A DNA stretch of 64,000 nucleotides from Rhodanobacter glycinis (lineage in GTDB: Bacteria > Pseudomonadota > Gammaproteobacteria > Xanthomonadales > Rhodanobacteraceae), in contig NZ_FOSR01000016.1 of NCBI RefSeq assembly GCF_900114325.1, positions 1 through 64,000 on the forward strand, read 5' to 3'. Below, one piece after another: positions 1 to 64,000 of the stretch. Position 1 is the first letter of the stretch; each line of letters opens with the position of its first letter. The notes below the pieces were generated by a model. The model was not told the DNA's origin. It did not search any database and worked only from the letters and a program-made list of their open reading frames with translations. A program made the translations under genes and the position numbers.

Positions 1-46
1 AAAACACGCTCTTCGCCAAATCCACGCCGATGGTTATAGTGCTCAT
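1..46 (-). CDS. IS110-family transposase, N-terminus (runs off the left edge)
   Basis: The ATG at 46 on the minus strand opens a frame reading MSTITIGVDLAKSVF before the window ends. The GVDLAK motif carries the first catalytic aspartate of the RuvC-like DEDD domain that starts IS110-family transposases. Only 15 residues are visible, so the subgroup cannot be read from the protein. The insertion point in an attC suggests the IS1111-attC group. Confidence 0.7.
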   Translation of the reverse strand, partial: MSTITIGVDLAKSVF

Positions 47-129
47 GGAGACTTCCTCTTCGTAGTGACGGTTGTGTCGCAACACCATCATGGCCCTCGA
101 GGCCGAAAGGGAGGGGAAGTCTCTTTTTA
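1..129 (-). mobile_element. IS110-family (IS1111-like) insertion sequence, end only
   Basis: This is the end of an insertion sequence whose body lies left of the window. It contains the first codons of a transposase on the minus strand and about 80 bp of non-coding terminus. A 9-bp inverted repeat, GAGACTTCC at 48-56 and GGAAGTCTC at 115-123, lies in the terminus. To the right the sequence passes abruptly into an attC whose outer core (GCCTAAC) is missing, so the element sits inside the attC. IS1111-type members of the IS110 family are known to target attC sites. The exact boundary near 129 is inferred by aligning the disrupted attC with intact neighbours. Confidence 0.7.
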
Positions 130-177
130 CTCGTTCAAGGCGGACGGCTGCGCCGCCGCTCAATTCCAGCGTTAGGC
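130..177 (+). other. attC site, left part removed by the IS
   Basis: The right part matches the neighbouring sites: the CTCGTTCAAGGCGGACGGC stretch, the inner stem, and the GTTAGGC core at 171-177. The outer GCCTAAC core is replaced by insertion-sequence DNA. It marks the upstream boundary of cassette 1. Confidence 0.85.
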
Positions 178-230
178 TTGCAAGAGAACATCGCGTATCG
201 TGATGTCGTTTTAACAACAGGAGACATGCC

Positions 231-533
231 ATGGTCAAAGTAGCCTTGTTTGTTCGCCTTGAAGCGAAACCCGGAAAAGAGAAAGAGGTTGAGAGCTTCC
301 TTGTGAGTGGCCTTCCCATCGTCAATGAGGAGCCTGCCACCACTGCGTGGTTTGGCATTCGTCTTGGACCAAGCACTTTCGGAATCTTTGATGCTTTCCC
401 GGATGAAGCGGGTCGGCAGGCCCATCTCTCCGGCAAGGTCGCAGCCGCGTTGATGGCAAAGGCAGGTGAGTTGTTCTCCGAGCCCCCGTCCATCGAAAAC
501 GTTGATGTACTTGCGGCAAAGCTACCTGGCTAG
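231..533 (+). CDS. Cassette 1: ABM-domain putative monooxygenase, 100 aa
   Basis: This small single-domain protein resembles the antibiotic biosynthesis monooxygenase (ABM) family of dimeric alpha/beta-barrel proteins. The N-terminal strand and helix read VKVALFVRLEAKPGKEKEVE. A later FDAFPDEAGRQAHLSGK segment matches the family's second strand and following helix. ABM proteins include quinol monooxygenases and many of unknown substrate, so no reaction is assigned. An AGGAG ribosome-binding site lies about nine bases before the ATG. The gene sits alone in its cassette and ends just before the next attC at 537. ABM-like proteins recur in environmental cassette collections. Confidence 0.75.
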   Translation: MVKVALFVRLEAKPGKEKEVESFLVSGLPIVNEEPATTAWFGIRLGPSTFGIFDAFPDEAGRQAHLSGKVAAALMAKAGELFSEPPSIENVDVLAAKLPG

Positions 534-536
534 CAA

Positions 537-596
537 GCCTAACAATTCATTCAAGCCGACGCCGCTTCGCGGCGCGGCTTAATTCAGGCGTTAGGC
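537..596 (+). other. attC site of cassette 1
   Basis: A 60-bp site bounded by GCCTAAC (537-543) and GTTAGGC (590-596). The central GCCGCTTCGCGGCGC forms a stem with a TTCG loop. Its arms differ slightly from the majority type (AAGCCGACGCC instead of AAGGCGGACGGC). Confidence 0.93.
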
Positions 597-617
597 TTTT
601 GATCGGAGGATCGCTCC

Positions 618-881
618 ATGGACAATGAACAGCCAGATGCCGACCGTATGGCCAAATTTGCACAAGTCGGGCAAAAGCAAGCTCGCCAGCTGGCATTTGC
701 GCCTTACTCGGCGAACGCCCGCCATGGCGCTTGGTTCACTATCTGCGGTTTGGCGTTAGGTGCAGCAATTGCTCTACTCGCAGGTCTCGGCATGTTTATT
801 GGCGCTGCATGCGGTGCAATGGTTGGCTCATATACGAGCTGGCTTTTCTTGTGGCTTCGCAAAAAGTCGCACGCCGCCTAA
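618..881 (+). CDS. Cassette 2: small two-helix membrane protein, 87 aa
   Basis: Not recognised as a named family. The first 38 or so residues are polar. Two hydrophobic segments follow at about residues 40-58 and 60-80, both rich in Gly and Ala (GLALGAAIALLAGLGMFIGA), and the protein ends in a basic RKKSH tail. This suggests a hairpin inner-membrane protein. A GGAGG ribosome-binding site lies seven bases before the ATG, so this cassette carries its own translation signal. The stop codon overlaps the attC that follows. Confidence 0.75.
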   Translation: MDNEQPDADRMAKFAQVGQKQARQLAFAPYSANARHGAWFTICGLALGAAIALLAGLGMFIGAACGAMVGSYTSWLFLWLRKKSHAA

Positions 882-932
882 CCACTCATTCGAGGCGGAC
901 GGCTTCGCCGCCGCTCAATTCCAGCGTTAGGC
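876..932 (+). other. attC site of cassette 2
   Basis: A 57-bp site from GCCTAAC (876-882) to GTTAGGC (926-932), with the common inner stem GGCGGACGGC-TTCG-CCGCCGC. Its left core overlaps the end of the cassette 2 gene. Confidence 0.93.
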
Positions 933-936
933 CTCA

Positions 937-1224
937 ATGACCACCGTCATCATTGCCAGTCTCACATTAGCGTTCGCCGTCTACTTCTGCATCGCAGCGT
1001 TTATGGCTCACCGATCGTGGAAGGGGTTTTGGCTCAACTTCAGCATTGGCCTGCTTGTGCTATTAGGGCTGGCCGCGTCTCACACCGACCACGACACGCC
1101 AGCGGATGGTTTGATAGAGGTGCTCATTGCTGCTCTATTCGCAGCCTTCTTTGTTCTTACTGGCTTGGCTTGCCTTTGTTCTTGGGTGGTTCTCCGGGGG
1201 TCTCGCTACTGGCGCAAGGCCTAA
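937..1224 (+). CDS. Cassette 3: small membrane protein, 95 aa
   Basis: Unrecognised hydrophobic protein with about three predicted membrane spans: residues 2-22, 30-47, and 60-85 ending WVVLRGSRYW. The ATG lies only four bases after the attC core, so there is no room for a separate ribosome-binding site within the cassette. Translation would have to depend on the attC sequence itself or on coupling to upstream translation. The stop codon overlaps the next attC. Confidence 0.72.
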   Translation: MTTVIIASLTLAFAVYFCIAAFMAHRSWKGFWLNFSIGLLVLLGLAASHTDHDTPADGLIEVLIAALFAAFFVLTGLACLCSWVVLRGSRYWRKA

Positions 1225-1275
1225 CATCTCGTTCAAGGCGGACGGCTTCGCCGCCGCTTAACTCCAGCGTTATAA
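1219..1275 (+). other. attC site of cassette 3, with a variant right core
   Basis: The site runs from GCCTAAC (1219-1225) to GTTATAA (1269-1275) instead of the usual GTTAGGC. Apart from the leading G, the right core belongs to the incoming cassette 4, and its own left core (TTATAAC at 1772) is the exact complement. This is the expected footprint of cassette recombination. Confidence 0.92.
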
Positions 1276-1284
1276 GTCAAAGCC

Positions 1285-1770
1285 ATGAAGAAGGTTGAGA
1301 CAATTCCATGCCCGGCCTGCGGCGTAAGCATAAGAACAACTAGGCTTGATGGTCACCTACGGCGTGTTCACAACCCAGACGCCGAAACGCGTAGACGTGA
1401 ACGGGAACAAGAGCAAGAGGAAAAACGGGTTGCGGCTGCGAAAGCCAAGGATGAACTCATTGTGTGCGAAGTGTGCAACGAGCAAGTAAGGCGCAGGGAC
1501 ATGAATTCGCATAAGGCCACGAAGCACAAGATTTTCGCCAAGCTCAAAGTGGGTAGCACCGAATGTTTGCGTGGCCGAGTGACCCGAAGTTGCATGAGTT
1601 GCGGCAAACCAACAGCTCGCCCATGGATTTACGGGCTATCAAGCAAACAACCCGTGTATCTTTGTTCAAAGTGCAAGCCGGTTGTCCTAAACCGCAGTTT
1701 CAGTCGAAACGCAAGGCTAAACAGCAGAATGATTTCTAGTGGTTTCGAGACAAGCCGGCGAAAACATTGA
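1285..1770 (+). CDS. Cassette 4: multi-zinc-finger protein, 161 aa
   Basis: Three probable zinc sites are visible. The first is Cys9-x2-Cys12 with His24-x4-His29, a C2H2-like finger. The second is Cys61-x2-Cys64 with His76-x4-His81. The third is a four-cysteine knuckle, Cys103-x2-Cys106 and Cys127-x2-Cys130. A very charged, probably helical linker rich in Glu, Arg and Gln joins the first two (about residues 33-57). The C-terminus is basic, which suggests nucleic-acid binding. C2H2-like fingers are uncommon in bacteria and no named family is recognised. No clear ribosome-binding site precedes the ATG. Confidence 0.78.
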   Translation: MKKVETIPCPACGVSIRTTRLDGHLRRVHNPDAETRRREREQEQEEKRVAAAKAKDELIVCEVCNEQVRRRDMNSHKATKHKIFAKLKVGSTECLRGRVTRSCMSCGKPTARPWIYGLSSKQPVYLCSKCKPVVLNRSFSRNARLNSRMISSGFETSRRKH

Positions 1771-1771
1771 C

Positions 1772-1843
1772 TTATAACAGTTCGCTGCAACCGACCGCCA
1801 TCCCGCTACGCGGGCTGTCGGCGGCTGAGCTCAAGCGTTAGGC
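1772..1843 (+). other. attC site of cassette 4, divergent type
   Basis: At 72 bp it is longer than its neighbours and unrelated to them inside, with a CCCGC-TACG-CGGGC centre. It begins TTATAAC (1772-1778) and ends GTTAGGC (1837-1843). The left core pairs with the GTTATAA at 1269. It marks cassette 4 as coming from a different integron or cassette pool. Confidence 0.9.
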
Positions 1844-1852
1844 GTTAAAAGC

Positions 1853-2281
1853 ATGCGTGTTTGGCTAATCGTGCGGTGGGCACTCATTGTTGCGTCAGCG
1901 GTTGGCACATTCTTCGTGCCCCTTGGTCCTCAGGCATCGCCACCCATGGGGTGGGGCGCGTTACTGGCCATCTTCGCTTTCTGCCCAATTGGTCTGCTGC
2001 TCGTTCTCGGGCTTCAAGTCATCAACCCACGCTCGGCAAAGGCGTGGTTTCGTCCTTCATGGCATCTCAACCCGTTCAACTTTCGGCAGCCTCTTCAATT
2101 CTTCCATCTGGGCGCTTACGTCTGCTTGGCACAGGCGCTTGTGGTTTTAGCTCGTCTAGCCGTCTCACCAGTTTCGTTCTATGTTGAGGCTCTGGTACCT
2201 CTGGTCATGGCTACCGGCATTCTCCTTGGCCTTCAACTAGTCACGTTGGTGTTCGGCGCAAAAATCGAGCATCGCGCCTAA
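1853..2281 (+). CDS. Cassette 5: four-helix membrane protein, 142 aa
   Basis: Unrecognised integral membrane protein with four hydrophobic segments, at roughly residues 4-24, 33-55, 82-103 and 110-136. A polar WFRPSWHLNPFNFRQP loop lies between the second and third. The ATG is nine bases after the attC core and lacks a convincing Shine-Dalgarno sequence. The stop codon overlaps the following attC. Confidence 0.74.
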   Translation: MRVWLIVRWALIVASAVGTFFVPLGPQASPPMGWGALLAIFAFCPIGLLLVLGLQVINPRSAKAWFRPSWHLNPFNFRQPLQFFHLGAYVCLAQALVVLARLAVSPVSFYVEALVPLVMATGILLGLQLVTLVFGAKIEHRA

Positions 2282-2332
2282 CATCTCGTTCAAGGCGGAC
2301 GGCTTCGCCGCCGCTTAACTCCAGCGTTAGAT
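2276..2332 (+). other. attC site of cassette 5
   Basis: A 57-bp majority-type site from GCCTAAC (2276-2282) to GTTAGAT (2326-2332). The GTTAGAT core matches the complementary ATCTAAC at the start of the next attC (2677), as expected for the boundaries of cassette 6. Confidence 0.93.
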
Positions 2333-2350
2333 TACACAGGGAGTCTTATC

Positions 2351-2677
2351 GTGCGTGTAGCTCTCTTCAAAGACAGCCAGGGCTCGTTCACTGAGGCGCT
2401 CGAAGACGCCGGCATTCCGTACGAGGAGTTGCGGCCGGTTCCCGGGCAGGTCATGGCTGCGGGGACATTAATCACCATTGCACTAACGACAGCTATTACT
2501 GGTCCGATCGCCACGGTACTCGTTGCTTGGCTCAGAGCTCGCGCAAGCCGCAAGGTGATGCTGACCCTTCGCGACAAAACAATCGTTCACCTTGAGGGTT
2601 ACTCCGTAGAGCAGGTTCAGCAGGTACTTGAGCTTGTCGAGTACGCCACTGTCATAGACACGAAGCCGGCGGAGTAA
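2351..2677 (+). CDS. Cassette 6: EACC1-like effector-associated protein, 108 aa
   Basis: The GTG start is supported by AGGGAG about seven bases upstream. The N-terminus is a short polar alpha/beta stretch. A Gly/Ala/Thr-rich membrane-like helix follows (about residues 38-60, ending AWLRARASRK). The C-terminal part has two short strands and a helix (VMLTLRDKTIVHLEGYS then VEQVQQVLELVEY). This order resembles EACC1, the effector-associated constant component found beside variable effectors in bacterial conflict systems. The resemblance is by pattern only; no effector gene is adjacent because the cassette carries a single gene. Confidence 0.6.
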   Translation: MRVALFKDSQGSFTEALEDAGIPYEELRPVPGQVMAAGTLITIALTTAITGPIATVLVAWLRARASRKVMLTLRDKTIVHLEGYSVEQVQQVLELVEYATVIDTKPAE

Positions 2678-2733
2678 TCTAACAGTTCGTTCAAGGCGGA
2701 CGGCTTTGCCGCCGCTTAACTCCAGCGTTAGGC
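2677..2733 (+). other. attC site of cassette 6
   Basis: Runs from ATCTAAC (2677-2683) to GTTAGGC (2727-2733) with the majority-type inner stem. The left core complements the GTTAGAT that opens cassette 6. Confidence 0.93.
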
Positions 2734-2751
2734 CTTACAAGCGGGGGCAAT

Positions 2752-3495
2752 ATGGCTCTAATTCAATGTCCAGAATGCGGTCGAGAGATTTCCGACAAAG
2801 CTGCAGCCTGCCCCGGCTGTGGTGCGCCCACTCCGGCGACGGCCGGTGGGCTGCCGAGGGTCGAGCCGTCTCCCAGCCACATTACTTATGACGCACAGAC
2901 CGACACCTTTGTTGGCACCATGACTACAGTGGTCAAACTCGCCATGCGGGCGATTCAGCACTTAGACTGGAAGTTGGACAGCGCTAACGAAAACCTGGGT
3001 TTGGTTACGTTCCAGACCGGAATAAGTTTCGGCTCGTGGAGCGGTATCTCAGGCTCCCTCAACATCGAGGAGATCGAGGATGGCCATTTCAAAGTCTCGG
3101 GCACGGGTAAGCAAAACCTTCGTGGCGGTCAACTAATCGCATTGAATATTGCCGGTGAGGCACAGGGCAAAGCACACAAAGCAATAGAAGTGATGAAACA
3201 GCTTATAAGCGTCATTCCGGATAATGAGGCGCGATACGCATCAGAAGAAAGAGCGAAGCATGAGCGTCATTTGCAAGCGCGCGACTTATGTTATGAGCTT
3301 AAACAAAAGCCTATAGACCTGCGATCGTACATGTTGTTAGCAGAGCAAGCTGGCGGCTATATTGAAGCGAGAGGCCTTTTTACTGAAAATTACGTTTATA
3401 TAAAGAATGGCAAGCTTACGAAGCTAGGTAAGCTTGAACAATTAAGGCCTTGGTTCATTGAGAACATCCTTCCCGTGATTGAGAATGGTGTCTAA
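2752..3495 (+). CDS. Cassette 7: zinc-ribbon protein of unknown function, 247 aa
   Basis: The N-terminus is a zinc ribbon with Cys6-x2-Cys9 and Cys20-x2-Cys23 (CPECG...CPGCG). A Pro/Ala linker leads to an alpha/beta domain of about 110 residues with a Gly/Ser-rich strand pair (GISFGSWSGISGSLNIEEIE). A charged helical C-terminal part follows and ends in a KNGKLTKLGKLEQL segment. Bacterial proteins that open with this ribbon often carry a membrane or signalling domain behind it, but no membrane span is seen here. The later codons become markedly AT-rich. GGGGG lies six bases before the ATG. Confidence 0.75.
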   Translation: MALIQCPECGREISDKAAACPGCGAPTPATAGGLPRVEPSPSHITYDAQTDTFVGTMTTVVKLAMRAIQHLDWKLDSANENLGLVTFQTGISFGSWSGISGSLNIEEIEDGHFKVSGTGKQNLRGGQLIALNIAGEAQGKAHKAIEVMKQLISVIPDNEARYASEERAKHERHLQARDLCYELKQKPIDLRSYMLLAEQAGGYIEARGLFTENYVYIKNGKLTKLGKLEQLRPWFIENILPVIENGV

Positions 3496-3546
3496 CAGTT
3501 CGTTCGAGGTGGACGGCTCCGCCGCCTATCAAATCCAGCGTTAGGC
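3490..3546 (+). other. attC site of cassette 7
   Basis: Runs from GTCTAAC (3490-3496) to GTTAGGC (3540-3546). The arms are diverged (CGAGGTGGACGGCTCCGCC), but the spacing of cores and stem is kept. Confidence 0.9.
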
Positions 3547-3552
3547 CGCACT

Positions 3553-3966
3553 ATGTCCGAAGGATACCAACTCGATCGGCACCCAATCCCTGACGGCTTT
3601 CAGATATTTGAAGAGCGCCTGGATGTTGCTGGACTGCAGTTTCGAAGAGAAGACGCTGAGGCATTTATTCTTCGAGGAGGCCAACGGCTAGAACTGGAGC
3701 TCGATCCGGGAAATGAGCATGATCCAAACGCTATCAAAGTGATTGGTTGCAACGGCACTTCATATAGTACTTGCAGGTACTTCATAGGTTTTGTTCCAAA
3801 GAACGTCGCACGGGCTGTCGTTAAAAAAGGTTTCTGGGGCTCGGTCCAACCTCGCCTGTTAAAGACTTACGTCAGCCCAAGCGGCTTCGTTGAGATCTTG
3901 TTCCAGTTGCTTGGTCCCAAAGGTCGTAAAAAAGAATACACCGGTAGCCGGCGTTCACGGGCCTAA
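3553..3966 (+). CDS. Cassette 8: stand-alone HIRAN-domain protein, 137 aa
   Basis: The centre matches the HIRAN domain. A strand FEERLDVAGLQFRRED opens it, then a hydrophobic strand LELELDPGNEHDPNAIKVIG with the conserved NEHDPNAI motif, then IGFVPKNVA. HIRAN domains bind DNA 3' ends in helicases such as HLTF, and in bacteria they occur alone or fused to nucleases and helicases. Nothing catalytic is present here, so a DNA-binding accessory role is inferred. The protein ends in a basic tail. It is the last cassette and its stop codon overlaps the truncated attC at 3961. Confidence 0.82.
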   Translation: MSEGYQLDRHPIPDGFQIFEERLDVAGLQFRREDAEAFILRGGQRLELELDPGNEHDPNAIKVIGCNGTSYSTCRYFIGFVPKNVARAVVKKGFWGSVQPRLLKTYVSPSGFVEILFQLLGPKGRKKEYTGSRRSRA

Positions 3967-3988
3967 CATCTCATCCAAGCGGACGGGA
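3961..3988 (+). other. Truncated terminal attC (left half only)
   Basis: GCCTAAC at 3961-3967 is followed by ATCTCATCCAAGCGGACGG, matching the left arm of the other sites. The sequence then diverges and no GTTRRRY core follows. The array therefore ends in a deletion, and cassette 8 can no longer be excised by recombination at its right end. Confidence 0.85.
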
Positions 3989-4071
3989 CAGTTCCTACGC
4001 TTTAGTGGATACCGTGCCGCACTGATGGGGAACGAAGCGATGCCGGGAAAGTTTTGGACTCATATCGCGAT

Positions 4072-4965
4072 TCAGCGTTCCGCGCGTTCGAATGCCGAGA
4101 CAAGATAGTCGATGAATACCCGCAGCCTCATCGGTATCCGTCGTCCTGATGGATAAACAAGGTGGATGGGAACGCGCTCCGGTTGTAACTCGGGAAGCAG
4201 CACCTGGACTACGCCGGAGCGGATTTCGTCTGCCACCAGCCAGTAGGGTGCCTGGGCGATGCCGAGGCCGCAAAGAACTGCCGCACGAATCTGTTCGGCG
4301 TCGCCGGTTATCAGTGAGCCGCGCGGAACGTAGGAAACCTTTTCCCGCTTGACCTTGAGCGACCAAGGGTAACGCTCGCGGTCTTTTGCAAAGGCAATGC
4401 ATGCGTGCCTGTCCAGATCCGCAAGCCGGGTCGGCAGTCCTTTCGCGGCAAGGTAGCCCGGGCTCGCCACCAGTACGAAATCCATCTCGGACAACTTCCT
4501 TGCGGTGAGCGTGGAATCCACCAGCCGACCGTGGCGGATAGCCAGGTCGATGCCGTCTCCCACCAGGTCGACGTGCCGCTCCGATACCGACAGTTCGATC
4601 GCGACATCGGGATAGCGTCGAAAGAATCCGGGGAGTAACGGCGTGATGCATAGCCGGCCATGGGCCGGCGCGGTATTGATCCTGAGCATGCCTCGCGGCG
4701 ACTGCTGACGCTCGCCCACGGAAGATTCGAGCGCGTCGAAGCCATCCACGAGCTGCTTGGCCGTCGCGTAGAACGTTTGCCCCGCTTCGGTGATGGTGAT
4801 TTGGCGCGAGGTGCGCAAGACGAGCTGGGCGCCGAGGTACCGCTCCAGCGCCAGGATTTGCTTGCTTACGGCCGGTTGTCCGATGCCTTCCTCGCGTCCC
4901 ACGGCGGAAAAGCTGCCGCATTCGACGAGGCGCACGAACAGGCGAATCGCATTCAGGCGATCCAT
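4072..4965 (-). CDS. LysR-family transcriptional regulator, 297 aa
   Basis: The N-terminal winged helix-turn-helix is clear: MDRLNAIRLFVRLVECGSFS, then GIGQPAVSKQILALERYLG. A substrate-binding domain of normal length follows. The best start is the ATG at 4965, preceded by GAGGTGG; an upstream in-frame ATG exists but lacks this. The gene is divergent from the quinone oxidoreductase gene at 5093, the usual arrangement for a LysR protein and its target. Two 17-bp inverted repeats lie between them. The inducer is unknown. It is the first chromosomal gene beyond the integron. Confidence 0.9.
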   Translation of the reverse strand: MDRLNAIRLFVRLVECGSFSAVGREEGIGQPAVSKQILALERYLGAQLVLRTSRQITITEAGQTFYATAKQLVDGFDALESSVGERQQSPRGMLRINTAPAHGRLCITPLLPGFFRRYPDVAIELSVSERHVDLVGDGIDLAIRHGRLVDSTLTARKLSEMDFVLVASPGYLAAKGLPTRLADLDRHACIAFAKDRERYPWSLKVKREKVSYVPRGSLITGDAEQIRAAVLCGLGIAQAPYWLVADEIRSGVVQVLLPELQPERVPIHLVYPSGRRIPMRLRVFIDYLVSAFERAER

Positions 4966-4991
4966 GGCCACCACCTCATTCATTCCGAATT

Positions 4992-5041
4992 GGCATGGAT
5001 GGTATGCCCACGAGCGGTGTTCCGGCAATGGATGGCATTGC
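4992..5041. promoter_or_regulatory. Candidate LysR operators in the divergent promoter region
   Basis: Two similar 17-bp inverted repeats, GGCAT-N7-ATGCC at 4992-5008 and GCAAT-N7-ATTGC at 5025-5041, share the core ATGGATGG. They are offset by 33 bp, about three helical turns. This fits a pair of LysR-dimer sites controlling the divergent genes. It is inferred from sequence symmetry. Confidence 0.5.
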
Positions 5042-5092
5042 TTATGGTGCGGGCTGTGCCATCACCGATATCCAGAACGAAGGAACCTGCTG

Positions 5093-6088
5093 ATGAAAGC
5101 GATTTGCGTGACACCAGAGCGGGAGTTGGAGGTTTGCGCCATCCCGACCCCGAGCGAGCCGGCAGCAGGCCATGTCCTCGTCGACATGGATGCCTCGGCG
5201 ATCAACCATGGCGACAAGGCGTTCCTGAAAATGCCGGGGACGGCCGGCAACGCGCTCGCCGCCAGCCAGCACGACGTATGGGGTGCATCGGGATCGGGAC
5301 GGGTGTTGGCCGTGGGGGCAGGCGTCCCCGCGGACTATGCCGGCAAGCAGGTGGCCATCTATCGTTCACTCGGCAGAAGCCCGGAGACGATCGGGCTGTG
5401 GTGCGAAAGGGTGCAGGTGCCCTGGACGAGTTGCCTGATCCTGCCGGATCACGTGCGCGCCGCGGACTACAGCGGGTCATTGGTCAACGTCATGACGGCA
5501 TACGCCTTTCTCGAAGAAATCGCCGAGGCGGGACACCAGGGGGTCATAGTCACGGCCGGAAATTCGGCCACGGGCCACGCCATGGTTTCACTCGCGCGCC
5601 GCAGGAAGCTGCCCGCGATTTTCCTGGTGCGCAGCGAGGCGGCGCGGGAGACGCTCCGTGGCTTGGGTGCGGAGCATGTCATCGTGACCCACGAAGGCTT
5701 CACCGATACGCTCGCCGCGTTGTCCGCCGAACTGGGTGCGACGGCGGTCTTCGATGGCGTCGGCGGCGATTTGCCGGGGCGGCTGGCTCCCAGTTTACCG
5801 ATGAATTCAACGATTTATCTGTACGGTTTCCTGGGTGGTGCCACGCCGTTCGCCATCCCGTCCGTGGTTTTCATGATGAAGAACCTGACGGTACGCCGGT
5901 TCAGCAATTTCGAGAGCAGGACCGTGAAGGAGCCGGAAAAACTCGCTTCGGCGCTGAGAGCGTTGGAGGGGGTGATTGATGATCCGGTGTTCACTACCCG
6001 GATCGGGAAGACGTTTCGCTACGACCAGATCGAAATGGCCATGGCCTACGAGGCGCTGGCGGGTGCCAAAGCCGTGCTGGTTGCATAG
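5093..6088 (+). CDS. Zinc-independent alcohol dehydrogenase / quinone oxidoreductase family protein, 331 aa
   Basis: The protein belongs to the medium-chain dehydrogenase/reductase superfamily of NAD(P)H-dependent oxidoreductases. The N-terminal GroES-like part (residues 1-130) includes GHVLVDMDASAINHGD. The nucleotide-binding domain contains VIVTAGNSATGHAMVSLARR and GATAVFDGVGGDLPGRL. The catalytic and structural zinc-binding cysteines of alcohol dehydrogenases are absent, which favours a quinone oxidoreductase-type enzyme. The substrate is unknown. The ATG at 5093 has GAAGGA upstream. It is probably controlled by the divergent LysR protein. Confidence 0.82.
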   Translation: MKAICVTPERELEVCAIPTPSEPAAGHVLVDMDASAINHGDKAFLKMPGTAGNALAASQHDVWGASGSGRVLAVGAGVPADYAGKQVAIYRSLGRSPETIGLWCERVQVPWTSCLILPDHVRAADYSGSLVNVMTAYAFLEEIAEAGHQGVIVTAGNSATGHAMVSLARRRKLPAIFLVRSEAARETLRGLGAEHVIVTHEGFTDTLAALSAELGATAVFDGVGGDLPGRLAPSLPMNSTIYLYGFLGGATPFAIPSVVFMMKNLTVRRFSNFESRTVKEPEKLASALRALEGVIDDPVFTTRIGKTFRYDQIEMAMAYEALAGAKAVLVA

Positions 6089-6120
6089 TTGTTCCGATTC
6101 CCGGCACGTCAAACAGAGAA

Positions 6121-6792
6121 TTACTCCTCGTCCGCCGGCAACGCTGGCACGGCGCCTTGGTCGACGGCGAGCTGGCTGGCGAGCAGGGCGACCTGGGTGC
6201 GGTTGTTCACGCCGAGCTTGCGCATGATTGCGGTCATGTGCGCTTTCACGGTGGCTTCGGAAACGCCGAGGTCCCAGGCGATCTGCTTGTTGAGCAGGCC
6301 TTCGGCGATCATGGTGAGCACGCGGAATTGCTGCGGCGTCAGTGCGGCGATGCGCGCGGCGGCGTCGGCTTCGTCCGGTTGCAGCGGGGCGTGGCCGCCA
6401 AGCAGTTGCGGCGGCAGCCAGGTGTCGCCGTCGAGCACGCGGCGGATGGCTTCGGCGATGGTGCTGCCGTCGGTGGATTTGGGAATGTAGGCGGCCGCGC
6501 CGTGGGCCAGCGCGCGGCGGGCCACGGTGGCTTCCTCGTGGCCGGATACCACGATGATCGGCAGCCCCGGGTACTGGCCGCGGATGTGCGCCAGCGCGGA
6601 ATAGCCACGGGCACCGGGCATGTGCAGATCCAGCAACAGCAGATCGGCGTCGGGATACTGTTCGATCAGCCCCATCAGGTTGTGCACGTCGTCGGCGCAG
6701 TGCACCCGCGCCTGCGGCAGCGCGCCGAGCACGGCGCGTTGCAGGGCATCGCGGAACAGCGGGTGATCGTCGGCAATCAGTACGTCGGACAT
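6121..6792 (-). CDS. NarL/LuxR-type response regulator, CrbR/ErdR-like, 223 aa
   Basis: A receiver domain opens the protein (VLIADDHPLFRDAL, phosphoacceptor Asp in LLLLDLHMPGARGYSAL, Lys in YIPKS). A LuxR-type helix-turn-helix follows (LTPQQFRVLTMIAEGLLNKQ, then GVSEATVKAHMTAIMRKLG). It lies directly downstream of acs on the same strand. In Pseudomonas and Vibrio, ErdR/CrbR regulators of this kind, driven by the CrbS kinase, activate acetyl-CoA synthetase, so the same role is inferred. No sensor kinase gene is in the window. The start at 6792 gives the standard receiver N-terminus MSDVLIADD. Confidence 0.85.
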   Translation of the reverse strand: MSDVLIADDHPLFRDALQRAVLGALPQARVHCADDVHNLMGLIEQYPDADLLLLDLHMPGARGYSALAHIRGQYPGLPIIVVSGHEEATVARRALAHGAAAYIPKSTDGSTIAEAIRRVLDGDTWLPPQLLGGHAPLQPDEADAAARIAALTPQQFRVLTMIAEGLLNKQIAWDLGVSEATVKAHMTAIMRKLGVNNRTQVALLASQLAVDQGAVPALPADEE

Positions 6793-6810
6793 GGTTTTCG
6801 CCAAAACTGC

Positions 6811-6883
6811 AGGAGCGCACCCTGTGCGCGATGCTCTTTTCTGCATCATTGGGCACAAGCATCGCGCACAGGGTGCGCTCCTA
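6811..6883. repeat. REPIN, family A, copy 1
   Basis: Two inverted 24-bp arms, AGGAGCGCACCCTGTGCGCG plus ATGC and its complement, flank a 24-nt spacer. Each arm is itself palindromic (GCGCACcctGTGCGC). The element lies between acs and the regulator gene, and the same unit recurs at 37420-37490. This is the structure of REP doublets (REPINs) mobilised in trans by RAYT transposases. Confidence 0.9.
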
Positions 6884-6893
6884 CACGGTTACC

Positions 6894-8834
<1,941 letters not shown>

Positions 8835-8968
8835 GCTTGCCTCCTGCTGGCGGAATGATGGGCAGAGCGCAGCGGCAGCGCGAGGCGTCGCGCACGGCGC
8901 GGAGATACATGGTCGTCGATCGAGTGTAGCGGTTGGCCGATGGGGTGGGCACTGGTGGCTGTTCGACT

Positions 8969-8987
8969 TTGGTCGAGTCTCGACCAA
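8969..8987. promoter_or_regulatory. 19-bp palindrome between acs and the porin gene
   Basis: A perfect inverted repeat, TTGGTCGA-GTC-TCGACCAA, in the 224-bp divergent intergenic region. It is placed to affect both acs and the porin gene and is a candidate binding site for the adjacent response regulator. Inferred from symmetry and position only. Confidence 0.45.
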
Positions 8988-9058
8988 TGGCCAATAGGCG
9001 CGTGCAAGCCGGCGCGCCCATGCTCGGACCGCATTTGACCCGGGGAGACAACCAGCTC

Positions 9059-10474
9059 ATGAATTCGCCCAGCCCACGCCGTCGCGTTCGCGCGCTCGCC
9101 TTCGGCATCGCCTGTGCCCTGAGCCTGCCGCTTGCCGCACAGGCGCAGACATCCGGTAGCACCAGCGGCAACGTCAGCGCGCGCGAACAACAACTCGAAC
9201 AGCGCGTCGATCAGCTGGAACAGGAGCTGGCCCAGCTCAAGGGCATGATCCAGGCACAGAAGACGGCGCAACCGGCGCCCGCCGCCGCGCCGGCCGCCCA
9301 GGCACAGAACGTGGCGGCAGCGCCCGCTTCGGCCAAGCCGGTGTTCACCAGCGCGCCGGGCGTGTCGGTGGCGCTGCACGGGTTTATCAACGCCAGCGCC
9401 TTCAGCCAGAACAAGAGCTTCACCTACGGCAACGGCCAGAACGCCTTGTTCCCGGTGCCGGGTTCGCAAGGCTCGCTCAGCGGCGTGGACGTACGCAACA
9501 CGCGCTTCTGGCTCGACTTCAGCGGCGCCAAGTTTGCCGGTGACTGGGTCGGCGGTGGCCGCATCGAGATGGACTTCTTCGGCGGCTTCAACGGTACCGG
9601 GGCCTACAGCCGGCAGCAGATCACCCCTCGTCTGCGCCAGGCCTACATGGACCTGACCAACCCGCTCACCGGCACCACCATCCGCATCGGCCAGCAGTGG
9701 GACCTGATGTTCCCGCTGAACTCGCCGACCTCGCTGGCGCATATCGCGTTCCCGCTGGGCTTTGCCAGCGGCTATGGCGGCTGGCGCTTCCCCGGCATCG
9801 TGTGGATGCAGGATCTCAACCATGGTTCCAGCGGACCGGCCTGGCGCCTGGACCTGGGCGCGTTTGACGGTTCGTGGAGCGGTCCGGGCAACAACGTCAA
9901 TTACCTGTCCGCCGGCAACGCCGGGTTCCGTCCGCAGGTGGAAGCGCGGCTGAGCGTGAAGGACAAGAACTGGCTGGTCTATGGCGCCGGGCATTACAGC
10001 CGGATCGATCTGAGAGGCGTGGGTGGTGATGCGCCGACACCGATCAAGTCCGACCTGAAGAGCACCGGCTACGAGATTGGCGGCAGCTGGAAGCCCGGTC
10101 CGTGGGACTTCAAGGGCGTGGCCTATACCGGCCGTGCGCTGGGCGAGATCTTCGGCGCCATGTCGCAGTTCGGCGATATCCAGGAAAGCGGCGGCTTCGT
10201 GCAGGGTGGTTACCACTTCACGCCGAACTGGAGCCTGTACGCGTTCTACGCCTACGCCAGCCCGGACAACAACGACGTGATCCGCTGGCTCGGCCATGGT
10301 TCCACCGGTCTGCTGAAAAACCGCCAGGCCGCGTTGAGCCTGCAATACGCCGCCGGTGCCTACGAACTGGGCGTGGAGCTGCTGCACGACAAGCTCGACT
10401 CCACCAGCAACGGCATCGATCGCAAGACCACCACCGGCAACCAGGTCAGCCTGAACGCGCTGTACCACTTCTGA
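9059..10474 (+). CDS. DcaP-like outer-membrane porin with N-terminal coiled coil, 471 aa
   Basis: A signal peptide (ALAFGIACALSLPLAAQAQ) is followed by a heptad-type coiled coil (about residues 43-65, REQQLEQRVDQLEQELAQLK). An Ala/Pro linker comes next, then a beta-barrel rich in alternating aromatic residues that ends in LNALYHF, with the C-terminal Phe of outer-membrane barrels. This order matches DcaP-like trimeric porins, which take up organic acids. Divergence from acs and linkage to satP suggest that it passes acetate or another small carboxylate, though the substrate cannot be read from sequence. Confidence 0.85.
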   Translation: MNSPSPRRRVRALAFGIACALSLPLAAQAQTSGSTSGNVSAREQQLEQRVDQLEQELAQLKGMIQAQKTAQPAPAAAPAAQAQNVAAAPASAKPVFTSAPGVSVALHGFINASAFSQNKSFTYGNGQNALFPVPGSQGSLSGVDVRNTRFWLDFSGAKFAGDWVGGGRIEMDFFGGFNGTGAYSRQQITPRLRQAYMDLTNPLTGTTIRIGQQWDLMFPLNSPTSLAHIAFPLGFASGYGGWRFPGIVWMQDLNHGSSGPAWRLDLGAFDGSWSGPGNNVNYLSAGNAGFRPQVEARLSVKDKNWLVYGAGHYSRIDLRGVGGDAPTPIKSDLKSTGYEIGGSWKPGPWDFKGVAYTGRALGEIFGAMSQFGDIQESGGFVQGGYHFTPNWSLYAFYAYASPDNNDVIRWLGHGSTGLLKNRQAALSLQYAAGAYELGVELLHDKLDSTSNGIDRKTTTGNQVSLNALYHF

Positions 10475-10482
10475 GCCTGACG

Positions 10483-10500
10483 GCGGCGCTTCGGCGCCGC
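10483..10500 (+). terminator. Hairpin after the porin gene
   Basis: A perfect 7-bp GC stem (GCGGCGC/GCGCCGC) with a stable TTCG tetraloop lies nine bases after the porin stop codon. No T-run follows, so it may be an attenuator or mRNA-stabilising hairpin instead of a full intrinsic terminator. Confidence 0.5.
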
Positions 10501-10626
10501 TGTCCATTCCACTTGAAGCAGCGGGCCTGCCCGCGATGACACGAGCCGAGCGCGGCGCGTGGATGGCTCGCCGCGCGCGCTGGAGACGGCTTCCATACCG
10601 CCATCCGACCACCTGGGGACACCACG

Positions 10627-11205
10627 ATGAGCGATGCAACCTCGCAAGTGAAGTTTTCCAATCCGGCGCCCCTGGGGCTGGCCGGGTTCGCACTGACCAC
10701 CTGGCTGCTCAGCATGATCAATGCCGGCTGGTTCAGCGGTGAATCGATGGGCCTGGTGCTGGCCGTGGCGCTGGCCTACGGCGGCACCGCGCAGGCCATT
10801 GCCGGCATCATGGAACTGCCGCGCGGCAACACCTTCGGCGCTACCGCCTTCCTCAGTTACGGCGCCTTCTGGTGGTCGTTCGCGCTGTTCGTGCTGTTCC
10901 TGCACGGCAAGGTGCCGGAGGTTTTCGTCGGCTGGTACCTGTTCCTGTGGGGCGTGTTCACCTTCTACATGTGGCTGGCCTCGCTTCGTGCGGCGCGCGC
11001 GCTGCAGCTGATCTTCCTGGCGTTGTGGATCACCTTCTTCCTGCTCGCGGCGGGTGAATGGACGGGCATCGCCGGGGTGCACCAGGCCGGTGGTTACATG
11101 GGTCTGCTGACGGCGGTGCTGGCGTTCTATCTGTCGGCGGCGGAAGTCATCAACGAGTCGCACCAGCGTACGGTGTTGCCGGTAGGGGCACCGCGCTCGG
11201 CGTGA
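10627..11205 (+). CDS. satP: Acetate permease of the GPR1/FUN34/YaaH (SatP) family, 192 aa
   Basis: A six-span inner-membrane transporter. The family signature N-P-A-P-L-G-L occurs at residues 12-18, followed by AGFALTTWLLSMINAGW; GGTAQAIAGIMELPRGNTFG matches the second conserved region. SatP proteins carry acetate and succinate with protons. The gene lies downstream of the porin on the same strand, about 150 bp away, and completes a porin, permease and synthetase route for acetate. Length matches the family. Confidence 0.92.
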   Translation: MSDATSQVKFSNPAPLGLAGFALTTWLLSMINAGWFSGESMGLVLAVALAYGGTAQAIAGIMELPRGNTFGATAFLSYGAFWWSFALFVLFLHGKVPEVFVGWYLFLWGVFTFYMWLASLRAARALQLIFLALWITFFLLAAGEWTGIAGVHQAGGYMGLLTAVLAFYLSAAEVINESHQRTVLPVGAPRSA

Positions 11206-11214
11206 CCGCTTCCC

Positions 11215-11314
11215 GGCCTCCCCCTGCGACCGAAGGAAGTCCCTTGGGGCAAGCAAGGGGAGGCGCAACACGGACGCCCTCCCCTGTTCCGCAGGGGAGG
11301 GTTGGGGTGGGGTA
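11215..11314. repeat. C-rich hairpin repeat, copy 1
   Basis: Contains CCCTCCCCTG-TTCC-GCAGGGGAGGG (11278-11302) preceded by a related CTCCCCCTGC unit and followed by GGGTTGGGGTGGGG. The same family appears near 21331-21458, 53525-53569 and 60790-60830. It lies just after satP and may end transcription. Confidence 0.75.
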
Positions 11315-11372
11315 AAACACGTTGCTTCAAGGTGTCGCCCATCCTGAGACAAGCCCGTTGCACACTGGCGGA

Positions 11373-12455
11373 ATGAACGGGTTTCCCCACGCACACAAGG
11401 GTCGCGGCGCGGCTTCCAATCCGGAGGGGCGCTTCGAGTCGATTCGGCATCATGCCGAGGATGACGGCTGGCAGAGCCTGCTGCTCGACGAGGACGCGCC
11501 GCGGCCACGTACCGAAGTGACCGACGAGCGCGCGAAGAGCGTCATCACCCGCAACGACTCGCCCGACATCGCCTTCGACCAGGCGCTGAATCCGTATCGC
11601 GGTTGCGAGCACGGCTGCATTTATTGTTTCGCGCGGCCATCGCACAGCTATCTCAATCTTTCGCCCGGGCTGGATTTCGAGACGAAGATCCGCGCCAAGG
11701 GCAACCTCGCCGAGGTGCTGCGTGCCGAACTGGCGAAGCCGGGCTACGTGCCGAAACCGATCAACATCGGCAGCAATACCGATCCGTACCAGCCGATCGA
11801 AAAACAGTGGCGGCTGACTCGCGCCGCGCTGGAAGTGCTGGCCGAGTGCAAGCACCCGTGCACCATCGTCACCAAGAATGCGCTGGTCGAACGCGATCTC
11901 GACATCCTCGCTCCGATGGCGCGCGACAAGCTGGTGCAGGTCTTCGTTTCGGTGAATTCGCTGGACAACCATCTCGCCGCGAAACTGGAACCGCGCGCCA
12001 GCGCACCGCACCGGCGCATCAAGGCGATTCGCACGTTGACCGACGCAGGTGTGCCGGTCGGCGTGCTGGTGGCGCCGATCATCCCCGCGCTCAACGACAA
12101 GGACATGGAAGCGGTGCTGGAACGCGCCGCCGACGCCGGTGCGCGCAGTGCCGGCTACACCACGCTGCGGCTTCCATGGGAATTGAAAGCACTATTCCGC
12201 GAATGGCTGGCGCTGCACGCGCCGCAGCGCGCGGAGCACGTGATGAGCCTGGTGCAGCAGATGAACGGTGGTCGCGACTACGACAGCGACTTCCGCACCC
12301 GCATGCACGGCCAGGGCGTCTTCGCCGATCTGCTGCGCAAACGCTTCGAGGTCGCCTGCCGCCGCCACGGTTTCGCCCGCGCCCGCGAGTCGCGGCTGGA
12401 TACCTCGCACTTCGTACCGCCGCGCAAACCGTCGCCGCAGGGCGAGTTGTTCTGA
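11373..12455 (+). CDS. PA0069-family radical SAM protein, 360 aa
   Basis: A radical S-adenosylmethionine enzyme with the cluster motif Cys-x3-Cys-x2-Cys in NPYRGCEHGCIYCFARP. INIGSNTDPYQPIE and VTKNALVERDLDIL are characteristic of this family. PA0069 proteins resemble DNA spore photoproduct lyases in fold, but their substrate is unknown. The family usually begins near MNGFPHAHKGRGAA, so the ATG at 11373 is preferred over an upstream in-frame start. It is convergent with the Septu-like genes. Confidence 0.87.
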   Translation: MNGFPHAHKGRGAASNPEGRFESIRHHAEDDGWQSLLLDEDAPRPRTEVTDERAKSVITRNDSPDIAFDQALNPYRGCEHGCIYCFARPSHSYLNLSPGLDFETKIRAKGNLAEVLRAELAKPGYVPKPINIGSNTDPYQPIEKQWRLTRAALEVLAECKHPCTIVTKNALVERDLDILAPMARDKLVQVFVSVNSLDNHLAAKLEPRASAPHRRIKAIRTLTDAGVPVGVLVAPIIPALNDKDMEAVLERAADAGARSAGYTTLRLPWELKALFREWLALHAPQRAEHVMSLVQQMNGGRDYDSDFRTRMHGQGVFADLLRKRFEVACRRHGFARARESRLDTSHFVPPRKPSPQGELF

Positions 12456-12479
12456 TGTGATGCCTCGTGCCCGGGACAC

Positions 12480-13310
12480 TCAGCCTTGGAAATTGTTCTG
12501 ACGCAGGTATTGCTCGGCGGCTTGGCCGATTTGCAATCTGATCGTGGTGAAGAATCCGGGCCAAGGACGTTGGAGGTAGCTCTTTGCGAGATTGGCCAAG
12601 CCTTGTTGAGCGTTGAACCCTTTGTCGCGCTGCTGCTTCTTGGCTCTCTCGATAGCGCGTACCACCACAAGGCGAGCGCGCATGAGTCGATTGCAGTTGA
12701 GGTTGAGCATGTCGATGGTGTGCTTGACCAAATCGAACGTGCTGGCGTGATGATTGTCCGGCGCCGGTGGTGCATTGCCACAGGCAACGTCATCTGGTTC
12801 GATCGAGCCGTCCGATGCGTTTACTTTGAAGAGGCACGGGAAGGCAAAAATCTGCTGCGGGTCGAGGATCCATCCGGCGCAGTCGGCGGTGAGCGCACCA
12901 GACTGGACTTGCCTGTCTTTGTAGGCATCACAGCTGAGGTTTTCAGGGAGCGGTTTCAGGAAGTATGTCGGATCGCTAAGCGCTGATTGGCTGCCGCCAC
13001 TGCAGACGGCAAGCATGTTGCCCCAGTCCAACGCCCAGTTGTGTGCGGCATTCACATCCGACTTGGGATGAAAGTGCTCGATGCGACACTTCAACGGATC
13101 GTAGCCGCCGATGTCGATTTCGCAGTACGCGCAGAGACCACCTTGATCAGTGAGCACCCTGTCACGGCAATCGGTGTATGCCATCTGGCCGCCCCAGTGT
13201 GCGTCATTACGCATGGCTTCCCACGTGCCTGCCGGCACGGCGTTTCGATATGTGGCCAAAGATGCGGGCTCTTGTCCCTTGCGGACCCGCTTCACGCTTG
13301 TTGCTCCCAC
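12480..13310 (-). CDS. ptuB: PtuB-like HNH endonuclease of a Septu-type defence system, 276 aa
   Basis: The central part has the pattern of TIGR02646-type HNH nucleases: LCAYCEIDI with a zinc CxxC, RIEHFHPKSD with the catalytic His pair, then NWALDWGNMLAVCSGG. The rest of the protein is helical. The start overlaps the end of the upstream ATPase gene by 19 bases, so the two are co-translated. Paired with such an ATPase, this is the effector nuclease of Septu systems, which stop phage infection. A related pair serves retron Ec78, but no reverse transcriptase gene is next to this one. Confidence 0.85.
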   Translation of the reverse strand: MGATSVKRVRKGQEPASLATYRNAVPAGTWEAMRNDAHWGGQMAYTDCRDRVLTDQGGLCAYCEIDIGGYDPLKCRIEHFHPKSDVNAAHNWALDWGNMLAVCSGGSQSALSDPTYFLKPLPENLSCDAYKDRQVQSGALTADCAGWILDPQQIFAFPCLFKVNASDGSIEPDDVACGNAPPAPDNHHASTFDLVKHTIDMLNLNCNRLMRARLVVVRAIERAKKQQRDKGFNAQQGLANLAKSYLQRPWPGFFTTIRLQIGQAAEQYLRQNNFQG

Positions 13311-14656
13311 TCCTTGTTTTCGATCAGAAGGTCGGCTTCGAGCAGTGCGGGCTCTTCGCCTTGATAGCGCTGATCGAGCCTCTTTCGCAGACCCAGCGCT
13401 TCATCGGTCTTCCACTGGCCGTCATCTACCAGTTTCAAGTACCGGCGCAATTCTTTCGTAGCGAGGTTGTGCTCTGGCCGTGGATCAACGCCGAATACGC
13501 TTTCAAGAAGGCGTCCGGCCTCCGCGCCTTCCGTGCCTGCGGGAGCTGCCATCACGCCATCGCTGGTCAGGATGCGCAAGGACTCTGCCGGAACGGTCGT
13601 AGCCACTTGGGGGCTGTGTGTGGTGACAATGAACTGGATGCACGGAAACGCCTCGCGCAACGACCCCAACACAGTTTGTTGCCATGACGGATGGAGGTGC
13701 ATGTCCACTTCGTCGATCAGTACGATGCCATTGGTCCGGCTTGTGGCATATGGGCCGAGATTGGGGTTGAGCTTGACCATGCGGAAGGCAATGTCAGCCA
13801 CGAGCGTCAGCATGCTGCGGATGCCGTCGCTGAGCATGCCCACGGGAAGCTCGCCATGATCGGGGTGGCTGGCTACCAGTTCCTGCAGATCAAGACTGAA
13901 GTCGAGATGGCTCCAGCCCGAGGGTTTCAGGCAGCAGTCGGTTGCCTTGCGCACGGCTTCGATGGCGTCATCGGCACTGGATGGCAAAGCTTCGCGCAGG
14001 CCTTGCAACACCTTCTGCTGGTGCTCCAGCGCACTGATGCTCCAGTAGCGAAACCAGTCCGCCATCAAGCGGAAGTCCGAACCGGATTCCAGACAGTGCG
14101 TGTAGCCAACCATGCGCGAGGTCCGTGGAAGCTTCTTGTAGGGAAGTCGACGGAGATTCCACAGTCGATCCGTGGGGTAGTAGGCAACCAGTGGCAGGCA
14201 GGTGCCAGTGGCTTGTGTCTCGGCCTCCTGTCGCACCTGGTCTTGTAGCGCTTTGCCCCATGCTGTGAGCGCAAGAGCGTCCTTGCGCGTGGTGCGTGCC
14301 TTACGGCCGGCAAGTTGGCGACTCCAAGTCGCGGGCTGGAAATCCACCACACCATTGGCTGTCAGCACGACGCCCCCTTTGGCCCATTCCATGGTATTGC
14401 CGATCCCGGTGGGTAGCTTGCGGACGTCGTCTTGCGCAAAAGCGTGGTCTACACCTTCGTCAAATGCACTGACAAAAGGCCCCAACGCCGTGGCCACGGC
14501 ATTCAAGACGGCCGTCTTGCCTTGGCCGTTATTGGCTACGAGTACTGTCAGCTGCGGGTGAAACGGCACGTTGAGTTTGGCAAAGCAGCGATAATTGGTA
14601 AGCCTGAGCGTGTCAATACGCAAGCTTGCGTTTGGTGGTGGTGTGGTGGACTGCAT
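13292..14656 (-). CDS. ptuA: PtuA-like AAA/ABC-type ATPase of a Septu-type defence system, 454 aa
   Basis: The start LRIDTLRLTNYRCFAKL is typical of SMC-like and OLD-like ATPases. Walker A is ANNGQGKT (residues 41-48). The ABC signature is LSDGIRSML, Walker B is GIVLIDEVDMHLHP, and the switch histidine is in IVTTHSPQV. These motifs, the length and the overlapping HNH nuclease gene match PtuA, which binds PtuB and restrains it until infection. Codon use is less GC-biased than in neighbouring core genes, consistent with acquisition. Confidence 0.85.
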   Translation of the reverse strand: MQSTTPPPNASLRIDTLRLTNYRCFAKLNVPFHPQLTVLVANNGQGKTAVLNAVATALGPFVSAFDEGVDHAFAQDDVRKLPTGIGNTMEWAKGGVVLTANGVVDFQPATWSRQLAGRKARTTRKDALALTAWGKALQDQVRQEAETQATGTCLPLVAYYPTDRLWNLRRLPYKKLPRTSRMVGYTHCLESGSDFRLMADWFRYWSISALEHQQKVLQGLREALPSSADDAIEAVRKATDCCLKPSGWSHLDFSLDLQELVASHPDHGELPVGMLSDGIRSMLTLVADIAFRMVKLNPNLGPYATSRTNGIVLIDEVDMHLHPSWQQTVLGSLREAFPCIQFIVTTHSPQVATTVPAESLRILTSDGVMAAPAGTEGAEAGRLLESVFGVDPRPEHNLATKELRRYLKLVDDGQWKTDEALGLRKRLDQRYQGEEPALLEADLLIENKEWEQQA

Positions 14657-14856
14657 GGCGGTCTGCTTGCCTTGGCCGGCGAATGGACTTGTTGAATCCT
14701 AAGGCTTTCGGTTATTGATTGTTGAGCCTTTCGACAGGTTGATTTTAGAGGCATTGCACAAATGGTCAGAGTTTGGCATCCAAGATCATCGCTTCGGGCC
14801 AGCGTTCGTCGTGGTATTGGGTGCCTGGTAACGAGTGGTGAGGTGATCGAATCGAG

Positions 14857-16764
14857 TTACAAATCGATCCGCGCGCCGATCTCGATCAACCGGCGCGGCG
14901 GGATGCCGTAATACGTGGTCGCCGGGGTGGCGTTGCGGGCCATGTAGGCGAACAGCCGGGCGCGCCAGCGGGCCATGTGGTACGACTTGTCATCGTCGGC
15001 TTTCACCTCGTCGTGGCCTATGAACCACACCACCTTGTCCGCTTCCAGCGTGGGGTCGAGCTTGAGCTGGCGCAGGCGCGCAGGTACGTCGATGGATTCG
15101 GCGAAGCCGAAGCGCAGCGTCACCCGCCAGAAACCGTGCGCCAGTTCCTCCAGCTCGCTGCGTTCGTCGCCGCGGGTGCGCGGCTGGTCCAGGCCATCGA
15201 CGGTGAGCACCACGTTGCGTTCGTGCAGCACATGGTTGTGCTCCACGTTGTGGCGCAGCGCCTGCGGCACCCATTGGCCGTCACCGGTAAGGAAGACCGC
15301 GGTGCCGGGTGCCTGCAGCGGCGGGTCGTCCTGCTGGTGGTCGATGAAATCTTCCAGCTTCTCGCCCTCGGCATGCAGCTGGCGCTCCATCAGATGACGA
15401 CCGCGCCGCCATACCGTCATCACCACCATCATCACGATGGCCAGGGTGATCGGGAACCAGCCGCCGTTGGCGAGCTTCAGCGTATTGGCGCCGAAGAAGC
15501 TCGCATCGATGAACACGTAGACGATGCCGAAGGCCAGCAGGCGCGCCCAGCCCCATTGCCAGCGCATGCGCGCCACCACCAGCAGCAGCAAGGTGGTCAG
15601 CAGCATGGTGCCGCTCACCGCAATGCCGTAGGCACCGGCCAGTTTGTCCGAGCTGCGAAAGCCAAGTACCGCGATCATCACCGCCACGAACAGCAGGAAG
15701 TTCACCGTGGGCAGATAGATCTGACCTTCCATGTCGCCGGAGGTGTGTTCCACCCGCGAGCGCGGCAGATAGCCCAGCTGGATGCCCTGGCGCACCATCG
15801 AGAAGGTGCCGGAGATCACCGCCTGCGAGGCGATCACGGTGGCCGCGGTGGCCAGCACGATCATCGGATACAGCAACACGTGCGGCACCAGCGAAAAGAA
15901 CGGGTGTTGCGCGCCGGACGAATCTTGCAGCAGCTCCGCGCCCTGTCCGGCGTAGTTCAGCAGCAGTGCCGGTAGCGCCAGGCCAAACCACGACAGCCGG
16001 ATCGGGAAACTGCCGAAGTGGCCGATGTCGGCATACAACGCCTCGCCGCCGGTCATCACCAGCACCACCGCGCCGAGCGACGCGAAACCCTTGAAGCCGT
16101 TGTGCGCCATGTATTCCACGGCCCAGCGTGGATTGGCCGCGGCCACCACTTCCGGATGACGCAGCAGGCTGTACACGCCCAGCGCCGCCACACTCAGCAG
16201 CCATAGCGTCATCACCGGCCCGAACAGCGAGCCGACCAGGCTGCTGCCGCGTTTCTGCAGCGCGAACAACAACACGATGATGGTGGCGCCGATCGGCAGC
16301 ACCCATTGGCCGAAGGCCGGCGAGGCCAGTTTCAGGCCCTCCACCGCCGAGAGTACCGAGATGGCCGGAGTGATCACGCTGTCGCCGAAGAACAGGGCCG
16401 CGCCGGCCAGCCCCAGCATCACCACCCACCAGCAGGCACGCGAATTTTTGCGTACCGCGTTCCGCGCCAGCGCGGTCAACGCCATCATGCCGCCTTCGCC
16501 GTGGTTGTCCGCGCGCATCACGAACACCACGTACTTGATGCTCACCACCAGCACCAGCGCCCAGAACACCAGCGACAGCAGGCCGAGGATATTGTCGTGT
16601 CGCGGCGCGATGCCGCCCTTGCTGAAAGCCTGCTGCATGGAATACAGCGGGCTGGTGGCAATGTCGCCGAACACCACGCCGATCGCGCCCAGCAGAAGTT
16701 TCGGCAGCGCCGGCTTTTCGTCGGAACCGCTGCCGTCGTCTTCTTTGGGCTTTTCCGCTTCCAT
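14857..16764 (-). CDS. kup: Low-affinity potassium transporter Kup, 635 aa
   Basis: A proton-potassium symporter of the KUP/HAK family. The N-terminus after a short acidic leader reads LLLGAIGVVFGDIATSPLYS, the family hallmark, and GEGGMMALTALA follows. About twelve membrane spans fill the first 450 residues and a soluble C-terminal domain the remainder, with FGFAES near its middle. The ATG at 16764 removes an unlikely basic extension. The gene follows the Septu-like pair on the same strand with a 200-bp gap and is probably transcribed alone. Confidence 0.94.
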   Translation of the reverse strand: MEAEKPKEDDGSGSDEKPALPKLLLGAIGVVFGDIATSPLYSMQQAFSKGGIAPRHDNILGLLSLVFWALVLVVSIKYVVFVMRADNHGEGGMMALTALARNAVRKNSRACWWVVMLGLAGAALFFGDSVITPAISVLSAVEGLKLASPAFGQWVLPIGATIIVLLFALQKRGSSLVGSLFGPVMTLWLLSVAALGVYSLLRHPEVVAAANPRWAVEYMAHNGFKGFASLGAVVLVMTGGEALYADIGHFGSFPIRLSWFGLALPALLLNYAGQGAELLQDSSGAQHPFFSLVPHVLLYPMIVLATAATVIASQAVISGTFSMVRQGIQLGYLPRSRVEHTSGDMEGQIYLPTVNFLLFVAVMIAVLGFRSSDKLAGAYGIAVSGTMLLTTLLLLVVARMRWQWGWARLLAFGIVYVFIDASFFGANTLKLANGGWFPITLAIVMMVVMTVWRRGRHLMERQLHAEGEKLEDFIDHQQDDPPLQAPGTAVFLTGDGQWVPQALRHNVEHNHVLHERNVVLTVDGLDQPRTRGDERSELEELAHGFWRVTLRFGFAESIDVPARLRQLKLDPTLEADKVVWFIGHDEVKADDDKSYHMARWRARLFAYMARNATPATTYYGIPPRRLIEIGARIDL

Positions 16765-16936
16765 CGATGGCGGCCTCGTGGCGAGTGGATGCATGCATCC
16801 GTGCGACGGCAAGCGCTGCACGCGAATGCAAAACATGTGGCGGCCGGCGTGACCGGCGTGTGATTGCGGCCGTCGATGCGTCCCGGCGGCGGGTTTGCGG
16901 CCGGTTCAAAACCCGTCCTTTGTATAGGCGCAACGG

Positions 16937-17015
16937 TAGGAGCCAGCTCGCGGGCGATGCTGTTGTTTTCCGTTCGGGGAGCGAGAGCCAAAGCATCGCC
17001 CGCCAGCGGGCTCCT
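16937..17015. repeat. REPIN, family B, copy 1
   Basis: The left arm TAGGAGCCAGCTCGCGGGCG plus ATGC and the right arm GCATCGCCCGCCAGCGGGCT plus CCT are inverted across a 32-nt spacer. Related copies lie at 39070, 49961 and 56609. It sits between kup and the HAD gene. Confidence 0.88.
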
Positions 17016-17054
17016 TTGGAATGGTGGGGTTCTGGCGGGCTCCAGACAAAGCGC

Positions 17055-17648
17055 TTACGCGATTTCGCGCCAGCGGTAGTACTTGCGCTGCGCCATTGCC
17101 AGCATGGCTTCGTCTTCATGCGTATCGCCGTAGGCATAGCATTGCGCGAAAGCATCGAGGCGGTGGCGTTCGCGTATGCGACACGCCTTCTCCTCACCCA
17201 CGCATTGCGCACCGTGGAAGCGCCCGGTAAGGCGGTTGCCCTCGGTTTCCAGTGTCGAGCAGATCAGTTCCAGACCATGTTGCCGGCACCATGGCGACAG
17301 ATAAGCATCAAGGCCACCAGAGACGAGCACCACCCGATCACCTTGGCGCTGGTGCCAGGCAATGCGTTGCATGGCCTCGGGCCGTAGCACGCCAGGCAGG
17401 CACTCGCTGGCGAAACGCTCCCCTGCCTTGTGGACGTGCTCTGCGGGGATACCGCGAAAACCGAATGCGACCACCGCTGCGCGAATGCTTGAGCCGGAAA
17501 CCATGCCGAGTTTGTAGCCTGCCAGCATTGGCGCAAACAGCGGTGCACCCAGTGCGCGTCGTCGTGAAGTGACCGCAAAGCGCATGAAGTCACCGAAGGT
17601 TTCGCGGGTGGTGATGGTGCCGTCGAAGTCGAACAGGGCCAGATTCAC
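17055..17648 (-). CDS. HAD-IB family phosphatase, 197 aa
   Basis: A haloacid dehalogenase-type phosphatase resembling phosphoserine phosphatase. Motif I is LFDFDGTIT (residues 5-13), motif II is VVLVSGGLDAYL, a lysine-bearing EEKACRI follows, and motif III is AYGDTHEDEAML. The catalytic Asp and the acid/base Asp of motif I are both present. Its start overlaps the stop of the HipA-family gene in ATGA, so the two are co-translated. The substrate is unknown, and no recognised toxin-antitoxin pairing explains this link. Confidence 0.83.
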   Translation of the reverse strand: MNLALFDFDGTITTRETFGDFMRFAVTSRRRALGAPLFAPMLAGYKLGMVSGSSIRAAVVAFGFRGIPAEHVHKAGERFASECLPGVLRPEAMQRIAWHQRQGDRVVLVSGGLDAYLSPWCRQHGLELICSTLETEGNRLTGRFHGAQCVGEEKACRIRERHRLDAFAQCYAYGDTHEDEAMLAMAQRKYYRWREIA

Positions 17649-19036
17649 GGGGTGTCGTCATCCATGTCGAAGCGCCGGCGCAGCCGGCTCAGTGTCATCT
17701 GGTTGGCTTCGGCGATGCGACGGAAGTCGTCGCTGATCGCCTGATGATGCGCCACGCGTTGCCAGTAGTTTTCCGCCCACGCCGCGGCCTGTCGCCAGCT
17801 CGACAAGGTAGCCGGCAGCGGCGGTGGCGGTTCGAAGCTGCGCGGTACCACGGCGCCGTTGCTGGCGGGGCGATACAACATTGGCAGCATGTCGTAACTG
17901 GGCGCGAGTTGCAGCGGCAGCGCCTCGTCCAGATAAACGCCGAGGTTGCCGAAATGCATGTCGGTATTGCCGATCAGGCGGCCGAACCACCAGCGCAGTC
18001 GTACCTGTTCCAGTGCATCGGCGTGCAGCCAGCCATCCCGCGCCATGCGTGCGGCGGTGGCGGCCCAGTCGTCGCGTTCGCCGTCGTGCGCATCGCTCCA
18101 TGCCGCCAGTGTCACGAAGCCGCGTCGCCCATGTTCGCCGATGCGGTCGAAGCGGGTGGATTCCAGGCAGGCGCGCCCCTGTGACCAGACCAGCTCGGTG
18201 TGCGCACAGGCATGGCCGTGCTCGGTCAACAATTCGGCGGCCAGGTGTTCGCCGATCAGCAGGTCGGCCCAGCGGCGCGCGGTGGGGCTGGTGTCCAGCG
18301 GTTCGCTGAACTTCACGATGACGTGGCGCAGGTTGCCGTCGGCATCGGTTACACAGGCGGTGAACTTGGGCTGTTCGCCCGCAGCCGAGGGGGCCATCCG
18401 CTCGCCGGCAAGCGCAGCCTGCGCCCATTTGGCGTAGCGCTGTTCGCGTGTCGCGACAGGGATCGCGGTGGGCGTGGCGCGCAGGGCGATGTCCAGCGCG
18501 GCTTCGCCCAGCACGAAATTGCCGGGGCCATCGTCGCCATGCAGCAACAGCGCGGCGAGCACGGCGTCCTCGTTCCAGCGCAGGATGTCCGCGGGCAGTC
18601 CCAGCTCGCGCGCCCAGTGCTGGGCGAACTGGCGGCCGAGAAAACCTTGCGGGCGCTGGTCGTCGAGGAACCAGGGCAGGCCGGGGAACAGGCCATCGGC
18701 GAATTCGCCTTGCAGCCAGTCAGTGGGCGTGGTGGTGGTGACCAGGCAGCGGTCGCCATGCAGGGCGGTCAACTGGCCGAATGCGTGGGGCTGGCCATGG
18801 GTGTCGATGCGATACAGCGGCCAGTGCGAGCCCAGTCCGCGCACGTCGCGCACGCTGGCGTAGCGACGGCGCCGCGCCTGGCCGATGGGGGTTACACGTG
18901 AGCCGGCCGTTGCCAGTGCCCGCGAAATGCTGGGCTGGCTGAGGCCCAATGTCTCGCTCAGCTCGCGTGCGCTGGCGACCCCGCGCAGGCGCAAGGCGTC
19001 GAGCAGGCGCTCGGTCGGGGTGAGTTCGTCAGCCAT
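17645..19036 (-). CDS. HipA-family kinase-like protein with fused N-terminal HTH (YjjJ-like), 463 aa
   Basis: Residues 5-45 form a winged helix (LLDALRLRGVASARELSETL, then LSQPSISRAL). The C-terminal two thirds is a HipA fold, with the kinase catalytic region in GRLIGNTDMHFGNLGVY and the metal-binding segment APSYDMLPMLY. HipA toxins phosphorylate tRNA synthetases, usually with a separate HipB antitoxin. Here the DNA-binding part is fused and no hipB gene is adjacent, as in E. coli YjjJ. TGAATAGATAC repeats precede the start, suggesting self-regulation. The gene overlaps the HAD phosphatase gene by four bases. Confidence 0.85.
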   Translation of the reverse strand: MADELTPTERLLDALRLRGVASARELSETLGLSQPSISRALATAGSRVTPIGQARRRRYASVRDVRGLGSHWPLYRIDTHGQPHAFGQLTALHGDRCLVTTTTPTDWLQGEFADGLFPGLPWFLDDQRPQGFLGRQFAQHWARELGLPADILRWNEDAVLAALLLHGDDGPGNFVLGEAALDIALRATPTAIPVATREQRYAKWAQAALAGERMAPSAAGEQPKFTACVTDADGNLRHVIVKFSEPLDTSPTARRWADLLIGEHLAAELLTEHGHACAHTELVWSQGRACLESTRFDRIGEHGRRGFVTLAAWSDAHDGERDDWAATAARMARDGWLHADALEQVRLRWWFGRLIGNTDMHFGNLGVYLDEALPLQLAPSYDMLPMLYRPASNGAVVPRSFEPPPPLPATLSSWRQAAAWAENYWQRVAHHQAISDDFRRIAEANQMTLSRLRRRFDMDDDTP

Positions 19037-19040
19037 GAAA

Positions 19041-19063
19041 TGAATAGATACATGAATAGATAC
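19041..19063. promoter_or_regulatory. Direct repeats upstream of the HipA-like gene
   Basis: Two copies of TGAATAGATAC start at 19041 and 19053, twelve bases apart, directly before the start codon (the gene is on the minus strand). A third copy, TGAATAGATTC, lies at 19118-19128. They are candidate operators for the protein's own HTH domain. Confidence 0.5.
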
Positions 19064-19176
19064 TTCGCATCAAATAAAAGTATATTCAGTGAGTTATCGA
19101 ATTCATCAGGCCGTTCTTGAATAGATTCTGGAATGGCTGACCGGCCTCCCGTCATCGGCGAGGCCGGCCATGCTTC

Positions 19177-21225
19177 TTACTTCGAGGCCGGCAGGTACTT
19201 GGCGAACCAGTCCAGCGAGCGCTGCAGCACGTCACGCACGTGCTTGGGGTTGGCGAAATGGTGACCTTCGTTCGGGTACACCACCAACTGCGTGGGCACG
19301 CCCAGGGTTTTCAGTGCGTGCCAGTATTCGAACGACTGCGGCGCGGGGCATTCCTCGTCGCGGTCGCCGACCACGATCAGGGTGGGCGTCTTCGCCTGCT
19401 TGACGAAGTTGATCGCCGAGCTCTTGGCATACACGGCCGGGTCGTCGTACAGCGAGGCGCCGAAGAACGGGATCATCCACTGATCGATGCGGTTTTCGCC
19501 GTAGTAGCTCTGCCAGTCGGACAGGCCGGCGCCGGCCACGGCCGCGCGGAAGCGCTGCGTCTGGGTGGGCGTGAACATGGTCATGAAGCCGCCGTAGCTC
19601 CAGCCGGTGAGGCCGAGGCGGTGGTCGTCGACCGGCACCATCTTCTCCACGGCATCGACGCCAGCGAGGATGTCGCGCAGGTCGCCGTAGCCGAAGTCGC
19701 GACGGTTGGCCTGCACGAAGGCTTCGCCCTGGCCGTAGCTGCCGCGCGGGTTGGGCATGAACTCGAAGTAGCCGGTGGCGGCGTACATCGCGCCGGTGCC
19801 GGGCCAGCTCGACAGCACGCCCCAGGCCGGGCCGCCGTGCACGCTGACGATCATCGGATAGGTCTTGTGCGGGTCGTAGTTGGCCGGGTACAGCAGCCAG
19901 CCCTGCACGTGGCGGCCTTCATTGGTCCACTCCACCGAGACGGCCTTGCCCCAGCTTGGCTTCAGTGCGGCGTTGAACGCGGTGACGGCTGGCGGCGGCG
20001 TATGGCCGAGCGGGCCGGCGTGCACTTCCGGCGCATGCTCGAACGAGCTCTGCGAGAAGGCGACCATGCGATGGTCGGCCGACAGCGACACGCCCAGCAC
20101 GGCGCGACCGTTGCCGATCATCGCCGGCACGGTGAAGTACGGCGTCTGCGCCTTGGCGCGATCACCGGACACCGTATAGGCGGCCAATTGCACCTTGCCT
20201 TTGGCGTTCTGGCTGACCAGCAGCGACTGCGGGCCGGTCCAGCTGAACCACGACAGCGTGACGTCCACGCCCGGGGTGAGGTTGCTCAGCGCGCCGCCGT
20301 TGGCCGGCACGCTGTAGATGTCGCCGCCGGTGGCGCCCTGGTCGCTCATCAGGCCGCCGATGAAGGCCACGCGCGAGCCGTCCGGTGACCAGCGCGGCAA
20401 GGCCATCTGCAGGCCGTGCAGCGAGCCCTTCACCGTGGACGGATCGACCACCACGCGCGGCGTGGCACCGGGCTTGGCGTCCTGCACATAGAGCTTGTTG
20501 ATCCACCAGTTGTTGTCGCCCGGCGGCGGTGCCGCGGTATAGGCGATGCGCGCGCCATCCGGCGACCAGTTGAATTCATACGCGTACAGCGAGGCCGGAG
20601 TCAGCTCGTGCAGCGTGCCGCTAGCCACGTCGAGGCTGGCCACGTGCTGCACTTCGATGCCTTCCTCGCCGATTACGCCCACTTGTTCCTTGCCTGCCGC
20701 GGTGGCGCTGGCATGGCGGGTGGCGCCGGGCACGAACAGGAAGCCCAGCGACTTGCCGTTGTTCGTCCACGCCATCGCACGGGCGTAGCCGGTCAGGCTC
20801 GCCACTTCGCGTGGTGCGGCCTTGCCGCCGACGTCGGCGAGATAGACGTCGTTATGCATCGGCTGGGTATTGGTCAGGTCGTGGCTGCAATCGGCGATGA
20901 AGGCGAGCTGGCGCGAGTCCGGCGACCAGGCGATGTCGCGCTTGCTGCATTCGGCAAGCTTGGCGCCCACATCCAGCACATGCGCGTTGCGACCGTTGGC
21001 ATCGGCCAGTTCGATCACCGGCTTGTCCTTCACCGACATTGTCCAGGCCAGCTGACGACCGTCGGGCGAGATCGCCACGTCGCCGATGTGCTGCACCTGA
21101 TCGAGCTGCTTCAGCAGGTGTTCGATGCGCGGATCGGTGGCCGGCGTTGGCGAGGTATCGGCAAACGCCGTGGGAACGAATGCGGCTGCCAACAGCGGCA
21201 ACAGCAGGTGGACAGGCTTGAGCAT
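19177..21225 (-). CDS. Secreted S9-family prolyl oligopeptidase-like peptidase, 682 aa
   Basis: A signal peptide (MLKPVHLLLPLLAAAFVPTAFA) precedes a WD40/TolB-like beta-propeller (about residues 40-400, with repeats such as ISPDGRQLAW and WSPDGARIAY). A C-terminal alpha/beta hydrolase domain follows. The catalytic triad is visible as Ser in GWSYGGFMT, Asp in VGDRDEECP and His in NEGHHF. This is the acylaminoacyl-peptidase/dipeptidyl-peptidase-like group that trims peptides, here probably in the periplasm. The ATG at 21225 directly starts the signal peptide. Confidence 0.92.
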   Translation of the reverse strand: MLKPVHLLLPLLAAAFVPTAFADTSPTPATDPRIEHLLKQLDQVQHIGDVAISPDGRQLAWTMSVKDKPVIELADANGRNAHVLDVGAKLAECSKRDIAWSPDSRQLAFIADCSHDLTNTQPMHNDVYLADVGGKAAPREVASLTGYARAMAWTNNGKSLGFLFVPGATRHASATAAGKEQVGVIGEEGIEVQHVASLDVASGTLHELTPASLYAYEFNWSPDGARIAYTAAPPPGDNNWWINKLYVQDAKPGATPRVVVDPSTVKGSLHGLQMALPRWSPDGSRVAFIGGLMSDQGATGGDIYSVPANGGALSNLTPGVDVTLSWFSWTGPQSLLVSQNAKGKVQLAAYTVSGDRAKAQTPYFTVPAMIGNGRAVLGVSLSADHRMVAFSQSSFEHAPEVHAGPLGHTPPPAVTAFNAALKPSWGKAVSVEWTNEGRHVQGWLLYPANYDPHKTYPMIVSVHGGPAWGVLSSWPGTGAMYAATGYFEFMPNPRGSYGQGEAFVQANRRDFGYGDLRDILAGVDAVEKMVPVDDHRLGLTGWSYGGFMTMFTPTQTQRFRAAVAGAGLSDWQSYYGENRIDQWMIPFFGASLYDDPAVYAKSSAINFVKQAKTPTLIVVGDRDEECPAPQSFEYWHALKTLGVPTQLVVYPNEGHHFANPKHVRDVLQRSLDWFAKYLPASK

Positions 21226-21330
21226 GACGACCGTCTCGGTGCGTGGGGAAGCCGCCACCTAAACGCATGGCATGGCTTCCGTGCAAGTGCGGCAAGGCAT
21301 GCCCGTTGGGGGCGGTGGCGGGAGAAGCAC

Positions 21331-21458
21331 CCCACCCCGACCCTCCCCTGCGTCGCAGGGGAGGGAGAAAAGCCGGCGTCCCGCGGAGGAGATGCCAGCG
21401 ACGTGGGCGGTTGACGCCTCCCCCTGCATGCAGGGGGAGGCCGGGAGGGGGTCAGCCC
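21331..21458. repeat. C-rich hairpin repeat, copy 2 (two units)
   Basis: Two stem-loops of the same family: CCCTCCCCTG-CGTC-GCAGGGGAGGG near 21344-21368 and CTCCCCCTG-CATG-CAGGGGGAG near 21418-21442. A following GGGAGGGGGT overlaps the end of the M16 gene. They lie between the two peptidase genes. Confidence 0.75.
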
Positions 21459-24118
21459 TTCGGTGTGGGCCCCTTTACCGCGGTGACAAACGCGTCGGTG
21501 CGGATGTGTTTCGCATAGGCCTGCTGCACGTCCTTGGCGGTGAGCTTCAGGTAGTGCTCGCCGGCGACGGTCATCGCGTCCAGCGGCTTGCCTTGCTGCG
21601 ACAGCGTGAGCAACTGGTGGCCGATGGCACCGAAGCTGGATTCGCGCAGCGGCAGCTGGCGCAGCAGGATGCCCTTGGCGCGCTTCAGGTCGCTGGCGGA
21701 GACCGGCGTGGCCTGCATCTGCTTCAGGTCACGCAGCACCATGGCGCGGGCGGCGGCGACCTTGTCCGGATCGCAGCCATAGCTCACGTTGTAGGTACCA
21801 CGGTGCTTGTCCAGGTCGAAATGGCTGCTGACGGTGTAGACCAGCCCGGCCTTGTCGCGCAGGTCGTGGTAGAAGCGCGAGGCGTAGAAGCCGCCACCCA
21901 GCACCTGGTTGCCCAGATTGAGTGCGAAGCGCGCGGGGTCATCGCGGGTGACGTTGACGGTCTGCGCCAGGGTCACGCTGTCCTGCACCGCGCTGCTGTC
22001 GGGCACATGCAACTGGCCGACCTTGTTCGGCGGCACCGCGGCGTAGTCCACGTCCGGCTTCGGGCCGCTGGCCTTCCAGCCGCCGAAGGCCTGTTCCACC
22101 GCCTGCTTCGCCTGTGCCGGGTCGACCTTGCCGACCACCACGATCGTGGTCATGTCGGGACGGAAGGCCTGTGCGTAGTACTGCTTCACCTTGTCCAGGC
22201 TCAGCCCCATCACGCTCTGCGGCGTGGGATGGCGCAGGTCCGGATCGTGGGCCGGGAACAGCGCCTTGGCCAGCCCCAGCTGCAGCAGGGTGCCGGGCGA
22301 TTGCAGCTCGCCGGCCACGCCGGCGGCGGTCTGGTGCTGGACCACGGCGAAGGCTTGCGCGGGCAACGCCGGATGCAGCTCGCCAGCGGCCAGCAGCTTG
22401 ATGCCCTCATCGAAGTGCGCCGAAGGCACCGCCAGCGAGAAGCTGGAACCGTTGCTGACATGCGCGCTGATCTGGTCCAGCGCCTGCTGGAACTGCAAGC
22501 GGTTCATGTCGGTGGTGCCGAACGGGAACAGGCCGTCGAGCACGTCGGCGACGCCTTCCTCGCCCTTGGGCGCCTGCAGGTCCTGGTTGGTGTTGATGTT
22601 GCCGAACACTTCCACCGTGTCGCTGACCGATTCCGGTTGCACGATCAGCTTCAAGCCGTTGGGCAAGGTGTAGCTCACCGGCTTCAGCGCGGAACGCGGC
22701 ACCTCAAGCTTGGCGAAGGCGTTGGCGGCCCAGCCCGGCAGGGTCACCGGCTTGTCCGGGCTGGACGCGAAGCTTTCCGCGCCGCCGAAACCCTTGCCGG
22801 CCACCGGCTTGCCGGAGCTTTGCGGCGTGAGGATGGCGGTGATCGCATGGGCGGGATCGAAGGTGGCCTTGGCCAGCGCGTTCACCTGCGCCGGGGTCAC
22901 CGCCTCGATCGCCTGCTTGATCTCGTCGGGCGATTCCGCGCCCTGCATCGCCAGCGCGCTCGACCAGGCGTTGGCCAGGCCGTCCACCGAATTCTTCTTG
23001 AACTCCAGTGCGGCGATGGCCTTGCGCTTGGCCGCCTCCACCAGTGCCGGGTCGACACCTTTGCTCGCCGCTTCGGCCAGGATCGACTGCATGCGCTTGA
23101 GGATAGGCTGCGGGTTGCCGCCGCGAGGGAAGATGCCGATGGCGTAGTCGACGCCGGCATGCGGCAGCGCCTGGCCCATGAAACCGCCGAACAGCGCGGT
23201 ACCGTCAAAGCGCATGCCGGCCAGCGCGGCGCGCTGCGAACCCAGCGCCTGGCTCAGCACCAGCGAGGTGGCGTAATCCTTCGAGGTCAGGCCCGGTGTG
23301 CGATAGGCGATGGCCACCGTGCCGTACGGCGTGTCGGTGGGCAGGCTGACCGTCTTCGCCTGCACCGGCTTGAAGTCGAACGCGGGCTTGGCCGGAACCA
23401 TGCGGCGCGCGATGCCGCCGAACTCGGCCTTCACCTTGGCCAGCGTGGCGCTCGGGTCGACGTCGCCGGCGATCACCAGGATCGCGTTGTTCGGCGCGTA
23501 CCAGGTGTCGTGGAATTTTTTCAGCATCGCCGCGGTGGTCTTGTCGAACGACTCGCGCGTGCCCAGCGGGGTATGCGCGTACGGCGTGCCGGCGAACATC
23601 TGCGCCATCAGCTGGGAGCGGAACTTGAACGACGGCGAGGACAGGTCGCGCGAGACTTCCTGCTCGATCGCGCCGCGTTCCTTCGCCCATGCCGCCGGCG
23701 CCATGTCCACGCCGCGCATGCGCAGGCTTTGCACGTGCAGCGCCACGTCCAGATCCTGCGCGGGCGCCACGAAGTAATACTGCGTCACGCCCTGCGTGGT
23801 GTCGGCGTTGAACGCGCCGCCCATGTTCGCGGCCACCGCGGCAAGCTGGTCCTTGGAAAGCCCGGGGCTGCCGCGGAACATCATGTGTTCCACCGCGTGC
23901 GCCGTGCCGGGGAAACCGGCCGGCACTTCGTCCGAACCGGCCAGGTAATTCATCTCGGTGGTTACCACCGGCGCCAGCGTGTCGCGCACGATCACCACGC
24001 GCATGCCGTTGTCGAGAGTGGCGCGGGTGACGTTGGCGTCATGCGCGGCGGCCATCGCGCCAGTGGCTGCCAGGCCCAGTGAAATGGCCGCGCTCAGGCG
24101 TAGTACTCGTTGCTTCAT
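21452..24118 (-). CDS. M16-family zinc metallopeptidase, tandem-domain, 888 aa
   Basis: A signal peptide (LRLSAAISLGLAATGAMAAA) leads to an N-terminal M16 domain with the inverted zinc motif HAVEHMMF (HxxEH). Its third ligand is plausibly in the downstream glutamates around AIEQEVSRD. A second M16-like half (about residues 480-880) lacks the motif and completes the clamshell, as in pitrilysin-type proteins. The protein is probably periplasmic and degrades peptides. The ATG at 24118 starts the signal peptide. It lies 58 bp downstream of the ABC operon on the same strand and may be co-transcribed with it. Confidence 0.91.
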   Translation of the reverse strand: MKQRVLRLSAAISLGLAATGAMAAAHDANVTRATLDNGMRVVIVRDTLAPVVTTEMNYLAGSDEVPAGFPGTAHAVEHMMFRGSPGLSKDQLAAVAANMGGAFNADTTQGVTQYYFVAPAQDLDVALHVQSLRMRGVDMAPAAWAKERGAIEQEVSRDLSSPSFKFRSQLMAQMFAGTPYAHTPLGTRESFDKTTAAMLKKFHDTWYAPNNAILVIAGDVDPSATLAKVKAEFGGIARRMVPAKPAFDFKPVQAKTVSLPTDTPYGTVAIAYRTPGLTSKDYATSLVLSQALGSQRAALAGMRFDGTALFGGFMGQALPHAGVDYAIGIFPRGGNPQPILKRMQSILAEAASKGVDPALVEAAKRKAIAALEFKKNSVDGLANAWSSALAMQGAESPDEIKQAIEAVTPAQVNALAKATFDPAHAITAILTPQSSGKPVAGKGFGGAESFASSPDKPVTLPGWAANAFAKLEVPRSALKPVSYTLPNGLKLIVQPESVSDTVEVFGNINTNQDLQAPKGEEGVADVLDGLFPFGTTDMNRLQFQQALDQISAHVSNGSSFSLAVPSAHFDEGIKLLAAGELHPALPAQAFAVVQHQTAAGVAGELQSPGTLLQLGLAKALFPAHDPDLRHPTPQSVMGLSLDKVKQYYAQAFRPDMTTIVVVGKVDPAQAKQAVEQAFGGWKASGPKPDVDYAAVPPNKVGQLHVPDSSAVQDSVTLAQTVNVTRDDPARFALNLGNQVLGGGFYASRFYHDLRDKAGLVYTVSSHFDLDKHRGTYNVSYGCDPDKVAAARAMVLRDLKQMQATPVSASDLKRAKGILLRQLPLRESSFGAIGHQLLTLSQQGKPLDAMTVAGEHYLKLTAKDVQQAYAKHIRTDAFVTAVKGPTPKG

Positions 24119-24176
24119 CGTGCTGTCCTTGTGTGAATGGCGAAAACGGACGCGTGTCTCGCGTCCCGAGGTGAAG

Positions 24177-24500
24177 TCATGCGACGGGTTTGTTCCTGGC
24201 GCTGGCACGCCATGCGCGTGCGGCGGCGAGGATGGGCTCGCGGGAATCGTGCTGGATCAGATACAGCTGCAGGAAGACCAGCACCAGGCCCACGAACCAG
24301 CATGCCGCGCTGATGGCTTTTGGCCAGTGCAGATCGAAGATGCCGGAGGATGCCGACGCCAGCACACAGATCGTGGCCACCAGCCACAGGGCTCGATGGC
24401 GTCGGGATGCCGCGCTGCGGTGTTCGTTGATCAGCATGGACGCCTTGAGAATCGGCAGGCCGAACTCTCGCTGCAAATATCTGACGGTGACGAGTGCCAT
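24177..24500 (-). CDS. Small membrane protein at the end of the ABC operon, 107 aa
   Basis: Not a recognised family. An N-terminal soluble segment of about 38 residues (VRYLQREFGLPILKASMLIN) is followed by two membrane spans at about residues 38-57 and 62-82, and the end is basic. The start at 24500 has AAGGG at good spacing; an ATG two codons upstream is too close to it. The gene follows the permease by about 20 bp and so looks like part of the transporter operon. Confidence 0.7.
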   Translation of the reverse strand: MALVTVRYLQREFGLPILKASMLINEHRSAASRRHRALWLVATICVLASASSGIFDLHWPKAISAACWFVGLVLVFLQLYLIQHDSREPILAAARAWRASARNKPVA

Positions 24501-24521
24501 GCGCATTTCCCTTGTTTGGCA

Positions 24522-26039
24522 TCAATTCGCAAGGAACGGATGCGGCCGTGCCAGCAAGCCGCGCCAACCACGCCGTGCCAGCCACAGCAGCGCCGCCACC
24601 AGCACGACCCAGCACGCCAGCAAGCCGTGCTCCAGGGGCGCGAGGCCATCCCATGGATGGTTGTCCGTACCCAGCAATGGAACGAAAGTGCTCAGGCAGA
24701 ACAACACCGTAAGTACAACGTAAATCGGCGCCAAAACCCCCATGTGCAACTGGCGACCACCCAGCGTGCACAGCACCTGGGCCGCCATCGCACCGATGGC
24801 GGCGAACTGGGCCAGCGCTACCAGCAGGATGGCGAGCGGTGGCAAGTGCATGACGATGGCGGCTGCCAGCACACAGGCCAGCAACAACAGCTGGGCCTTG
24901 ACCGGCGCGCCGAAGGCGGCATGCAGCAGTGCATGCCGGCAAGCGCGGGCATCGCCCAAACCCGGCAGCAGCGCCAGCAGTGGCAGTTCCGCATTCACGC
25001 GCTTCCAGCGTTGGTGGATCACCAGTGCAGCCATCGCGGCCAACATAAGGCCGCCGAACACGCCCAGCCAACCCACCACGCCGATACCGATCGACAGCAG
25101 TACGGATCGCACGGCATGGCCGTGGCGGGCTTCGCCGGCCTGCATGAATGCCATCACCGGGATGTATAGCAGGATCGGCAACAGCACCGGCGCCGTCGCG
25201 CGCAGATGGCCCGCCAGTGTCTTCGGCATGTACCAGCCGCCCAGCGCCACGCGCAATGCGCGTACCGGCGACTGAGGTCCCACCTTGCCGAGATTGGCGC
25301 GCGGCTGCATCCAGTCCGGGCGCTGGCGGATCAATTGGCCGCCGTCGAGTTGTTGCAAACCGTTCCATCCGCCAGTCCCGCCCTGGCGGCGGAGTTGCAG
25401 CAGCATCGAGCTGGTAAAACCCAGTTCCTTGTCGGCATCGCTGCGCAGCAATTGACGCCAGCGCAGCGCGTCGATCAGCAGCAACACGAGCAGCGCCGCC
25501 ATGCCCCAAACCAGCCAGCGCGGATCGGACCACGGCGGCAGATGCGCCAGGCGATGCAGCCCGCTACCCAATGCTGGCGCGAAGCCGATCACCATGGCGC
25601 ACCAGCGCGGCAACAGCACGAAGGCCATGCCACCGGCCATCGCCAGGGCCACCAGTTCGGCCACGTAGCGCATGTCCGCACCGCAGGCGCCCAGCACCAA
25701 CACCGGCAGCAGCAGGCTCGGCAACGCGTACAGCCACAAGCCGAGCGCCGCCGCCCGCTGCATGCCCGGCAGGCGCAGGCGGCGGGCGTCGATCGCCAAC
25801 AGCAACATGGTGGGCATCCAGAACGCCCATGCGAACCCCACGCTGAAGCAGTAGACCATCGTGCTGGCCAGCCACCAGTGCGGCTTCGACGAATACACGC
25901 CGATGGCCATCGCACCCAGGCTGCAACCCAGCATGAGGAACAGCATCAGCCAGTGCAGCGAACGGCGGCTCGAGCGCCACGGCGCGAGCAGGGCGCTGCC
26001 GAGGGCGATGCGCGGTGAGTCAGAAGCGTTCATGTCCAT
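24522..26039 (-). CDS. ABC transporter permease-like membrane protein, 505 aa
   Basis: About ten to twelve hydrophobic spans are spread over the protein in two groups, residues 25-190 and 285-495, separated by a soluble stretch rich in Arg and Gln (about 205-270). It lies between an ABC ATPase gene and a small membrane protein gene on the same strand, which marks it as the membrane part of an ABC exporter. No sequence motif shows what is moved. CAGGA precedes the ATG at 26039. Confidence 0.8.
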   Translation of the reverse strand: MDMNASDSPRIALGSALLAPWRSSRRSLHWLMLFLMLGCSLGAMAIGVYSSKPHWWLASTMVYCFSVGFAWAFWMPTMLLLAIDARRLRLPGMQRAAALGLWLYALPSLLLPVLVLGACGADMRYVAELVALAMAGGMAFVLLPRWCAMVIGFAPALGSGLHRLAHLPPWSDPRWLVWGMAALLVLLLIDALRWRQLLRSDADKELGFTSSMLLQLRRQGGTGGWNGLQQLDGGQLIRQRPDWMQPRANLGKVGPQSPVRALRVALGGWYMPKTLAGHLRATAPVLLPILLYIPVMAFMQAGEARHGHAVRSVLLSIGIGVVGWLGVFGGLMLAAMAALVIHQRWKRVNAELPLLALLPGLGDARACRHALLHAAFGAPVKAQLLLLACVLAAAIVMHLPPLAILLVALAQFAAIGAMAAQVLCTLGGRQLHMGVLAPIYVVLTVLFCLSTFVPLLGTDNHPWDGLAPLEHGLLACWVVLVAALLWLARRGWRGLLARPHPFLAN

Positions 26040-26103
26040 CGATCAGTCCTGCGGCAGGAAGGAATGCGGGCATGCATGCACGGCCATGCCACTCGTTGGA
26101 GAT

Positions 26104-26997
26104 TCACTCGGCGATCTCCACGAACAGGTCTTCCAGTCCCAGTGCGTCGATGCGCGCGCCGGGCAATTTCGCGGCTTCCGGCCACTGGCCGTAGGCGTCG
26201 CGTTCCACCACCAGGCTCAGGCTGCCGTCTTCGTGGCGGCGTCGGCTGAGTGAGTTGTCGGGCGCGGCGGCGCTCATTTTTGCCGGCAGCCACAGGCGGG
26301 CGTAGCGTTCCTTGGTTTCGTCCACGCCACAGCGCAGCAGCAGGCGGCCTTCGTGCAGGAAAGCGATTTCCGAGGCCACGCGCTCCAGGTCGGACACGAT
26401 ATGCGTGGAGAACAGCACGGTGGTGCCGGATTCGCCTGCGCGCAGCGCCACTTCGCGCAACAGCTCGCGACGCGCGACCGGGTCGAGTGCGGCGGCGGGC
26501 TCGTCGAGCACCAGCAGTTCCGGCTGCGAGGCCAGCGCGCGAATCAGGTCCACACGCTGGCGCTCGCCCGGCGACAGCTTGGCCAGCAGCTTGTTCGGCG
26601 CGATCTTCCAGCGCTCCAGCGTCTTGCGCGCAAACGTGGCATCCCAGCGCGGGTAGAAGCGGCCCACGTAGTCGAGCATCTGCTGCGCGGTGAGCCAGGC
26701 CAGCGCTTCGGGTTGCTGCGGCACGTAGGCGAGGCGGGCCTTGCTGTCGTCGGACAGTTTCAGCGCCGGCTCACCGAACACGAAAGCCTCACCGGCCAGT
26801 GGTTCGAGCAGGCCGAGCATGGCGCGGATCAGCGTGGACTTGCCCGCCCCGTTGCGTCCGATCAAGCCCAGCACGCTGCCCGGTTCCAGCACCAAGTCCA
26901 CGCCGGCCAGCACGCTGCTGCCCTCGTAACAATGCGCCAGGCCACGCACGGCAAGCGGTGCGGTGGTGTGTACGGTGTCCTTCAGTACGGCATTCAT
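26104..26997 (-). CDS. ABC transporter ATP-binding protein, 297 aa
   Basis: Nucleotide-binding domain with Walker A GLIGRNGAGKST, Q-loop in AYVPQQPE, signature LSPGERQRVDL, Walker B LLVLDEPAAALD, and the H-loop in LFSTHIVSDLERV. A C-terminal extension of about 75 residues follows. The order YtrA-type GntR regulator, CPBP protein, ATPase and permease matches export systems linked to cell-envelope stress. GGGGAAGGA lies before the ATG at 26997. Confidence 0.92.
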   Translation of the reverse strand: MNAVLKDTVHTTAPLAVRGLAHCYEGSSVLAGVDLVLEPGSVLGLIGRNGAGKSTLIRAMLGLLEPLAGEAFVFGEPALKLSDDSKARLAYVPQQPEALAWLTAQQMLDYVGRFYPRWDATFARKTLERWKIAPNKLLAKLSPGERQRVDLIRALASQPELLVLDEPAAALDPVARRELLREVALRAGESGTTVLFSTHIVSDLERVASEIAFLHEGRLLLRCGVDETKERYARLWLPAKMSAAAPDNSLSRRRHEDGSLSLVVERDAYGQWPEAAKLPGARIDALGLEDLFVEIAE

Positions 26998-27095
26998 TGG
27001 TCCTTCCCCCAATCTCGGTCAACGGTCGTCGCGATGGTGCGGCGAATGGCATGGTGAGTGATGGCCGATGCCCCTACGCCGGCCTGTGCGAAGCC

Positions 27096-27872
27096 TTATG
27101 GCGGCGGGTGTGCGCCAGCAAATGGGACGTCAGCCGGCACGCGCACCAGCATGGCGCGCAGGTCGATCAGCACGTGCAGCAGCATCGGCAGCAGCAGACT
27201 GCCGGTGGCCCAGTACAACCAGGCGAACAGACCACCGAGCGCGGCGGTGGCCAGCACGCCCGTCCAGCCCTGGTAGAGGTGCGCCCAGCCGAACGCCAGC
27301 GCAGCCAGCACGATCGGCACGGCGATCGGCGCGTGCGGCAGCAGCGCGAACAGCAGGCCGAGGCCGAAACCGCGCCAGATCACTTCCTCGGTGATGCCGG
27401 CCGTCACGGCCAGCGCGGCGAAGCTCCAGCGTTCGGCGCGGGTACGCGGAAGCATGCGCAACAGCTTGTCGCCGCCGGCGACACGGGGCGAATGCGTGGG
27501 CGTCGCATCCTTGCGTCGGCGCGCCAGCGCCAGCCCGATCACGATGCCGCCCACCGCGGCCAGCGCCGTACCGACCGCGAACCCGGCGATCAGGCTGCTG
27601 CCAGCCGCACCGGATGGCAAACCCGTCGGCCAATGCGGTACGCGCAGGCCGAGTTGCGCCGGAGTCCATCCGGCCACGCCCAGGGTCACGAACAATGTGA
27701 CCAGCAGCAAGATCCAGCCCTGCCATGTCCATTGACGGTAGAAGCGTCGCCGCGCGCCCGGTGCGTCCGCATCCAGCGCGGCCAGCAACTGGCGATGCGC
27801 ATGGCGGCCCAACAGCGGTTCGGCGGTCAGCAGGTAAAGCGCGAGTACGGCGATGGCGAGCGAGGCAAGCAT
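27096..27872 (-). CDS. CPBP-family intramembrane metalloprotease-like protein, 258 aa
   Basis: A multi-span membrane protein of the CAAX-protease/bacteriocin-processing (CPBP, Abi) family. The glutamate motif is ITEEVIWRGFGLGLL (EExxxR). The second motif is FGWAHLYQGWTG and the third LLPMLLHVLIDL, giving the expected Glu and His residues. Members process prenylated proteins or confer bacteriocin immunity, but here the substrate is unknown. The gene starts one base after the regulator's stop codon, so they share a transcript. Confidence 0.87.
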   Translation of the reverse strand: MLASLAIAVLALYLLTAEPLLGRHAHRQLLAALDADAPGARRRFYRQWTWQGWILLLVTLFVTLGVAGWTPAQLGLRVPHWPTGLPSGAAGSSLIAGFAVGTALAAVGGIVIGLALARRRKDATPTHSPRVAGGDKLLRMLPRTRAERWSFAALAVTAGITEEVIWRGFGLGLLFALLPHAPIAVPIVLAALAFGWAHLYQGWTGVLATAALGGLFAWLYWATGSLLLPMLLHVLIDLRAMLVRVPADVPFAGAHPPP

Positions 27873-27873
27873 C

Positions 27874-28257
27874 TCAATCCCCCAGCAGCTTGGTCAGGCG
27901 ACGCAAGACGGGTTCGGCGGGCAGCTCCAGTTCGCGCACGTGCCGCGCCAGTTCCAGCAACTGCGGTTCCAGCAAGGCCAGCCGCTGGTGCTGGGTGTGC
28001 GAAGCCTTTTGCGTGGCCGCCACCGCCATGCCCTTGCCGCGCAGGCGTTCCAGCAGGCCCTCGCCTTCGGCGATGCCGTAGGCGCGCGACACCGTCATCG
28101 GGTTCACCGCGTGGAAACCCGCCATTTCGCGCACCGACGGAAGCAACTCACCCGGCGCGATCTGCCCACCGGCAATCAATCGGCGCAACTGTTCCACGAG
28201 CTGGCGGTAAATCGGCTCGGGCGCGGCGGGTTGAATGGTGAACAGCGATGCATCCAT
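27874..28257 (-). CDS. GntR-family regulator, YtrA subfamily, 127 aa
   Basis: A short regulator with the N-terminal GntR winged helix (PIYRQLVEQLRRLIAGGQIA, then LPSVREMAGFHAVNPMTVSR) and only a short helical C-terminal dimerisation region, as in the YtrA subfamily. YtrA proteins repress their own ABC-transporter operons. It is the first gene of the run that continues through the CPBP, ATPase and permease genes. A palindrome adjoins the start. The ATG at 28257 is chosen; a TTG three codons upstream is possible. Confidence 0.88.
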   Translation of the reverse strand: MDASLFTIQPAAPEPIYRQLVEQLRRLIAGGQIAPGELLPSVREMAGFHAVNPMTVSRAYGIAEGEGLLERLRGKGMAVAATQKASHTQHQRLALLEPQLLELARHVRELELPAEPVLRRLTKLLGD

Positions 28258-28279
28258 GTGTATCAATACAACAATACAC
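28258..28279. promoter_or_regulatory. Candidate YtrA operator
   Basis: GTGTAT-N10-ATACAC, a 22-bp inverted repeat directly abutting the regulator's start codon. Its outer GTG-N16-CAC spacing agrees with the GGTG-N16-CACC box that I recall for Xanthomonas YtrA. The site lies where repression would block the operon promoter. Confidence 0.6.
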
Positions 28280-28459
28280 TTGAGTGGGTGTCAAGCGTGA
28301 CTTGTGGCAGGAAGCGTTCGTCAAGAAGCTGTTGGACAAATAGCGAAGACGTGACTGCGCCGAGTTGGCACAAGGAGAGCGGGCCTGACCAGCGCGTCAT
28401 GCCGCACATGATCGTGCGTATTCATGGCCCTCCTTGAAAACGCCCATCCGTGCTCTGGT

Positions 28460-29023
28460 TCAAGGCTTTGCCAAGACTGAGTCTAGGCGTCTGGCACTGC
28501 GCCTGCGTTTGCATATCCGCATCAGGCTGGCCGCACGATGAGCGGCGATGCCTGCACCCCAAGCCAGCAAGCCATATGCGACGCCAGCCGATGCACTGTC
28601 GTCGTTGACGCCCTTCGCAAACAGCAACGCGGCACCGAGGCAGATCACCGGCAGAGGGATCGTGATCATGTCGAGTATGGAACGCCGCAGACTGAACGAG
28701 GCGGCTGCTCTGGTAGAAAAAACAAGTCTTGCAAATTCAGCCTCGCCTCCTGCGTGGCGGACCAAGGGGGCCATCTGCATGTTTGAAAAGGCCATCACGC
28801 AGGACATTGTCCCAACCACGATCCCGAGAAAGGGCGAGGCAAACGCGAACAGTGCCAGAAGAACCGACGCCAAGACATATTTCCAGCCGAACCGGTGTGC
28901 CAGCCAGTTGCCTTCCAGCCGGAGCGTGGGGGTAACCAGGAATGTCGACGTCACGTCCAGCACCCTCCCTGCCAATGCAAATCCGAACGCGTACCAAATG
29001 TCTATAGCGCTTGTTGTCGCCAT
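28460..29023 (-). CDS. Orphan membrane protein, 187 aa
   Basis: No named family is recognised. Four or five hydrophobic segments are seen: residues 8-27, 46-72, 75-88 (less certain), 112-137 and 145-163. The N-terminus has GRVLDVTSTFLVTPTLRLEGN and the tail is basic. GRxxDxxxTxxV-like motifs recur in small uncharacterised membrane proteins, but no role is known. The gene stands alone, divergent from the alpha-2-macroglobulin gene. AGGGG lies before the ATG at 29023. Confidence 0.75.
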   Translation of the reverse strand: MATTSAIDIWYAFGFALAGRVLDVTSTFLVTPTLRLEGNWLAHRFGWKYVLASVLLALFAFASPFLGIVVGTMSCVMAFSNMQMAPLVRHAGGEAEFARLVFSTRAAASFSLRRSILDMITIPLPVICLGAALLFAKGVNDDSASAGVAYGLLAWGAGIAAHRAASLMRICKRRRSARRLDSVLAKP

Positions 29024-29374
29024 GCCACACCCCTGACTCGACTGGGAGGAATCTTGCACCGAGCACGACAGACATATCCACTGGAAGGGCCGGCCATCGT
29101 CCAGTCGCAACCGATGACGTCGTTACGGGACTTTTATCTGATTAGCTTCTCAATCCCATGTCGAGGCAGGTGTTCGTTTCGACCGTTGCCGTTGCCGGGT
29201 ACCAAAAAGGGCGCGCATCGGCACCGATTGTGGCGCATCGATGCACGGCGTGAGTCGGCTTGCTGATGTTGTGCGCGGGATGCGCCGGAGGGACATGTCG
29301 TCCATGTACCCTTGCGGTGTGGAAGGGTGCGGAGGTCCGCGCCGTTGGTTCACTGGATCGGGGGAACACGGAAG
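29024..29374. other. Divergent intergenic region, 351 bp
   Basis: Contains no convincing gene, repeat or hairpin. It must hold the promoters for the orphan membrane protein and for the alpha-2-macroglobulin/PBP1C pair. Part of it (29135-29215) is less GC-rich than its surroundings and is the likeliest promoter area. Confidence 0.5.
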
Positions 29375-32300
29375 ATGAGCACGCTGCAACGTTGCATGAT
29401 CCTCGCCGCCACCTGCGTGCTGGCGTTCATCCAGACCGGCGCTGCGCGCGCCGCCGATGGCGACTTGCAGGTGCGTCGCATCTCGCCGTCGGGCACGAAC
29501 GTGCAGCCGGGGCAGGAGGCGGTGATTCAGTTCGATCGGGCGATGGTGCCGCTGGGCCACATGGGCCGCGACAGCGCCACGCTGCCGGTGCATATCAAGC
29601 CCGATCCGGGTTGCCAGTGGCGCTGGCTGGATACCAGCGAACTAGCTTGCCGCCTGGCCGGGCAGCAACGTTTCAGTCCGGCCACGCGCTACACCATCAC
29701 CGTCGGCACCGCGCTCAAGGCGATGGACGGCAGCCACTTGGCCGCGCCGGTCACGCAGGATTTCACTACCTGGCGTCCGCAGGTGTTGTGGAGCGAGTTC
29801 CGGCACTGGCTGTCGCCGGTGATGCCGCAATACCTGTTGCGCTTCAACATGCGCGTCACCGCCGCCGAAGTGGCGCGACATATCGGTTTCGATGACGGTC
29901 ACGGCCACGTGGTGGCAGCGAAGGTGACACCGTTCACCAGGAAACGGCAGGGCCCACTGTGGCTGCCGGTGCCGGGTGCGCCGGGCGCCGTGGTCGAGGT
30001 GGATGCGCCCAGCCCGGATACCCCGCTGGATGCTCACGCCGACGCCACGCAGGGTCGGCGGGTGTGGCTGGTCAAGCCGGCGCATGCGCTGGCGCCGGCG
30101 CAGCATTACACGTTGCTCGCGCAGCCGGGCATGCGCTCGCCGCTGGGCCCGTTGCCGAGCAAGCAGACCGATCTCGATGGCGATACCGGCATCACCACCT
30201 ACGGCGCCTTCGCCTTCGCCGGCATCGGGTGTCGCGACAGCGGCGACCGTGCACAGATGCAGGCGCCCGGCGATGCCGTCGGTTCGCGTTGTCGCCCGAA
30301 CAGCCTCAATCTGCTGTTCAGTTCGCCGGTGCCGCGCGCGACGCTGGCGGCGATTCGCTGGAAGCCGTTGCCGATGCCGCGCGATCGGCTGGCGGCGATC
30401 TGGCGTGATTACCCGCAATGGTTCCTGCGCGAGCCGCGCAGCCCGACCGATGCCGAGCAGCCTGACCGCTTCCCGTTGACCTTCAAGCTCGATCCGATGC
30501 GCGACTACGCCGTGACCGTGCCGGCCGGGGTGAAGGATCGCTTTGGCCGCACGCTGGCCAAACCGGTGACGCTCACATTCCAGACCGGCCATCGGGTGCC
30601 GTTCATCAATCCGCCACCCAGCGAAGCCGTGCTGGAAGCTGGCCAGGCCACCATCGCGCCACTGAGTTTCACCAACCTCGACCGTCTCGATTTCAACTAT
30701 CGCCGCCTGTTCGCCGGTGATCTGGCTACGGGCACGTCGCCCGCGCCGGCACAGGATGCGGATCTGCTCAAACGGCCCGACCTGGCGGTGGCGCCGGATC
30801 GGCTGGTGCGTGGCCGGCTCGGCGTGCGCAAACTGCTCGATGGCCGTTCCGGCGTGCTCTGGGGCACGCTGGATTGGTCGCCGAACCATCCCTGGCAGCC
30901 CTATGACTTCATGGGCGAAGTGACGCCGTACCAGGTGCTGGCCAAGGTCGGTCATTTCGACACCCTGGTCTGGGTCAGCCGCCTGGACACGGGGGCGCCG
31001 GTAGCCGGCATGCGCGTGGGCATGTACGTCGGGCAGGACAATGCACTGGACCCGCTGGCCCTCGTCGCCGGCAAGCCGGTGTCCACCGACGCCCATGGCG
31101 TGGCCGTGTTGCCGGGTGCCGCGACCTTGCCCACGTCCTGGTTCGAGCCGTGGAAGACGCACAAGCATTTCTACATCGGTGCCACCCGCGCCGACACGCT
31201 GGCGCTGCTGCCGCTGGACTGGTCGTTCAAGCGCTCCGTCGGCGACGCCAGCCATTACGCCTTCAGCGCCAGCAACGCGCCGGCGCACGGCCACATGCGC
31301 GTGTGGGCGGTGACCGAGCAGGGCATCTACAAGCCCGGCAGCGACGTGCGTTTCATCGCCTTCGTGCGTGATGAAGGCCGCGCCACCCTGGTCGCGCCGC
31401 CGGCGCTGGATTACACGCTCCAGATCACCGACCCGACCGGCAACACGGTGCTGGAGAAGAAGCACGCCAAGCTGTCGTCATTTGGCGGTATGGACGGCCA
31501 ATTGCACATACCGGCTACCGCTGCCACTGGAAGCTACAGCATCTCGCTGAGCTGGCCGACCGCCACCGGCACGATCAGCCGGCAGGCCGGGCAGTTCATG
31601 GTCACCGACTTCGTGCCCGCAACGTTCCAGGTGCGCACGCTGTTGCAGGGCACGCGTTTTGGCCCCGGCGAAAAAGTGGATGTACGGGCCACCGCCGCGC
31701 TGCACGCCGGTGGCCCGTACACCGACGCCAAGGTGCGCTTCACCACGCAACTGATCCCGCGCGCCTTTGCACCGGATACACCGGTGGCTGCAGGTTTCGA
31801 CTTCAACGACGACGAGGCGACCTACGTCGGCCCGACCACCGTGGCACAGACCGAAGGCATGCTCGGCCACGACGGCGCGGCCGCCACGCAGGTGGTGTTG
31901 CCGAAGGACAGCCCGGTGCTCTACGGCGATATCGCGGTGGAAGCCGCGGTGGAATCGGCCCGCGCCACCTGGGTGGCCAACAGCGCGCATGCCGTCTACG
32001 CCGCGCGCGACCGTTTCGTCGGCGTGCGCACCAGCGACTGGATGCAGACCGCCGGCAAGCCGTTCGACGTGCAGTATCTGGTGGTCGATGCGGCGGGCCA
32101 GCCGCAGGCCGGCAGCCCGGTACGGATCGAACTGCAGCGCCAGGTGATCAGCAGCGTGCGGGTGAAGAACGGCGCCGGCGATTTCACGCCCGACCAGAAA
32201 GTCGACTGGAAGACCGAGGCCGAATGCAAGGCCAGCTCCGGCAAGGCTCCGGCGAAGTGCGCGTTGACGGCGAAACAAGCTGGCAGCTATCGCATCGTCG

Positions 32301-35203
32301 CCCACGTCACCGACACCCGCGGCCGCGTGCAGCGCAGCACCCTGTCGACCTGGGTCACCGGTGCCGGTGGCGTGGTCTGGCCGCAAGGCAAGGGCGTCAC
32401 CCTGGTGCCGGACAAGTCCAGCTACCACGTCGGCGACATCGCCCACGTGCTGGTGCAGAACCCGTATCCGGGCGCCCGCGCGCTGATTACAGTGGAACGC
32501 TACGGCGTGCTGTGGAAGAAACTGGTGACGCTGAAGGGCGGCGCGCCGGTGATCGACGTGCCGATCGGCGCGGACTGCTTCCCCGGCGCCTATCTGTCGG
32601 TGGCGATCTTCTCGCCGCGGGTCAGCCCGCCGGCGGATCCCGATCTCGGTCGTCCCGAGCTGGCGCTGGGTTACATGGCGCTGAAGGTGAGTGGCAAGGG
32701 CAGCGCGTTGAAGGTCGACGTGAAACCCGCAGCGGCGCAGTACAAGCCGCGCCAGACCGTGCAGGTGGACGTCGACGTGCACGGCCAGGATGGCCACGCG
32801 CCCGGTAGCACCCGGCTGGTGGCGATCGTGGTCGACCAGTCGGTGGTCGATTTGTTGCAGCAGGGTGCGAAGTACTACGACCCGCTGGCACGCTTCTATG
32901 CACCGCCGGACGGCCCCGATGTCACCAACTTCAGCCTGGCCGAGCAGTTGCTGACGCAGTTGCAGCCGAAGGCCGGCAAGGGCGAAAGCCCGGGTGGCGG
33001 CGGTGGCGAAAGCGCCGGTCCGAACGTGCGCAGCAACTTCAGCTACGCGACCTACTGGAACGACAAGCTGACCACCGATACGGCCGGCCATGCGCATTTC
33101 AGCTTCACCGTGCCGGACAATCTCACCCGCTGGCGCATCCTGGTGATCGCGATGCGGCCCGGCGCGGAAATGGGCCTTGGCAACACCAGCGTGCAGGTCA
33201 ACCTGCCGCTGCAGATCCAGCCTGCCTTGCCGAACCAGATGCACGTGGGCGACCAGTTCGGCGCCGCGTTCAATGTCACCAATCGCACCAGCAAAACCTT
33301 GCACGTGCATACCCGCATCGAGGCCAGCGGACCGATCGAAGGCGGCAAGGCCGCGGCGACCGATGCGTTGAAGCTGGGCGCCTTCGGCCACGGCCTGCGC
33401 TGGTTGCAGCTGGCGGCGACCGCGCCGGGCAGCATCACGCTCACCGCCAGTGCGCAGGCCGGCAAGCTGGGCGACGCGGTGCGCGCGCAGATTCCGGTGA
33501 CGATCGCCGGCACCGAGGTGGTGGCGGCCGAGTACGGCAGCACGCTCGGCGCCAGCGCGCAGGTGCCGGTGAAGGTGCCGGCGCAGGCGTTGCCGGGCAC
33601 GTCGAAAGTGGAAGTGAAACTCGCGCCGACCCTGGTCGGCGGCCTCGACGGTGCCTTCGCGGTATTGCGCGACGACTTGCTGCGCACCTGGGAAATCCGC
33701 CTCAGCCGCGGCGTGCTGGCGTCCGATTACCTGCGCCTGAAACCGGTGCTGGGCGATACCGTGACATGGCCGCACGCGGCGAAGGACATCGACGCCACGC
33801 TGGCGGCTGCCGCCGATTTCCAGGCGCCGGACGGCGGCATGGCGTTCTGGATTCCGCGCGACCATTTCGTCAGTCCCTACCTCAGCGTCTACACCGCGCT
33901 GGCCTTCGACTGGTTCGAGGAAGCCGGTCATCCGGTGCCGGCCTCGGTGCGCGAGCATCTGCAGGGTTATCTGCAGCAGAAGATCCTCGCCAAGGGCGCC
34001 AACCCGGATGATGTCGCCGCGCCGGTGCTGCGCGCCGGTGCGCTGGCGGCCCTGGCGCCCAGCGGCAAACTGCCCGCAGGCGCGGTGGCCGGCATGCTGC
34101 CGGAACTGCCGAAGCTGCGCCTGTTCGGCCAGGCCTTGCTGCTGGATGCCGCGCTGGGCACGCACGACCACGTCAGTGCGCAGGTGATCGTGAAGTCGCT
34201 GCTGTCGCACGCCGAGGAATCGGCCGGCGAAATTTCCTTCAACGAGGACGAACCGGGCATTTACCTCGACCTGCTGGGCACGCCGCTGCGTTCCAACTGC
34301 GCCGTGCTCGACGCGCTGTCGCGCTACAAGACCGAGATCGGCGAGCAGGGCCTGCTCGGCACCACGCCGCAGAAGCTGATGCGCTGGGTGGCGTCGCGGC
34401 GACGCAATGCCGGCGGCTGGCCGAACAGCCAGGAGAATGTGTTCTGCACCAGCGCCATCGTGCATTACGCCGATGCCTACGAGCCGCCGGTGCACGATTT
34501 GTCGGCGCAGGTGCAGTGGCCCGGGCAGGCGCCCGCCACGGCGACATTCGCGGCGCGCAGCACGCCGGGCACGTCGATCTCGGCGCCCGCGGCGGCGCCA
34601 GGCCAGAACTTCAACGTCGACGTGACGCATGGCGGCCAGGGCCGCCTGTACTACAACGTGCTGGTGAGTTACGCGATGGCGCCCGATGCGCTGCCGCCGG
34701 CCGATGCCGGCTTCACCCTCAAGCGCAGCTATGCCGTGCAGCACGGTCGCCACTGGGTGCCGGTGGGGCCGGCCAGCGTGCTCAAGCGTGGCGATATCGT
34801 GCGCGTGGCGCTGGATGTGGATGCGCCCACCGAACGCCACCACGTGGTGGTGACCGATCCGTTGCCCGGCGCCTTCGAGGCGGTCAACCGGCAACTGGCC
34901 ACCGCCGCGCAGACCACGCCGTCGGCGCAGCCCGGCTTGTCGGTGCTGATGTTCGACAGTGGCCCGTGGCCGAACATGTCAATCGTCGACGGCGGCTTCT
35001 ACCACCGCGAGACCGCCTTCGATGCCGTGCGTTTCTATGCCGACGACCTGCCGGCCGGGCACTACCGGCTGGTGTATTCGGCGCAGGTGATCGCGCCGGG
35101 TCGGTTCATCGCGCCGGCGCCGCAGGTGAAGGAGATCTACCAGCCCGACGTGTTCGGTCGCGGTGCGCCGCAGCACCTGCGCGTGATCTTGCCGGAGGAT
35201 TGA
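29375..35203 (+). CDS. Bacterial alpha-2-macroglobulin lacking the thioester motif, 1942 aa
   Basis: A very large secreted protein with a signal peptide (MILAATCVLAFIQTGAARA) and a chain of macroglobulin-like beta domains. The A2M-family domain lies around residues 1225-1330 (VPDNLTRWRILVIAMRPG), followed by a thioester-type helical domain (about 1430-1700, with QAPDGGMAFW). The CxEQ thioester motif is missing: at the expected place near residue 1437 the sequence reads RTWEIRLSR. No CxEQ occurs elsewhere. The signal lacks a lipobox. It is four bases from pbpC, the known pairing of periplasmic macroglobulins with PBP1C, which suggests defence or repair at damaged peptidoglycan. Confidence 0.9.
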   Translation: MSTLQRCMILAATCVLAFIQTGAARAADGDLQVRRISPSGTNVQPGQEAVIQFDRAMVPLGHMGRDSATLPVHIKPDPGCQWRWLDTSELACRLAGQQRFSPATRYTITVGTALKAMDGSHLAAPVTQDFTTWRPQVLWSEFRHWLSPVMPQYLLRFNMRVTAAEVARHIGFDDGHGHVVAAKVTPFTRKRQGPLWLPVPGAPGAVVEVDAPSPDTPLDAHADATQGRRVWLVKPAHALAPAQHYTLLAQPGMRSPLGPLPSKQTDLDGDTGITTYGAFAFAGIGCRDSGDRAQMQAPGDAVGSRCRPNSLNLLFSSPVPRATLAAIRWKPLPMPRDRLAAIWRDYPQWFLREPRSPTDAEQPDRFPLTFKLDPMRDYAVTVPAGVKDRFGRTLAKPVTLTFQTGHRVPFINPPPSEAVLEAGQATIAPLSFTNLDRLDFNYRRLFAGDLATGTSPAPAQDADLLKRPDLAVAPDRLVRGRLGVRKLLDGRSGVLWGTLDWSPNHPWQPYDFMGEVTPYQVLAKVGHFDTLVWVSRLDTGAPVAGMRVGMYVGQDNALDPLALVAGKPVSTDAHGVAVLPGAATLPTSWFEPWKTHKHFYIGATRADTLALLPLDWSFKRSVGDASHYAFSASNAPAHGHMRVWAVTEQGIYKPGSDVRFIAFVRDEGRATLVAPPALDYTLQITDPTGNTVLEKKHAKLSSFGGMDGQLHIPATAATGSYSISLSWPTATGTISRQAGQFMVTDFVPATFQVRTLLQGTRFGPGEKVDVRATAALHAGGPYTDAKVRFTTQLIPRAFAPDTPVAAGFDFNDDEATYVGPTTVAQTEGMLGHDGAAATQVVLPKDSPVLYGDIAVEAAVESARATWVANSAHAVYAARDRFVGVRTSDWMQTAGKPFDVQYLVVDAAGQPQAGSPVRIELQRQVISSVRVKNGAGDFTPDQKVDWKTEAECKASSGKAPAKCALTAKQAGSYRIVAHVTDTRGRVQRSTLSTWVTGAGGVVWPQGKGVTLVPDKSSYHVGDIAHVLVQNPYPGARALITVERYGVLWKKLVTLKGGAPVIDVPIGADCFPGAYLSVAIFSPRVSPPADPDLGRPELALGYMALKVSGKGSALKVDVKPAAAQYKPRQTVQVDVDVHGQDGHAPGSTRLVAIVVDQSVVDLLQQGAKYYDPLARFYAPPDGPDVTNFSLAEQLLTQLQPKAGKGESPGGGGGESAGPNVRSNFSYATYWNDKLTTDTAGHAHFSFTVPDNLTRWRILVIAMRPGAEMGLGNTSVQVNLPLQIQPALPNQMHVGDQFGAAFNVTNRTSKTLHVHTRIEASGPIEGGKAAATDALKLGAFGHGLRWLQLAATAPGSITLTASAQAGKLGDAVRAQIPVTIAGTEVVAAEYGSTLGASAQVPVKVPAQALPGTSKVEVKLAPTLVGGLDGAFAVLRDDLLRTWEIRLSRGVLASDYLRLKPVLGDTVTWPHAAKDIDATLAAAADFQAPDGGMAFWIPRDHFVSPYLSVYTALAFDWFEEAGHPVPASVREHLQGYLQQKILAKGANPDDVAAPVLRAGALAALAPSGKLPAGAVAGMLPELPKLRLFGQALLLDAALGTHDHVSAQVIVKSLLSHAEESAGEISFNEDEPGIYLDLLGTPLRSNCAVLDALSRYKTEIGEQGLLGTTPQKLMRWVASRRRNAGGWPNSQENVFCTSAIVHYADAYEPPVHDLSAQVQWPGQAPATATFAARSTPGTSISAPAAAPGQNFNVDVTHGGQGRLYYNVLVSYAMAPDALPPADAGFTLKRSYAVQHGRHWVPVGPASVLKRGDIVRVALDVDAPTERHHVVVTDPLPGAFEAVNRQLATAAQTTPSAQPGLSVLMFDSGPWPNMSIVDGGFYHRETAFDAVRFYADDLPAGHYRLVYSAQVIAPGRFIAPAPQVKEIYQPDVFGRGAPQHLRVILPED

Positions 35204-35207
35204 GGCG

Positions 35208-37409
35208 ATGCGGCGGTGGCTGACAGGGGTGGCCGCATTGGCCGTGGTCGCCGCCGTCGTCCTGGCGGTGGCGACCTGGCGTGCGCTGCCGCCCCTGCCG
35301 GCGGCGCTGGTCTCGGCGTCGTCGTCATCCGTGCCGCTGCATGTCGTGGCGGCCGACGGCACGCCGCTCAACCGCAGTTATCGCGGCCGCTTCAACCATG
35401 TGGATGCGCTGCCGGCGTGGCGCATTCCGGCGCTGCTGCGTACCGCCTTCGTGGCCTCCGAAGACCAGCGCTACTGGCAGCACGGCGGCGTCGACTGGCG
35501 TGCGCGTTTCGCGGCGCTGTGGGGCAATTTGCGCGCGGGGCAGGTGCAGCGCGGCGCCAGCACCATCGGCGAGCAGGTGGCGCGCATCCTGCAACCGCGT
35601 CCGCATACGTATTGGAGCCACTGGGTCGCCGGTATCGAGGCGGGCCGCCTGTTGCGCCGCTTCGGCCATGCGCAGGTGCTGGATTTCTACCTCAACCAGG
35701 TGCCGTACGGCGCGCGCCGGCGCGGCGTGGCGCAGGCGGCGCATTACTATTTCGGGCGTGATCCGGATGCGCTTGATCCGGCCGAGCAACTGTCGTTGGC
35801 GGTGCTGGTGCGCTCGCCCAGCCGCTACGATCCGCGGCGGCATCCGCAGGCTTTGCGCCAGGCCGTGGATCAACTGGCCGGGCGCATGCGCGCAAGCGGA
35901 GCGATTGATGCAACGCAGGCCGAGGCGATTCGACGCGCGCCGATCCAGCCCGGCCAACAGGCGCTGGCGGTCGAAGCCGGCCCGTTCGTCTTGCATGCCG
36001 CCGAACGCGCCCGTGCGCTGGGCCTCACTGGCCCGGTGCTGAAGACCACGCTCGACCCCGACCTGCAGCGTTTCGTCCAGCAGGTACTGGGTCAGCGCGT
36101 GCGCACCCTGGCCACGCGCGGCGTGCGCAACGCCGCGGCGCTGGTGGTCGACAACGCCACCGGCGCGGTGCTGGCCTGGGTGGTGGCACCGCAGGATGGC
36201 CCGTTCGCGATCGACGCCGTGCTGGCGCCGCGCCAACCGGGCTCCACCTTGAAGCCGTTTGTCTATGGCCTGGCGATGGCACGCCTGGGCTGGCAACCGG
36301 ACACGGTGATTGAGGACACCCCGCTGGCCGAGAACGTGCGCGAAGGCCTGCATCGTTATCGTAACTACAGCGGCCGCTACTACGGCAAGGTCAGCCTGCG
36401 TTACGCGCTGGCCAACTCGCTCAACATCCCCGCGGTGAAGACGGCGCAGGCGGTGGGCGTGCCGGCGATCCTGGATCTGCTGCACCGGCTCGGCTTCGGC
36501 ACCTTCGAGCAGACGGCCGATTTCTACGGCCCGGCGATCGTGCTGGGCGATGGCGGCGTGCGTCTGTTCGACCTGGTGCAGGGCTACGCCAGCCTGGCCC
36601 GGCACGGCCGCTACCTGCCGTTGCACGTGCTGGCGGATACCCCGCAGCCCGACCCGGTGCCGGTGTTGCCGGCGCCGGTCACCTCGCTGCTGGCCAGCAT
36701 TTTGTCCGACCCGAACGCGCGCAGTGCGGAATTCGGTGCCGACAGCGTGCTCGACCTGCCGATGCCCACGGCGGTGAAAACCGGCACCTCCAGCGACTAC
36801 CGCGACATCTGGACCATGGGCTTCGATGATCGTTACACCGTCGGCGTGTGGATGGGCCGGCTGGATGGCGGTTCCACCGATGGCCTGACCGGCTCCAGCG
36901 GCCCGGCGCCGGTGTTGCGGCAGATCTTCGCGCGCCTGCGCACCGCCGCGCCGTATGCCGGCCTGTGGCACAGCCCGGCGTTGCAGCCGGTGCACACCTG
37001 CGAGTGGATCGGGCCACCGCCGTGCGTGCAGCGCGACGACTGGCATCTGGGCGACGTGCACGCGCCCGTGTCCGCGCCATCGACCACGACGCGTCGCGTG
37101 GCCATCGCCCGTCCGCTGCCCGGCGAAATGCTGGCCATCGATCCGCGCCTGCCGGCGGCCACCCAGCGCTACCGTTTCTCCCTCGACACGGCCGGACAGG
37201 CGATCAAGCGCGTCGTCTGGCAACTGGACGGCAAGCCGCTCGCCACCACCACGGAGGCCGCCACTTCATGGCAGATCGTGCCCGGCCCGCACACGCTCAG
37301 CGTCCGGGTCTGGCTCGATGGCGGGAATCCCGGCCACGCGCTGGAACTCGGCCCGGTCGCGTTCAGCGTGCTGGGGCAGGCGCCGCCGCATGAGGGGAGT
37401 CCCGAATAA
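35208..37409 (+). CDS. pbpC: Penicillin-binding protein 1C, 733 aa
   Basis: Bifunctional peptidoglycan synthase. An N-terminal membrane anchor (residues 5-25) is followed by a GT51 glycosyltransferase with ASEDQRYWQHGGVDW and RGASTIGEQVAR. The transpeptidase domain has PGSTLKPFVYG (catalytic Ser in SxxK), a SLN motif in ANSLNIPAVK, and the KTGTS box. A C-terminal PBP1C beta domain (about residues 630-725) completes it. The gene begins four bases after the macroglobulin stop codon and is certainly in the same operon. Confidence 0.95.
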   Translation: MRRWLTGVAALAVVAAVVLAVATWRALPPLPAALVSASSSSVPLHVVAADGTPLNRSYRGRFNHVDALPAWRIPALLRTAFVASEDQRYWQHGGVDWRARFAALWGNLRAGQVQRGASTIGEQVARILQPRPHTYWSHWVAGIEAGRLLRRFGHAQVLDFYLNQVPYGARRRGVAQAAHYYFGRDPDALDPAEQLSLAVLVRSPSRYDPRRHPQALRQAVDQLAGRMRASGAIDATQAEAIRRAPIQPGQQALAVEAGPFVLHAAERARALGLTGPVLKTTLDPDLQRFVQQVLGQRVRTLATRGVRNAAALVVDNATGAVLAWVVAPQDGPFAIDAVLAPRQPGSTLKPFVYGLAMARLGWQPDTVIEDTPLAENVREGLHRYRNYSGRYYGKVSLRYALANSLNIPAVKTAQAVGVPAILDLLHRLGFGTFEQTADFYGPAIVLGDGGVRLFDLVQGYASLARHGRYLPLHVLADTPQPDPVPVLPAPVTSLLASILSDPNARSAEFGADSVLDLPMPTAVKTGTSSDYRDIWTMGFDDRYTVGVWMGRLDGGSTDGLTGSSGPAPVLRQIFARLRTAAPYAGLWHSPALQPVHTCEWIGPPPCVQRDDWHLGDVHAPVSAPSTTTRRVAIARPLPGEMLAIDPRLPAATQRYRFSLDTAGQAIKRVVWQLDGKPLATTTEAATSWQIVPGPHTLSVRVWLDGGNPGHALELGPVAFSVLGQAPPHEGSPE

Positions 37410-37419
37410 CGCGTTTTTG

Positions 37420-37490
37420 TAGGAGCGCACCCTGTGCGCGATGCCTTTCGTCACGTTATGAGAAAGCATCGCGCACAGGGTGCGCTCCTA
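37420..37490. repeat. REPIN, family A, copy 2
   Basis: The same 25-bp arms as the 6811-6883 element (TAGGAGCGCACCCTGTGCGC plus GATGC) in inverted orientation around a 21-nt spacer. It follows pbpC directly and precedes xthA. Confidence 0.9.
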
Positions 37491-37596
37491 CCGGCGGCTT
37501 CGACAGGGTTTTTGAGGTTGCCATTCGAGGCGCCCCACCGCCGCTCGTCCGCCCTGTGCTGCGGACCTGTCACGCCGCATCCCCTACAATGACGCG

Positions 37597-38364
37597 ATGA
37601 AAATCGCTTCCTGGAACGTGAATTCGCTGAACGTGCGCCTGCCGCACCTGCTGCAATGGCTGGCCGATGCCCAGCCGGACGTGGTGGCGCTGCAGGAAAC
37701 CAAGCTGGAGGACGCGAAGTTTCCCGCGGACGCACTGGCCGCGGCTGGCTATCGCAGCGTGTACTCGGGGCAGAAGACCTACAACGGCGTGGCGATCCTG
37801 GCGCGCGACGAACTGCGCGACGTGGTCACCGACATTCCCGGGCTGGACGATCCGCAGCGGCGCATCCTCGCCGCCACCGTCGGCGATGTGCGCGTGGTCG
37901 ATCTCTACGTGGTCAACGGCAAGGCCGTGGGCGACGAGAAATACGCCTACAAGCTGCACTGGCTGGAACGCGTGCACGCGTTCCTCGAAGGCGAGCTGGC
38001 GCGCCATCCGAAACTGGTGGTGCTGGGCGATTTCAACATCGCGCCGGACGACCGCGACGTGCACGATCCGGTGGCCTGGGGCGAGGACATCCTGTGCTCG
38101 CCGCCCGAACGCGCGGCGTTGAAGGCGATCACCGACCTCGGCCTTGCCGACAGCTTCCGCCTGTTCGAATCCGCCGGCGAGCACTACAGCTGGTGGGACT
38201 ATCGACAAGCCGCGTTCCGGCGCAACATGGGCCTGCGCATCGACCTGATCCTGATCAGCGAGGCACTGAAAGCCGCGGCCGCGGCGGCCGCCATCGACCG
38301 TACGCCGCGTGGCTGGGAACGGCCCTCCGACCACACGCCGGTAACGCTGGACCTGGACCTGTGA
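37597..38364 (+). CDS. xthA: Exodeoxyribonuclease III, 255 aa
   Basis: Acts as AP endonuclease and 3'-5' exonuclease in base-excision repair. The exonuclease III/endonuclease-reverse-transcriptase fold is clear: KIASWNVNSLNVRLPHLLQW, VVALQETKLED (metal-binding Glu), VLGDFNIAPDDRDV (Asp and Asn), and the C-terminal SDHTPV (catalytic His pair region). The length is the norm for Xth enzymes. Its stop overlaps the next start in TGATG. Confidence 0.95.
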   Translation: MKIASWNVNSLNVRLPHLLQWLADAQPDVVALQETKLEDAKFPADALAAAGYRSVYSGQKTYNGVAILARDELRDVVTDIPGLDDPQRRILAATVGDVRVVDLYVVNGKAVGDEKYAYKLHWLERVHAFLEGELARHPKLVVLGDFNIAPDDRDVHDPVAWGEDILCSPPERAALKAITDLGLADSFRLFESAGEHYSWWDYRQAAFRRNMGLRIDLILISEALKAAAAAAAIDRTPRGWERPSDHTPVTLDLDL

Positions 38365-39044
38365 TGAGTACGAAAACCGATTGGCCCAGCTCGCTGGACG
38401 ACAACGAACTGGACGAACTGGACCGCTACCTGCGCGCGCATGCGCAGGAAGGCGACGGTCGCCTGCTGCTCGACGGCGTGCACGGCATGCTCAGCGCGCT
38501 GGCTGTCGGCCCGCTGCAGGTATTGCCCGAGGAGTGGCTGCCCGAAGTGCTGCACGAGCCGTTCACCAGCGAGGCCGAAGGCAACCGCGTGCTGGCGCTG
38601 CTGGCCAAGCTCAACGACTCGATCAGCGCCGAAATAGACGTGGATGCCTACGAGCCGATCCTCGGCGAGGTGGAAGCCGAACCGATGCCGGTGCTGTCCG
38701 CCGCGGGCTGGTGCGAAGGCTTCAGCCGCGGCATCGATCTGCGTGCCGGCCTGTGGGAAAAACGCCTGGCCGACGACCCGTCACTGATGGAATTGCTCGG
38801 CCCGGTGATGGCGCTGGCCGTGGACGAAGGCGTGCTCAGCGCCGACGCCACCTTCGACAAGCTCGGCGACGAGGAATACGACGAGTGCCTGTCGCGACTC
38901 CCGGCCGTGCTGGTCGCGGTAAGCCACTACTGGTACGAACACCCCGCCACCGAAGAAGAACTCGAAGCGCTGGTGACGGAGCCCGCCAGCGAGGACGATG
39001 CGCAACATCCGCCGCGGCAGCGCAGTGGGCATTGGGTGCATTGA
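38364..39044 (+). CDS. UPF0149 (YgfB/YecA-like) family protein, 226 aa
   Basis: An acidic, mostly helical protein of the UPF0149 family. The N-terminal part reads LDDNELDELDRYLRAHAQEG then LLLDGVHGMLSALAVGPLQV; a second conserved block is WCEGFSRGIDLR. The C-terminal SEC-C metal motif of YecA is not present. Function is unknown in most species; YgfB of Pseudomonas modulates gene expression. It is translationally coupled to xthA through a TGATG overlap. Confidence 0.85.
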   Translation: MSTKTDWPSSLDDNELDELDRYLRAHAQEGDGRLLLDGVHGMLSALAVGPLQVLPEEWLPEVLHEPFTSEAEGNRVLALLAKLNDSISAEIDVDAYEPILGEVEAEPMPVLSAAGWCEGFSRGIDLRAGLWEKRLADDPSLMELLGPVMALAVDEGVLSADATFDKLGDEEYDECLSRLPAVLVAVSHYWYEHPATEEELEALVTEPASEDDAQHPPRQRSGHWVH

Positions 39045-39069
39045 GGCAGCGCGCGCAGTGACGCTTTGG

Positions 39070-39140
39070 TAGGAGCCCGTTCACGGGCGATGCTTTTCCG
39101 AGCTCCGCGTTCCGCAGAAAGGCATCGCCCGCGAGCGGGC
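39070..39140. repeat. REPIN, family B, copy 2
   Basis: The left arm TAGGAGCCCGTTCACGGGCG plus ATGC and the right arm GCATCGCCCGCGAGCGGGC are inverted around a 28-nt spacer. It lies between the convergent UPF0149 and methionine aminopeptidase genes. Confidence 0.88.
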
Positions 39141-39172
39141 GCCGGCCGGTCGTTTCGACGCCGGCGCTGATC

Positions 39173-39940
39173 TCAGGTCCCATCGCCGCGCAAGGTCAGC
39201 ACCTCGACGCCATCGCGGGTCACTGCCACGGTGTGCTCGAATTGCGCGGACAACTTCCGGTCCCGGGTGACGACCGTCCATCCATCCGGCTCCGTCGAAA
39301 CCATGCGGGTACCCTGATTGAGCATCGGCTCGATGGTGAACACCATTCCTTCTCGCAATTTCAGGCCGGCGCCCGGCCGGCCGTAATGGAGCACCTGGGG
39401 GTCCTCGTGCATCTCCCGGCCGATGCCATGTCCGCAATATTCCCGCACGACGGAATAGCCATTCTTCTTGGCGTGCCGCTCGATCGCGAAACCGATGTCG
39501 CCCAGGTGCGCACCGGGGCGAACCTGCTTTATCCCCTGCCACATCGCCTCTTGCGTCACCCGCACCAACCGTCGCGCAGCCGGTGGCACGTGGCCCACGA
39601 GATAAGTCTTGCTCGAATCCGCAATGAAGCCGTGCTTTTCCAGCGTGATGTCGAGATTGATGATGTCGCCATCACGGATGATCTCGTCCGGATCGGGCAC
39701 GCCATGGCACACGACATGGTTGATCGAGCAGTTCAGGACATACTTGAAACCGTACTGCCCCTTGCTCGCCGGCCGCGCGGCAAGATCCACCGTGATGAAT
39801 CGCTCGACCAGGTCGTTGACCTGCATTGTCGACAGCCCGGCAAGCGCCTGCGTGTCCAGCATCTCGAAAACCGATGCGAGCAGCTTGCCCGATGTCCGCA
39901 TGAGCGCAAGCTCATCGGGGCTCTTGACCACGTCAGGCAA
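39173..39940 (-). CDS. map: Type I methionine aminopeptidase, 255 aa
   Basis: Removes N-terminal methionine from nascent proteins. The metal ligands can be read as Asp in IINLDITL, Asp in FIADSSKTY, His in YCGHGIGREMHEDP, Glu in MVFTIEPM and Glu in QFEHTVAV. The substrate-binding His is in VVCHGVPD. All are intact, so the enzyme should be active. It overlaps the upstream ParD-like gene by eight bases. A methionine aminopeptidase in a small operon with an antitoxin-like gene is unlikely to be the genome's main housekeeping copy. Confidence 0.93.
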   Translation of the reverse strand: MPDVVKSPDELALMRTSGKLLASVFEMLDTQALAGLSTMQVNDLVERFITVDLAARPASKGQYGFKYVLNCSINHVVCHGVPDPDEIIRDGDIINLDITLEKHGFIADSSKTYLVGHVPPAARRLVRVTQEAMWQGIKQVRPGAHLGDIGFAIERHAKKNGYSVVREYCGHGIGREMHEDPQVLHYGRPGAGLKLREGMVFTIEPMLNQGTRMVSTEPDGWTVVTRDRKLSAQFEHTVAVTRDGVEVLTLRGDGT

Positions 39941-40139
39941 CCGCTCTGCCAGCCATCTTCATTTGCGCACTCTCGAGTTGCATCTTCACGATGTCGTTGA
40001 AGGACAGGGTGGGATTCGCCTCGGCAAGCATCCCGACCTTCATCCAGAACTCGGCCTGGGCATTGATCGAGCGGCACATGACCGTACTGGCCCGGCGAGC
40101 GTCTTCGTGAAGCTCGTCTTCGATTTTTACGATGCCCAT
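39933..40139 (-). CDS. ParD-like antitoxin-family protein, 68 aa
   Basis: A short protein resembling the ParD-like family. It opens with a strand VKIEDELHEDARRAS, as in ribbon-helix-helix proteins, followed by the family block RSINAQAEFWMKVGMLAEANP and a terminal helix. Such proteins are commonly found next to type I methionine aminopeptidase genes. The ATG at 40139 is preferred: a longer start at 40175 falls inside the palindrome at 40161-40192, which is more likely the operator. No strong ribosome-binding site is seen. Its stop overlaps the map gene. Confidence 0.82.
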   Translation of the reverse strand: MGIVKIEDELHEDARRASTVMCRSINAQAEFWMKVGMLAEANPTLSFNDIVKMQLESAQMKMAGRAVA

Positions 40140-40160
40140 CGAGTGCTCGGCAGAAAGTTG

Positions 40161-40192
40161 GAATATACGAATCATATATGTTTCGTATATTC
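40161..40192. promoter_or_regulatory. Perfect 11-bp inverted repeat: candidate ParD-like operator
   Basis: GAATATACGAA at 40161-40171 and its exact complement TTCGTATATTC at 40182-40192 flank a 10-bp AT-rich spacer. The site lies just upstream of the ParD-like start, in a strongly AT-rich patch. A ribbon-helix-helix protein binding here would repress its own operon. Confidence 0.7.
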
Positions 40193-40372
40193 ATGTTCAA
40201 TGGGGATGATCCAAGAATTTCCGGCTTGATGGTCATGGGATTTGGACTCGGACGCCTCTCTGCTTGCACCCCACTAACACTCCCCACGCAACAATCCGTT
40301 CGCATAACGGGGCTTGGACAATCCCTCGCGCGGGATCATCTTGGCGGCATCCATTTCCCACGGGAGACTGTC

Positions 40373-41206
40373 ATGAGTGAGCGTCGCATTCTTCGCCGCA
40401 TCCGCGGCACCGATACTGCCGATGGGGCGGGGGTCAAGCTCAAGCGCATCATCGGGCAGCCGGGGTTGGACATGCTCGATCCGTTCCTGTTGCTGGACGA
40501 GTTTCGTTCGGACAGTGCGGACGATTACATCGCCGGCTTCCCGGAGCATCCGCATCGCGGCTTCGAGACGGTGACGTACATGCTGGCCGGGCACATGCAG
40601 CATGGCGACAACAAGGGCAACCGCGGGGATCTGGTGCCAGGCAGCGTGCAGTGGATGACGGCCGGTCGCGGCATCCTGCATTCGGAGATGCCGCAGCAGG
40701 AAAACGGCCTGATGTGGGGTTTCCAGTTGTGGGTGAACCTGCCGGCGGCGGACAAGCTGACCGATCCACGCTACCAGGACATCGGCCCCGAACGCATCCC
40801 GAGCGTGCAGCCGGCTGAAGGCGTCACGGTGAAGGTGATCGCCGGCGAGCTGGCCGGCGTCACCGGTCCGGTGGCTGGCATCACGACGGCGCCGGTGTAT
40901 CTGGATATCGCGCTGGAACCCGGTGCGCAGGTGACGATTCCGTTGCCGGAAGGTCATCATGGTTTTGCCTATGTGTTCGATGGTGCGGATGCGCAGGTGG
41001 CCGGTCAGATCCTGCGACGCAGCGAGCTGGCGGTGCTGTCCGAGGGCGACAGCCTGGTCGTGGGCGGCAACGAGGCGCCGGCGCGGGTATTGCTGGTTGC
41101 CGGCCGGCCGCTGGCCGAACCGGTGGCGCGTTACGGCCCGTTCGTGATGAACACGACCGAGCAGATCCACGAGGCGATTGCCGACTTCCGCGCCGGCCGT
41201 TTCTGA
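40373..41206 (+). CDS. Pirin family protein, 277 aa
   Basis: A bicupin of the pirin family. The N-terminal metal site is visible as HPHRGFETVTYMLAGHMQHGD (first 20 residues of which hold His-x-His and a further His) and GRGILHSEMP. The C-terminal cupin contains EGHHGFAYVFDG. Bacterial pirins act as quercetin dioxygenases or regulators of metabolic enzymes; which applies here is not visible. GGGAGA precedes the ATG at 40373. Confidence 0.9.
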   Translation: MSERRILRRIRGTDTADGAGVKLKRIIGQPGLDMLDPFLLLDEFRSDSADDYIAGFPEHPHRGFETVTYMLAGHMQHGDNKGNRGDLVPGSVQWMTAGRGILHSEMPQQENGLMWGFQLWVNLPAADKLTDPRYQDIGPERIPSVQPAEGVTVKVIAGELAGVTGPVAGITTAPVYLDIALEPGAQVTIPLPEGHHGFAYVFDGADAQVAGQILRRSELAVLSEGDSLVVGGNEAPARVLLVAGRPLAEPVARYGPFVMNTTEQIHEAIADFRAGRF

Positions 41207-41360
41207 TATATCGCAGGTGCTGGCTATTCCGATCACCGTCACGGCGTGACCGGGTTCGGCATGGGGCGCCGATGCCGAACTCGCCGGTGGACCGGTTGAA
41301 GCCCGGCACCATCCGCGGACGCCGGAAACGCGACACGCCGAAGCGACGCATCGGCCTCGG

Positions 41361-44300
41361 TCAGGCGACCCGAATCGTGCCGCGGATGCAGTTGCGGCCC
41401 GAGCGCTTGGCTTCGTACTGGGCCTCGTCGGCGTCGTGCAACAGCGTTTCGCGATCTTCTTCCGTGGACAGGTGCCGGCTGGCAATGCCGGCACTGATGG
41501 TGATCTGGCGGGTGGCTTTTCCCGCCGACGTCACCGCCAGCCGGGCCACTTCCGCGCGCATCCGCTCGGCGATCACGCGGGCTTCCGGCAGGTCGCAGTG
41601 GCGCAGCAGGCAGGCGAATTCCTCGCCGCCGTAACGGGCGACCAGGGCATCGGCGGGCACGTGCTTGCGGATGGCCTCGGCGACTTCGCGCAAGGCATGG
41701 TCGCCGGCCAGGTGGCCGAAGTCGTCATTGAATGCCTTGAAGTGATCCACGTCGATGAAGATCAGCGAGGCGAGCGTGCCGCGATCTTCGCGTTGCAGCG
41801 ATTCCATCAGCCAGCGGCGGTTGGATACGCCGGTGAGGGCATCGTGGTGGGACAGTTCAAGCAGCCGGCGGTTGGCGTTGTTCAACTCGGCAGTGTGCTC
41901 GGCGATGCGCTGTTCCAGTGCGCGTTGCTGTCGGCGCAAGGCATGCGTGCGCCAACGCAGCAGGACGGCGACGAGCAGGCCCGCGACCGCGACGAACAGC
42001 AACCACGCCCACCAGCGCTGCCACCAGTGCGGCGACACCACGATGGGCAGCAGGATCGGCCTGCTGAGATTGCCTGCATAGTCGCGTGCCTCGATGTGCA
42101 GCACGTAGTCGCCGGGTGGCAAGGCGCCGATCTCGCGAAAGTTGTCCTGCGTCCACGCGCCGGGCGTGCTGCTGAAGCCCTGCAGCCAGGTGCGGAAGCG
42201 CGATGCGTCCTCGTGTCGCCAGGACAGCAGCGCGAAATCGACGCGCAATTCGTGGTGGCCGGACGGAACGCGCACGCGATCGTCGTTCACGGGCTTGCCG
42301 TCCATGCGCACCTGGATCAGCTTCAGCGGTTTGGCCTCGTGGTCCGGCTTGAGCGCCCCCGGGTCGTGGACCATCAGGCCGCCCAGCGTGCCGGTCCAGT
42401 AGCGGCCATGCGTATCGACGAACTGCGCGTTGGCGTTGCATTCGTTGTTGACCATGCCGTCGCGCACCGTGAACACCTGCGAGCGATAGCCACCGGCGTG
42501 CGGCGTGAGCATCTGCACGCCGGAGTCGGTGCAGATGTAGATGCGGCCGTCGGCATCGGCCAGCGCATCGTCGGCGGTTGCATCGGGTGGTGCGGGCAGG
42601 TTGGCCGGCAAGGTGTGCGGCTGCAGCGGATCGCTGGCATCGACGCGGATGATGCCGTGCGCGCGGCTGCCGAGCCAGAGAATCGGTTTCCCCTGCGCAT
42701 CGGGAATCAGCCGCATGCCGAGCAGGTCGGTGCCCGGCAGGCCAATGTCGCGTCCCAGCAGCATCCATTGCGTGCCGTCGAAACGGGCCAGTCCCTGGTT
42801 GCTGGTGGCCCATAGCCAGGCATGTCCGTCGGGCGTGGTTTGCGCCAGCAGCTTCACCACCTCCCAGCGGCCGTGGGCGGACTTCGGACGGAAAGCCGTC
42901 CATACGCCCTCGCGCAGGCGGTAGATGCCGGATGCATCGGTGGCGAACCATTGCTCGGTCTGCCCGCCGATGCGCCGGCTGAGCATGGCGTTCACGCTCT
43001 GCCCCGGCGGGTGTGGCCACGGCGTGGCGACCGGCTTGAAGTGCAGCGTATCATCCACGCGCCACAGGTGGCCGGCGCCGGTTCCCAGCCACACGGTCGG
43101 CTGGCCTTGCCAGTCGTCGGCGTGCGCGATCATGTTGACGACGGAGTCGCCGCCCACCTTGCGGAAATAACGCCAGCGGCCGCGTGTGTACAAACCCAGG
43201 CCGTCGCCATCCGAACCCGCCCACAGGCGCTCGTTGCCATCGTGGTCATGGTCGACCAGCACGCCGAGCACGCCTGTCTGGTTCGCACCCAGCAGGGACA
43301 CGGCTTTCCACGCATGCGTGCCCACGATGACCCGCGCCACGCCATCCTCGGTGGCCAGCCACAGCACGCAGGTGCCGTTGGGACTGCGCCACAGGCTGAG
43401 GCCGCGAATGGCGTTCGAGAGCAAGCCGTAGCGTCGGTCGAACACGCGCACGCGGTCGTGGTAGATGCGCACCAGCCCGTTGCGCGAAGAGGCCCAGATC
43501 GCCTGGCCGCCGTCCGGCGTGGGCGTGGCGACCATGTTGTACAGCACGTCGGTCGGCAGATCGCCGGTGGCCACGCTCCAGTGATGCAGGCCGTGGTCGT
43601 CCAGCCGCCACAATCCGGAATTGAACACGGAAATCCACAGCGCTTCGTGGCCCTCGTTGCGCGTGGCCAGCAGGTATTCCAGGCCGTTGCCGGCGTCGAA
43701 GCCGGGAGCCCGGAAGCGCTGCCAGTGGCCGCCTGGTACGCGATACCACAGGCCGCCGCTACCGGCGACCCAGAGGCGTTCCTGTCCGAACAGCGTGTGG
43801 GTCTGCGCCAGTGCCAGCGTGTAGCCGTGCGGCAACTGGGCGTTGCCCGGGTCCGCCTGCCAGCGACCGTGGTCGCGATAGAACAGGCCCTTGTCCGTGG
43901 TCACCGCCCACAAACGCTTGCCGGCCGGGGTGTCGGTCTCCACCAGCCGGCGCACGTTGTGGTCCGTCAGGCCGTCGGCGGTGCCCTCGACATGCCAGTG
44001 CTTGCCGTCGTAGCGCGCCAACCCGAACGTGCTGGCACAGGCCCACAGCGTGCCTTCGTGGTCGACGAACAATTGCTGGATGTAGCCGCGCAGGGCCGGG
44101 TTGTCGAGCGCGTGCCAGCGCAGGCCGTCGTACCACGCCAGTCCATGCGGGGTGCCGACCCAGACGAAACCTTGTCGGTCGGTACGCACCGTGACGGTGA
44201 CCGGCCCGGGCAGACCGTCGCGCGTGGTGAAGGTGGTGAACGAAGGCGCGCCGAGGTCGAACAGGTCGAGCGGCTGCGTGTCGTGCGTGGTGGTCGCGGG

Positions 44301-44384
44301 GTGTGCCGATAGCGGGCCGAGCACGCCGAATGCCATCAGCGCGACCCAGGCCAATCGAATCAGTCCCCCTGATCCATGTCCCAT
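41361..44384 (-). CDS. Periplasmic-sensing diguanylate cyclase with propeller domain, 1007 aa
   Basis: A signal segment (LAWVALMAFGVLGPLSA) leads to a long two-component-regulator beta-propeller (about residues 35-690) with repeats such as GFVWVGTPHGLAWYDG and LWAGSDGDGLGLYTRG. A Y_Y_Y domain follows, then one membrane span (WWAWLLFVAVAGLLVAVLL), a coiled coil and a C-terminal GGDEF domain with active-site RYGGEEF. The RxxD inhibitory site just before it is not conserved (PADALVAR), so product inhibition is unlikely. It should make cyclic di-GMP in response to a periplasmic signal. The ATG is taken at 44384. Confidence 0.9.
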   Translation of the reverse strand: MGHGSGGLIRLAWVALMAFGVLGPLSAHPATTTHDTQPLDLFDLGAPSFTTFTTRDGLPGPVTVTVRTDRQGFVWVGTPHGLAWYDGLRWHALDNPALRGYIQQLFVDHEGTLWACASTFGLARYDGKHWHVEGTADGLTDHNVRRLVETDTPAGKRLWAVTTDKGLFYRDHGRWQADPGNAQLPHGYTLALAQTHTLFGQERLWVAGSGGLWYRVPGGHWQRFRAPGFDAGNGLEYLLATRNEGHEALWISVFNSGLWRLDDHGLHHWSVATGDLPTDVLYNMVATPTPDGGQAIWASSRNGLVRIYHDRVRVFDRRYGLLSNAIRGLSLWRSPNGTCVLWLATEDGVARVIVGTHAWKAVSLLGANQTGVLGVLVDHDHDGNERLWAGSDGDGLGLYTRGRWRYFRKVGGDSVVNMIAHADDWQGQPTVWLGTGAGHLWRVDDTLHFKPVATPWPHPPGQSVNAMLSRRIGGQTEQWFATDASGIYRLREGVWTAFRPKSAHGRWEVVKLLAQTTPDGHAWLWATSNQGLARFDGTQWMLLGRDIGLPGTDLLGMRLIPDAQGKPILWLGSRAHGIIRVDASDPLQPHTLPANLPAPPDATADDALADADGRIYICTDSGVQMLTPHAGGYRSQVFTVRDGMVNNECNANAQFVDTHGRYWTGTLGGLMVHDPGALKPDHEAKPLKLIQVRMDGKPVNDDRVRVPSGHHELRVDFALLSWRHEDASRFRTWLQGFSSTPGAWTQDNFREIGALPPGDYVLHIEARDYAGNLSRPILLPIVVSPHWWQRWWAWLLFVAVAGLLVAVLLRWRTHALRRQQRALEQRIAEHTAELNNANRRLLELSHHDALTGVSNRRWLMESLQREDRGTLASLIFIDVDHFKAFNDDFGHLAGDHALREVAEAIRKHVPADALVARYGGEEFACLLRHCDLPEARVIAERMRAEVARLAVTSAGKATRQITISAGIASRHLSTEEDRETLLHDADEAQYEAKRSGRNCIRGTIRVA

Positions 44385-44599
44385 CGATTTTTTACCCAGG
44401 TACGCGCGGCTATGGTGAAGGTGTCCGTCGGGCGCTTTGTCGCAGAATATCAGAGGGGATTCATCACACAGGTGAAGCGCGCACGTGGTTGCGGCGGATC
44501 GGCGTGTCTGGCCGCCGGGCCGCCGCGCGTCATCGTCGCAGGCATACTGGGCTTTTCCCCGGGTCGTGCCGTCTTGCATGTGAACGAGGAAGCCATTCC

Positions 44600-45172
44600 A
44601 TGAAAGTGCGTGAAAGCGGCATGCCCGAGGAAGCCCGCTGGGCCGGCTTCTTCGATGGCGAGGCCGCCATCGGCCGCTTGCTGGGAGCGACGGTGCACGG
44701 CGATGTGCTCGAGTTCGGTTGTGGCTACGGTTCCTTCACGGTGCCGGCGGCGCGACGCACGAGCGGCGTGGTCACCGCGCTGGATATCGAACCGGCGATG
44801 ATCGAGCGCGTGCGCGGGAAGGCGGCCAGCCTGGGCTTGCGCAACATCCGCGCCGAGCTGCGCGATTTCATCGCCGATGGCAGCGGCGTGGCGGCCACGT
44901 CGCAGGCGCACGCGATGATTTTCAACCTGCTGCATCTGGCGCAACCGTTGCCCTTGTTGCGGGAGGCGCACCGGGCATTGCGCGATGGCGGCGTGCTTTC
45001 GGTGATGCACTGGCGCAGCGACATCCCGACCCCGCGCGGGCCGCCGCTGGCAATCCGTCCGACGCCGCAGCAGTGCCGGCAATGGCTGGAGGAAGCGGGG
45101 TTCCACGGCATCGAATCCGTCGATCTGCAGGATGGCTGCCCGTTTCATTTCGGCCTGATCGGACGACGCTGA
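44600..45172 (+). CDS. Class I SAM-dependent methyltransferase, 190 aa
   Basis: A Rossmann-type methyltransferase. Motif I is VLEFGCGYGSFTVPAARR, the acidic ribose-binding residue is in VTALDIEPAMIE, and the post-core motif is FNLLHLAQPLPLLREAHRAL. A LREAHRALRDGG helix-turn precedes the last strands. The substrate is unknown and the neighbours give no clue. The ATG at 44600 is preferred because the upstream extension is Arg-rich and overlaps the diguanylate cyclase promoter region. Confidence 0.88.
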   Translation: MKVRESGMPEEARWAGFFDGEAAIGRLLGATVHGDVLEFGCGYGSFTVPAARRTSGVVTALDIEPAMIERVRGKAASLGLRNIRAELRDFIADGSGVAATSQAHAMIFNLLHLAQPLPLLREAHRALRDGGVLSVMHWRSDIPTPRGPPLAIRPTPQQCRQWLEEAGFHGIESVDLQDGCPFHFGLIGRR

Positions 45173-45244
45173 TTCACCCGCGAGTGTTGCGCATGCCAGC
45201 GTGAACGCGGGCGGCAGCGAAGGCGCCGCGTGATGACACGCGAA

Positions 45245-45760
45245 TCAATTCGCGGCGGATTCGCCCGTCGCCAGCCATTGCCGCGTTTGTGCCAGCAGCT
45301 CGCCGGGCGGGGCGGGCGGCAGGATCAGCGCGGCTTCGTCCACCGTCGGCGGTTCCAGCGTGGCGAGCTGGCTGTCCAGCAGCGACGGCGGCATGAAGTG
45401 TTCGCGTGCGCGCATGCGCCGGTCCAGTTCGTCGCGCGGCACCTGCAGGTAGACGAAGCGCACCGCCCCGGCCCGACGCAACCCGTCGCGGTAGCTGCGC
45501 CGCAGCGCCGAGCAGGCCACCACCACGCTGTATCCGCCGCGCAGACGATCGCTCATCCACGTTTCGATGGCGGCCAGCCAGGGCGCGCGATCGGCATCCG
45601 TTAGCGGTTGGCCGGCCTGCATGCGGGCGATGTTGGTGGGCGAGTGCAGGGAGTCGCCTTCCAGGAAAGGCCAGCCCTGCGCCTTGGCCAGTGCCGCGCC
45701 GAGGCCACTCTTGCCGCAGCCGGACACGCCCATCACCACCACCGCCACGGCCTTGCCCAT
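45245..45760 (-). CDS. gntK: Gluconokinase, 171 aa
   Basis: Phosphorylates gluconate to 6-phosphogluconate. The P-loop is VMGVSGCGKSGLG at residues 9-21. EGDSLHSPTNIARMQAGQPL is the substrate and lid region of the family, and VVACSALRRSYRDGLR and REHFMPPSLLDSQLATLE are further GntK signatures. The ATG at 45760 matches the family's usual N-terminus; a longer frame upstream is not protein-like. No other gluconate genes are nearby. Confidence 0.93.
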   Translation of the reverse strand: MGKAVAVVVMGVSGCGKSGLGAALAKAQGWPFLEGDSLHSPTNIARMQAGQPLTDADRAPWLAAIETWMSDRLRGGYSVVVACSALRRSYRDGLRRAGAVRFVYLQVPRDELDRRMRAREHFMPPSLLDSQLATLEPPTVDEAALILPPAPPGELLAQTRQWLATGESAAN

Positions 45761-46029
45761 CTGTTTGCCCTTGCACCGGTTTGCGATGGGCCACCGTAAG
45801 TGCGGCGGCCTGCTGGCGCAAATGATGCTTTGTCTTCGGGCGAGGCGGCGGGCTTGTTTGGCCCCTTCAGGCCCCTGCGGGAGGCTGATGTTCAAATTCC
45901 GTGATGAAACCGCTTGAAAGACGTTTAAAATCGGCGTTAAATTAGGATTAAGCCAAGAGCATTCAATTGCCTGTAAGCTGTTGTTGCAAGCCAAACAAAA
46001 GAAACATCATATAACTGGTTGTTTTCAAG

Positions 46030-46485
46030 ATGATTATCTGGACCACCTTGCTGCTGTGCCTGTCGACCATCGCGTTCTGCGCGGTGAAGCGGGTGCCTGC
46101 GGGGCAGGTCTACAGCCTGTACCGGCACGGCAAGCCGACGCGTCTGCTGCAGCCGGGCACGCACGTGGTGCTGCCGCTGCTGGACCGGGTGGCACATCGC
46201 ATCGACCTCGGTGGTCGCGTGCTGCGCTTCCAGGAAGCGCTGGCCGATGCGCGCGACGTGCACGGCACGGTGTATTGGCAGGTGCTGGAACCGGATCGTG
46301 CGGACGCCATGATCGACCAGGCCGACCAGCTGATCCGCCGTGGTGCGCTGGAAGCATTGCAGAGCGAGCCGGCCAACATCGCGGCCGACCGTCGCGAGTT
46401 GGGCATGCAGCTCAAGCAGCGCCTCAACGGCGTGCTGCGCGAGCGCGGCGTGATGGTGACCCGCGTGGAACTGGATATCGCCTGA
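46030..46485 (+). CDS. Minimal SPFH/band 7 domain protein, 151 aa
   Basis: One N-terminal membrane span (MIIWTTLLLCLSTIAFCAV) is followed by a single SPFH domain: VPAGQVYSLYRHGKPTRLLQPGTHVVLP, read here in two parts, then RVLRFQEALADARDVHGTVYWQV and a terminal LRERGVMVTRVELDIA. The long coiled-coil and C-terminal oligomerisation regions of stomatins and slipins are absent, so this is a minimal version. Its role is unknown. A clear terminator follows at 46554. Confidence 0.8.
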   Translation: MIIWTTLLLCLSTIAFCAVKRVPAGQVYSLYRHGKPTRLLQPGTHVVLPLLDRVAHRIDLGGRVLRFQEALADARDVHGTVYWQVLEPDRADAMIDQADQLIRRGALEALQSEPANIAADRRELGMQLKQRLNGVLRERGVMVTRVELDIA

Positions 46486-46553
46486 GCCGACGATATGAAA
46501 TGGGGATGCAGGGCTGCCCGAGAGCGCCCGCACTGGGGAAATTGCAAGTCTTG

Positions 46554-46580
46554 ACCCGCCACCCGGCGGGTTTTCCTTTT
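46554..46580 (+). terminator. Intrinsic terminator after the SPFH gene
   Basis: A perfect 7-bp stem ACCCGCC/GGCGGGT with an ACCC loop, followed by TTTCCTTTT. It separates the SPFH gene from rsmG. Confidence 0.8.
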
Positions 46581-46630
46581 GGCGGCCACGCCGGATACTG
46601 GCCGACCCATTTGACACCACGGAACTCCGC

Positions 46631-47266
46631 ATGACCGCTCGCACCGCCTTGCACAACCGACTGGAACAGGGCGTGGCCACGCTCGGCCTGTCGCTGCCCG
46701 ACGGCGCGCTGGAACGGCTGCTGGATTACCAGGCCTTGCTGGAACGCTGGAACGCCGCCTACAACCTCACCGCGGTGCGCGATCCGGTCGAGATGGTCAC
46801 CCGCCACTTGCTCGATTCGCTGGCGATCCTGCCGTACGTGCAGGGCGAAACCCTGGCCGACCTCGGCACCGGTCCGGGCCTGCCCGGCATCGTGCTGGCG
46901 ATCGCGGCGCCGGGGCGACAGATCCTGCTGGTGGATTCCAATGGCAAGAAAGTCCGCTTCCTGCGCGAGGCGATCCGCGCGCTGAAGCTCGACGGCGTGC
47001 GCGCGCTGCAGTCGCGGGTGGAACAGGTGGAAGGCCAGTTCGATTGCATCACCGCGCGCGCCTTCGCCAGCCTCGCCGACATGCTGGGCTGGGGCGGCCA
47101 CTTGTTGGCGCCCGACGGCGTGTGGCTGGCGATGAAGGGCCGCGATCCGGCCGACGAGCTGCCCGGCGTGCCGGCCGGTTTCGCCGTGCGTGGCATCCAC
47201 GCACTGGCGGTGCCCGGGCTGGAGGCGGAACGCCGCCTGGTCGTGCTGGGCCGCAGCGGCGCTTGA
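46631..47266 (+). CDS. rsmG: 16S rRNA (guanine-N7) methyltransferase RsmG, 211 aa
   Basis: Methylates G527 of 16S rRNA. RsmG motifs are plain: LLERWNAAYNLTAVRDPVEM, then RHLLDSLAILP, LADLGTGPGLPGIVLAI (SAM-binding) and DSNGKKVRFLREA. The length is typical. The following parA and parB genes reproduce the conserved gidB-parA-parB order found near the replication origin, although gidA is not directly upstream here. Confidence 0.95.
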   Translation: MTARTALHNRLEQGVATLGLSLPDGALERLLDYQALLERWNAAYNLTAVRDPVEMVTRHLLDSLAILPYVQGETLADLGTGPGLPGIVLAIAAPGRQILLVDSNGKKVRFLREAIRALKLDGVRALQSRVEQVEGQFDCITARAFASLADMLGWGGHLLAPDGVWLAMKGRDPADELPGVPAGFAVRGIHALAVPGLEAERRLVVLGRSGA

Positions 47267-47365
47267 GCTTCGCCCGTGGCCCGACCAACCCACCAAAGCC
47301 CGACAGGCTCCCGGCCGGCCTGCTAATCTAGCCCTCCTTTCGCTCGCTTACGGTATCGACGACCC

Positions 47366-48223
47366 ATGGCCCGCATCATCGCCGTCGCCAACCAGAAGGG
47401 TGGCGTCGGCAAGACCACCACCGCTGTCAACCTTGCTGCCGCGCTGGCCGCGGCCAAGCGCAAGGTGCTGCTGGTCGACCTCGATCCGCAGGGCAACGCG
47501 ACGATGGCCTCGGGCGTGGACAAGCGCGAAGCTCGCCCGAACGGTTGCGAAGTGCTGCTCGACGAAGCACCGATCGAGCAGGCCATCGTGGCCACCGAGG
47601 CGCATTTCGACCTGCTGCCCGGCAACGGCGACCTCACCGCCGCCGAACTCAAGCTGATGGATGCGCTGGCCCGCGAGAGCCGGCTGAAAGAACAGCTCGC
47701 CAAGATCGCGGACAAGTACCAGACCATCCTGATCGACTGTCCGCCGTCGCTGCACCTGCTCACCCTCAACGCGCTGACCGCGGCCGACGGGCTGCTGATT
47801 CCGGTGCAGTGCGAGTACTTCGCGCTGGAAGGCCTCTCGAGCCTGCTGGAGACGGTGAAGGCGGTGCGCCAGCGGCTGAATCCCGCGCTTGAGATCGAAG
47901 GCCTGCTGCGGACCATGTACGACGTGCGCAACAACCTCGGCAACGAGGTCTCCACCCAGCTCACCGAGCACTTCGGCGACAAGGTGCTGCGCTCGATCAT
48001 CCCGCGCAACGTGCGCCTGGCCGAAGCGCCCAGCCACGGCCAGCCGATCCACCTGTACGACCGCAGCTCGCGCGGCGCCATCGCCTATATCGGCCTGGCC
48101 GGCGAAATCATCCGCCGCGAACGCGGCGCGCAGGCGGCGGTGAACGCCTTGCACGACATGCACGACGACGGTGTCCACGAAGAAGTGGTCGACACCGCCG
48201 CGTATCTACACCAGGAGCACTAA
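47366..48223 (+). CDS. parA: Chromosome-partitioning ATPase ParA/Soj, 285 aa
   Basis: A Walker-type ParA with the deviant P-loop ANQKGGVGKTTT (signature Lys included), VLLVDLDPQGNAT and TILIDCPPSL. It segregates origins by binding DNA as an ATP dimer and being stimulated by ParB. The C-terminus extends about 20 residues beyond many chromosomal ParA proteins (VVDTAAYLHQEH). It is four bases upstream of parB. Confidence 0.96.
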   Translation: MARIIAVANQKGGVGKTTTAVNLAAALAAAKRKVLLVDLDPQGNATMASGVDKREARPNGCEVLLDEAPIEQAIVATEAHFDLLPGNGDLTAAELKLMDALARESRLKEQLAKIADKYQTILIDCPPSLHLLTLNALTAADGLLIPVQCEYFALEGLSSLLETVKAVRQRLNPALEIEGLLRTMYDVRNNLGNEVSTQLTEHFGDKVLRSIIPRNVRLAEAPSHGQPIHLYDRSSRGAIAYIGLAGEIIRRERGAQAAVNALHDMHDDGVHEEVVDTAAYLHQEH

Positions 48224-48227
48224 GCAG

Positions 48228-49094
48228 ATGGCCGCCGCGAAGAAACGGGGATTGGGACGCGGGCTCGACGCCCTCTTGGGCGGCGAAGGCAGCGCCTCGC
48301 CGGCGGTAACCGAACAGGAAGGCGAGCTGCGCAACCTGCCGATCCAGCAGATCCAGCCCGGCAAGTACCAGCCGCGCCGGCACTGGAACGAAGACGCGCT
48401 GGACGAACTGGCCGCGTCGATCAAGGCGCAGGGCCTGATCCAGCCGGTGGTGGTGCGTGCCATCGGCAAGGACAAATTCGAGCTGATCGCCGGCGAACGT
48501 CGCTGGCGCGCCGCGCAACGCGCGCAGATGAGCGAGATCCCCGCGCTGGTCAAGGAAGTGGCCGAAGCCGCCGTGCCGGCGATGGCACTGATCGAGAACA
48601 TCCAGCGCCAGGATCTCACCCCGCTGGAAGAGGCCGACGCGCTCAAGCGCCTGGTCGAGGATTTCGACCTTACCCACCAGCAGGCGGCCGACGCCGTGGG
48701 CCGCTCGCGGGCTTCGGTGTCCAACATGCTGCGCCTCACCGAATTGCCGGCGCCGATCCGCAAGCTGCTCGACGAAGGCAAGCTGGAGATGGGCCACGCC
48801 CGTTGCCTGCTGACTCTGGACGAAGCCATCGCGCTGCCGCTGGCGCGCCAGGCCACCACCATGGGCTGGTCGGTGCGCGAGCTGGAAGACGCCGCGCGTC
48901 GTGCGCAGACCGCGCCCAAGGGCAAGGCGAAAAGCGTTTCGCGCGATCCCAACATTGATGCGCTGGAGCGCGAGCTGGCCGAACGCTTCGCCACCCGGGT
49001 GGAGCTGGCGCAGGGCCGCGGCGGTCGCGGCAAGCTGGTGATCCACTACCACAGCAATGACGAGCTGGACGGCATCCTCGGCAAGATCCGCTGA
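48228..49094 (+). CDS. parB: Chromosome-partitioning protein ParB/Spo0J, 288 aa
   Basis: The N-terminal KKRGLGRGLDALLG contacts ParA. The CTP-binding ParB/Srx domain has QPGKYQPRRHWNEDALDEL and AGERRWRAAQRA, with the GxRR-type motif. The HTH reads DLTHQQAADAVGRSRASVSN. A C-terminal dimerisation domain follows. It binds parS and slides along DNA as a CTP clamp. No perfect parS (TGTTTCACGTGAAACA) was noticed in the window. The ATG at 48228 is preferred over an upstream start inside parA. Confidence 0.96.
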   Translation: MAAAKKRGLGRGLDALLGGEGSASPAVTEQEGELRNLPIQQIQPGKYQPRRHWNEDALDELAASIKAQGLIQPVVVRAIGKDKFELIAGERRWRAAQRAQMSEIPALVKEVAEAAVPAMALIENIQRQDLTPLEEADALKRLVEDFDLTHQQAADAVGRSRASVSNMLRLTELPAPIRKLLDEGKLEMGHARCLLTLDEAIALPLARQATTMGWSVRELEDAARRAQTAPKGKAKSVSRDPNIDALERELAERFATRVELAQGRGGRGKLVIHYHSNDELDGILGKIR

Positions 49095-49106
49095 AACAGC
49101 AGCAGC

Positions 49107-49187
49107 GAGTGAACAGAAGTGAGGAGTGAGAGCCGAACTTCAGGCCTTCTCTCACTTCTCGCTCCTCTCCACTCACTTCTCACCAGG
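49107..49187. repeat. Imperfect inverted repeat (GAGTGAG type)
   Basis: GAGTGAACAGAAGTGAGGAG plus TGAGAG at the left is imperfectly complementary to CTCTCACTTCTCGCTCCTCT plus CCACTCAC at the right. It can form a long hairpin between parB and the glycosyltransferase gene. It may be a dispersed repeat or an mRNA structure. Confidence 0.6.
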
Positions 49188-49197
49188 TTATTTCCTC

Positions 49198-49914
49198 ATG
49201 CCACAACTCTCCGTCGTCGTTCCCGTGTTCAACGAACGGGACAACATCCCGCCGCTGCTCGCCGAGATCGCTGCCGCGCTGCGTGGCAAGGTCGACTACG
49301 AGGTGATCTACGTCGACGATGATTCCGTGGACGACAGCCGCAAGGTGCTGACCGTGCAGAAGGCCAGTCATCCGGAATTGCGGGTGTTGCACCACGTCAC
49401 CCGCAGCGGCCAGAGCACGGCGGTGTGGAATGGCGTGCGCGCGGCGAAGTCGCCGTGGATCGCCACGCTGGACGGCGACGGTCAGAACGATCCGGCCGAC
49501 ATTCCGAAGCTGCTTGCCGCGCGCGCTGCCGCTTCACCGGAAGTGAAACTGTTCGCCGGCTGGCGCACCACCCGCCGCGACAGTTTCAACAAGCGCATCT
49601 CCTCGAAGATCGCCAACGCGGTGCGTTCGCGCATGCTGAAGGACGCCACGCCGGACACCGGTTGCGGCCTGAAGTTGTTCGAGCGCGAGGTGTTCCTGCG
49701 CCTGCCGTATTTCGACCACATGCACCGCTACCTGCCGGCGCTGGTCAAGCGCGCCGGTTTCCAGAGCCAGAGCGTGCCGGTCGGGCATCGCCCGCGTACC
49801 GCCGGCACCTCCAAGTACGGCATGCTCGACCGCCTGTGGGTGGGCCTGGCCGACCTGCGCGGCGTGGCGTGGCTGATGCGTCGCGGCAAGGTGACCCGGG
49901 TCGAGGAATCCTGA
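49198..49914 (+). CDS. Family 2 glycosyltransferase, polyprenyl-phosphate type, 238 aa
   Basis: A GT-A fold enzyme resembling dolichol/polyprenyl-phosphate sugar transferases. It shows SVVVPVFNERDNIPPLLAEI, the nucleotide-binding YVDDDSVDDS and the catalytic-region TLDGDGQNDPADIPKL. Unlike ArnC or GtrB there is no C-terminal membrane pair, so it resembles the short DPM1-like form. It would transfer a sugar to a lipid phosphate for envelope glycans. The ATG is taken at 49198. Confidence 0.88.
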   Translation: MPQLSVVVPVFNERDNIPPLLAEIAAALRGKVDYEVIYVDDDSVDDSRKVLTVQKASHPELRVLHHVTRSGQSTAVWNGVRAAKSPWIATLDGDGQNDPADIPKLLAARAAASPEVKLFAGWRTTRRDSFNKRISSKIANAVRSRMLKDATPDTGCGLKLFEREVFLRLPYFDHMHRYLPALVKRAGFQSQSVPVGHRPRTAGTSKYGMLDRLWVGLADLRGVAWLMRRGKVTRVEES

Positions 49915-49960
49915 AAGCCCGTCCAGAATCTTCCCCCGTCGAGCGCACAACTTGACGGGG

Positions 49961-50045
49961 TAGGTGCCCGCTCGCGGGCGATGCTTTTGCTCTGGCGCCC
50001 TTCGACACGTTCAATACAAAAGCCTCGCCCCCTGGTGGGTTCCTG
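49961..50045. repeat. REPIN, family B, copy 3 (decayed)
   Basis: The left arm TAGGTGCCCGCTCGCGGGCG plus ATGC is close to consensus. The right arm AGCCTCGCCCCCTGGTGGGT plus TCCTGC has several changes. It lies after the glycosyltransferase gene. Confidence 0.75.
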
Positions 50046-50172
50046 CAAGCTGTTCCTGGTGACAGAAGCGGCGTTGCCTGGGCAAGGCTCTGGATCGGCG
50101 CTACTGATCTGCGTCACGCCGCGTCGATGACGGCGGCGTATGCTTGAAGCTTCCCGCCAAGGGAGGTTTGTC

Positions 50173-50541
50173 GTGAGCATCAGTGTCAAGCGTGTGTACG
50201 AGCCCGCTGCGAAATCCGATGGCCAGCGCGTGTTGGTCGATCGCCTGTGGCCGCGGGGAATGAAGAAGGAAGACGCCGCCATCGATCTGTGGATCAAGGA
50301 TCTGGCGCCATCCACCGAATTGCGCCAGTGGTTCGGCCATGACCCGGCGCGCTGGGAAGGTTTCCGCCACCGCTACGCCAGCGAACTGGACGAGTTGACC
50401 GAGCATTGGCGAGCGCTGGCCGAGCAGGCCGAGCGACATCACATCACCCTGCTGTTCGGCGCGCGCGACGAGGAGCACAACAACGCGGTGGTGCTGAAGT
50501 CGTACTTGGAAACCTGGCTGAAGAAGCACGGCCCGGGTTGA
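50173..50541 (+). CDS. DUF488 family protein (YeaO-like), 122 aa
   Basis: A compact alpha/beta protein with the family block RVLVDRLWPRGMKKEDAAID near the N-terminus, then DLAPSTELRQWFGHDPARW and a C-terminal ITLLFGARDEEHNNAVVLK. The function of the family is not established. The GTG at 50173 is the best start because AGGGAGG lies six bases upstream; an ATG eleven codons earlier has no such signal. Confidence 0.86.
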   Translation: MSISVKRVYEPAAKSDGQRVLVDRLWPRGMKKEDAAIDLWIKDLAPSTELRQWFGHDPARWEGFRHRYASELDELTEHWRALAEQAERHHITLLFGARDEEHNNAVVLKSYLETWLKKHGPG

Positions 50542-50598
50542 GATGCCGGAGCTCCCTTTCCCGCTTGCAGGACAGGGTTGGGGAAGTGACCAGTGGTG

Positions 50599-51525
50599 CT
50601 ACGCGCGCCCCGGATGATGCTCGCGCCAGCCTTCCAGCACCTCGCGGGTGCGCTCGCGGCCCAGCTCGATCAGTTCCCGGGCGCGGTAGAACTCGTAGAC
50701 GGTGGAGACATTGCGCGGCAGCTGGATCAGCAGGTCCGGCTCGTAGGCGGCCAGGCGCAGGCGTGCCAGGTTGGCCTGCATCAGGTCCATCGAGCGCCCC
50801 ATCAGTTCCAGCACGCCCGGTTCGTGGGTCTTCACCTCCGGTTTGTCGCCGCCATGCGGCAACAGGCGGCGCAGCAGGCCGCGATGCCGGGTCTTGTCGT
50901 CCAGCGTGTCCGGCGTGGCGGGTTCGGCCGCGCCATCCAGGCTGACCGCGACCAGGTAGTCGGCCGGATCGCGGATCAGCGGTGTCACCGGCACCGGGTT
51001 GAGCAGGCCGCCATCGAGCAGCCGGCGGCCGTTGATGGTGTGCGGGCGGAAGATGGTGGGAATGGCGATGGAGGCGCGGATCGCCTCGAACAGCGAACCG
51101 CGGCTCAGCCATATTTCGCGTTCGCGGTCGATGTCGGTGGCCACCGCGGTGAAGGACAGCGGCAGGTCCTCGATCTGCTCGTCGCCGATCATTTCCAGCA
51201 GGGTGCCGATGATCTTCTCGCCCTTGATCAGGCCGCCACCTCTCAGCGTCCAGTCGACCAGCTTGAGCACGTCGAGCTTGGCCAGCGTGGTGACCCAGTC
51301 GCGATATACGTCGAGTTTGCCGGTGGCGTAGATGCCGCCGATCAGCGCGCCCATCGAGCAACCGGCGATGGCGGTGATCTGGAAACCCTGGGCGGTCAGT
51401 TCCTCGATCACGCCGATGTGTGCCAGCCCTTTCGCGCCGCCCGCACCCAGCGCCAGCGCCACGGTGGGCTTGCGTGGGGCATCGCTGTCGGTGAGGGCGG
51501 GAAGCGTGGTGTCGTTCGAAGGCAT
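50599..51525 (-). CDS. Patatin-like phospholipase, RssA type, 308 aa
   Basis: A bacterial patatin acyl hydrolase. The oxyanion loop is LGAGGAKGLAHIGV, the nucleophile Ser is in AGCSMGALIGG, and the catalytic Asp is in LLDGGLLNPVPV. The compact length is that of RssA/YlbK-type proteins, which lack a signal peptide and probably act on lipids in the cytoplasm. The ATG at 51525 is preferred over a long Arg- and Ala-rich upstream frame. It is divergent from the SLC13 transporter gene. Confidence 0.9.
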   Translation of the reverse strand: MPSNDTTLPALTDSDAPRKPTVALALGAGGAKGLAHIGVIEELTAQGFQITAIAGCSMGALIGGIYATGKLDVYRDWVTTLAKLDVLKLVDWTLRGGGLIKGEKIIGTLLEMIGDEQIEDLPLSFTAVATDIDREREIWLSRGSLFEAIRASIAIPTIFRPHTINGRRLLDGGLLNPVPVTPLIRDPADYLVAVSLDGAAEPATPDTLDDKTRHRGLLRRLLPHGGDKPEVKTHEPGVLELMGRSMDLMQANLARLRLAAYEPDLLIQLPRNVSTVYEFYRARELIELGRERTREVLEGWREHHPGRA

Positions 51526-51742
51526 GTTCGGCGGCTTGCGTGGGATCGGGGTGGAGGTTTCTTGCGGGCGGCAGGGCGCGAAGCGCGGCGCCGCTGGTGG
51601 GCTGTCGTTGCGCCAGGCACGTGCCCGTGTAGCATGCGTCCATGCCCTGTCGGCAGCAACCCAGCATGCGCCATTCCGTGAGATTCGTGAAAACGCCAGT
51701 GTGCCGCGCCGTTTCCTTCGTCCGCATCGACGGGGAGCGCGC

Positions 51743-53521
51743 ATGAGCTGGCAGGCCTGGGCGACGGTGGCCATCATCGTGCTGGCCATGGCGCTGTTCG
51801 CCAGCGAAAAGGTGCGCATCGACCTGGTGGCGCTGATGATGCTGGCGGCGTTGGTGATCCTGGGCATCGTCAGTCCGCTCGATGCGTTGAGCGGTTTCAG
51901 CAACGAGGCCACCGTCACCGTGGCGGCAATGTTCGCGCTGAGCATGGGCATCGAGCGCTCCGGCGCGCTGGAACCGCTGATCCGGCTGCTTTCGCGGATC
52001 CGGCAACCCTGGTTGCTGACTCTGGCGATGATGCTGGCGATCGCGCCGATCGGCGCCTTCGTGAAGAACATCGCGCTGGTGGCCACGTTCCTGCCGTTGG
52101 CGTTGCGCGTGTGCCAGCGCACGCACACCTCGCCAGCGCGGGTGCTGATGCCGATGGCCTACGCGGCGCAGATGGGCGGCGTATGTACCTTGATCGGCAC
52201 CTCGTCCAACCTGCTGGCCGACAGCTTGGCGCGCAAGCATCACCTGCAGGGCTTCGGCGTGTTCGAGTTCGCGCCGCTGGGCGTGGTGCTGGCGGTGGTC
52301 GGCATCACCTACCTGATGCTGGTCGGTCGCTGGCTGCTGCCACGTCATGTCGATGCCGAGCAGCCGGTGCAGGCCGATGTCGGCAAGTACGTGACCGAGC
52401 TGGAAGTGACGGCCGATTCCGCGCTGATCGGGCAAAGCATCGCCGCGGCGAAGCTGGGCGAGAAATACGGCGTGTACCCGCTCGAATTGCTGCGCGGCGA
52501 AAAGCGCATGTGGTCGCCGCACTCGCAGGAGATCGCCGAGGGCGACGTGCTGCTGGTGCGCGGCGACTGGGACAAGATCGAGGATTTCCAGCACCGTGCC
52601 GGCCTGCGCAACGCACCGGAAAGCCGCTACGTGAAGGATCGCGAACGCAGCCGCGTGATGATCGAACTGATGGTCGCCCCGGCCAGCCCGGTCGAGGGCC
52701 GGCGCTTCGCCGAAACCGGCATCGGCTGGCGCTACGACGCGGTGGTGTTGGCGATCCACCGACGCGGCCAGGTGCTGCGCGACAAACTCAGCGACGTCGG
52801 GCTGGCGGTGGGCGACGTGTTGCTGGCGCTGGTCGACGAAGACGCCCTGGCCAACCTGCGCAACGACGAGGCGTTCATCGTGCTGAGCGAGCGCGACGAA
52901 GCCCATCGCACCCCGCGCAAGGCCTTCTACGCGGTGGGCATCATGCTGGCCGTGGTGGTGGTTTCGGGCATGCGCTGGTTGCCGATCCCGATTGCCGCGA
53001 TCTGCGGCGCCGTCGCGATGGCGCTGACCGGCTGCTTCGGGCGCAAGGACGTCTACGAAGGCATGGACTGGAAGATCATCATCCTGCTCGGCGCGATCCT
53101 GCCGTTGGGCATGGCGATCGACAAGACCGGGTTGTCACACACCTTGGTGCAGCTGGGCCTGGGCGTGGTCGGTTCGCACGGGCCGCTGGCCGCCCTGCTG
53201 ATGGTGTACCTGCTCACCGCGCTGCTTACCGAACTGATGGGCCACAACCCGTCGGTGGTGCTGATGGTGGGCATCGCCGCGTCGGTGGCCGGCGCGATGC
53301 ACGTCGACCCGCGGCCCTTCGTGGTGGCGGTGGCATTCGCCGCGGCCACCTCGTTCGCCACGCCGGTGGGTTATCCGACCAACACGATGGTGTACTACGC
53401 CGGGGGCTACCGCTTCACCGATTTCATGAAGGTCGGCATTCCGCTGATCCTGGTGTTCTGTGCGCTGTCGATGTGGCTGATCCCGCACTTCTGGCCGTTC
53501 CATCCCGCCGCCGCACACTGA
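51743..53521 (+). CDS. SLC13-family (DASS/CitMHS-like) transporter with central RCK-C domains, 592 aa
   Basis: Two membrane halves, residues 5-195 and 400-585, carry the repeated hairpin signatures TLIGTSSNLLA and TPVGYPTNTMVY, which hold the anion/sodium sites of the divalent-anion symporter family. Between them are two TrkA-C-like soluble domains (about 215-385, with GEKYGVYPLELLRG and VGDVLLALVDED), as in many bacterial sulfate or dicarboxylate carriers. The substrate is not determined. GGGGAG precedes the ATG at 51743. Confidence 0.91.
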   Translation: MSWQAWATVAIIVLAMALFASEKVRIDLVALMMLAALVILGIVSPLDALSGFSNEATVTVAAMFALSMGIERSGALEPLIRLLSRIRQPWLLTLAMMLAIAPIGAFVKNIALVATFLPLALRVCQRTHTSPARVLMPMAYAAQMGGVCTLIGTSSNLLADSLARKHHLQGFGVFEFAPLGVVLAVVGITYLMLVGRWLLPRHVDAEQPVQADVGKYVTELEVTADSALIGQSIAAAKLGEKYGVYPLELLRGEKRMWSPHSQEIAEGDVLLVRGDWDKIEDFQHRAGLRNAPESRYVKDRERSRVMIELMVAPASPVEGRRFAETGIGWRYDAVVLAIHRRGQVLRDKLSDVGLAVGDVLLALVDEDALANLRNDEAFIVLSERDEAHRTPRKAFYAVGIMLAVVVVSGMRWLPIPIAAICGAVAMALTGCFGRKDVYEGMDWKIIILLGAILPLGMAIDKTGLSHTLVQLGLGVVGSHGPLAALLMVYLLTALLTELMGHNPSVVLMVGIAASVAGAMHVDPRPFVVAVAFAAATSFATPVGYPTNTMVYYAGGYRFTDFMKVGIPLILVFCALSMWLIPHFWPFHPAAAH

Positions 53522-53524
53522 TGC

Positions 53525-53569
53525 CTGACTCCCTCTCCCCGCCGGGGAGAGGGTTGGGGTGAGGGGCCA
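53525..53569. repeat. C-rich hairpin repeat, copy 3
   Basis: CTCTCCCCG-CCGGGGAGAG followed by GGTTGGGGTGAGGGG, directly after the SLC13 gene and before the convergent WYL regulator gene. It probably also serves as a transcription stop. Confidence 0.72.
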
Positions 53570-53678
53570 ACCTCGCTGAAGGTGGCATCGGAACGAGCTT
53601 CGTGCCGTACATGATGGTGCTGCGCGTTTTCATTCCCTCGCGCTCAGGCAACGTAGCCGCCGGCGTCCTTCATCGCGC

Positions 53679-54659
53679 TCAGGCGTAACCGCTCAGCGAC
53701 AGGTGCAGCAGCGATTTCATCTCTTCGCGCAGCGGCACCGGCGCCACGATTTCCGCGTCCGGGCCGTACTTCAGCACGTCCATCAGCAACTCCCTGGAAT
53801 TGGAATACGGCAGTTGCAGTTCGTAGCGTCCGTCGGGCAGCCACGTGCCTTTCTGCTGCGAATGCCAGTGTTCGTCGGCGACCCAGCGGGAGGCATGTTC
53901 GGAGAAACGGATGGTGGCCCACGCCTTGGGCGTGCCGGCGAAGATGCCGTAGCTGGAGGCCAGGGTCTGGTCGAGCTGGGCTTCGGCCACGTCGATGGCG
54001 GCGGTGTCTTGCGCGCGTGGTTCGACGATGCGGTCCACCGCGAAGCTGCGCAGCGCCTCGCGGTCGTGGTCCCACACGTCGAGGTACCAGTTGTCGCGAT
54101 AGTGGGTAAGACGCTGCGGCGATACCGTGCGCCGGCTGTCGCTGTTGGTGGTGCGCGCGCGATAACGGAAGCGCAACTGCTTCCGTTCGAGCACGGCACC
54201 GGCCACGGTGCGGAATACCTGCTGGTCGAGCTTGCGTTCGCCCCACGGGATCACCCGGATGCGTTCGATCGGCAGCACCTTGCCGCTGCCCTGGTCGCTC
54301 AGCAGGTGTTCGATGCGCGCCTTGAACGGGGCCAGTGCGCCGGCCAGCACGCCGGGTCCGCTGCGCCCGATCAACTCGTTCAGCGCCAGCAAGGCGGCGA
54401 GCTCGTCGGAAGTCAGCCACAGGCCGGGCAGTTCGAAGCGTTCGGCTTCGCCCTGCTCGTAGCGGAATGCCGCGTGTTCGCCGCCGGCGCTTTCGATCGG
54501 TGCGCCCAGCGCATCGCGCAGGAAGCCGATATCGCGGTACAGCGTGGCGCGCGAGCAGTCGAGCTCGTCCATCAGGCTGGGCAACGGCACGGGATAGCGT
54601 GCCGATTTCAGCACGCGGTGCAGGGTATTGATGCGCTCGTAGCGATCCATGGCAGTCAT
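53679..54659 (-). CDS. WYL-domain transcriptional regulator (YafY-like), 326 aa
   Basis: An N-terminal HTH (LMDELDCSRATLYRDIGFLRDA) is followed by a WYL ligand-sensing domain (QLRFRYRAR, then LTHYRDNWYLDVWDHDREALR) and a C-terminal WCX extension. WYL regulators respond to nucleic acids or nucleotides and often control DNA-damage or defence genes, but many are general. Two possible ATGs (54659, 54650) give almost the same protein. It lies divergent from a membrane protein gene. Confidence 0.9.
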   Translation of the reverse strand: MTAMDRYERINTLHRVLKSARYPVPLPSLMDELDCSRATLYRDIGFLRDALGAPIESAGGEHAAFRYEQGEAERFELPGLWLTSDELAALLALNELIGRSGPGVLAGALAPFKARIEHLLSDQGSGKVLPIERIRVIPWGERKLDQQVFRTVAGAVLERKQLRFRYRARTTNSDSRRTVSPQRLTHYRDNWYLDVWDHDREALRSFAVDRIVEPRAQDTAAIDVAEAQLDQTLASSYGIFAGTPKAWATIRFSEHASRWVADEHWHSQQKGTWLPDGRYELQLPYSNSRELLMDVLKYGPDAEIVAPVPLREEMKSLLHLSLSGYA

Positions 54660-54756
54660 CGGAAGCAGGCTTTGTGTAGCATGGGGACGCCGCGCCGTGG
54701 CTGCAAGCCCGTGCCGGTTGCGCAGATTCCCCCGTTCCCGCTGCCAGAGAGGATGC

Positions 54757-55575
54757 ATGCCCGACGAAATCAGCCCGCCCACCGGATGGGCCGCGACCGT
54801 GTTGCGAGTGCTTGCGGTATGCGGCTATGGCATGTGGATGCTGCTCGGGCTGGGGTTGGCGCTGGGCGTTTACAGCAATGGCCGTGGCGAATCGCTGGTG
54901 CCGCTACTGGTGGGCGCCGTGTTCGCCAGCCTCGGCCCGCTGCTGGCCAGTGTGGGCGTGCCGGGGTTGCGTGACTGGCGCGGCTGGCGGCTGGATTCGA
55001 GCCTGCGTCCGAGCCGCGAGGCGCTGCTGGCGATGCTCACCTACCTGCCGATGCTGGGCGTGGCCGCACTCGCACGTGGCGACAACGATTTCTGGGCTAC
55101 CCGGCTGGTCAGTGCCGTACTGGCCGCCTGCAGTTTCGCCTGCCTGGTGTATGCGGCGCGGGGCCAGCGCCCGCGTCGACGCGGCGGCCTGACCGGGCAG
55201 TTGCCGGTCGATCGGGTGATCACCGCCTGTTACGGCGGCGGCCTGTGGCTCTTGCTGTGCGTGGTCTCGCAGGATCCGCTGGTGCGTACCGGCACCACCC
55301 GCATGTGGATCATCGGCCTGCTGTTGCTGGCCCTGCTGCTGGGCTTGGCGGAAGGCATGCGCTGGCAGTCGGTGGCCGGTCCGGTACGCAGTGCGCCGCG
55401 GCGCTGGCAGCGTCGCTTCATGGCCGCCGTGCTGACTTACGCGGTGCCTTGCCTGGGCTTGTTGCTGACGCATTACTGGGCCGATGCGCGCTGGCTGGTG
55501 TTGCTGGCGGCGCTGTGTTGTGTCGTGGGACGCAGCATCGAGCTGCGCTTGTTCGAAGCCGTATCGGGACGCTAG
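54757..55575 (+). CDS. Uncharacterised multi-span membrane protein, 272 aa
   Basis: Seven or eight hydrophobic spans are arranged roughly in pairs: residues 15-38, 45-66, 88-105, 112-130, 150-170, 178-198, 222-241 and 243-260. Arg-rich cytoplasmic loops lie between them, such as GQRPRRRGG and RSAPRRWQRRF. No motif links it to a known transporter or enzyme. AGAGAGG precedes the ATG at 54757. Confidence 0.75.
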   Translation: MPDEISPPTGWAATVLRVLAVCGYGMWMLLGLGLALGVYSNGRGESLVPLLVGAVFASLGPLLASVGVPGLRDWRGWRLDSSLRPSREALLAMLTYLPMLGVAALARGDNDFWATRLVSAVLAACSFACLVYAARGQRPRRRGGLTGQLPVDRVITACYGGGLWLLLCVVSQDPLVRTGTTRMWIIGLLLLALLLGLAEGMRWQSVAGPVRSAPRRWQRRFMAAVLTYAVPCLGLLLTHYWADARWLVLLAALCCVVGRSIELRLFEAVSGR

Positions 55576-55736
55576 GCGCGTGGCTGCCTGGTCCGGCCGG
55601 CTTCGGCAGACACGGGCGGCAGGTCCGGCTCGCTGGCCGCCAGATAAACGCCTTGCCGGGATTGTTCACGGCGGATTCAAGCCATCCAGCTATGGTGCTC
55701 ATCCAACATTGTTTTAACAATAAGGGACCTTACCCC

Positions 55737-56549
55737 ATGAAAAAGATCCTGCTTGCCAGTCTCGTCCTCGCCTCGCTCGGCTGCTTTGCCGTCCAGGCCC
55801 AGGATGCACCGGGCACCAATGTTCCTGCCAACGGCGACTGGACGGGCTCGGGCGAGCTCGGTTTTGCCTCCACCACCGGCAACACGCGCTCGCAGAACCT
55901 GGACGCCAAGCTGGGTCTGAACCAGGAAAACGCGCAGTGGAAGAACAGCTTCTTCCTCGACGCGCTGCGTTCGAAGAGCCAGGTGAAGGTGGTGAATCCC
56001 GACGGCACCACCTACAAGAAGTACAACACCACCGCCAACCGCTACGACGGCGGCGCGTCGGTGGGCTACAAGCTCGATCCGCGCAGCTACATCGTGGGCG
56101 CGGGCCGTTACGAGCATGACGACTTCGGCGCCAACCGCTGGCAGGCGATCGTCTCGATCGGCTACGGCTATATCGCCCTGAAGACGCAGCGCACCGAGCT
56201 GTCGTTCGAAATCGGTCCCGGTTTCAAGGAATACCAGCCGGCCGACACCACCGTGACGGTGAACGGCGTCAGCCACCCGTACACGCAGGATCGGCAGAAG
56301 GAAGTGGTTGCACGTGGCCTGGTCAACTACAAGTACCGGCTCACCGCCAACACCTCGTTCGAGAACACGTTCCTGATGGAAGCGGGCTCGAAGGACAAGT
56401 ACTTCCAGGATGATGCCGGCCTCAACGTCAGCATGACCAAGAAGCTGTCGCTGAAGGTGGGTTACGAAGTGCGCCATCACAGCACCGTGCTGCCGGGCGT
56501 GAAGAAGACCGACACGCTGGCCACCACCAATATCGTCTACAACATCTGA
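55737..56549 (+). CDS. DUF481 (YdiY-like) outer-membrane beta-barrel protein, 270 aa
   Basis: A signal peptide (MKKILLASLVLASLGCFAVQAQ) is followed by a salt-induced outer-membrane protein fold: SGELGFASTTGNTRSQNLDA near the start, then alternating strands such as RYDGGASVGYKL and FSEN-type turns, ending TLATTNIVYNI. Members of this family are thought to be small barrels. The function is unknown. AAGGGA precedes the ATG in a short AT-rich leader containing TTGTTTTAACAA. Confidence 0.87.
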   Translation: MKKILLASLVLASLGCFAVQAQDAPGTNVPANGDWTGSGELGFASTTGNTRSQNLDAKLGLNQENAQWKNSFFLDALRSKSQVKVVNPDGTTYKKYNTTANRYDGGASVGYKLDPRSYIVGAGRYEHDDFGANRWQAIVSIGYGYIALKTQRTELSFEIGPGFKEYQPADTTVTVNGVSHPYTQDRQKEVVARGLVNYKYRLTANTSFENTFLMEAGSKDKYFQDDAGLNVSMTKKLSLKVGYEVRHHSTVLPGVKKTDTLATTNIVYNI

Positions 56550-56608
56550 CCGGGCGGCAGCGCCTCGTAGATGCCGCCTTGCCGCCGTCAGGCCAGGGCG
56601 ATGCTTTT

Positions 56609-56677
56609 GGAGCCCGCTCGCGGGCGATGCTTTCCCGTGCCCCCGCACCAAGAGCATCGCCCGCGAGCGGGCTCCTA
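56609..56677. repeat. REPIN, family B, copy 4
   Basis: The left arm GGAGCCCGCTCGCGGGCG plus ATGC and the right arm GCATCGCCCGCGAGCGGGCT plus CCTA are inverted around a 23-nt spacer. A partial extra copy (GGGCGATGCTTTTGG) lies just upstream at 56597. It sits between the convergent DUF481 and hemC genes. Confidence 0.88.
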
Positions 56678-56772
56678 CACTCGTTGCTGCAGCCCCAAGG
56701 GGTGCGCCCGGAATGGATTGAACCGGCGCTTGTCCGCGTAGAGCGCGAAAAACCTGTCGCGCATGTATGGCT

Positions 56773-57690
56773 TCAGCCTTCCAGCAAGGCGCGTGCGCCT
56801 TGCGCAAACAGCATCTCGGCGACTTGTAGACCCAGGGCCTCGGGCTGGTCGTGCGTACCGGTGGCTTCGGCCAGCAGCAGGCGACCGGTGGCGGCCTCGC
56901 CGACCATGCCGCGCAGGTGCAGGCCGTGTTCGGCCACCGTGCACCATGCGCCGACCGGCACCGTGCAGCTGCCGCCCAGGGCGTGGTTCATCGCCCGCTC
57001 GGCACTCACCGCCAGGCGCGTTTCGGCATCGTCCAGCACGGCCAGCCGCTCGTGCACCGCGGCGCGCTGCACGCGTGCCTCGACGACAATCGCTGCCTGC
57101 CCCGGGGCCGGCAGCCATGCCGGTGCCACCAGCCGGCTGCGAATGCGCTGGTGCAGGCCCAGCCGTTCCAGCCCGGCGCAGGCCAGCACGATCGCGTCGT
57201 AGTCGCCGTTGTCGAGCTTGGCCAGTCGCGTGCCCACGTTGCCACGCAGGTCGAGCAATTGCAGGTCGGGCCGCGCGGCGCGCAACTGCGCCTGCCGGCG
57301 CAGCGACGAGGTACCTACGCGCGCGCCCTGTGGCAGCGCGGCCAGGTCCGCGGAGGTGTTGCTGACGAAGGCGTCGGCGGGGTCGGCGCGCGGCAGGATC
57401 GCCGGCAGCGCGAAGCCCGCTTCCAGTTCCGCCGGCATATCCTTCAAGCTGTGTACGGCCAGGTCGGCGCGGCCGTCCAGCATCGCCACTTCCAGCTCCT
57501 TGAGGAACAGCCCCTTGCCGCCGATCGCCGCCAGCGGCTTGTCGAGGATTTCATCGCCGCGTGTTGTCATCGGCACCAGTTCCACGCGCAGGTCCGGATG
57601 CGCCGCACGCAGCAGCGACGCCACGTGTTCGGCCTGCCACAGCGCAAGCGCGCTCTGGCGGGTGGCGATGCGCAAGGTGGTGGGGGACAT
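56773..57690 (-). CDS. hemC: Porphobilinogen deaminase (hydroxymethylbilane synthase), 305 aa
   Basis: Polymerises four porphobilinogens in haem synthesis. The N-terminus is [38 protein letters not shown] contains conserved Lys and Asp, [11 protein letters not shown] binds substrate, and [12 protein letters not shown] contains the cysteine that holds the dipyrromethane cofactor. The length is normal. In pseudomonads hemC follows algZ and algR in the same order and direction, as here. A 540-bp repeat cluster separates it from algR. Confidence 0.95.
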
Positions 57691-58230
57691 GGCGACTCCG
57701 CGACGAAACAGGACAGGGCGGTATTGTCGCGCAATCAGCTCACGCCCGCGGGCGACGTGTTGCCGCGCCCGGGAGCCTCGAAGACATCGTCATTCCAGCG
57801 AAGGCTCACTGTTGTCCGGAATAATTTTGAGCCCTGTGGTTCCACATGACTTGTATCGATACCGCACCCTCGCTCGTCATTCCGGCGCAGGCCGGAATCC
57901 AGTAGCCGTATGGCTTGGACAGGCGTGATCGCTACTTGATGACCAGACAGCCGTCTGTTGAAAGGCGCCTCCGGCCTGCGCCGGGATGACGAGCCGGAGA
58001 GGTGGTCGCTGCCAGAAATGGAGTCGCCCCCTTGTTGCATCTCGCGCAAACGGCGCGGGTATTCACTCTCGAACGACATCCCAGGATTATTCCGGACAGC
58101 AGTGAGCGAAAGCTGGAATCCAGCGTCCTTGGTTTTTCAACGGCCTGAAGTCGCTGGATTCCGGCTTGACCGGCCCTTCGGCCGCTGAGAGCCGCCGGAA
58201 TGTCGTATTCAACGGAGTTATGCGGGGCGC
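57691..58230. repeat. Nested inverted-repeat cluster between algR and hemC, 540 bp
   Basis: No gene is seen. The outer inverted pair is 57791-57828 and 58083-58120, each about 37 bp around CTCACTG-TGTCCGGAATAAT with several mismatches. Inside it an inner pair, 57872-57896 and 57970-57994, is related to GTCATTCCGGCGCAGGCCGG. A third pair, near 58113-58125 (CTGGAATCCAGCG) and 58151-58164 (CGCTGGATTCCGG), follows. The stretch can fold as stacked hairpins and looks like a cluster of REP or MITE elements. Confidence 0.75.
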
Positions 58231-58935
58231 CTAGCCCATGCGCAGCAGTTTGCGCACCGCCGGCAGGTTGCGCCGGCTGACTTCGGGGCTGAGATCAGTG
58301 CCGGCGAGACGTGCCAGCACGCGGCCGTCAGGCAGGCTTTTCAGACCAACCAGGCGTGGCGTGGGCACCAGGCAGTTGCGGTGCAGGCGGGTCAGCTGGT
58401 CGGGGTAGGCGTCTTCCAGCTGGCGCAGCGATTCATCGATCAGCAGTTCGCCGCCGGTGTGGCGCACCAGCACGTATTTCTCCTCGGCGAGCAGACAGAT
58501 CACCTCGTCCAGCGCCACGCGCACCTGTTCGCCGCGCACGCGTGCGTGCAGATGGCCGGATGGCTCGCGTGGCGTGGCGTCGAGCCGCTGGCGTGCACGC
58601 TGCACGGCTTCGCGCAGGCGTTCCAGCCGCACCGGCTTCAGCAGGTAATCCACCGCGCCCAGCTCGAACGCATGCAGCGCATGGTTTTCGTAGGCAGTGC
58701 AGAACACCACCTGCGGGCGCGCGCGTCCGGCCAGCCGTGCCGCCAGCGCGGTGCCGTCCAGGCCAGGCATGTTGATGTCCAGCAGCAGCAGGTCGGGCTG
58801 CAGTTCGCCGAGTGCGTCGAGCGCGGCGTCGCCGTCGCCGACACTGCCGGCGATATCCGTGCCGTCGCATTCGCCCAGCAGGGCGGCAAGCCGCGCGCGG
58901 GCCAGCGGTTCGTCATCGACGATCAGTACGCGCAT
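58231..58935 (-). CDS. algR: LytTR-family response regulator AlgR, 234 aa
   Basis: A receiver domain (RVLIVDDEPLARARLAALL, phosphoacceptor Asp in LLLLDINMPGLDG, Thr and Lys in FCTAYENHAL and LLKPVRLERL) is joined to a LytTR DNA-binding domain (VALDEVICLLAEEKYVLVRH, then RLHRNCLVP). This is AlgR, which controls alginate, twitching motility and other surface traits in Pseudomonas. The start overlaps the kinase gene by 23 bases. Gene order agrees with the algZ-algR-hemC cluster. Confidence 0.93.
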   Translation of the reverse strand: MRVLIVDDEPLARARLAALLGECDGTDIAGSVGDGDAALDALGELQPDLLLLDINMPGLDGTALAARLAGRARPQVVFCTAYENHALHAFELGAVDYLLKPVRLERLREAVQRARQRLDATPREPSGHLHARVRGEQVRVALDEVICLLAEEKYVLVRHTGGELLIDESLRQLEDAYPDQLTRLHRNCLVPTPRLVGLKSLPDGRVLARLAGTDLSPEVSRRNLPAVRKLLRMG

Positions 58936-60001
58936 CGTCGTTTCCCCCTTGATTCAACGTGTGTTGCTTGTCGTCCAGCGGCAAGTGCAAACGCACCACG
59001 AAGCGGTCGCCCTGCGGACCGGCCTGCACCTGTGCCCGCGTACCGTAACGGAAGGCGATGCGTTGGCGCACATTGTCCAGGCCGTGGCCATTGCCGGTGC
59101 GCGCCGGCGTGGCGGGCAGCGGGTTGTCGATCACGATGACCAGTGCGCGTGCTTCGCGTCGACCCTGCAGGATCACCTCGCCGCCTTCGCGCAGCGGCTG
59201 GATGCCGTGGCGCACGGCGTTCTCCACCAGCGGCTGCAGCAGCAGGCGCGGCAACGGGAAGTCGCGCGGAAGTTCGTCCAGTTCGCGGCGCACGCGCAGG
59301 CGTTCACCCAGCCGCAATTGCTCGATGGCCAGATAACGCTCCACCAAGGCCAGCTCGTCGCCCAGCGTGCCGTCACGGGTTTCGTGCTGGCCCAGCGCGG
59401 CGCGGAACAGTTCGGAGAGATCTTCGATGGTGCGTTCGGCGGCGGCCGGGTCCACCCGCACCAGCGCAGCCACCGTGTTCATGCTGTTGAACAGGAAGTG
59501 TGGCCGGATGCGTGCCTGCAGCGCCTCCACCTGCGCGCGCGTCACCGCCGCCAGCCGTGCCTGCCACTGCGCCAGCACATAGAAGTAGCGCAACATGGCG
59601 GCGCCGAGCAACGCGGCGATCAGCGCGTTGTCGCCGATGAAGCGCAGGTTGCCGCCGTGGATCAGCTCCAGTTGCAGCGCGCTGTCCATCCAGCGTGCGA
59701 CCGCGCTGGCCAGCACCACGATCAGTACCATCAGCAGCCACACGCCGGCATACGGCCCATAGCCGGGCAGCCGTTGCAGGTACGGCGACAGCTTGCACAG
59801 CGCCACCGCCAGCAGCAGCGCCAGCCATGCCACGAAGGCCATGCCGATGGTGAAGGCGCGCCAGTCACGCGCGCCGTCCGGCGCCAGCCACATCACCGCC
59901 ACGGTGAGCGCGCCGACCACGAACAACGCGAACAGCGCCGGCAGGCTGCAGAAGTCCGGCAACGGATTGCGTTCGGCGCGTGGGCGGGCGGGTTCACTCA
60001 T
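58913..60001 (-). CDS. algZ: LytS-type sensor histidine kinase AlgZ/FimS, 362 aa
   Basis: Four membrane spans in the first 150 residues are followed by the His_kinase domain with phosphoacceptor His in RIRPHFLFNSMNTVAALVR. An ATP-binding domain follows, with LVENAVRHGIQPL (N box) and GNGHGLDNVRQRI (G box). No periplasmic sensing domain is evident. It should phosphorylate the overlapping AlgR. The long overlap indicates translational coupling. Confidence 0.93.
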   Translation of the reverse strand: MSEPARPRAERNPLPDFCSLPALFALFVVGALTVAVMWLAPDGARDWRAFTIGMAFVAWLALLLAVALCKLSPYLQRLPGYGPYAGVWLLMVLIVVLASAVARWMDSALQLELIHGGNLRFIGDNALIAALLGAAMLRYFYVLAQWQARLAAVTRAQVEALQARIRPHFLFNSMNTVAALVRVDPAAAERTIEDLSELFRAALGQHETRDGTLGDELALVERYLAIEQLRLGERLRVRRELDELPRDFPLPRLLLQPLVENAVRHGIQPLREGGEVILQGRREARALVIVIDNPLPATPARTGNGHGLDNVRQRIAFRYGTRAQVQAGPQGDRFVVRLHLPLDDKQHTLNQGGNDDARTDRR

Positions 60002-60028
60002 GCGGCGCAGTATGCCGCAGCGGAAGGT

Positions 60029-60700
60029 TCAGCCGGCGAGCCGCTGGCCCAGCCAGTGACGCAAGTCGGCAATTTCCTCGGCGCAGACGGCGTGGGCCAT
60101 CGGGTAGGTGTGCGCATCCACCGCGTAGCCCAGCGCTTCCAGGCGCGCGCGGGCATCGGCGCCACGCGGCGGCACGACCACCGGGTCGAACGTGCCGTGG
60201 CCCTGGAAGATCGGCGTTGCCGCATTTGCCGCGTTGCGTTCGGCTGCCAGCGAATCGCCCAGCACCAGATAGGTGGACAACGCCACGATGCCGGCTAGCC
60301 GGCGCGGATGGCGCAGCCCGGCCGCCAGTGCGATCGCGCCGCCCTGCGAGAAGCCGGCCAGCACGATGTGCTCGTCCGGCACGCCGCGCGCGTTCTCGCG
60401 CGCCAGCAGCGTTTCCACGGCCTCGATCGAGGCGCGCATGCCGGCCTCGTCCTGGCGCGCGTGCAGCTCGAAATCGGCGATGTCGTACCACGCCCGCATC
60501 GGCATGCCGCCGTTGATCGTCACCGGTCGCGTGGGTGCATGCGGAAACACGAAGCGCAGCGCCGGCCACTCCGGCGCCACCAGCTCCGGCACGATCGGCG
60601 CGAAGTCATGGCCGTCGGCCCCCAGGCCGTGCAACCAGACGATGCTGTGCGTGGGGTTCGACGCGGTTTCGTGTTCGATGGCGGGCAGGAGTTCGGACAT
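60029..60700 (-). CDS. Alpha/beta-hydrolase, carboxylesterase/phospholipase family, 223 aa
   Basis: A member of the acyl-protein-thioesterase-like carboxylesterase family. It shows IVWLHGLGADGHDFAPIVPEL (oxyanion region), the nucleophile Ser in VLAGFSQGGAIAL, the catalytic Asp in GTFDPVVV, and the His in YPMAHAVC. This His context (MAHAV) differs slightly from the more usual MGHSV. It hydrolyses esters of unspecified substrates in the cytoplasm. The ATG is at 60700. Confidence 0.9.
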   Translation of the reverse strand: MSELLPAIEHETASNPTHSIVWLHGLGADGHDFAPIVPELVAPEWPALRFVFPHAPTRPVTINGGMPMRAWYDIADFELHARQDEAGMRASIEAVETLLARENARGVPDEHIVLAGFSQGGAIALAAGLRHPRRLAGIVALSTYLVLGDSLAAERNAANAATPIFQGHGTFDPVVVPPRGADARARLEALGYAVDAHTYPMAHAVCAEEIADLRHWLGQRLAG

Positions 60701-60789
60701 GGCGGGTATCGCTGCAGGGAAACGCACAGCTTAATGCCTTGTCGAAGCCAGCTCTGCCGGGGAGGTTTCAATGCGCCTGAGGCCCGCGC

Positions 60790-60830
60790 GCCTCCCCCTG
60801 CATGCAGGGGAAGGCTGGGAGGGGGGGTAA
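60790..60830. repeat. C-rich hairpin repeat, copy 4
   Basis: CTCCCCCTG-CATG-CAGGGGAAG then GGAGGGGGGG, very close to the unit at 21418-21458. It lies between the esterase and isochorismatase genes. Confidence 0.75.
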
Positions 60831-60898
60831 CCTGGCTTGCCGCAGGGCGGGCTGACCTCGGTCCTCCCTTGCTTCCACACAGTAAAGGGCAGCGAACG

Positions 60899-61558
60899 TC
60901 AGGCTATCGCGGCAGTCGATGCCCGCGCGCGCTGGTGCGAAGCGTGGATGGTATCGCGTTCCGGCAGCGTGCCGTTGGCGACGTGGGCCATCCATTCGTC
61001 GGTGCGCATCACGGCGGCAAAGCGCGACTGCTCCACTACCGCGAATACGCGATGGATCTCCTCGGCCGTGGCGATGCCGGCACGATTGGCGTAGGGCACG
61101 CTGCCGGATGCATCCATCAGAAATTCCACCTGCAGGCCGTTATCGAAGGCGTGCTTGATCGTGGTGTCGTTGCAGTTGTGCGTCATGTAGCCGACCACGG
61201 CGAGGGTATCGATGTCGTGCCTCTTGAGCCAGTCGGCAAGGTCGGTACCACTGAATGCACTGGGCAGCAGCTTGCGCAGGTAGTGGTCGCGCGGGCGGCT
61301 GGCGACCACTTCGTGCAGCTTCCAGCCGTGCGAGTCGATGGCAAACAGTGGCGAATCGGCGGGCGACGTTTCCTGGACCACGATCACCGGAACGCCGGCG
61401 GCGTGCGCGGCATCCATCGCCTTGCCGATGTTCTGCAGCGAGTCGGCTATCGGTGGATATTCGATACGCAAACCGCCGGTCTCGTATTCATTCTGCACAT
61501 CGATAACGACCAGCGCGCGACGTGGTGTGCCCGGATGCTGGGTGTGGGTCTGGCTCAT
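60899..61558 (-). CDS. Isochorismatase-family cysteine hydrolase, 219 aa
   Basis: The catalytic triad of this family can be traced as Asp in ALVVIDVQNEY, Lys in the HYLRKLLPSAF region, and Cys in VVGYMTHNCNDTT. The last is the GYMTHxC signature. Members hydrolyse amides such as nicotinamide, or isochorismate; the substrate here is unknown. The gene is divergent from a GlxA-type regulator gene, 127 bp apart, so the regulator probably controls it. Confidence 0.88.
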   Translation of the reverse strand: MSQTHTQHPGTPRRALVVIDVQNEYETGGLRIEYPPIADSLQNIGKAMDAAHAAGVPVIVVQETSPADSPLFAIDSHGWKLHEVVASRPRDHYLRKLLPSAFSGTDLADWLKRHDIDTLAVVGYMTHNCNDTTIKHAFDNGLQVEFLMDASGSVPYANRAGIATAEEIHRVFAVVEQSRFAAVMRTDEWMAHVANGTLPERDTIHASHQRARASTAAIA

Positions 61559-61632
61559 GGCGATATGTCTCGGATGCTTGGGACGGTTGCCCCGGTGAGC
61601 AAATGATCCGCCGGTGAAGGCCCACTGGAGAG

Positions 61633-61667
61633 TGGCCCAAATGACATAATTAGTTAGAATCGGGCCA
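61633..61667. promoter_or_regulatory. Inverted repeat in the isochorismatase/GlxA intergenic region
   Basis: TGGCCC at 61633-61638 and GGGCCA at 61662-61667 flank an AT-rich 23-bp core (ATGACATAATTAGTTAGAAT). It is a candidate operator and promoter for the divergent pair. Confidence 0.45.
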
Positions 61668-61685
61668 TAAAGCAGGAGTCATGTC

Positions 61686-62636
61686 ATGGCGTTGGTCAAG
61701 GTGGCCATTGCGGCATTCGACGATATCCGGCCGTTTCATCTGTCGGTGCCGTGCGCGGTGTTCGGCGAAGCGGCTGGCGCCGAGCCGTTGTTCGACGTGC
61801 GCGTCTGTGCGGCCGAATCGGGCGAGTTGCGCAGCCATGCCGGTTTTACCATCGGCACCCACCATGGCCTGCGCGAGCTGGAGCGCGCGCAGATCGTGGT
61901 CGTGCCCTCGTGGCGTGATGCACACGAGCCGGCGCCGGCGCCGCTGCTCGCGTCCTTGCAGCGTGTACATCGGCGCGGTGCACTGGTGGTGGGCTTGTGC
62001 CTGGGTGCTTATGTACTGGCTGAGGCGGGCCTGCTTGATGGTCGGCGCGCCACCACGCACTGGCGCTGGACCGAGCAGTTTGCGCAACGCTTTCCGCAGG
62101 TGCAGGTCGATCCGGGCGTGCTGTACGTGGACCAGGGTAACGTGCTCACCTCGGCAGGTACCGCCGCAGGTATCGACTGTTGCCTGCATGTCGTGCGTCG
62201 CGAATTCGGTGCCGAAGTGGCCAATCGTATTGCCCGCACGCTCGTGGTGCCACCGCATCGGCAGGGCAGCCAGGCGCAATACATCGAGCAGCCCGTGTTG
62301 GCTGCAACCAGTGAGGGTCCGTTGTCGAAGACGCTGGGATGGGCTGCGCGACATCTGGACACGGCACATAGTCTCGACTCACTTGCCGCACGCGCGGCGA
62401 TGAGCCGACGCAGCTTCACCCGGCATTTCCGCCAGCACACCGGCACCACCGTAACCCAGTGGTTGCTGAGCCAGCGCTTGATGCTGGCTCAGCGGCTGCT
62501 GGAAACCACCGCGCAATCGATCGAGCGTATCGCTGAGCGCGCCGGTTTCGGTTCCGCACTGTCGATGCGCCATCACTTCAGCGTGGCCTTCAATACGACG
62601 CCATCGATGTACCGACGGGAGTTCCGGGGTGGCTGA
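61686..62636 (+). CDS. GlxA-family transcriptional regulator (DJ-1/PfpI plus AraC HTH), 316 aa
   Basis: The N-terminal two thirds is a DJ-1/PfpI amidotransferase-like domain (VAIAAFDDIRPFHLSVPCAVF, read up to its first 20 residues, and VVGLCLGAYVLAEAG with the nucleophile-elbow Cys). The C-terminus holds two AraC-type helix-turn-helix motifs (LAARAAMSRRSFTRHF and IERIAERAGFGSALSMRHHF). Proteins of this type activate catabolic genes. The divergent isochorismatase gene is the likely target. AGGAG lies before the ATG. Confidence 0.92.
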   Translation: MALVKVAIAAFDDIRPFHLSVPCAVFGEAAGAEPLFDVRVCAAESGELRSHAGFTIGTHHGLRELERAQIVVVPSWRDAHEPAPAPLLASLQRVHRRGALVVGLCLGAYVLAEAGLLDGRRATTHWRWTEQFAQRFPQVQVDPGVLYVDQGNVLTSAGTAAGIDCCLHVVRREFGAEVANRIARTLVVPPHRQGSQAQYIEQPVLAATSEGPLSKTLGWAARHLDTAHSLDSLAARAAMSRRSFTRHFRQHTGTTVTQWLLSQRLMLAQRLLETTAQSIERIAERAGFGSALSMRHHFSVAFNTTPSMYRREFRGG

Positions 62637-62651
62637 CGCAACGCCACCAAG

Positions 62652-63437
62652 CTAACTGTGGTCGTCTGGCCCCAAATGCATCACGACGGGGCGGACCATG
62701 AGTGGTTTCAGAACGCTGGAAAGGACCAGCTGATTAACACCTGCCCTGACGTCATTGTCGGTAAAGCCATATTGGTGAAGTAAGGCGCGTTCCTCATGTG
62801 TGATCCCTGCCTCCTGAGCCAATGGCTTGTGCGTTACTGCGGTGACCGGTATCAGACGAAAGGTGACGAAGGCGCGGGCCTGTGCCGACACCGGCTGGCC
62901 GTCGATGGTTTCCGGAGTCCAGGTTCCATGCTGGAACCAGTCAACGACGCTGTGCCGCAATAGATTGCAATCCCTCTCGGCGCATTTGGCCAAACTGACA
63001 ACCGCGTTGCCATGTGCGGGCAACGTGCCGAGCAAGAGGACCAGGCCCTGCAGACGCGTTCGCATCGCCTCGGGTGGATAGCTTGGACGTGCCTTGAACA
63101 GGCTGGTTTTCGGCCCTTGCCGTAGGTAGCTGACCTTCAGGTCGAGTTTGCCCCCCGCCGCCGGCAAGACGTCCAGACGGGCAGTGATGAATGTGTGCAC
63201 GGGCACACCTTTGCCATTGCGTTGGACCGGTGCGAAACGCCAGTAGCGGATGGCCTGGTCGAGTACGCCGGCAATACCGGGGGCTACGCTTGGTTCCGCT
63301 TCCGTCTTCGTCACGGCGCCTTGCGCATTGACGATGGCGCCGACGGTGAACTCAGCCGCGCGCGCTTGCTGTGCGCAAACGCTGGATTGCCACATGACCA
63401 GCAGGCCTGCAGCTAGGAGCAATGCAATTCGTTTCAT
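62652..63437 (-). CDS. Secreted protein with a TonB-C-terminal-like domain, 261 aa
   Basis: A signal peptide (MKRIALLLAAGLLVMWQSSVCAQ) is followed by two segments that echo the TonB C-terminal fold. The clearest is residues 118-195: ARPSYPPEAMRTRLQGLVLL, then WTPETIDGQPVSAQARAFVTF. The Pro-rich spacer and membrane anchor of TonB are absent. This makes it a periplasmic relative, not an energy transducer. The last 55 residues are unassigned. A partner is not evident. Confidence 0.72.
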   Translation of the reverse strand: MKRIALLLAAGLLVMWQSSVCAQQARAAEFTVGAIVNAQGAVTKTEAEPSVAPGIAGVLDQAIRYWRFAPVQRNGKGVPVHTFITARLDVLPAAGGKLDLKVSYLRQGPKTSLFKARPSYPPEAMRTRLQGLVLLLGTLPAHGNAVVSLAKCAERDCNLLRHSVVDWFQHGTWTPETIDGQPVSAQARAFVTFRLIPVTAVTHKPLAQEAGITHEERALLHQYGFTDNDVRAGVNQLVLSSVLKPLMVRPVVMHLGPDDHS

Positions 63438-63487
63438 GGATCCCCCAGGCATGTATCGAGGGTCACTATACTGCGAGCATGGCATGC

Positions 63488-64000
63488 CTACTTGGCCGGT
63501 AAACCGAGCTCCTGCGCGAAGAAGGTCAGCATGATCGCGGTGTTGCCCACGCGCTGGCTGAACGGGGCGCCGAAGCCGTGGCCGGCGTTCATGCGGGTCA
63601 GCAGCAGGATGGGTTGTCCCGAGTTGCTGGCGCGTTGCAGGGCGGCGGTGAACTTGCGCGATTGCCACGGTGCCACGCGCGGGTCGTTCGCGCCGGTAGT
63701 CATCAGCACGGCCGGATACGCGGTGTGCGCTTTCACGTTCTGCAGCGGCGAGTAAGCCAGCGTGGCCTTGAACTGCGCGGCGTTGGCGATGCTGCCGTAT
63801 TCGGGGATGTTGTATGCGCCATTGGAGAAGTTCGTCTCGTGGCGCAGCATGTCGTAGATGCCGACCAGCGACACCACTGCGCGGTAGTCGCCCGGATGCT
63901 GCACCAGCGAGGCGCCCATCAGCAGGCCGCCATTGCTTGCGCCGAGGATGCCGAGGTGCTGGCGGTCGGTCCAGTGCGTGTCGAACAGGGCGAGTGCGGC
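63488..64000 (-). CDS. Prolyl oligopeptidase family (S9) protein, C-terminal part (runs off the right edge)
   Basis: Only the last 170 or so residues are in the window. The nucleophile Ser is in GILGASNGGLLMG, the Asp in TTGANDPRVAPWQS and the His in NAGHGFGAPF. The GASNGG form is that of S9A prolyl oligopeptidases, with YDMLRHETNFSNG also typical. The N-terminal propeller lies beyond the right edge. It follows the TonB-C-like gene by 50 bp upstream on the same strand. Confidence 0.88.
   Translation of the reverse strand, partial: AALALFDTHWTDRQHLGILGASNGGLLMGASLVQHPGDYRAVVSLVGIYDMLRHETNFSNGAYNIPEYGSIANAAQFKATLAYSPLQNVKAHTAYPAVLMTTGANDPRVAPWQSRKFTAALQRASNSGQPILLLTRMNAGHGFGAPFSQRVGNTAIMLTFFAQELGLPAK

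Follow-up and report, generated by a model that had tools for sequence, protein, structure and literature searches.

A thioester-free alpha-2-macroglobulin linked to a PBP1C-like gene in Rhodanobacter glycinis

The alpha-2-macroglobulin (A2M) encoded directly upstream of pbpC in Rhodanobacter glycinis has Thr and Ile at the two positions where its family carries the thioester Cys and Gln, and most of the residues expected to shield the bond are replaced as well. The replacement is common to a clade of relatives, in which bait region, fold and pbpC linkage are retained. Our preferred reading, to which we give a probability of about 0.55, is that the reactive site of this PBP1C-coupled A2M was remodelled, that its thioester-free state then became fixed, and that the protein probably traps proteases non-covalently like MagD. 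The window analysed is the 64,000-nucleotide stretch at positions 1 to 64,000 of contig NZ_FOSR01000016.1 (Table 1).

Table 1. Features of the A2M-pbpC locus; positions are those of the window.
Feature	Position	Strand	Basis
A2M, 1,942 aa, thioester-free, pbpC-linked	29375..35203	+	ORF, Pfam
Signal peptide, SPase I type (...AARA/ADG), no lipobox	29375..29452	+	Sequence inspection
Bait region, residues 1181-1222, Gly-rich, predicted disordered	32915..33040	+	Homology to ECAM bait; low pLDDT
Thioester domain (TED), residues 1421-1705, alpha/alpha fold kept	33635..34489	+	Predicted structure
D1434-L-L1436 where shielding Y-P-Y is expected	33674..33682	+	Family alignment; tyrosine function from PMC4498604
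T1438-W-E-I1441 where the family has C-W-E-Q	33686..33697	+	Alignment, translation
C-terminal MG domain (bMG10/CTMG), residues 1779-1942	34709..35200	+	Pfam; most constrained domain
I1921-Y1922 where the shielding Met-Tyr pair is expected	35135..35140	+	Family alignment
GGAGG, possible ribosome-binding site of pbpC, inside the A2M gene end	35194..35198	+	Sequence
pbpC, PBP1C-like bifunctional PBP, 733 aa	35208..37409	+	Profile match, motifs

The protein has the MG domains, bait-region domain, A2M domain, TED and C-terminal MG domain of the A2M superfamily, with Pfam bMG10, MG2, A2M_BRD, A2M and Big_5 scoring over cut-off, and it is the single match to PF00207 in a profile search of the 3.87-Mb genome. 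No N-terminal lipobox was seen in it or in a survey of the best 80 of 272 relatives; the 22 regular-expression matches in these 80 loci are false positives that lie within the mature protein, except in L086, where the match is in the signal region and the full lipobox context does not fit. The TED and CTMG folds are intact in the predicted models. The predicted TED aligns with C4d (1hzf) over 256 residues (Z 20.9, 3.2 Å), and the fold matches include, for the Type I bacterial A2Ms, 4u48, 5a42, 4ziq and 4rtd. Within the bait region, residues 1194-1218 are near-constant in length across the clade (24-25 aa), and GG(D/G)GG and the invariant Arg1219 are retained. The whole family keeps the bait whether or not a thioester is present, and its retention here is therefore not diagnostic.

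Besides the window, the family alignment took in the best 80 of 272 relatives and 10 of 20 further stretches, giving 91 rows, two of them identical. Motifs were compared after removal of ten loci that were fragments or duplicates. C-W-E-Q occupies the thioester positions in 74 of the 91 rows. In the window the codons read ACC TGG GAA ATC, and the changes from Cys to Thr and from Gln to Ile fall exactly on the two thioester positions. A first-pass annotation had proposed that the CxEQ motif of the domain is replaced and that no other copy exists, and both points held: the alignment placed no CxEQ in the domain, a search for C.EQ through the whole protein found none, and neither of the two other forward frames at the site contains CxEQ. 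Covalent capture through a Cys-Gln thioester is ruled out for this protein on sequence grounds. Thr1438 may serve as a helix cap; both predicted models begin a helix at the next residue, Trp.

The thioester of the E. coli and Salmonella A2Ms is shielded by two TED tyrosines together with a Met and a Tyr of the CTMG (PMC4498604). Among the 74 CWEQ rows, Tyr is present at position 1434 in all 74 and at 1436 in 71 (Phe in the other three), and Met at 1921 in 73. Only one of the four shield residues, Tyr1922, is kept in the window A2M, both TED tyrosines and the CTMG Met having been replaced. The loss of three of four is a modest excess (P = 0.0115, hypergeometric draw, 53 of 353 columns lost) under a treatment of columns as independent, which the two tyrosines, as neighbours of the Cys, are not.

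The motif loss had been ascribed to a lone protein, and this proved too narrow: the replacement spans the clade, is selected and extends to most of the shield. Of the clade's 12 loci L083-L094, ten have TWEI and two, L089 and L093, have TWEV; L094 belongs to the cultured species Oleiagrimonas citrea. The same-family genomes G008, G435, G550, G551 and G572 also show the replacement and are not counted as evidence beyond these loci. A clade of 14 rows with a support of 100 adjoins CWEQ proteins of Nevskiaceae and relatives (L119, L130 from Solimonas flava, L133, L136) in a FastTree tree, in which support is local only and composition varies among many rows. L124, a cousin of 49% identity, reads TWEQ and has already lost both shield tyrosines and the Met; by these residues it is a surviving intermediate. 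For the shield comparison the T-group was taken as 12 rows, with L093 and L124 set apart.

Between the window and L083 genes, a single sequence pair, dN/dS is 0.129 overall, 0.105 in the TED, 0.07 in the bait stretch and 0.043 in the CTMG, values that indicate purifying selection. A pseudogene is ruled out by the open frame and dN/dS. Across the clade rows, Thr1438 and Leu1436 are each found in 14 of 14, Asp1434 in 13 of 14, and Ile1921 in all 11 with sequence there (L090, L092 and L093 stop short of the CTMG), while synonymous codons vary. The case for fixation of these residues is no more than suggestive, because the motif stretch is not relatively better conserved than in CWEQ proteins (0.90 versus 0.70 for the TED in the clade; 0.67 versus 0.52 in a 25-row CWEQ sample) and many TED columns are invariant (68 of 220 among the 14 clade rows).

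As the first-pass annotation had stated, the A2M adjoins a PBP1C gene: pbpC starts 4 nt past the A2M stop. Its product has the GT and TP motifs SEDQRYWQHGG, GASTIGEQ, STLK, SLN and KTG, and its best-scoring model is TIGR02073 at 441 bits, below the equivalog cut-off of 494.2 bits; judged by profile and motifs, it is a divergent PBP1C-like protein. The gene starts within about 25 bp downstream of the A2M in the window and in all nine clade loci with downstream sequence. Among the best 80 of 272 relatives, pbpC is adjacent in 51 loci, and the expectation that macroglobulins paired with PBP1C keep the thioester describes the usual case there (40 of 51 are CWEQ) but fails for 11 of 51, nine of which belong to the window's clade. 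Thioester-keeping loci with downstream sequence, in the same best 80, have pbpC adjacent in 40 of 59. Within the genus, exactly three of 15 genomes have a pbpC of at least 67% identity, the same three that have the A2M. The window A2M is flanked by pbpC and an Exo_endo_phos gene. An 11-locus flank comparison found no third operon gene common to all, the recurrent downstream matches being frames at the pbpC position, and a promoter scan found nothing of the sigma-70 type, where chance alone would give 0.5 sites.

We infer a sequence of bait cleavage, closure and non-covalent holding that is linked to wall repair. The ancestor would have been linked to PBP1C and have carried CWEQ; its thioester and the greater part of the shielding pocket were then replaced, and the replacement became fixed. 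Its descendant would be secreted, periplasmic and probably co-translated with PBP1C. A protease entering the periplasm would cleave the bait, whereupon the MG ring and the TED arm would move as they do in E. coli A2M. The protease would stay caged without a covalent bond, while PBP1C would repair the wall. The first-pass annotation had left a choice between non-covalent trapping and something else; we favour the former by analogy with MagD, a thioester-less bacterial A2M that traps TEV protease non-covalently (PMC5764988). That paper also states that inactivation of the thioester left Salmonella A2M unable to trap its protease; with the bond, trapping too may have been lost.

It is possible, if on balance unlikely, that the protein no longer traps proteases and instead binds PBP1C or another envelope partner through its remodelled TED-CTMG face as a fixed interface, making it a scaffold or cleavage sensor for wall repair. 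That the reactive pocket was replaced uniformly throughout the clade would fit such a role, as would the strong constraint on the CTMG, the tight linkage and co-occurrence with pbpC, and the proposal in PMC3328433 that the C-terminus of E. coli A2M binds PBP1C. However, a scaffold would not need the bait region, which is retained and constrained. A more tentative idea, which we regard as doubtful, is that of a third bacterial A2M kind, in which the ex-thioester site (DxLxTWE[IV]RLSR with CTMG Ile1921) would be a fixed non-reactive interface that either governs the response to bait cleavage or binds PBP1C, with wall repair switched by bait cleavage and not by covalent capture.

Relaxed drift, by which the thioester decayed and the site has no specific use, appears improbable. 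Thioester loss does recur: L111 reads AWEQ, L123 and L159 GWEA, and L055 and L056 YWGP. Among the 21 loci L062-L082, three show no TED and seven of the other 18 lack CxEQ; L062-L068, members of another A2M subfamily in the same order, have A, A, V, S, A, G and S at the Cys position. The bond has also gone from A2Ms that have no pbpC beside them and from one or more further lineages linked to pbpC, at rates that hold for near relatives (the best 80 of 272), and L111, L123, L159 and L062-L068 retain the shield despite the loss. In the window, however, the frame is open throughout and the TED is constrained, and the new residues are common to 13 or 14 of 14 rows despite synonymous variation, unlike the mixed residues of L062-L068.

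The PBP1C-A2M idea reportedly traces to Budd et al. 2004. In the published scheme, Type I A2Ms combine a thioester with PBP1C, and Type II A2Ms combine its absence with a mag operon; the window A2M, linked to PBP1C but without a thioester, fits neither. With the Type I proteins E. coli YfhM/ECAM and Salmonella SaA2M the window A2M shares MG domains, bait, TED and CTMG, and the YfhM gene likewise lies directly upstream of pbpC. In contrast to them it has no CLEQ, its shielding YPY and Met are gone, it is about 300 aa longer, and identity is about 20-24% in aligned stretches; unlike YfhM, which begins MKKLRVAACMLMLALAGC, it has no lipobox. A long pbpC-linked CWEQ family (Solimonas, Hahella, Micavibrio, desulfobacteria and others) is closer, with 31-37% full-length identity and the same architecture. 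It too is without a lipobox, which rules out lipobox loss as an accompaniment of thioester loss.

Like the window A2M, the Type II proteins P. aeruginosa MagD and E. coli YfaS are periplasmic and have a bait without CxEQ and no lipobox (for MagD, PMC5764988). That a Type II A2M lies beside pbpC by chance is nevertheless very improbable. In pairwise blastp an open segment of YfaS does slightly better (E-value 1e-17) than YfhM (2e-13), but the family profile scores YfhM at 136.6 bits and the YfaS segment at 107.1 (YfaS is a broken gene in K-12, and the comparison used its open pieces only). MagD is encoded within a mag operon of six genes and depends on MagB, whereas the neighbour here is pbpC, and a genome search for the mag/yfa partners DUF1175 and DUF2138 found neither. 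The closest relatives of the window A2M carry CWEQ, and its place beside them points to descent from such proteins, in a tree that contained no complete Type II sequence. A sequencing error or frameshift at 33680-33700, earlier named as a way in which the loss could be spurious, can be dismissed, as 12 clade loci from other assemblies share the TWEI/TWEV residues and the other forward frames are without CxEQ.

Complement C5 is a thioester-less relative of C3. It keeps the TED fold although the bond is gone, and C5 structures are among the fold matches, but it offers an analogy only, being a convertase-activated animal protein with no bait trap.

We found no earlier report of a thioester-free, PBP1C-linked A2M in searches of open-licence papers. 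The clade separates two traits that are tied in the published scheme, PBP1C linkage and the thioester, so that the purpose of the linkage can be tested directly. The TWEQ intermediate, and a second lineage in which the bond is lost but the shield kept, are natural comparisons. Should an A2M linked to PBP1C prove to work without capturing proteases covalently, the function shared by these proteins would lie in the bait-triggered change and not in the bond.

The window encodes an alpha-2-macroglobulin (A2M), and the genome contains no further match to the A2M domain. Four nucleotides separate the A2M stop codon from the start of pbpC, the two genes forming a two-gene unit, and GGAGG lies inside the 3' end of the A2M gene, ahead of pbpC. 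The penicillin-binding protein (PBP) contains transglycosylase, transpeptidase and BiPBP_C domains with catalytic motifs present; among NCBIfam models PBP_1c scores highest, its 441 bits falling short of the cut-off of 494. The A2M begins with a signal peptide of the SPase I type and lacks a lipobox. Its nearest relative among the best 80 of 272 (93% identity) is L083, from a Rhodanobacter metagenome-assembled genome. Eight cysteines (80/92, 286/306, 951/962 and 1642/1691) are conserved in 81-86 of 91 aligned rows, and their spacing fits four likely disulphide pairs, consistent with a periplasmic protein. The likely ABC-transporter operon upstream encodes a GntR regulator, an Rce1-like CAAX protease homologue, an ABC ATPase and a large membrane protein lacking a Pfam match; an ORF divergent from the A2M gene gave no match in Pfam and NCBIfam searches.

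Features of the window and A2M genes of related loci (each in the coordinates of its own locus)
Feature	Position	Strand	Evidence
Likely ABC-transporter operon, window	24522-28266	-	
Divergent ORF, window	28460-29110	-	
A2M, 1,942 aa, window	29375-35203	+	ORF, domain matches
TWEI at CxEQ-aligned site, residues 1438-1441, window	33686-33697	+	alignment
PBP1C-like bifunctional penicillin-binding protein (pbpC), 733 aa, window	35208-37409	+	domain matches
A2M, L111	8635-14988		
A2M, L123	4626-10688		
A2M, L159	8827-14910		
A2M, L190	3752-9763		
A2M, L191	7183-13074		

The first-pass annotation had claimed that the thioester motif is replaced in this protein, and the alignment bears this out. Across 91 rows (90 distinct) the CxEQ site reads CWEQ in 74, TWEI in 11, TWEV in two, GWEA in two, and TWEQ and AWEQ in one each, with Trp and Glu invariant throughout; TWEI/V occurs in 13 rows, namely those of the window and its relatives L083-L094. 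A separate 51-row set gave 43 sequences with CxEQ, two with YWGP and six with TWEI/V, of which five are records already among the named loci and one is the window. The shield is altered as well. PMC4498604 describes a thioester-protecting pocket in bacterial A2Ms made of two tyrosines of the thioester domain (TED) and a Met-Tyr pair of the C-terminal MG (CTMG) domain, the tyrosines of ECAM being Tyr1183 and Tyr1185 (YPY ahead of Cys1187), a placement we confirmed on the YfhM sequence. The 74 CWEQ rows have Tyr1434 in 74, Tyr1436 in 71 (Phe in the other three) and Met1921 in 73. In the window's clade, position 1434 is Asp in 11 and Asn in one of 12 rows, position 1436 is Leu in 12/12 and position 1921 is Ile in all ten rows with sequence; Tyr1922 is retained. 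The clade has lost 53 of the 353 columns that CWEQ rows conserve, three of the four shield residues among them (P = 0.0115, with neighbouring columns not independent). In the clade member L124 both tyrosines, Cys and Met are already gone and Gln is still there, and its sister L093 reads TWEV, suggesting either two or more losses of Gln subsequent to that of Cys, or its regain in L124.

An AlphaFold2 model of residues 1007-1942 has a mean pLDDT of 81.2, with a low-confidence bait region and a confident TED matching C4d (1hzf; Z 20.9, 3.2 Å, 256 residues). The entire model matches 4u48 with Z 25.6 over 801 residues at 15.5 Å, because domain placement differs. TED helix 1 begins at Trp1439, and at the equivalent Trp in a Solimonas flava CWEQ protein, which places Thr1438 (or Cys in the latter) at the helix cap. 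Threonine is a good helix cap, and Thr1438 probably plays this role.

Among the best 80 of 272 relatives, the full motif is missing in 16 loci (11 pbpC-adjacent, four on contigs ending within 900 bp, and L111) and kept in 64 (40 pbpC-adjacent, five at contig ends, 19 not adjacent); the expectation that PBP1C-paired A2Ms normally keep the thioester thus holds among these relatives, by 40 adjacent loci to 11. In all nine clade loci with downstream sequence pbpC is estimated to start 5-22 bp past the A2M stop, and the window is similar. This A2M is present in 3/15 genomes of the genus, and the same three have a closely related pbpC (at least 67% identity), the remaining 12 having only PBPs of at most 34% identity; in one of the three (G011) each gene is incomplete, and the two sit on separate contigs. 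In the family, 7/233 genomes have an A2M of at least 60% identity, and 22/233 have any A2M match at E <= 1e-20.

In ECAM, according to PMC4498604, the cleaved bait competes successfully with the TED for the CTMG domain, and closure of the cage follows. The parts for such bait-driven closure are all still present in the window A2M, which after closure would hold the protease non-covalently, as can MagD, a thioester-less bacterial A2M described in PMC5764988. We give non-covalent protease trapping a probability of roughly 55%. Against it counts the report, in PMC5764988, that Salmonella A2M with an inactivated thioester does not trap. The protein may instead be a scaffold or sensor for PBP1C, which we consider possible but rather unlikely.

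Between the window and L083, dN/dS is 0.129 overall, 0.105 in the TED, 0.07 around the bait, 0.043 in the CTMG domain and 0.464 in the signal peptide. Despite synonymous codon variation the new residues are steady (Thr1438 14/14, Leu1436 14/14, Asp1434 13/14, Ile1921 11/11). This steadiness and the low overall and TED ratios make relaxed drift an improbable explanation of thioester loss. Relative to the whole TED, conservation of the motif stretch in the clade equals but does not exceed that in CWEQ rows (25-row sample), and 68/220 TED columns do not vary among the 14 clade rows; the fixed residues therefore support, rather than prove, a new role.

Cys was also lost in a second lineage of the same family, L111 (AWEQ), L123 and L159 (both GWEA), which group with support 98 and retain both tyrosines and Met although Cys is gone; pbpC adjoins A2M in L123 and L159 and is about 7 kb off in L111. 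Another subfamily, of the same order, lacks CxEQ in 7/18 loci with a visible TED (L062-L068). In these seven the Cys position is occupied by A, A, V, S, A, G, S, whereas the shield (YPY/YPF and Met-Tyr) is retained; no PBP was found around them in the stretches examined (wider L195-L201), two of which end 0.4-1.5 kb past the gene. YWGP is found in the A2Ms of genomes G441 and G448 and, in a third subfamily from the same family, at L190 and L191, where the relatives of the latter, L192 and L193, have CWEQ; none of the YWGP loci has a PBP within 18 kb. Thioester loss is thus not unique to the window's clade, which is set apart by uniform replacement, shield loss and pbpC retention together.

Type I A2Ms (ECAM/YfhM, Salmonella A2M) combine a thioester with PBP1C; the window A2M has the pbpC neighbour but no thioester, shield or lipobox, and so falls outside that definition. 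It shares the absence of CxEQ with Type II (MagD), but not the mag operon. We file it as a thioester-free, PBP1C-linked A2M, a variant belonging to neither Type I nor Type II as defined.
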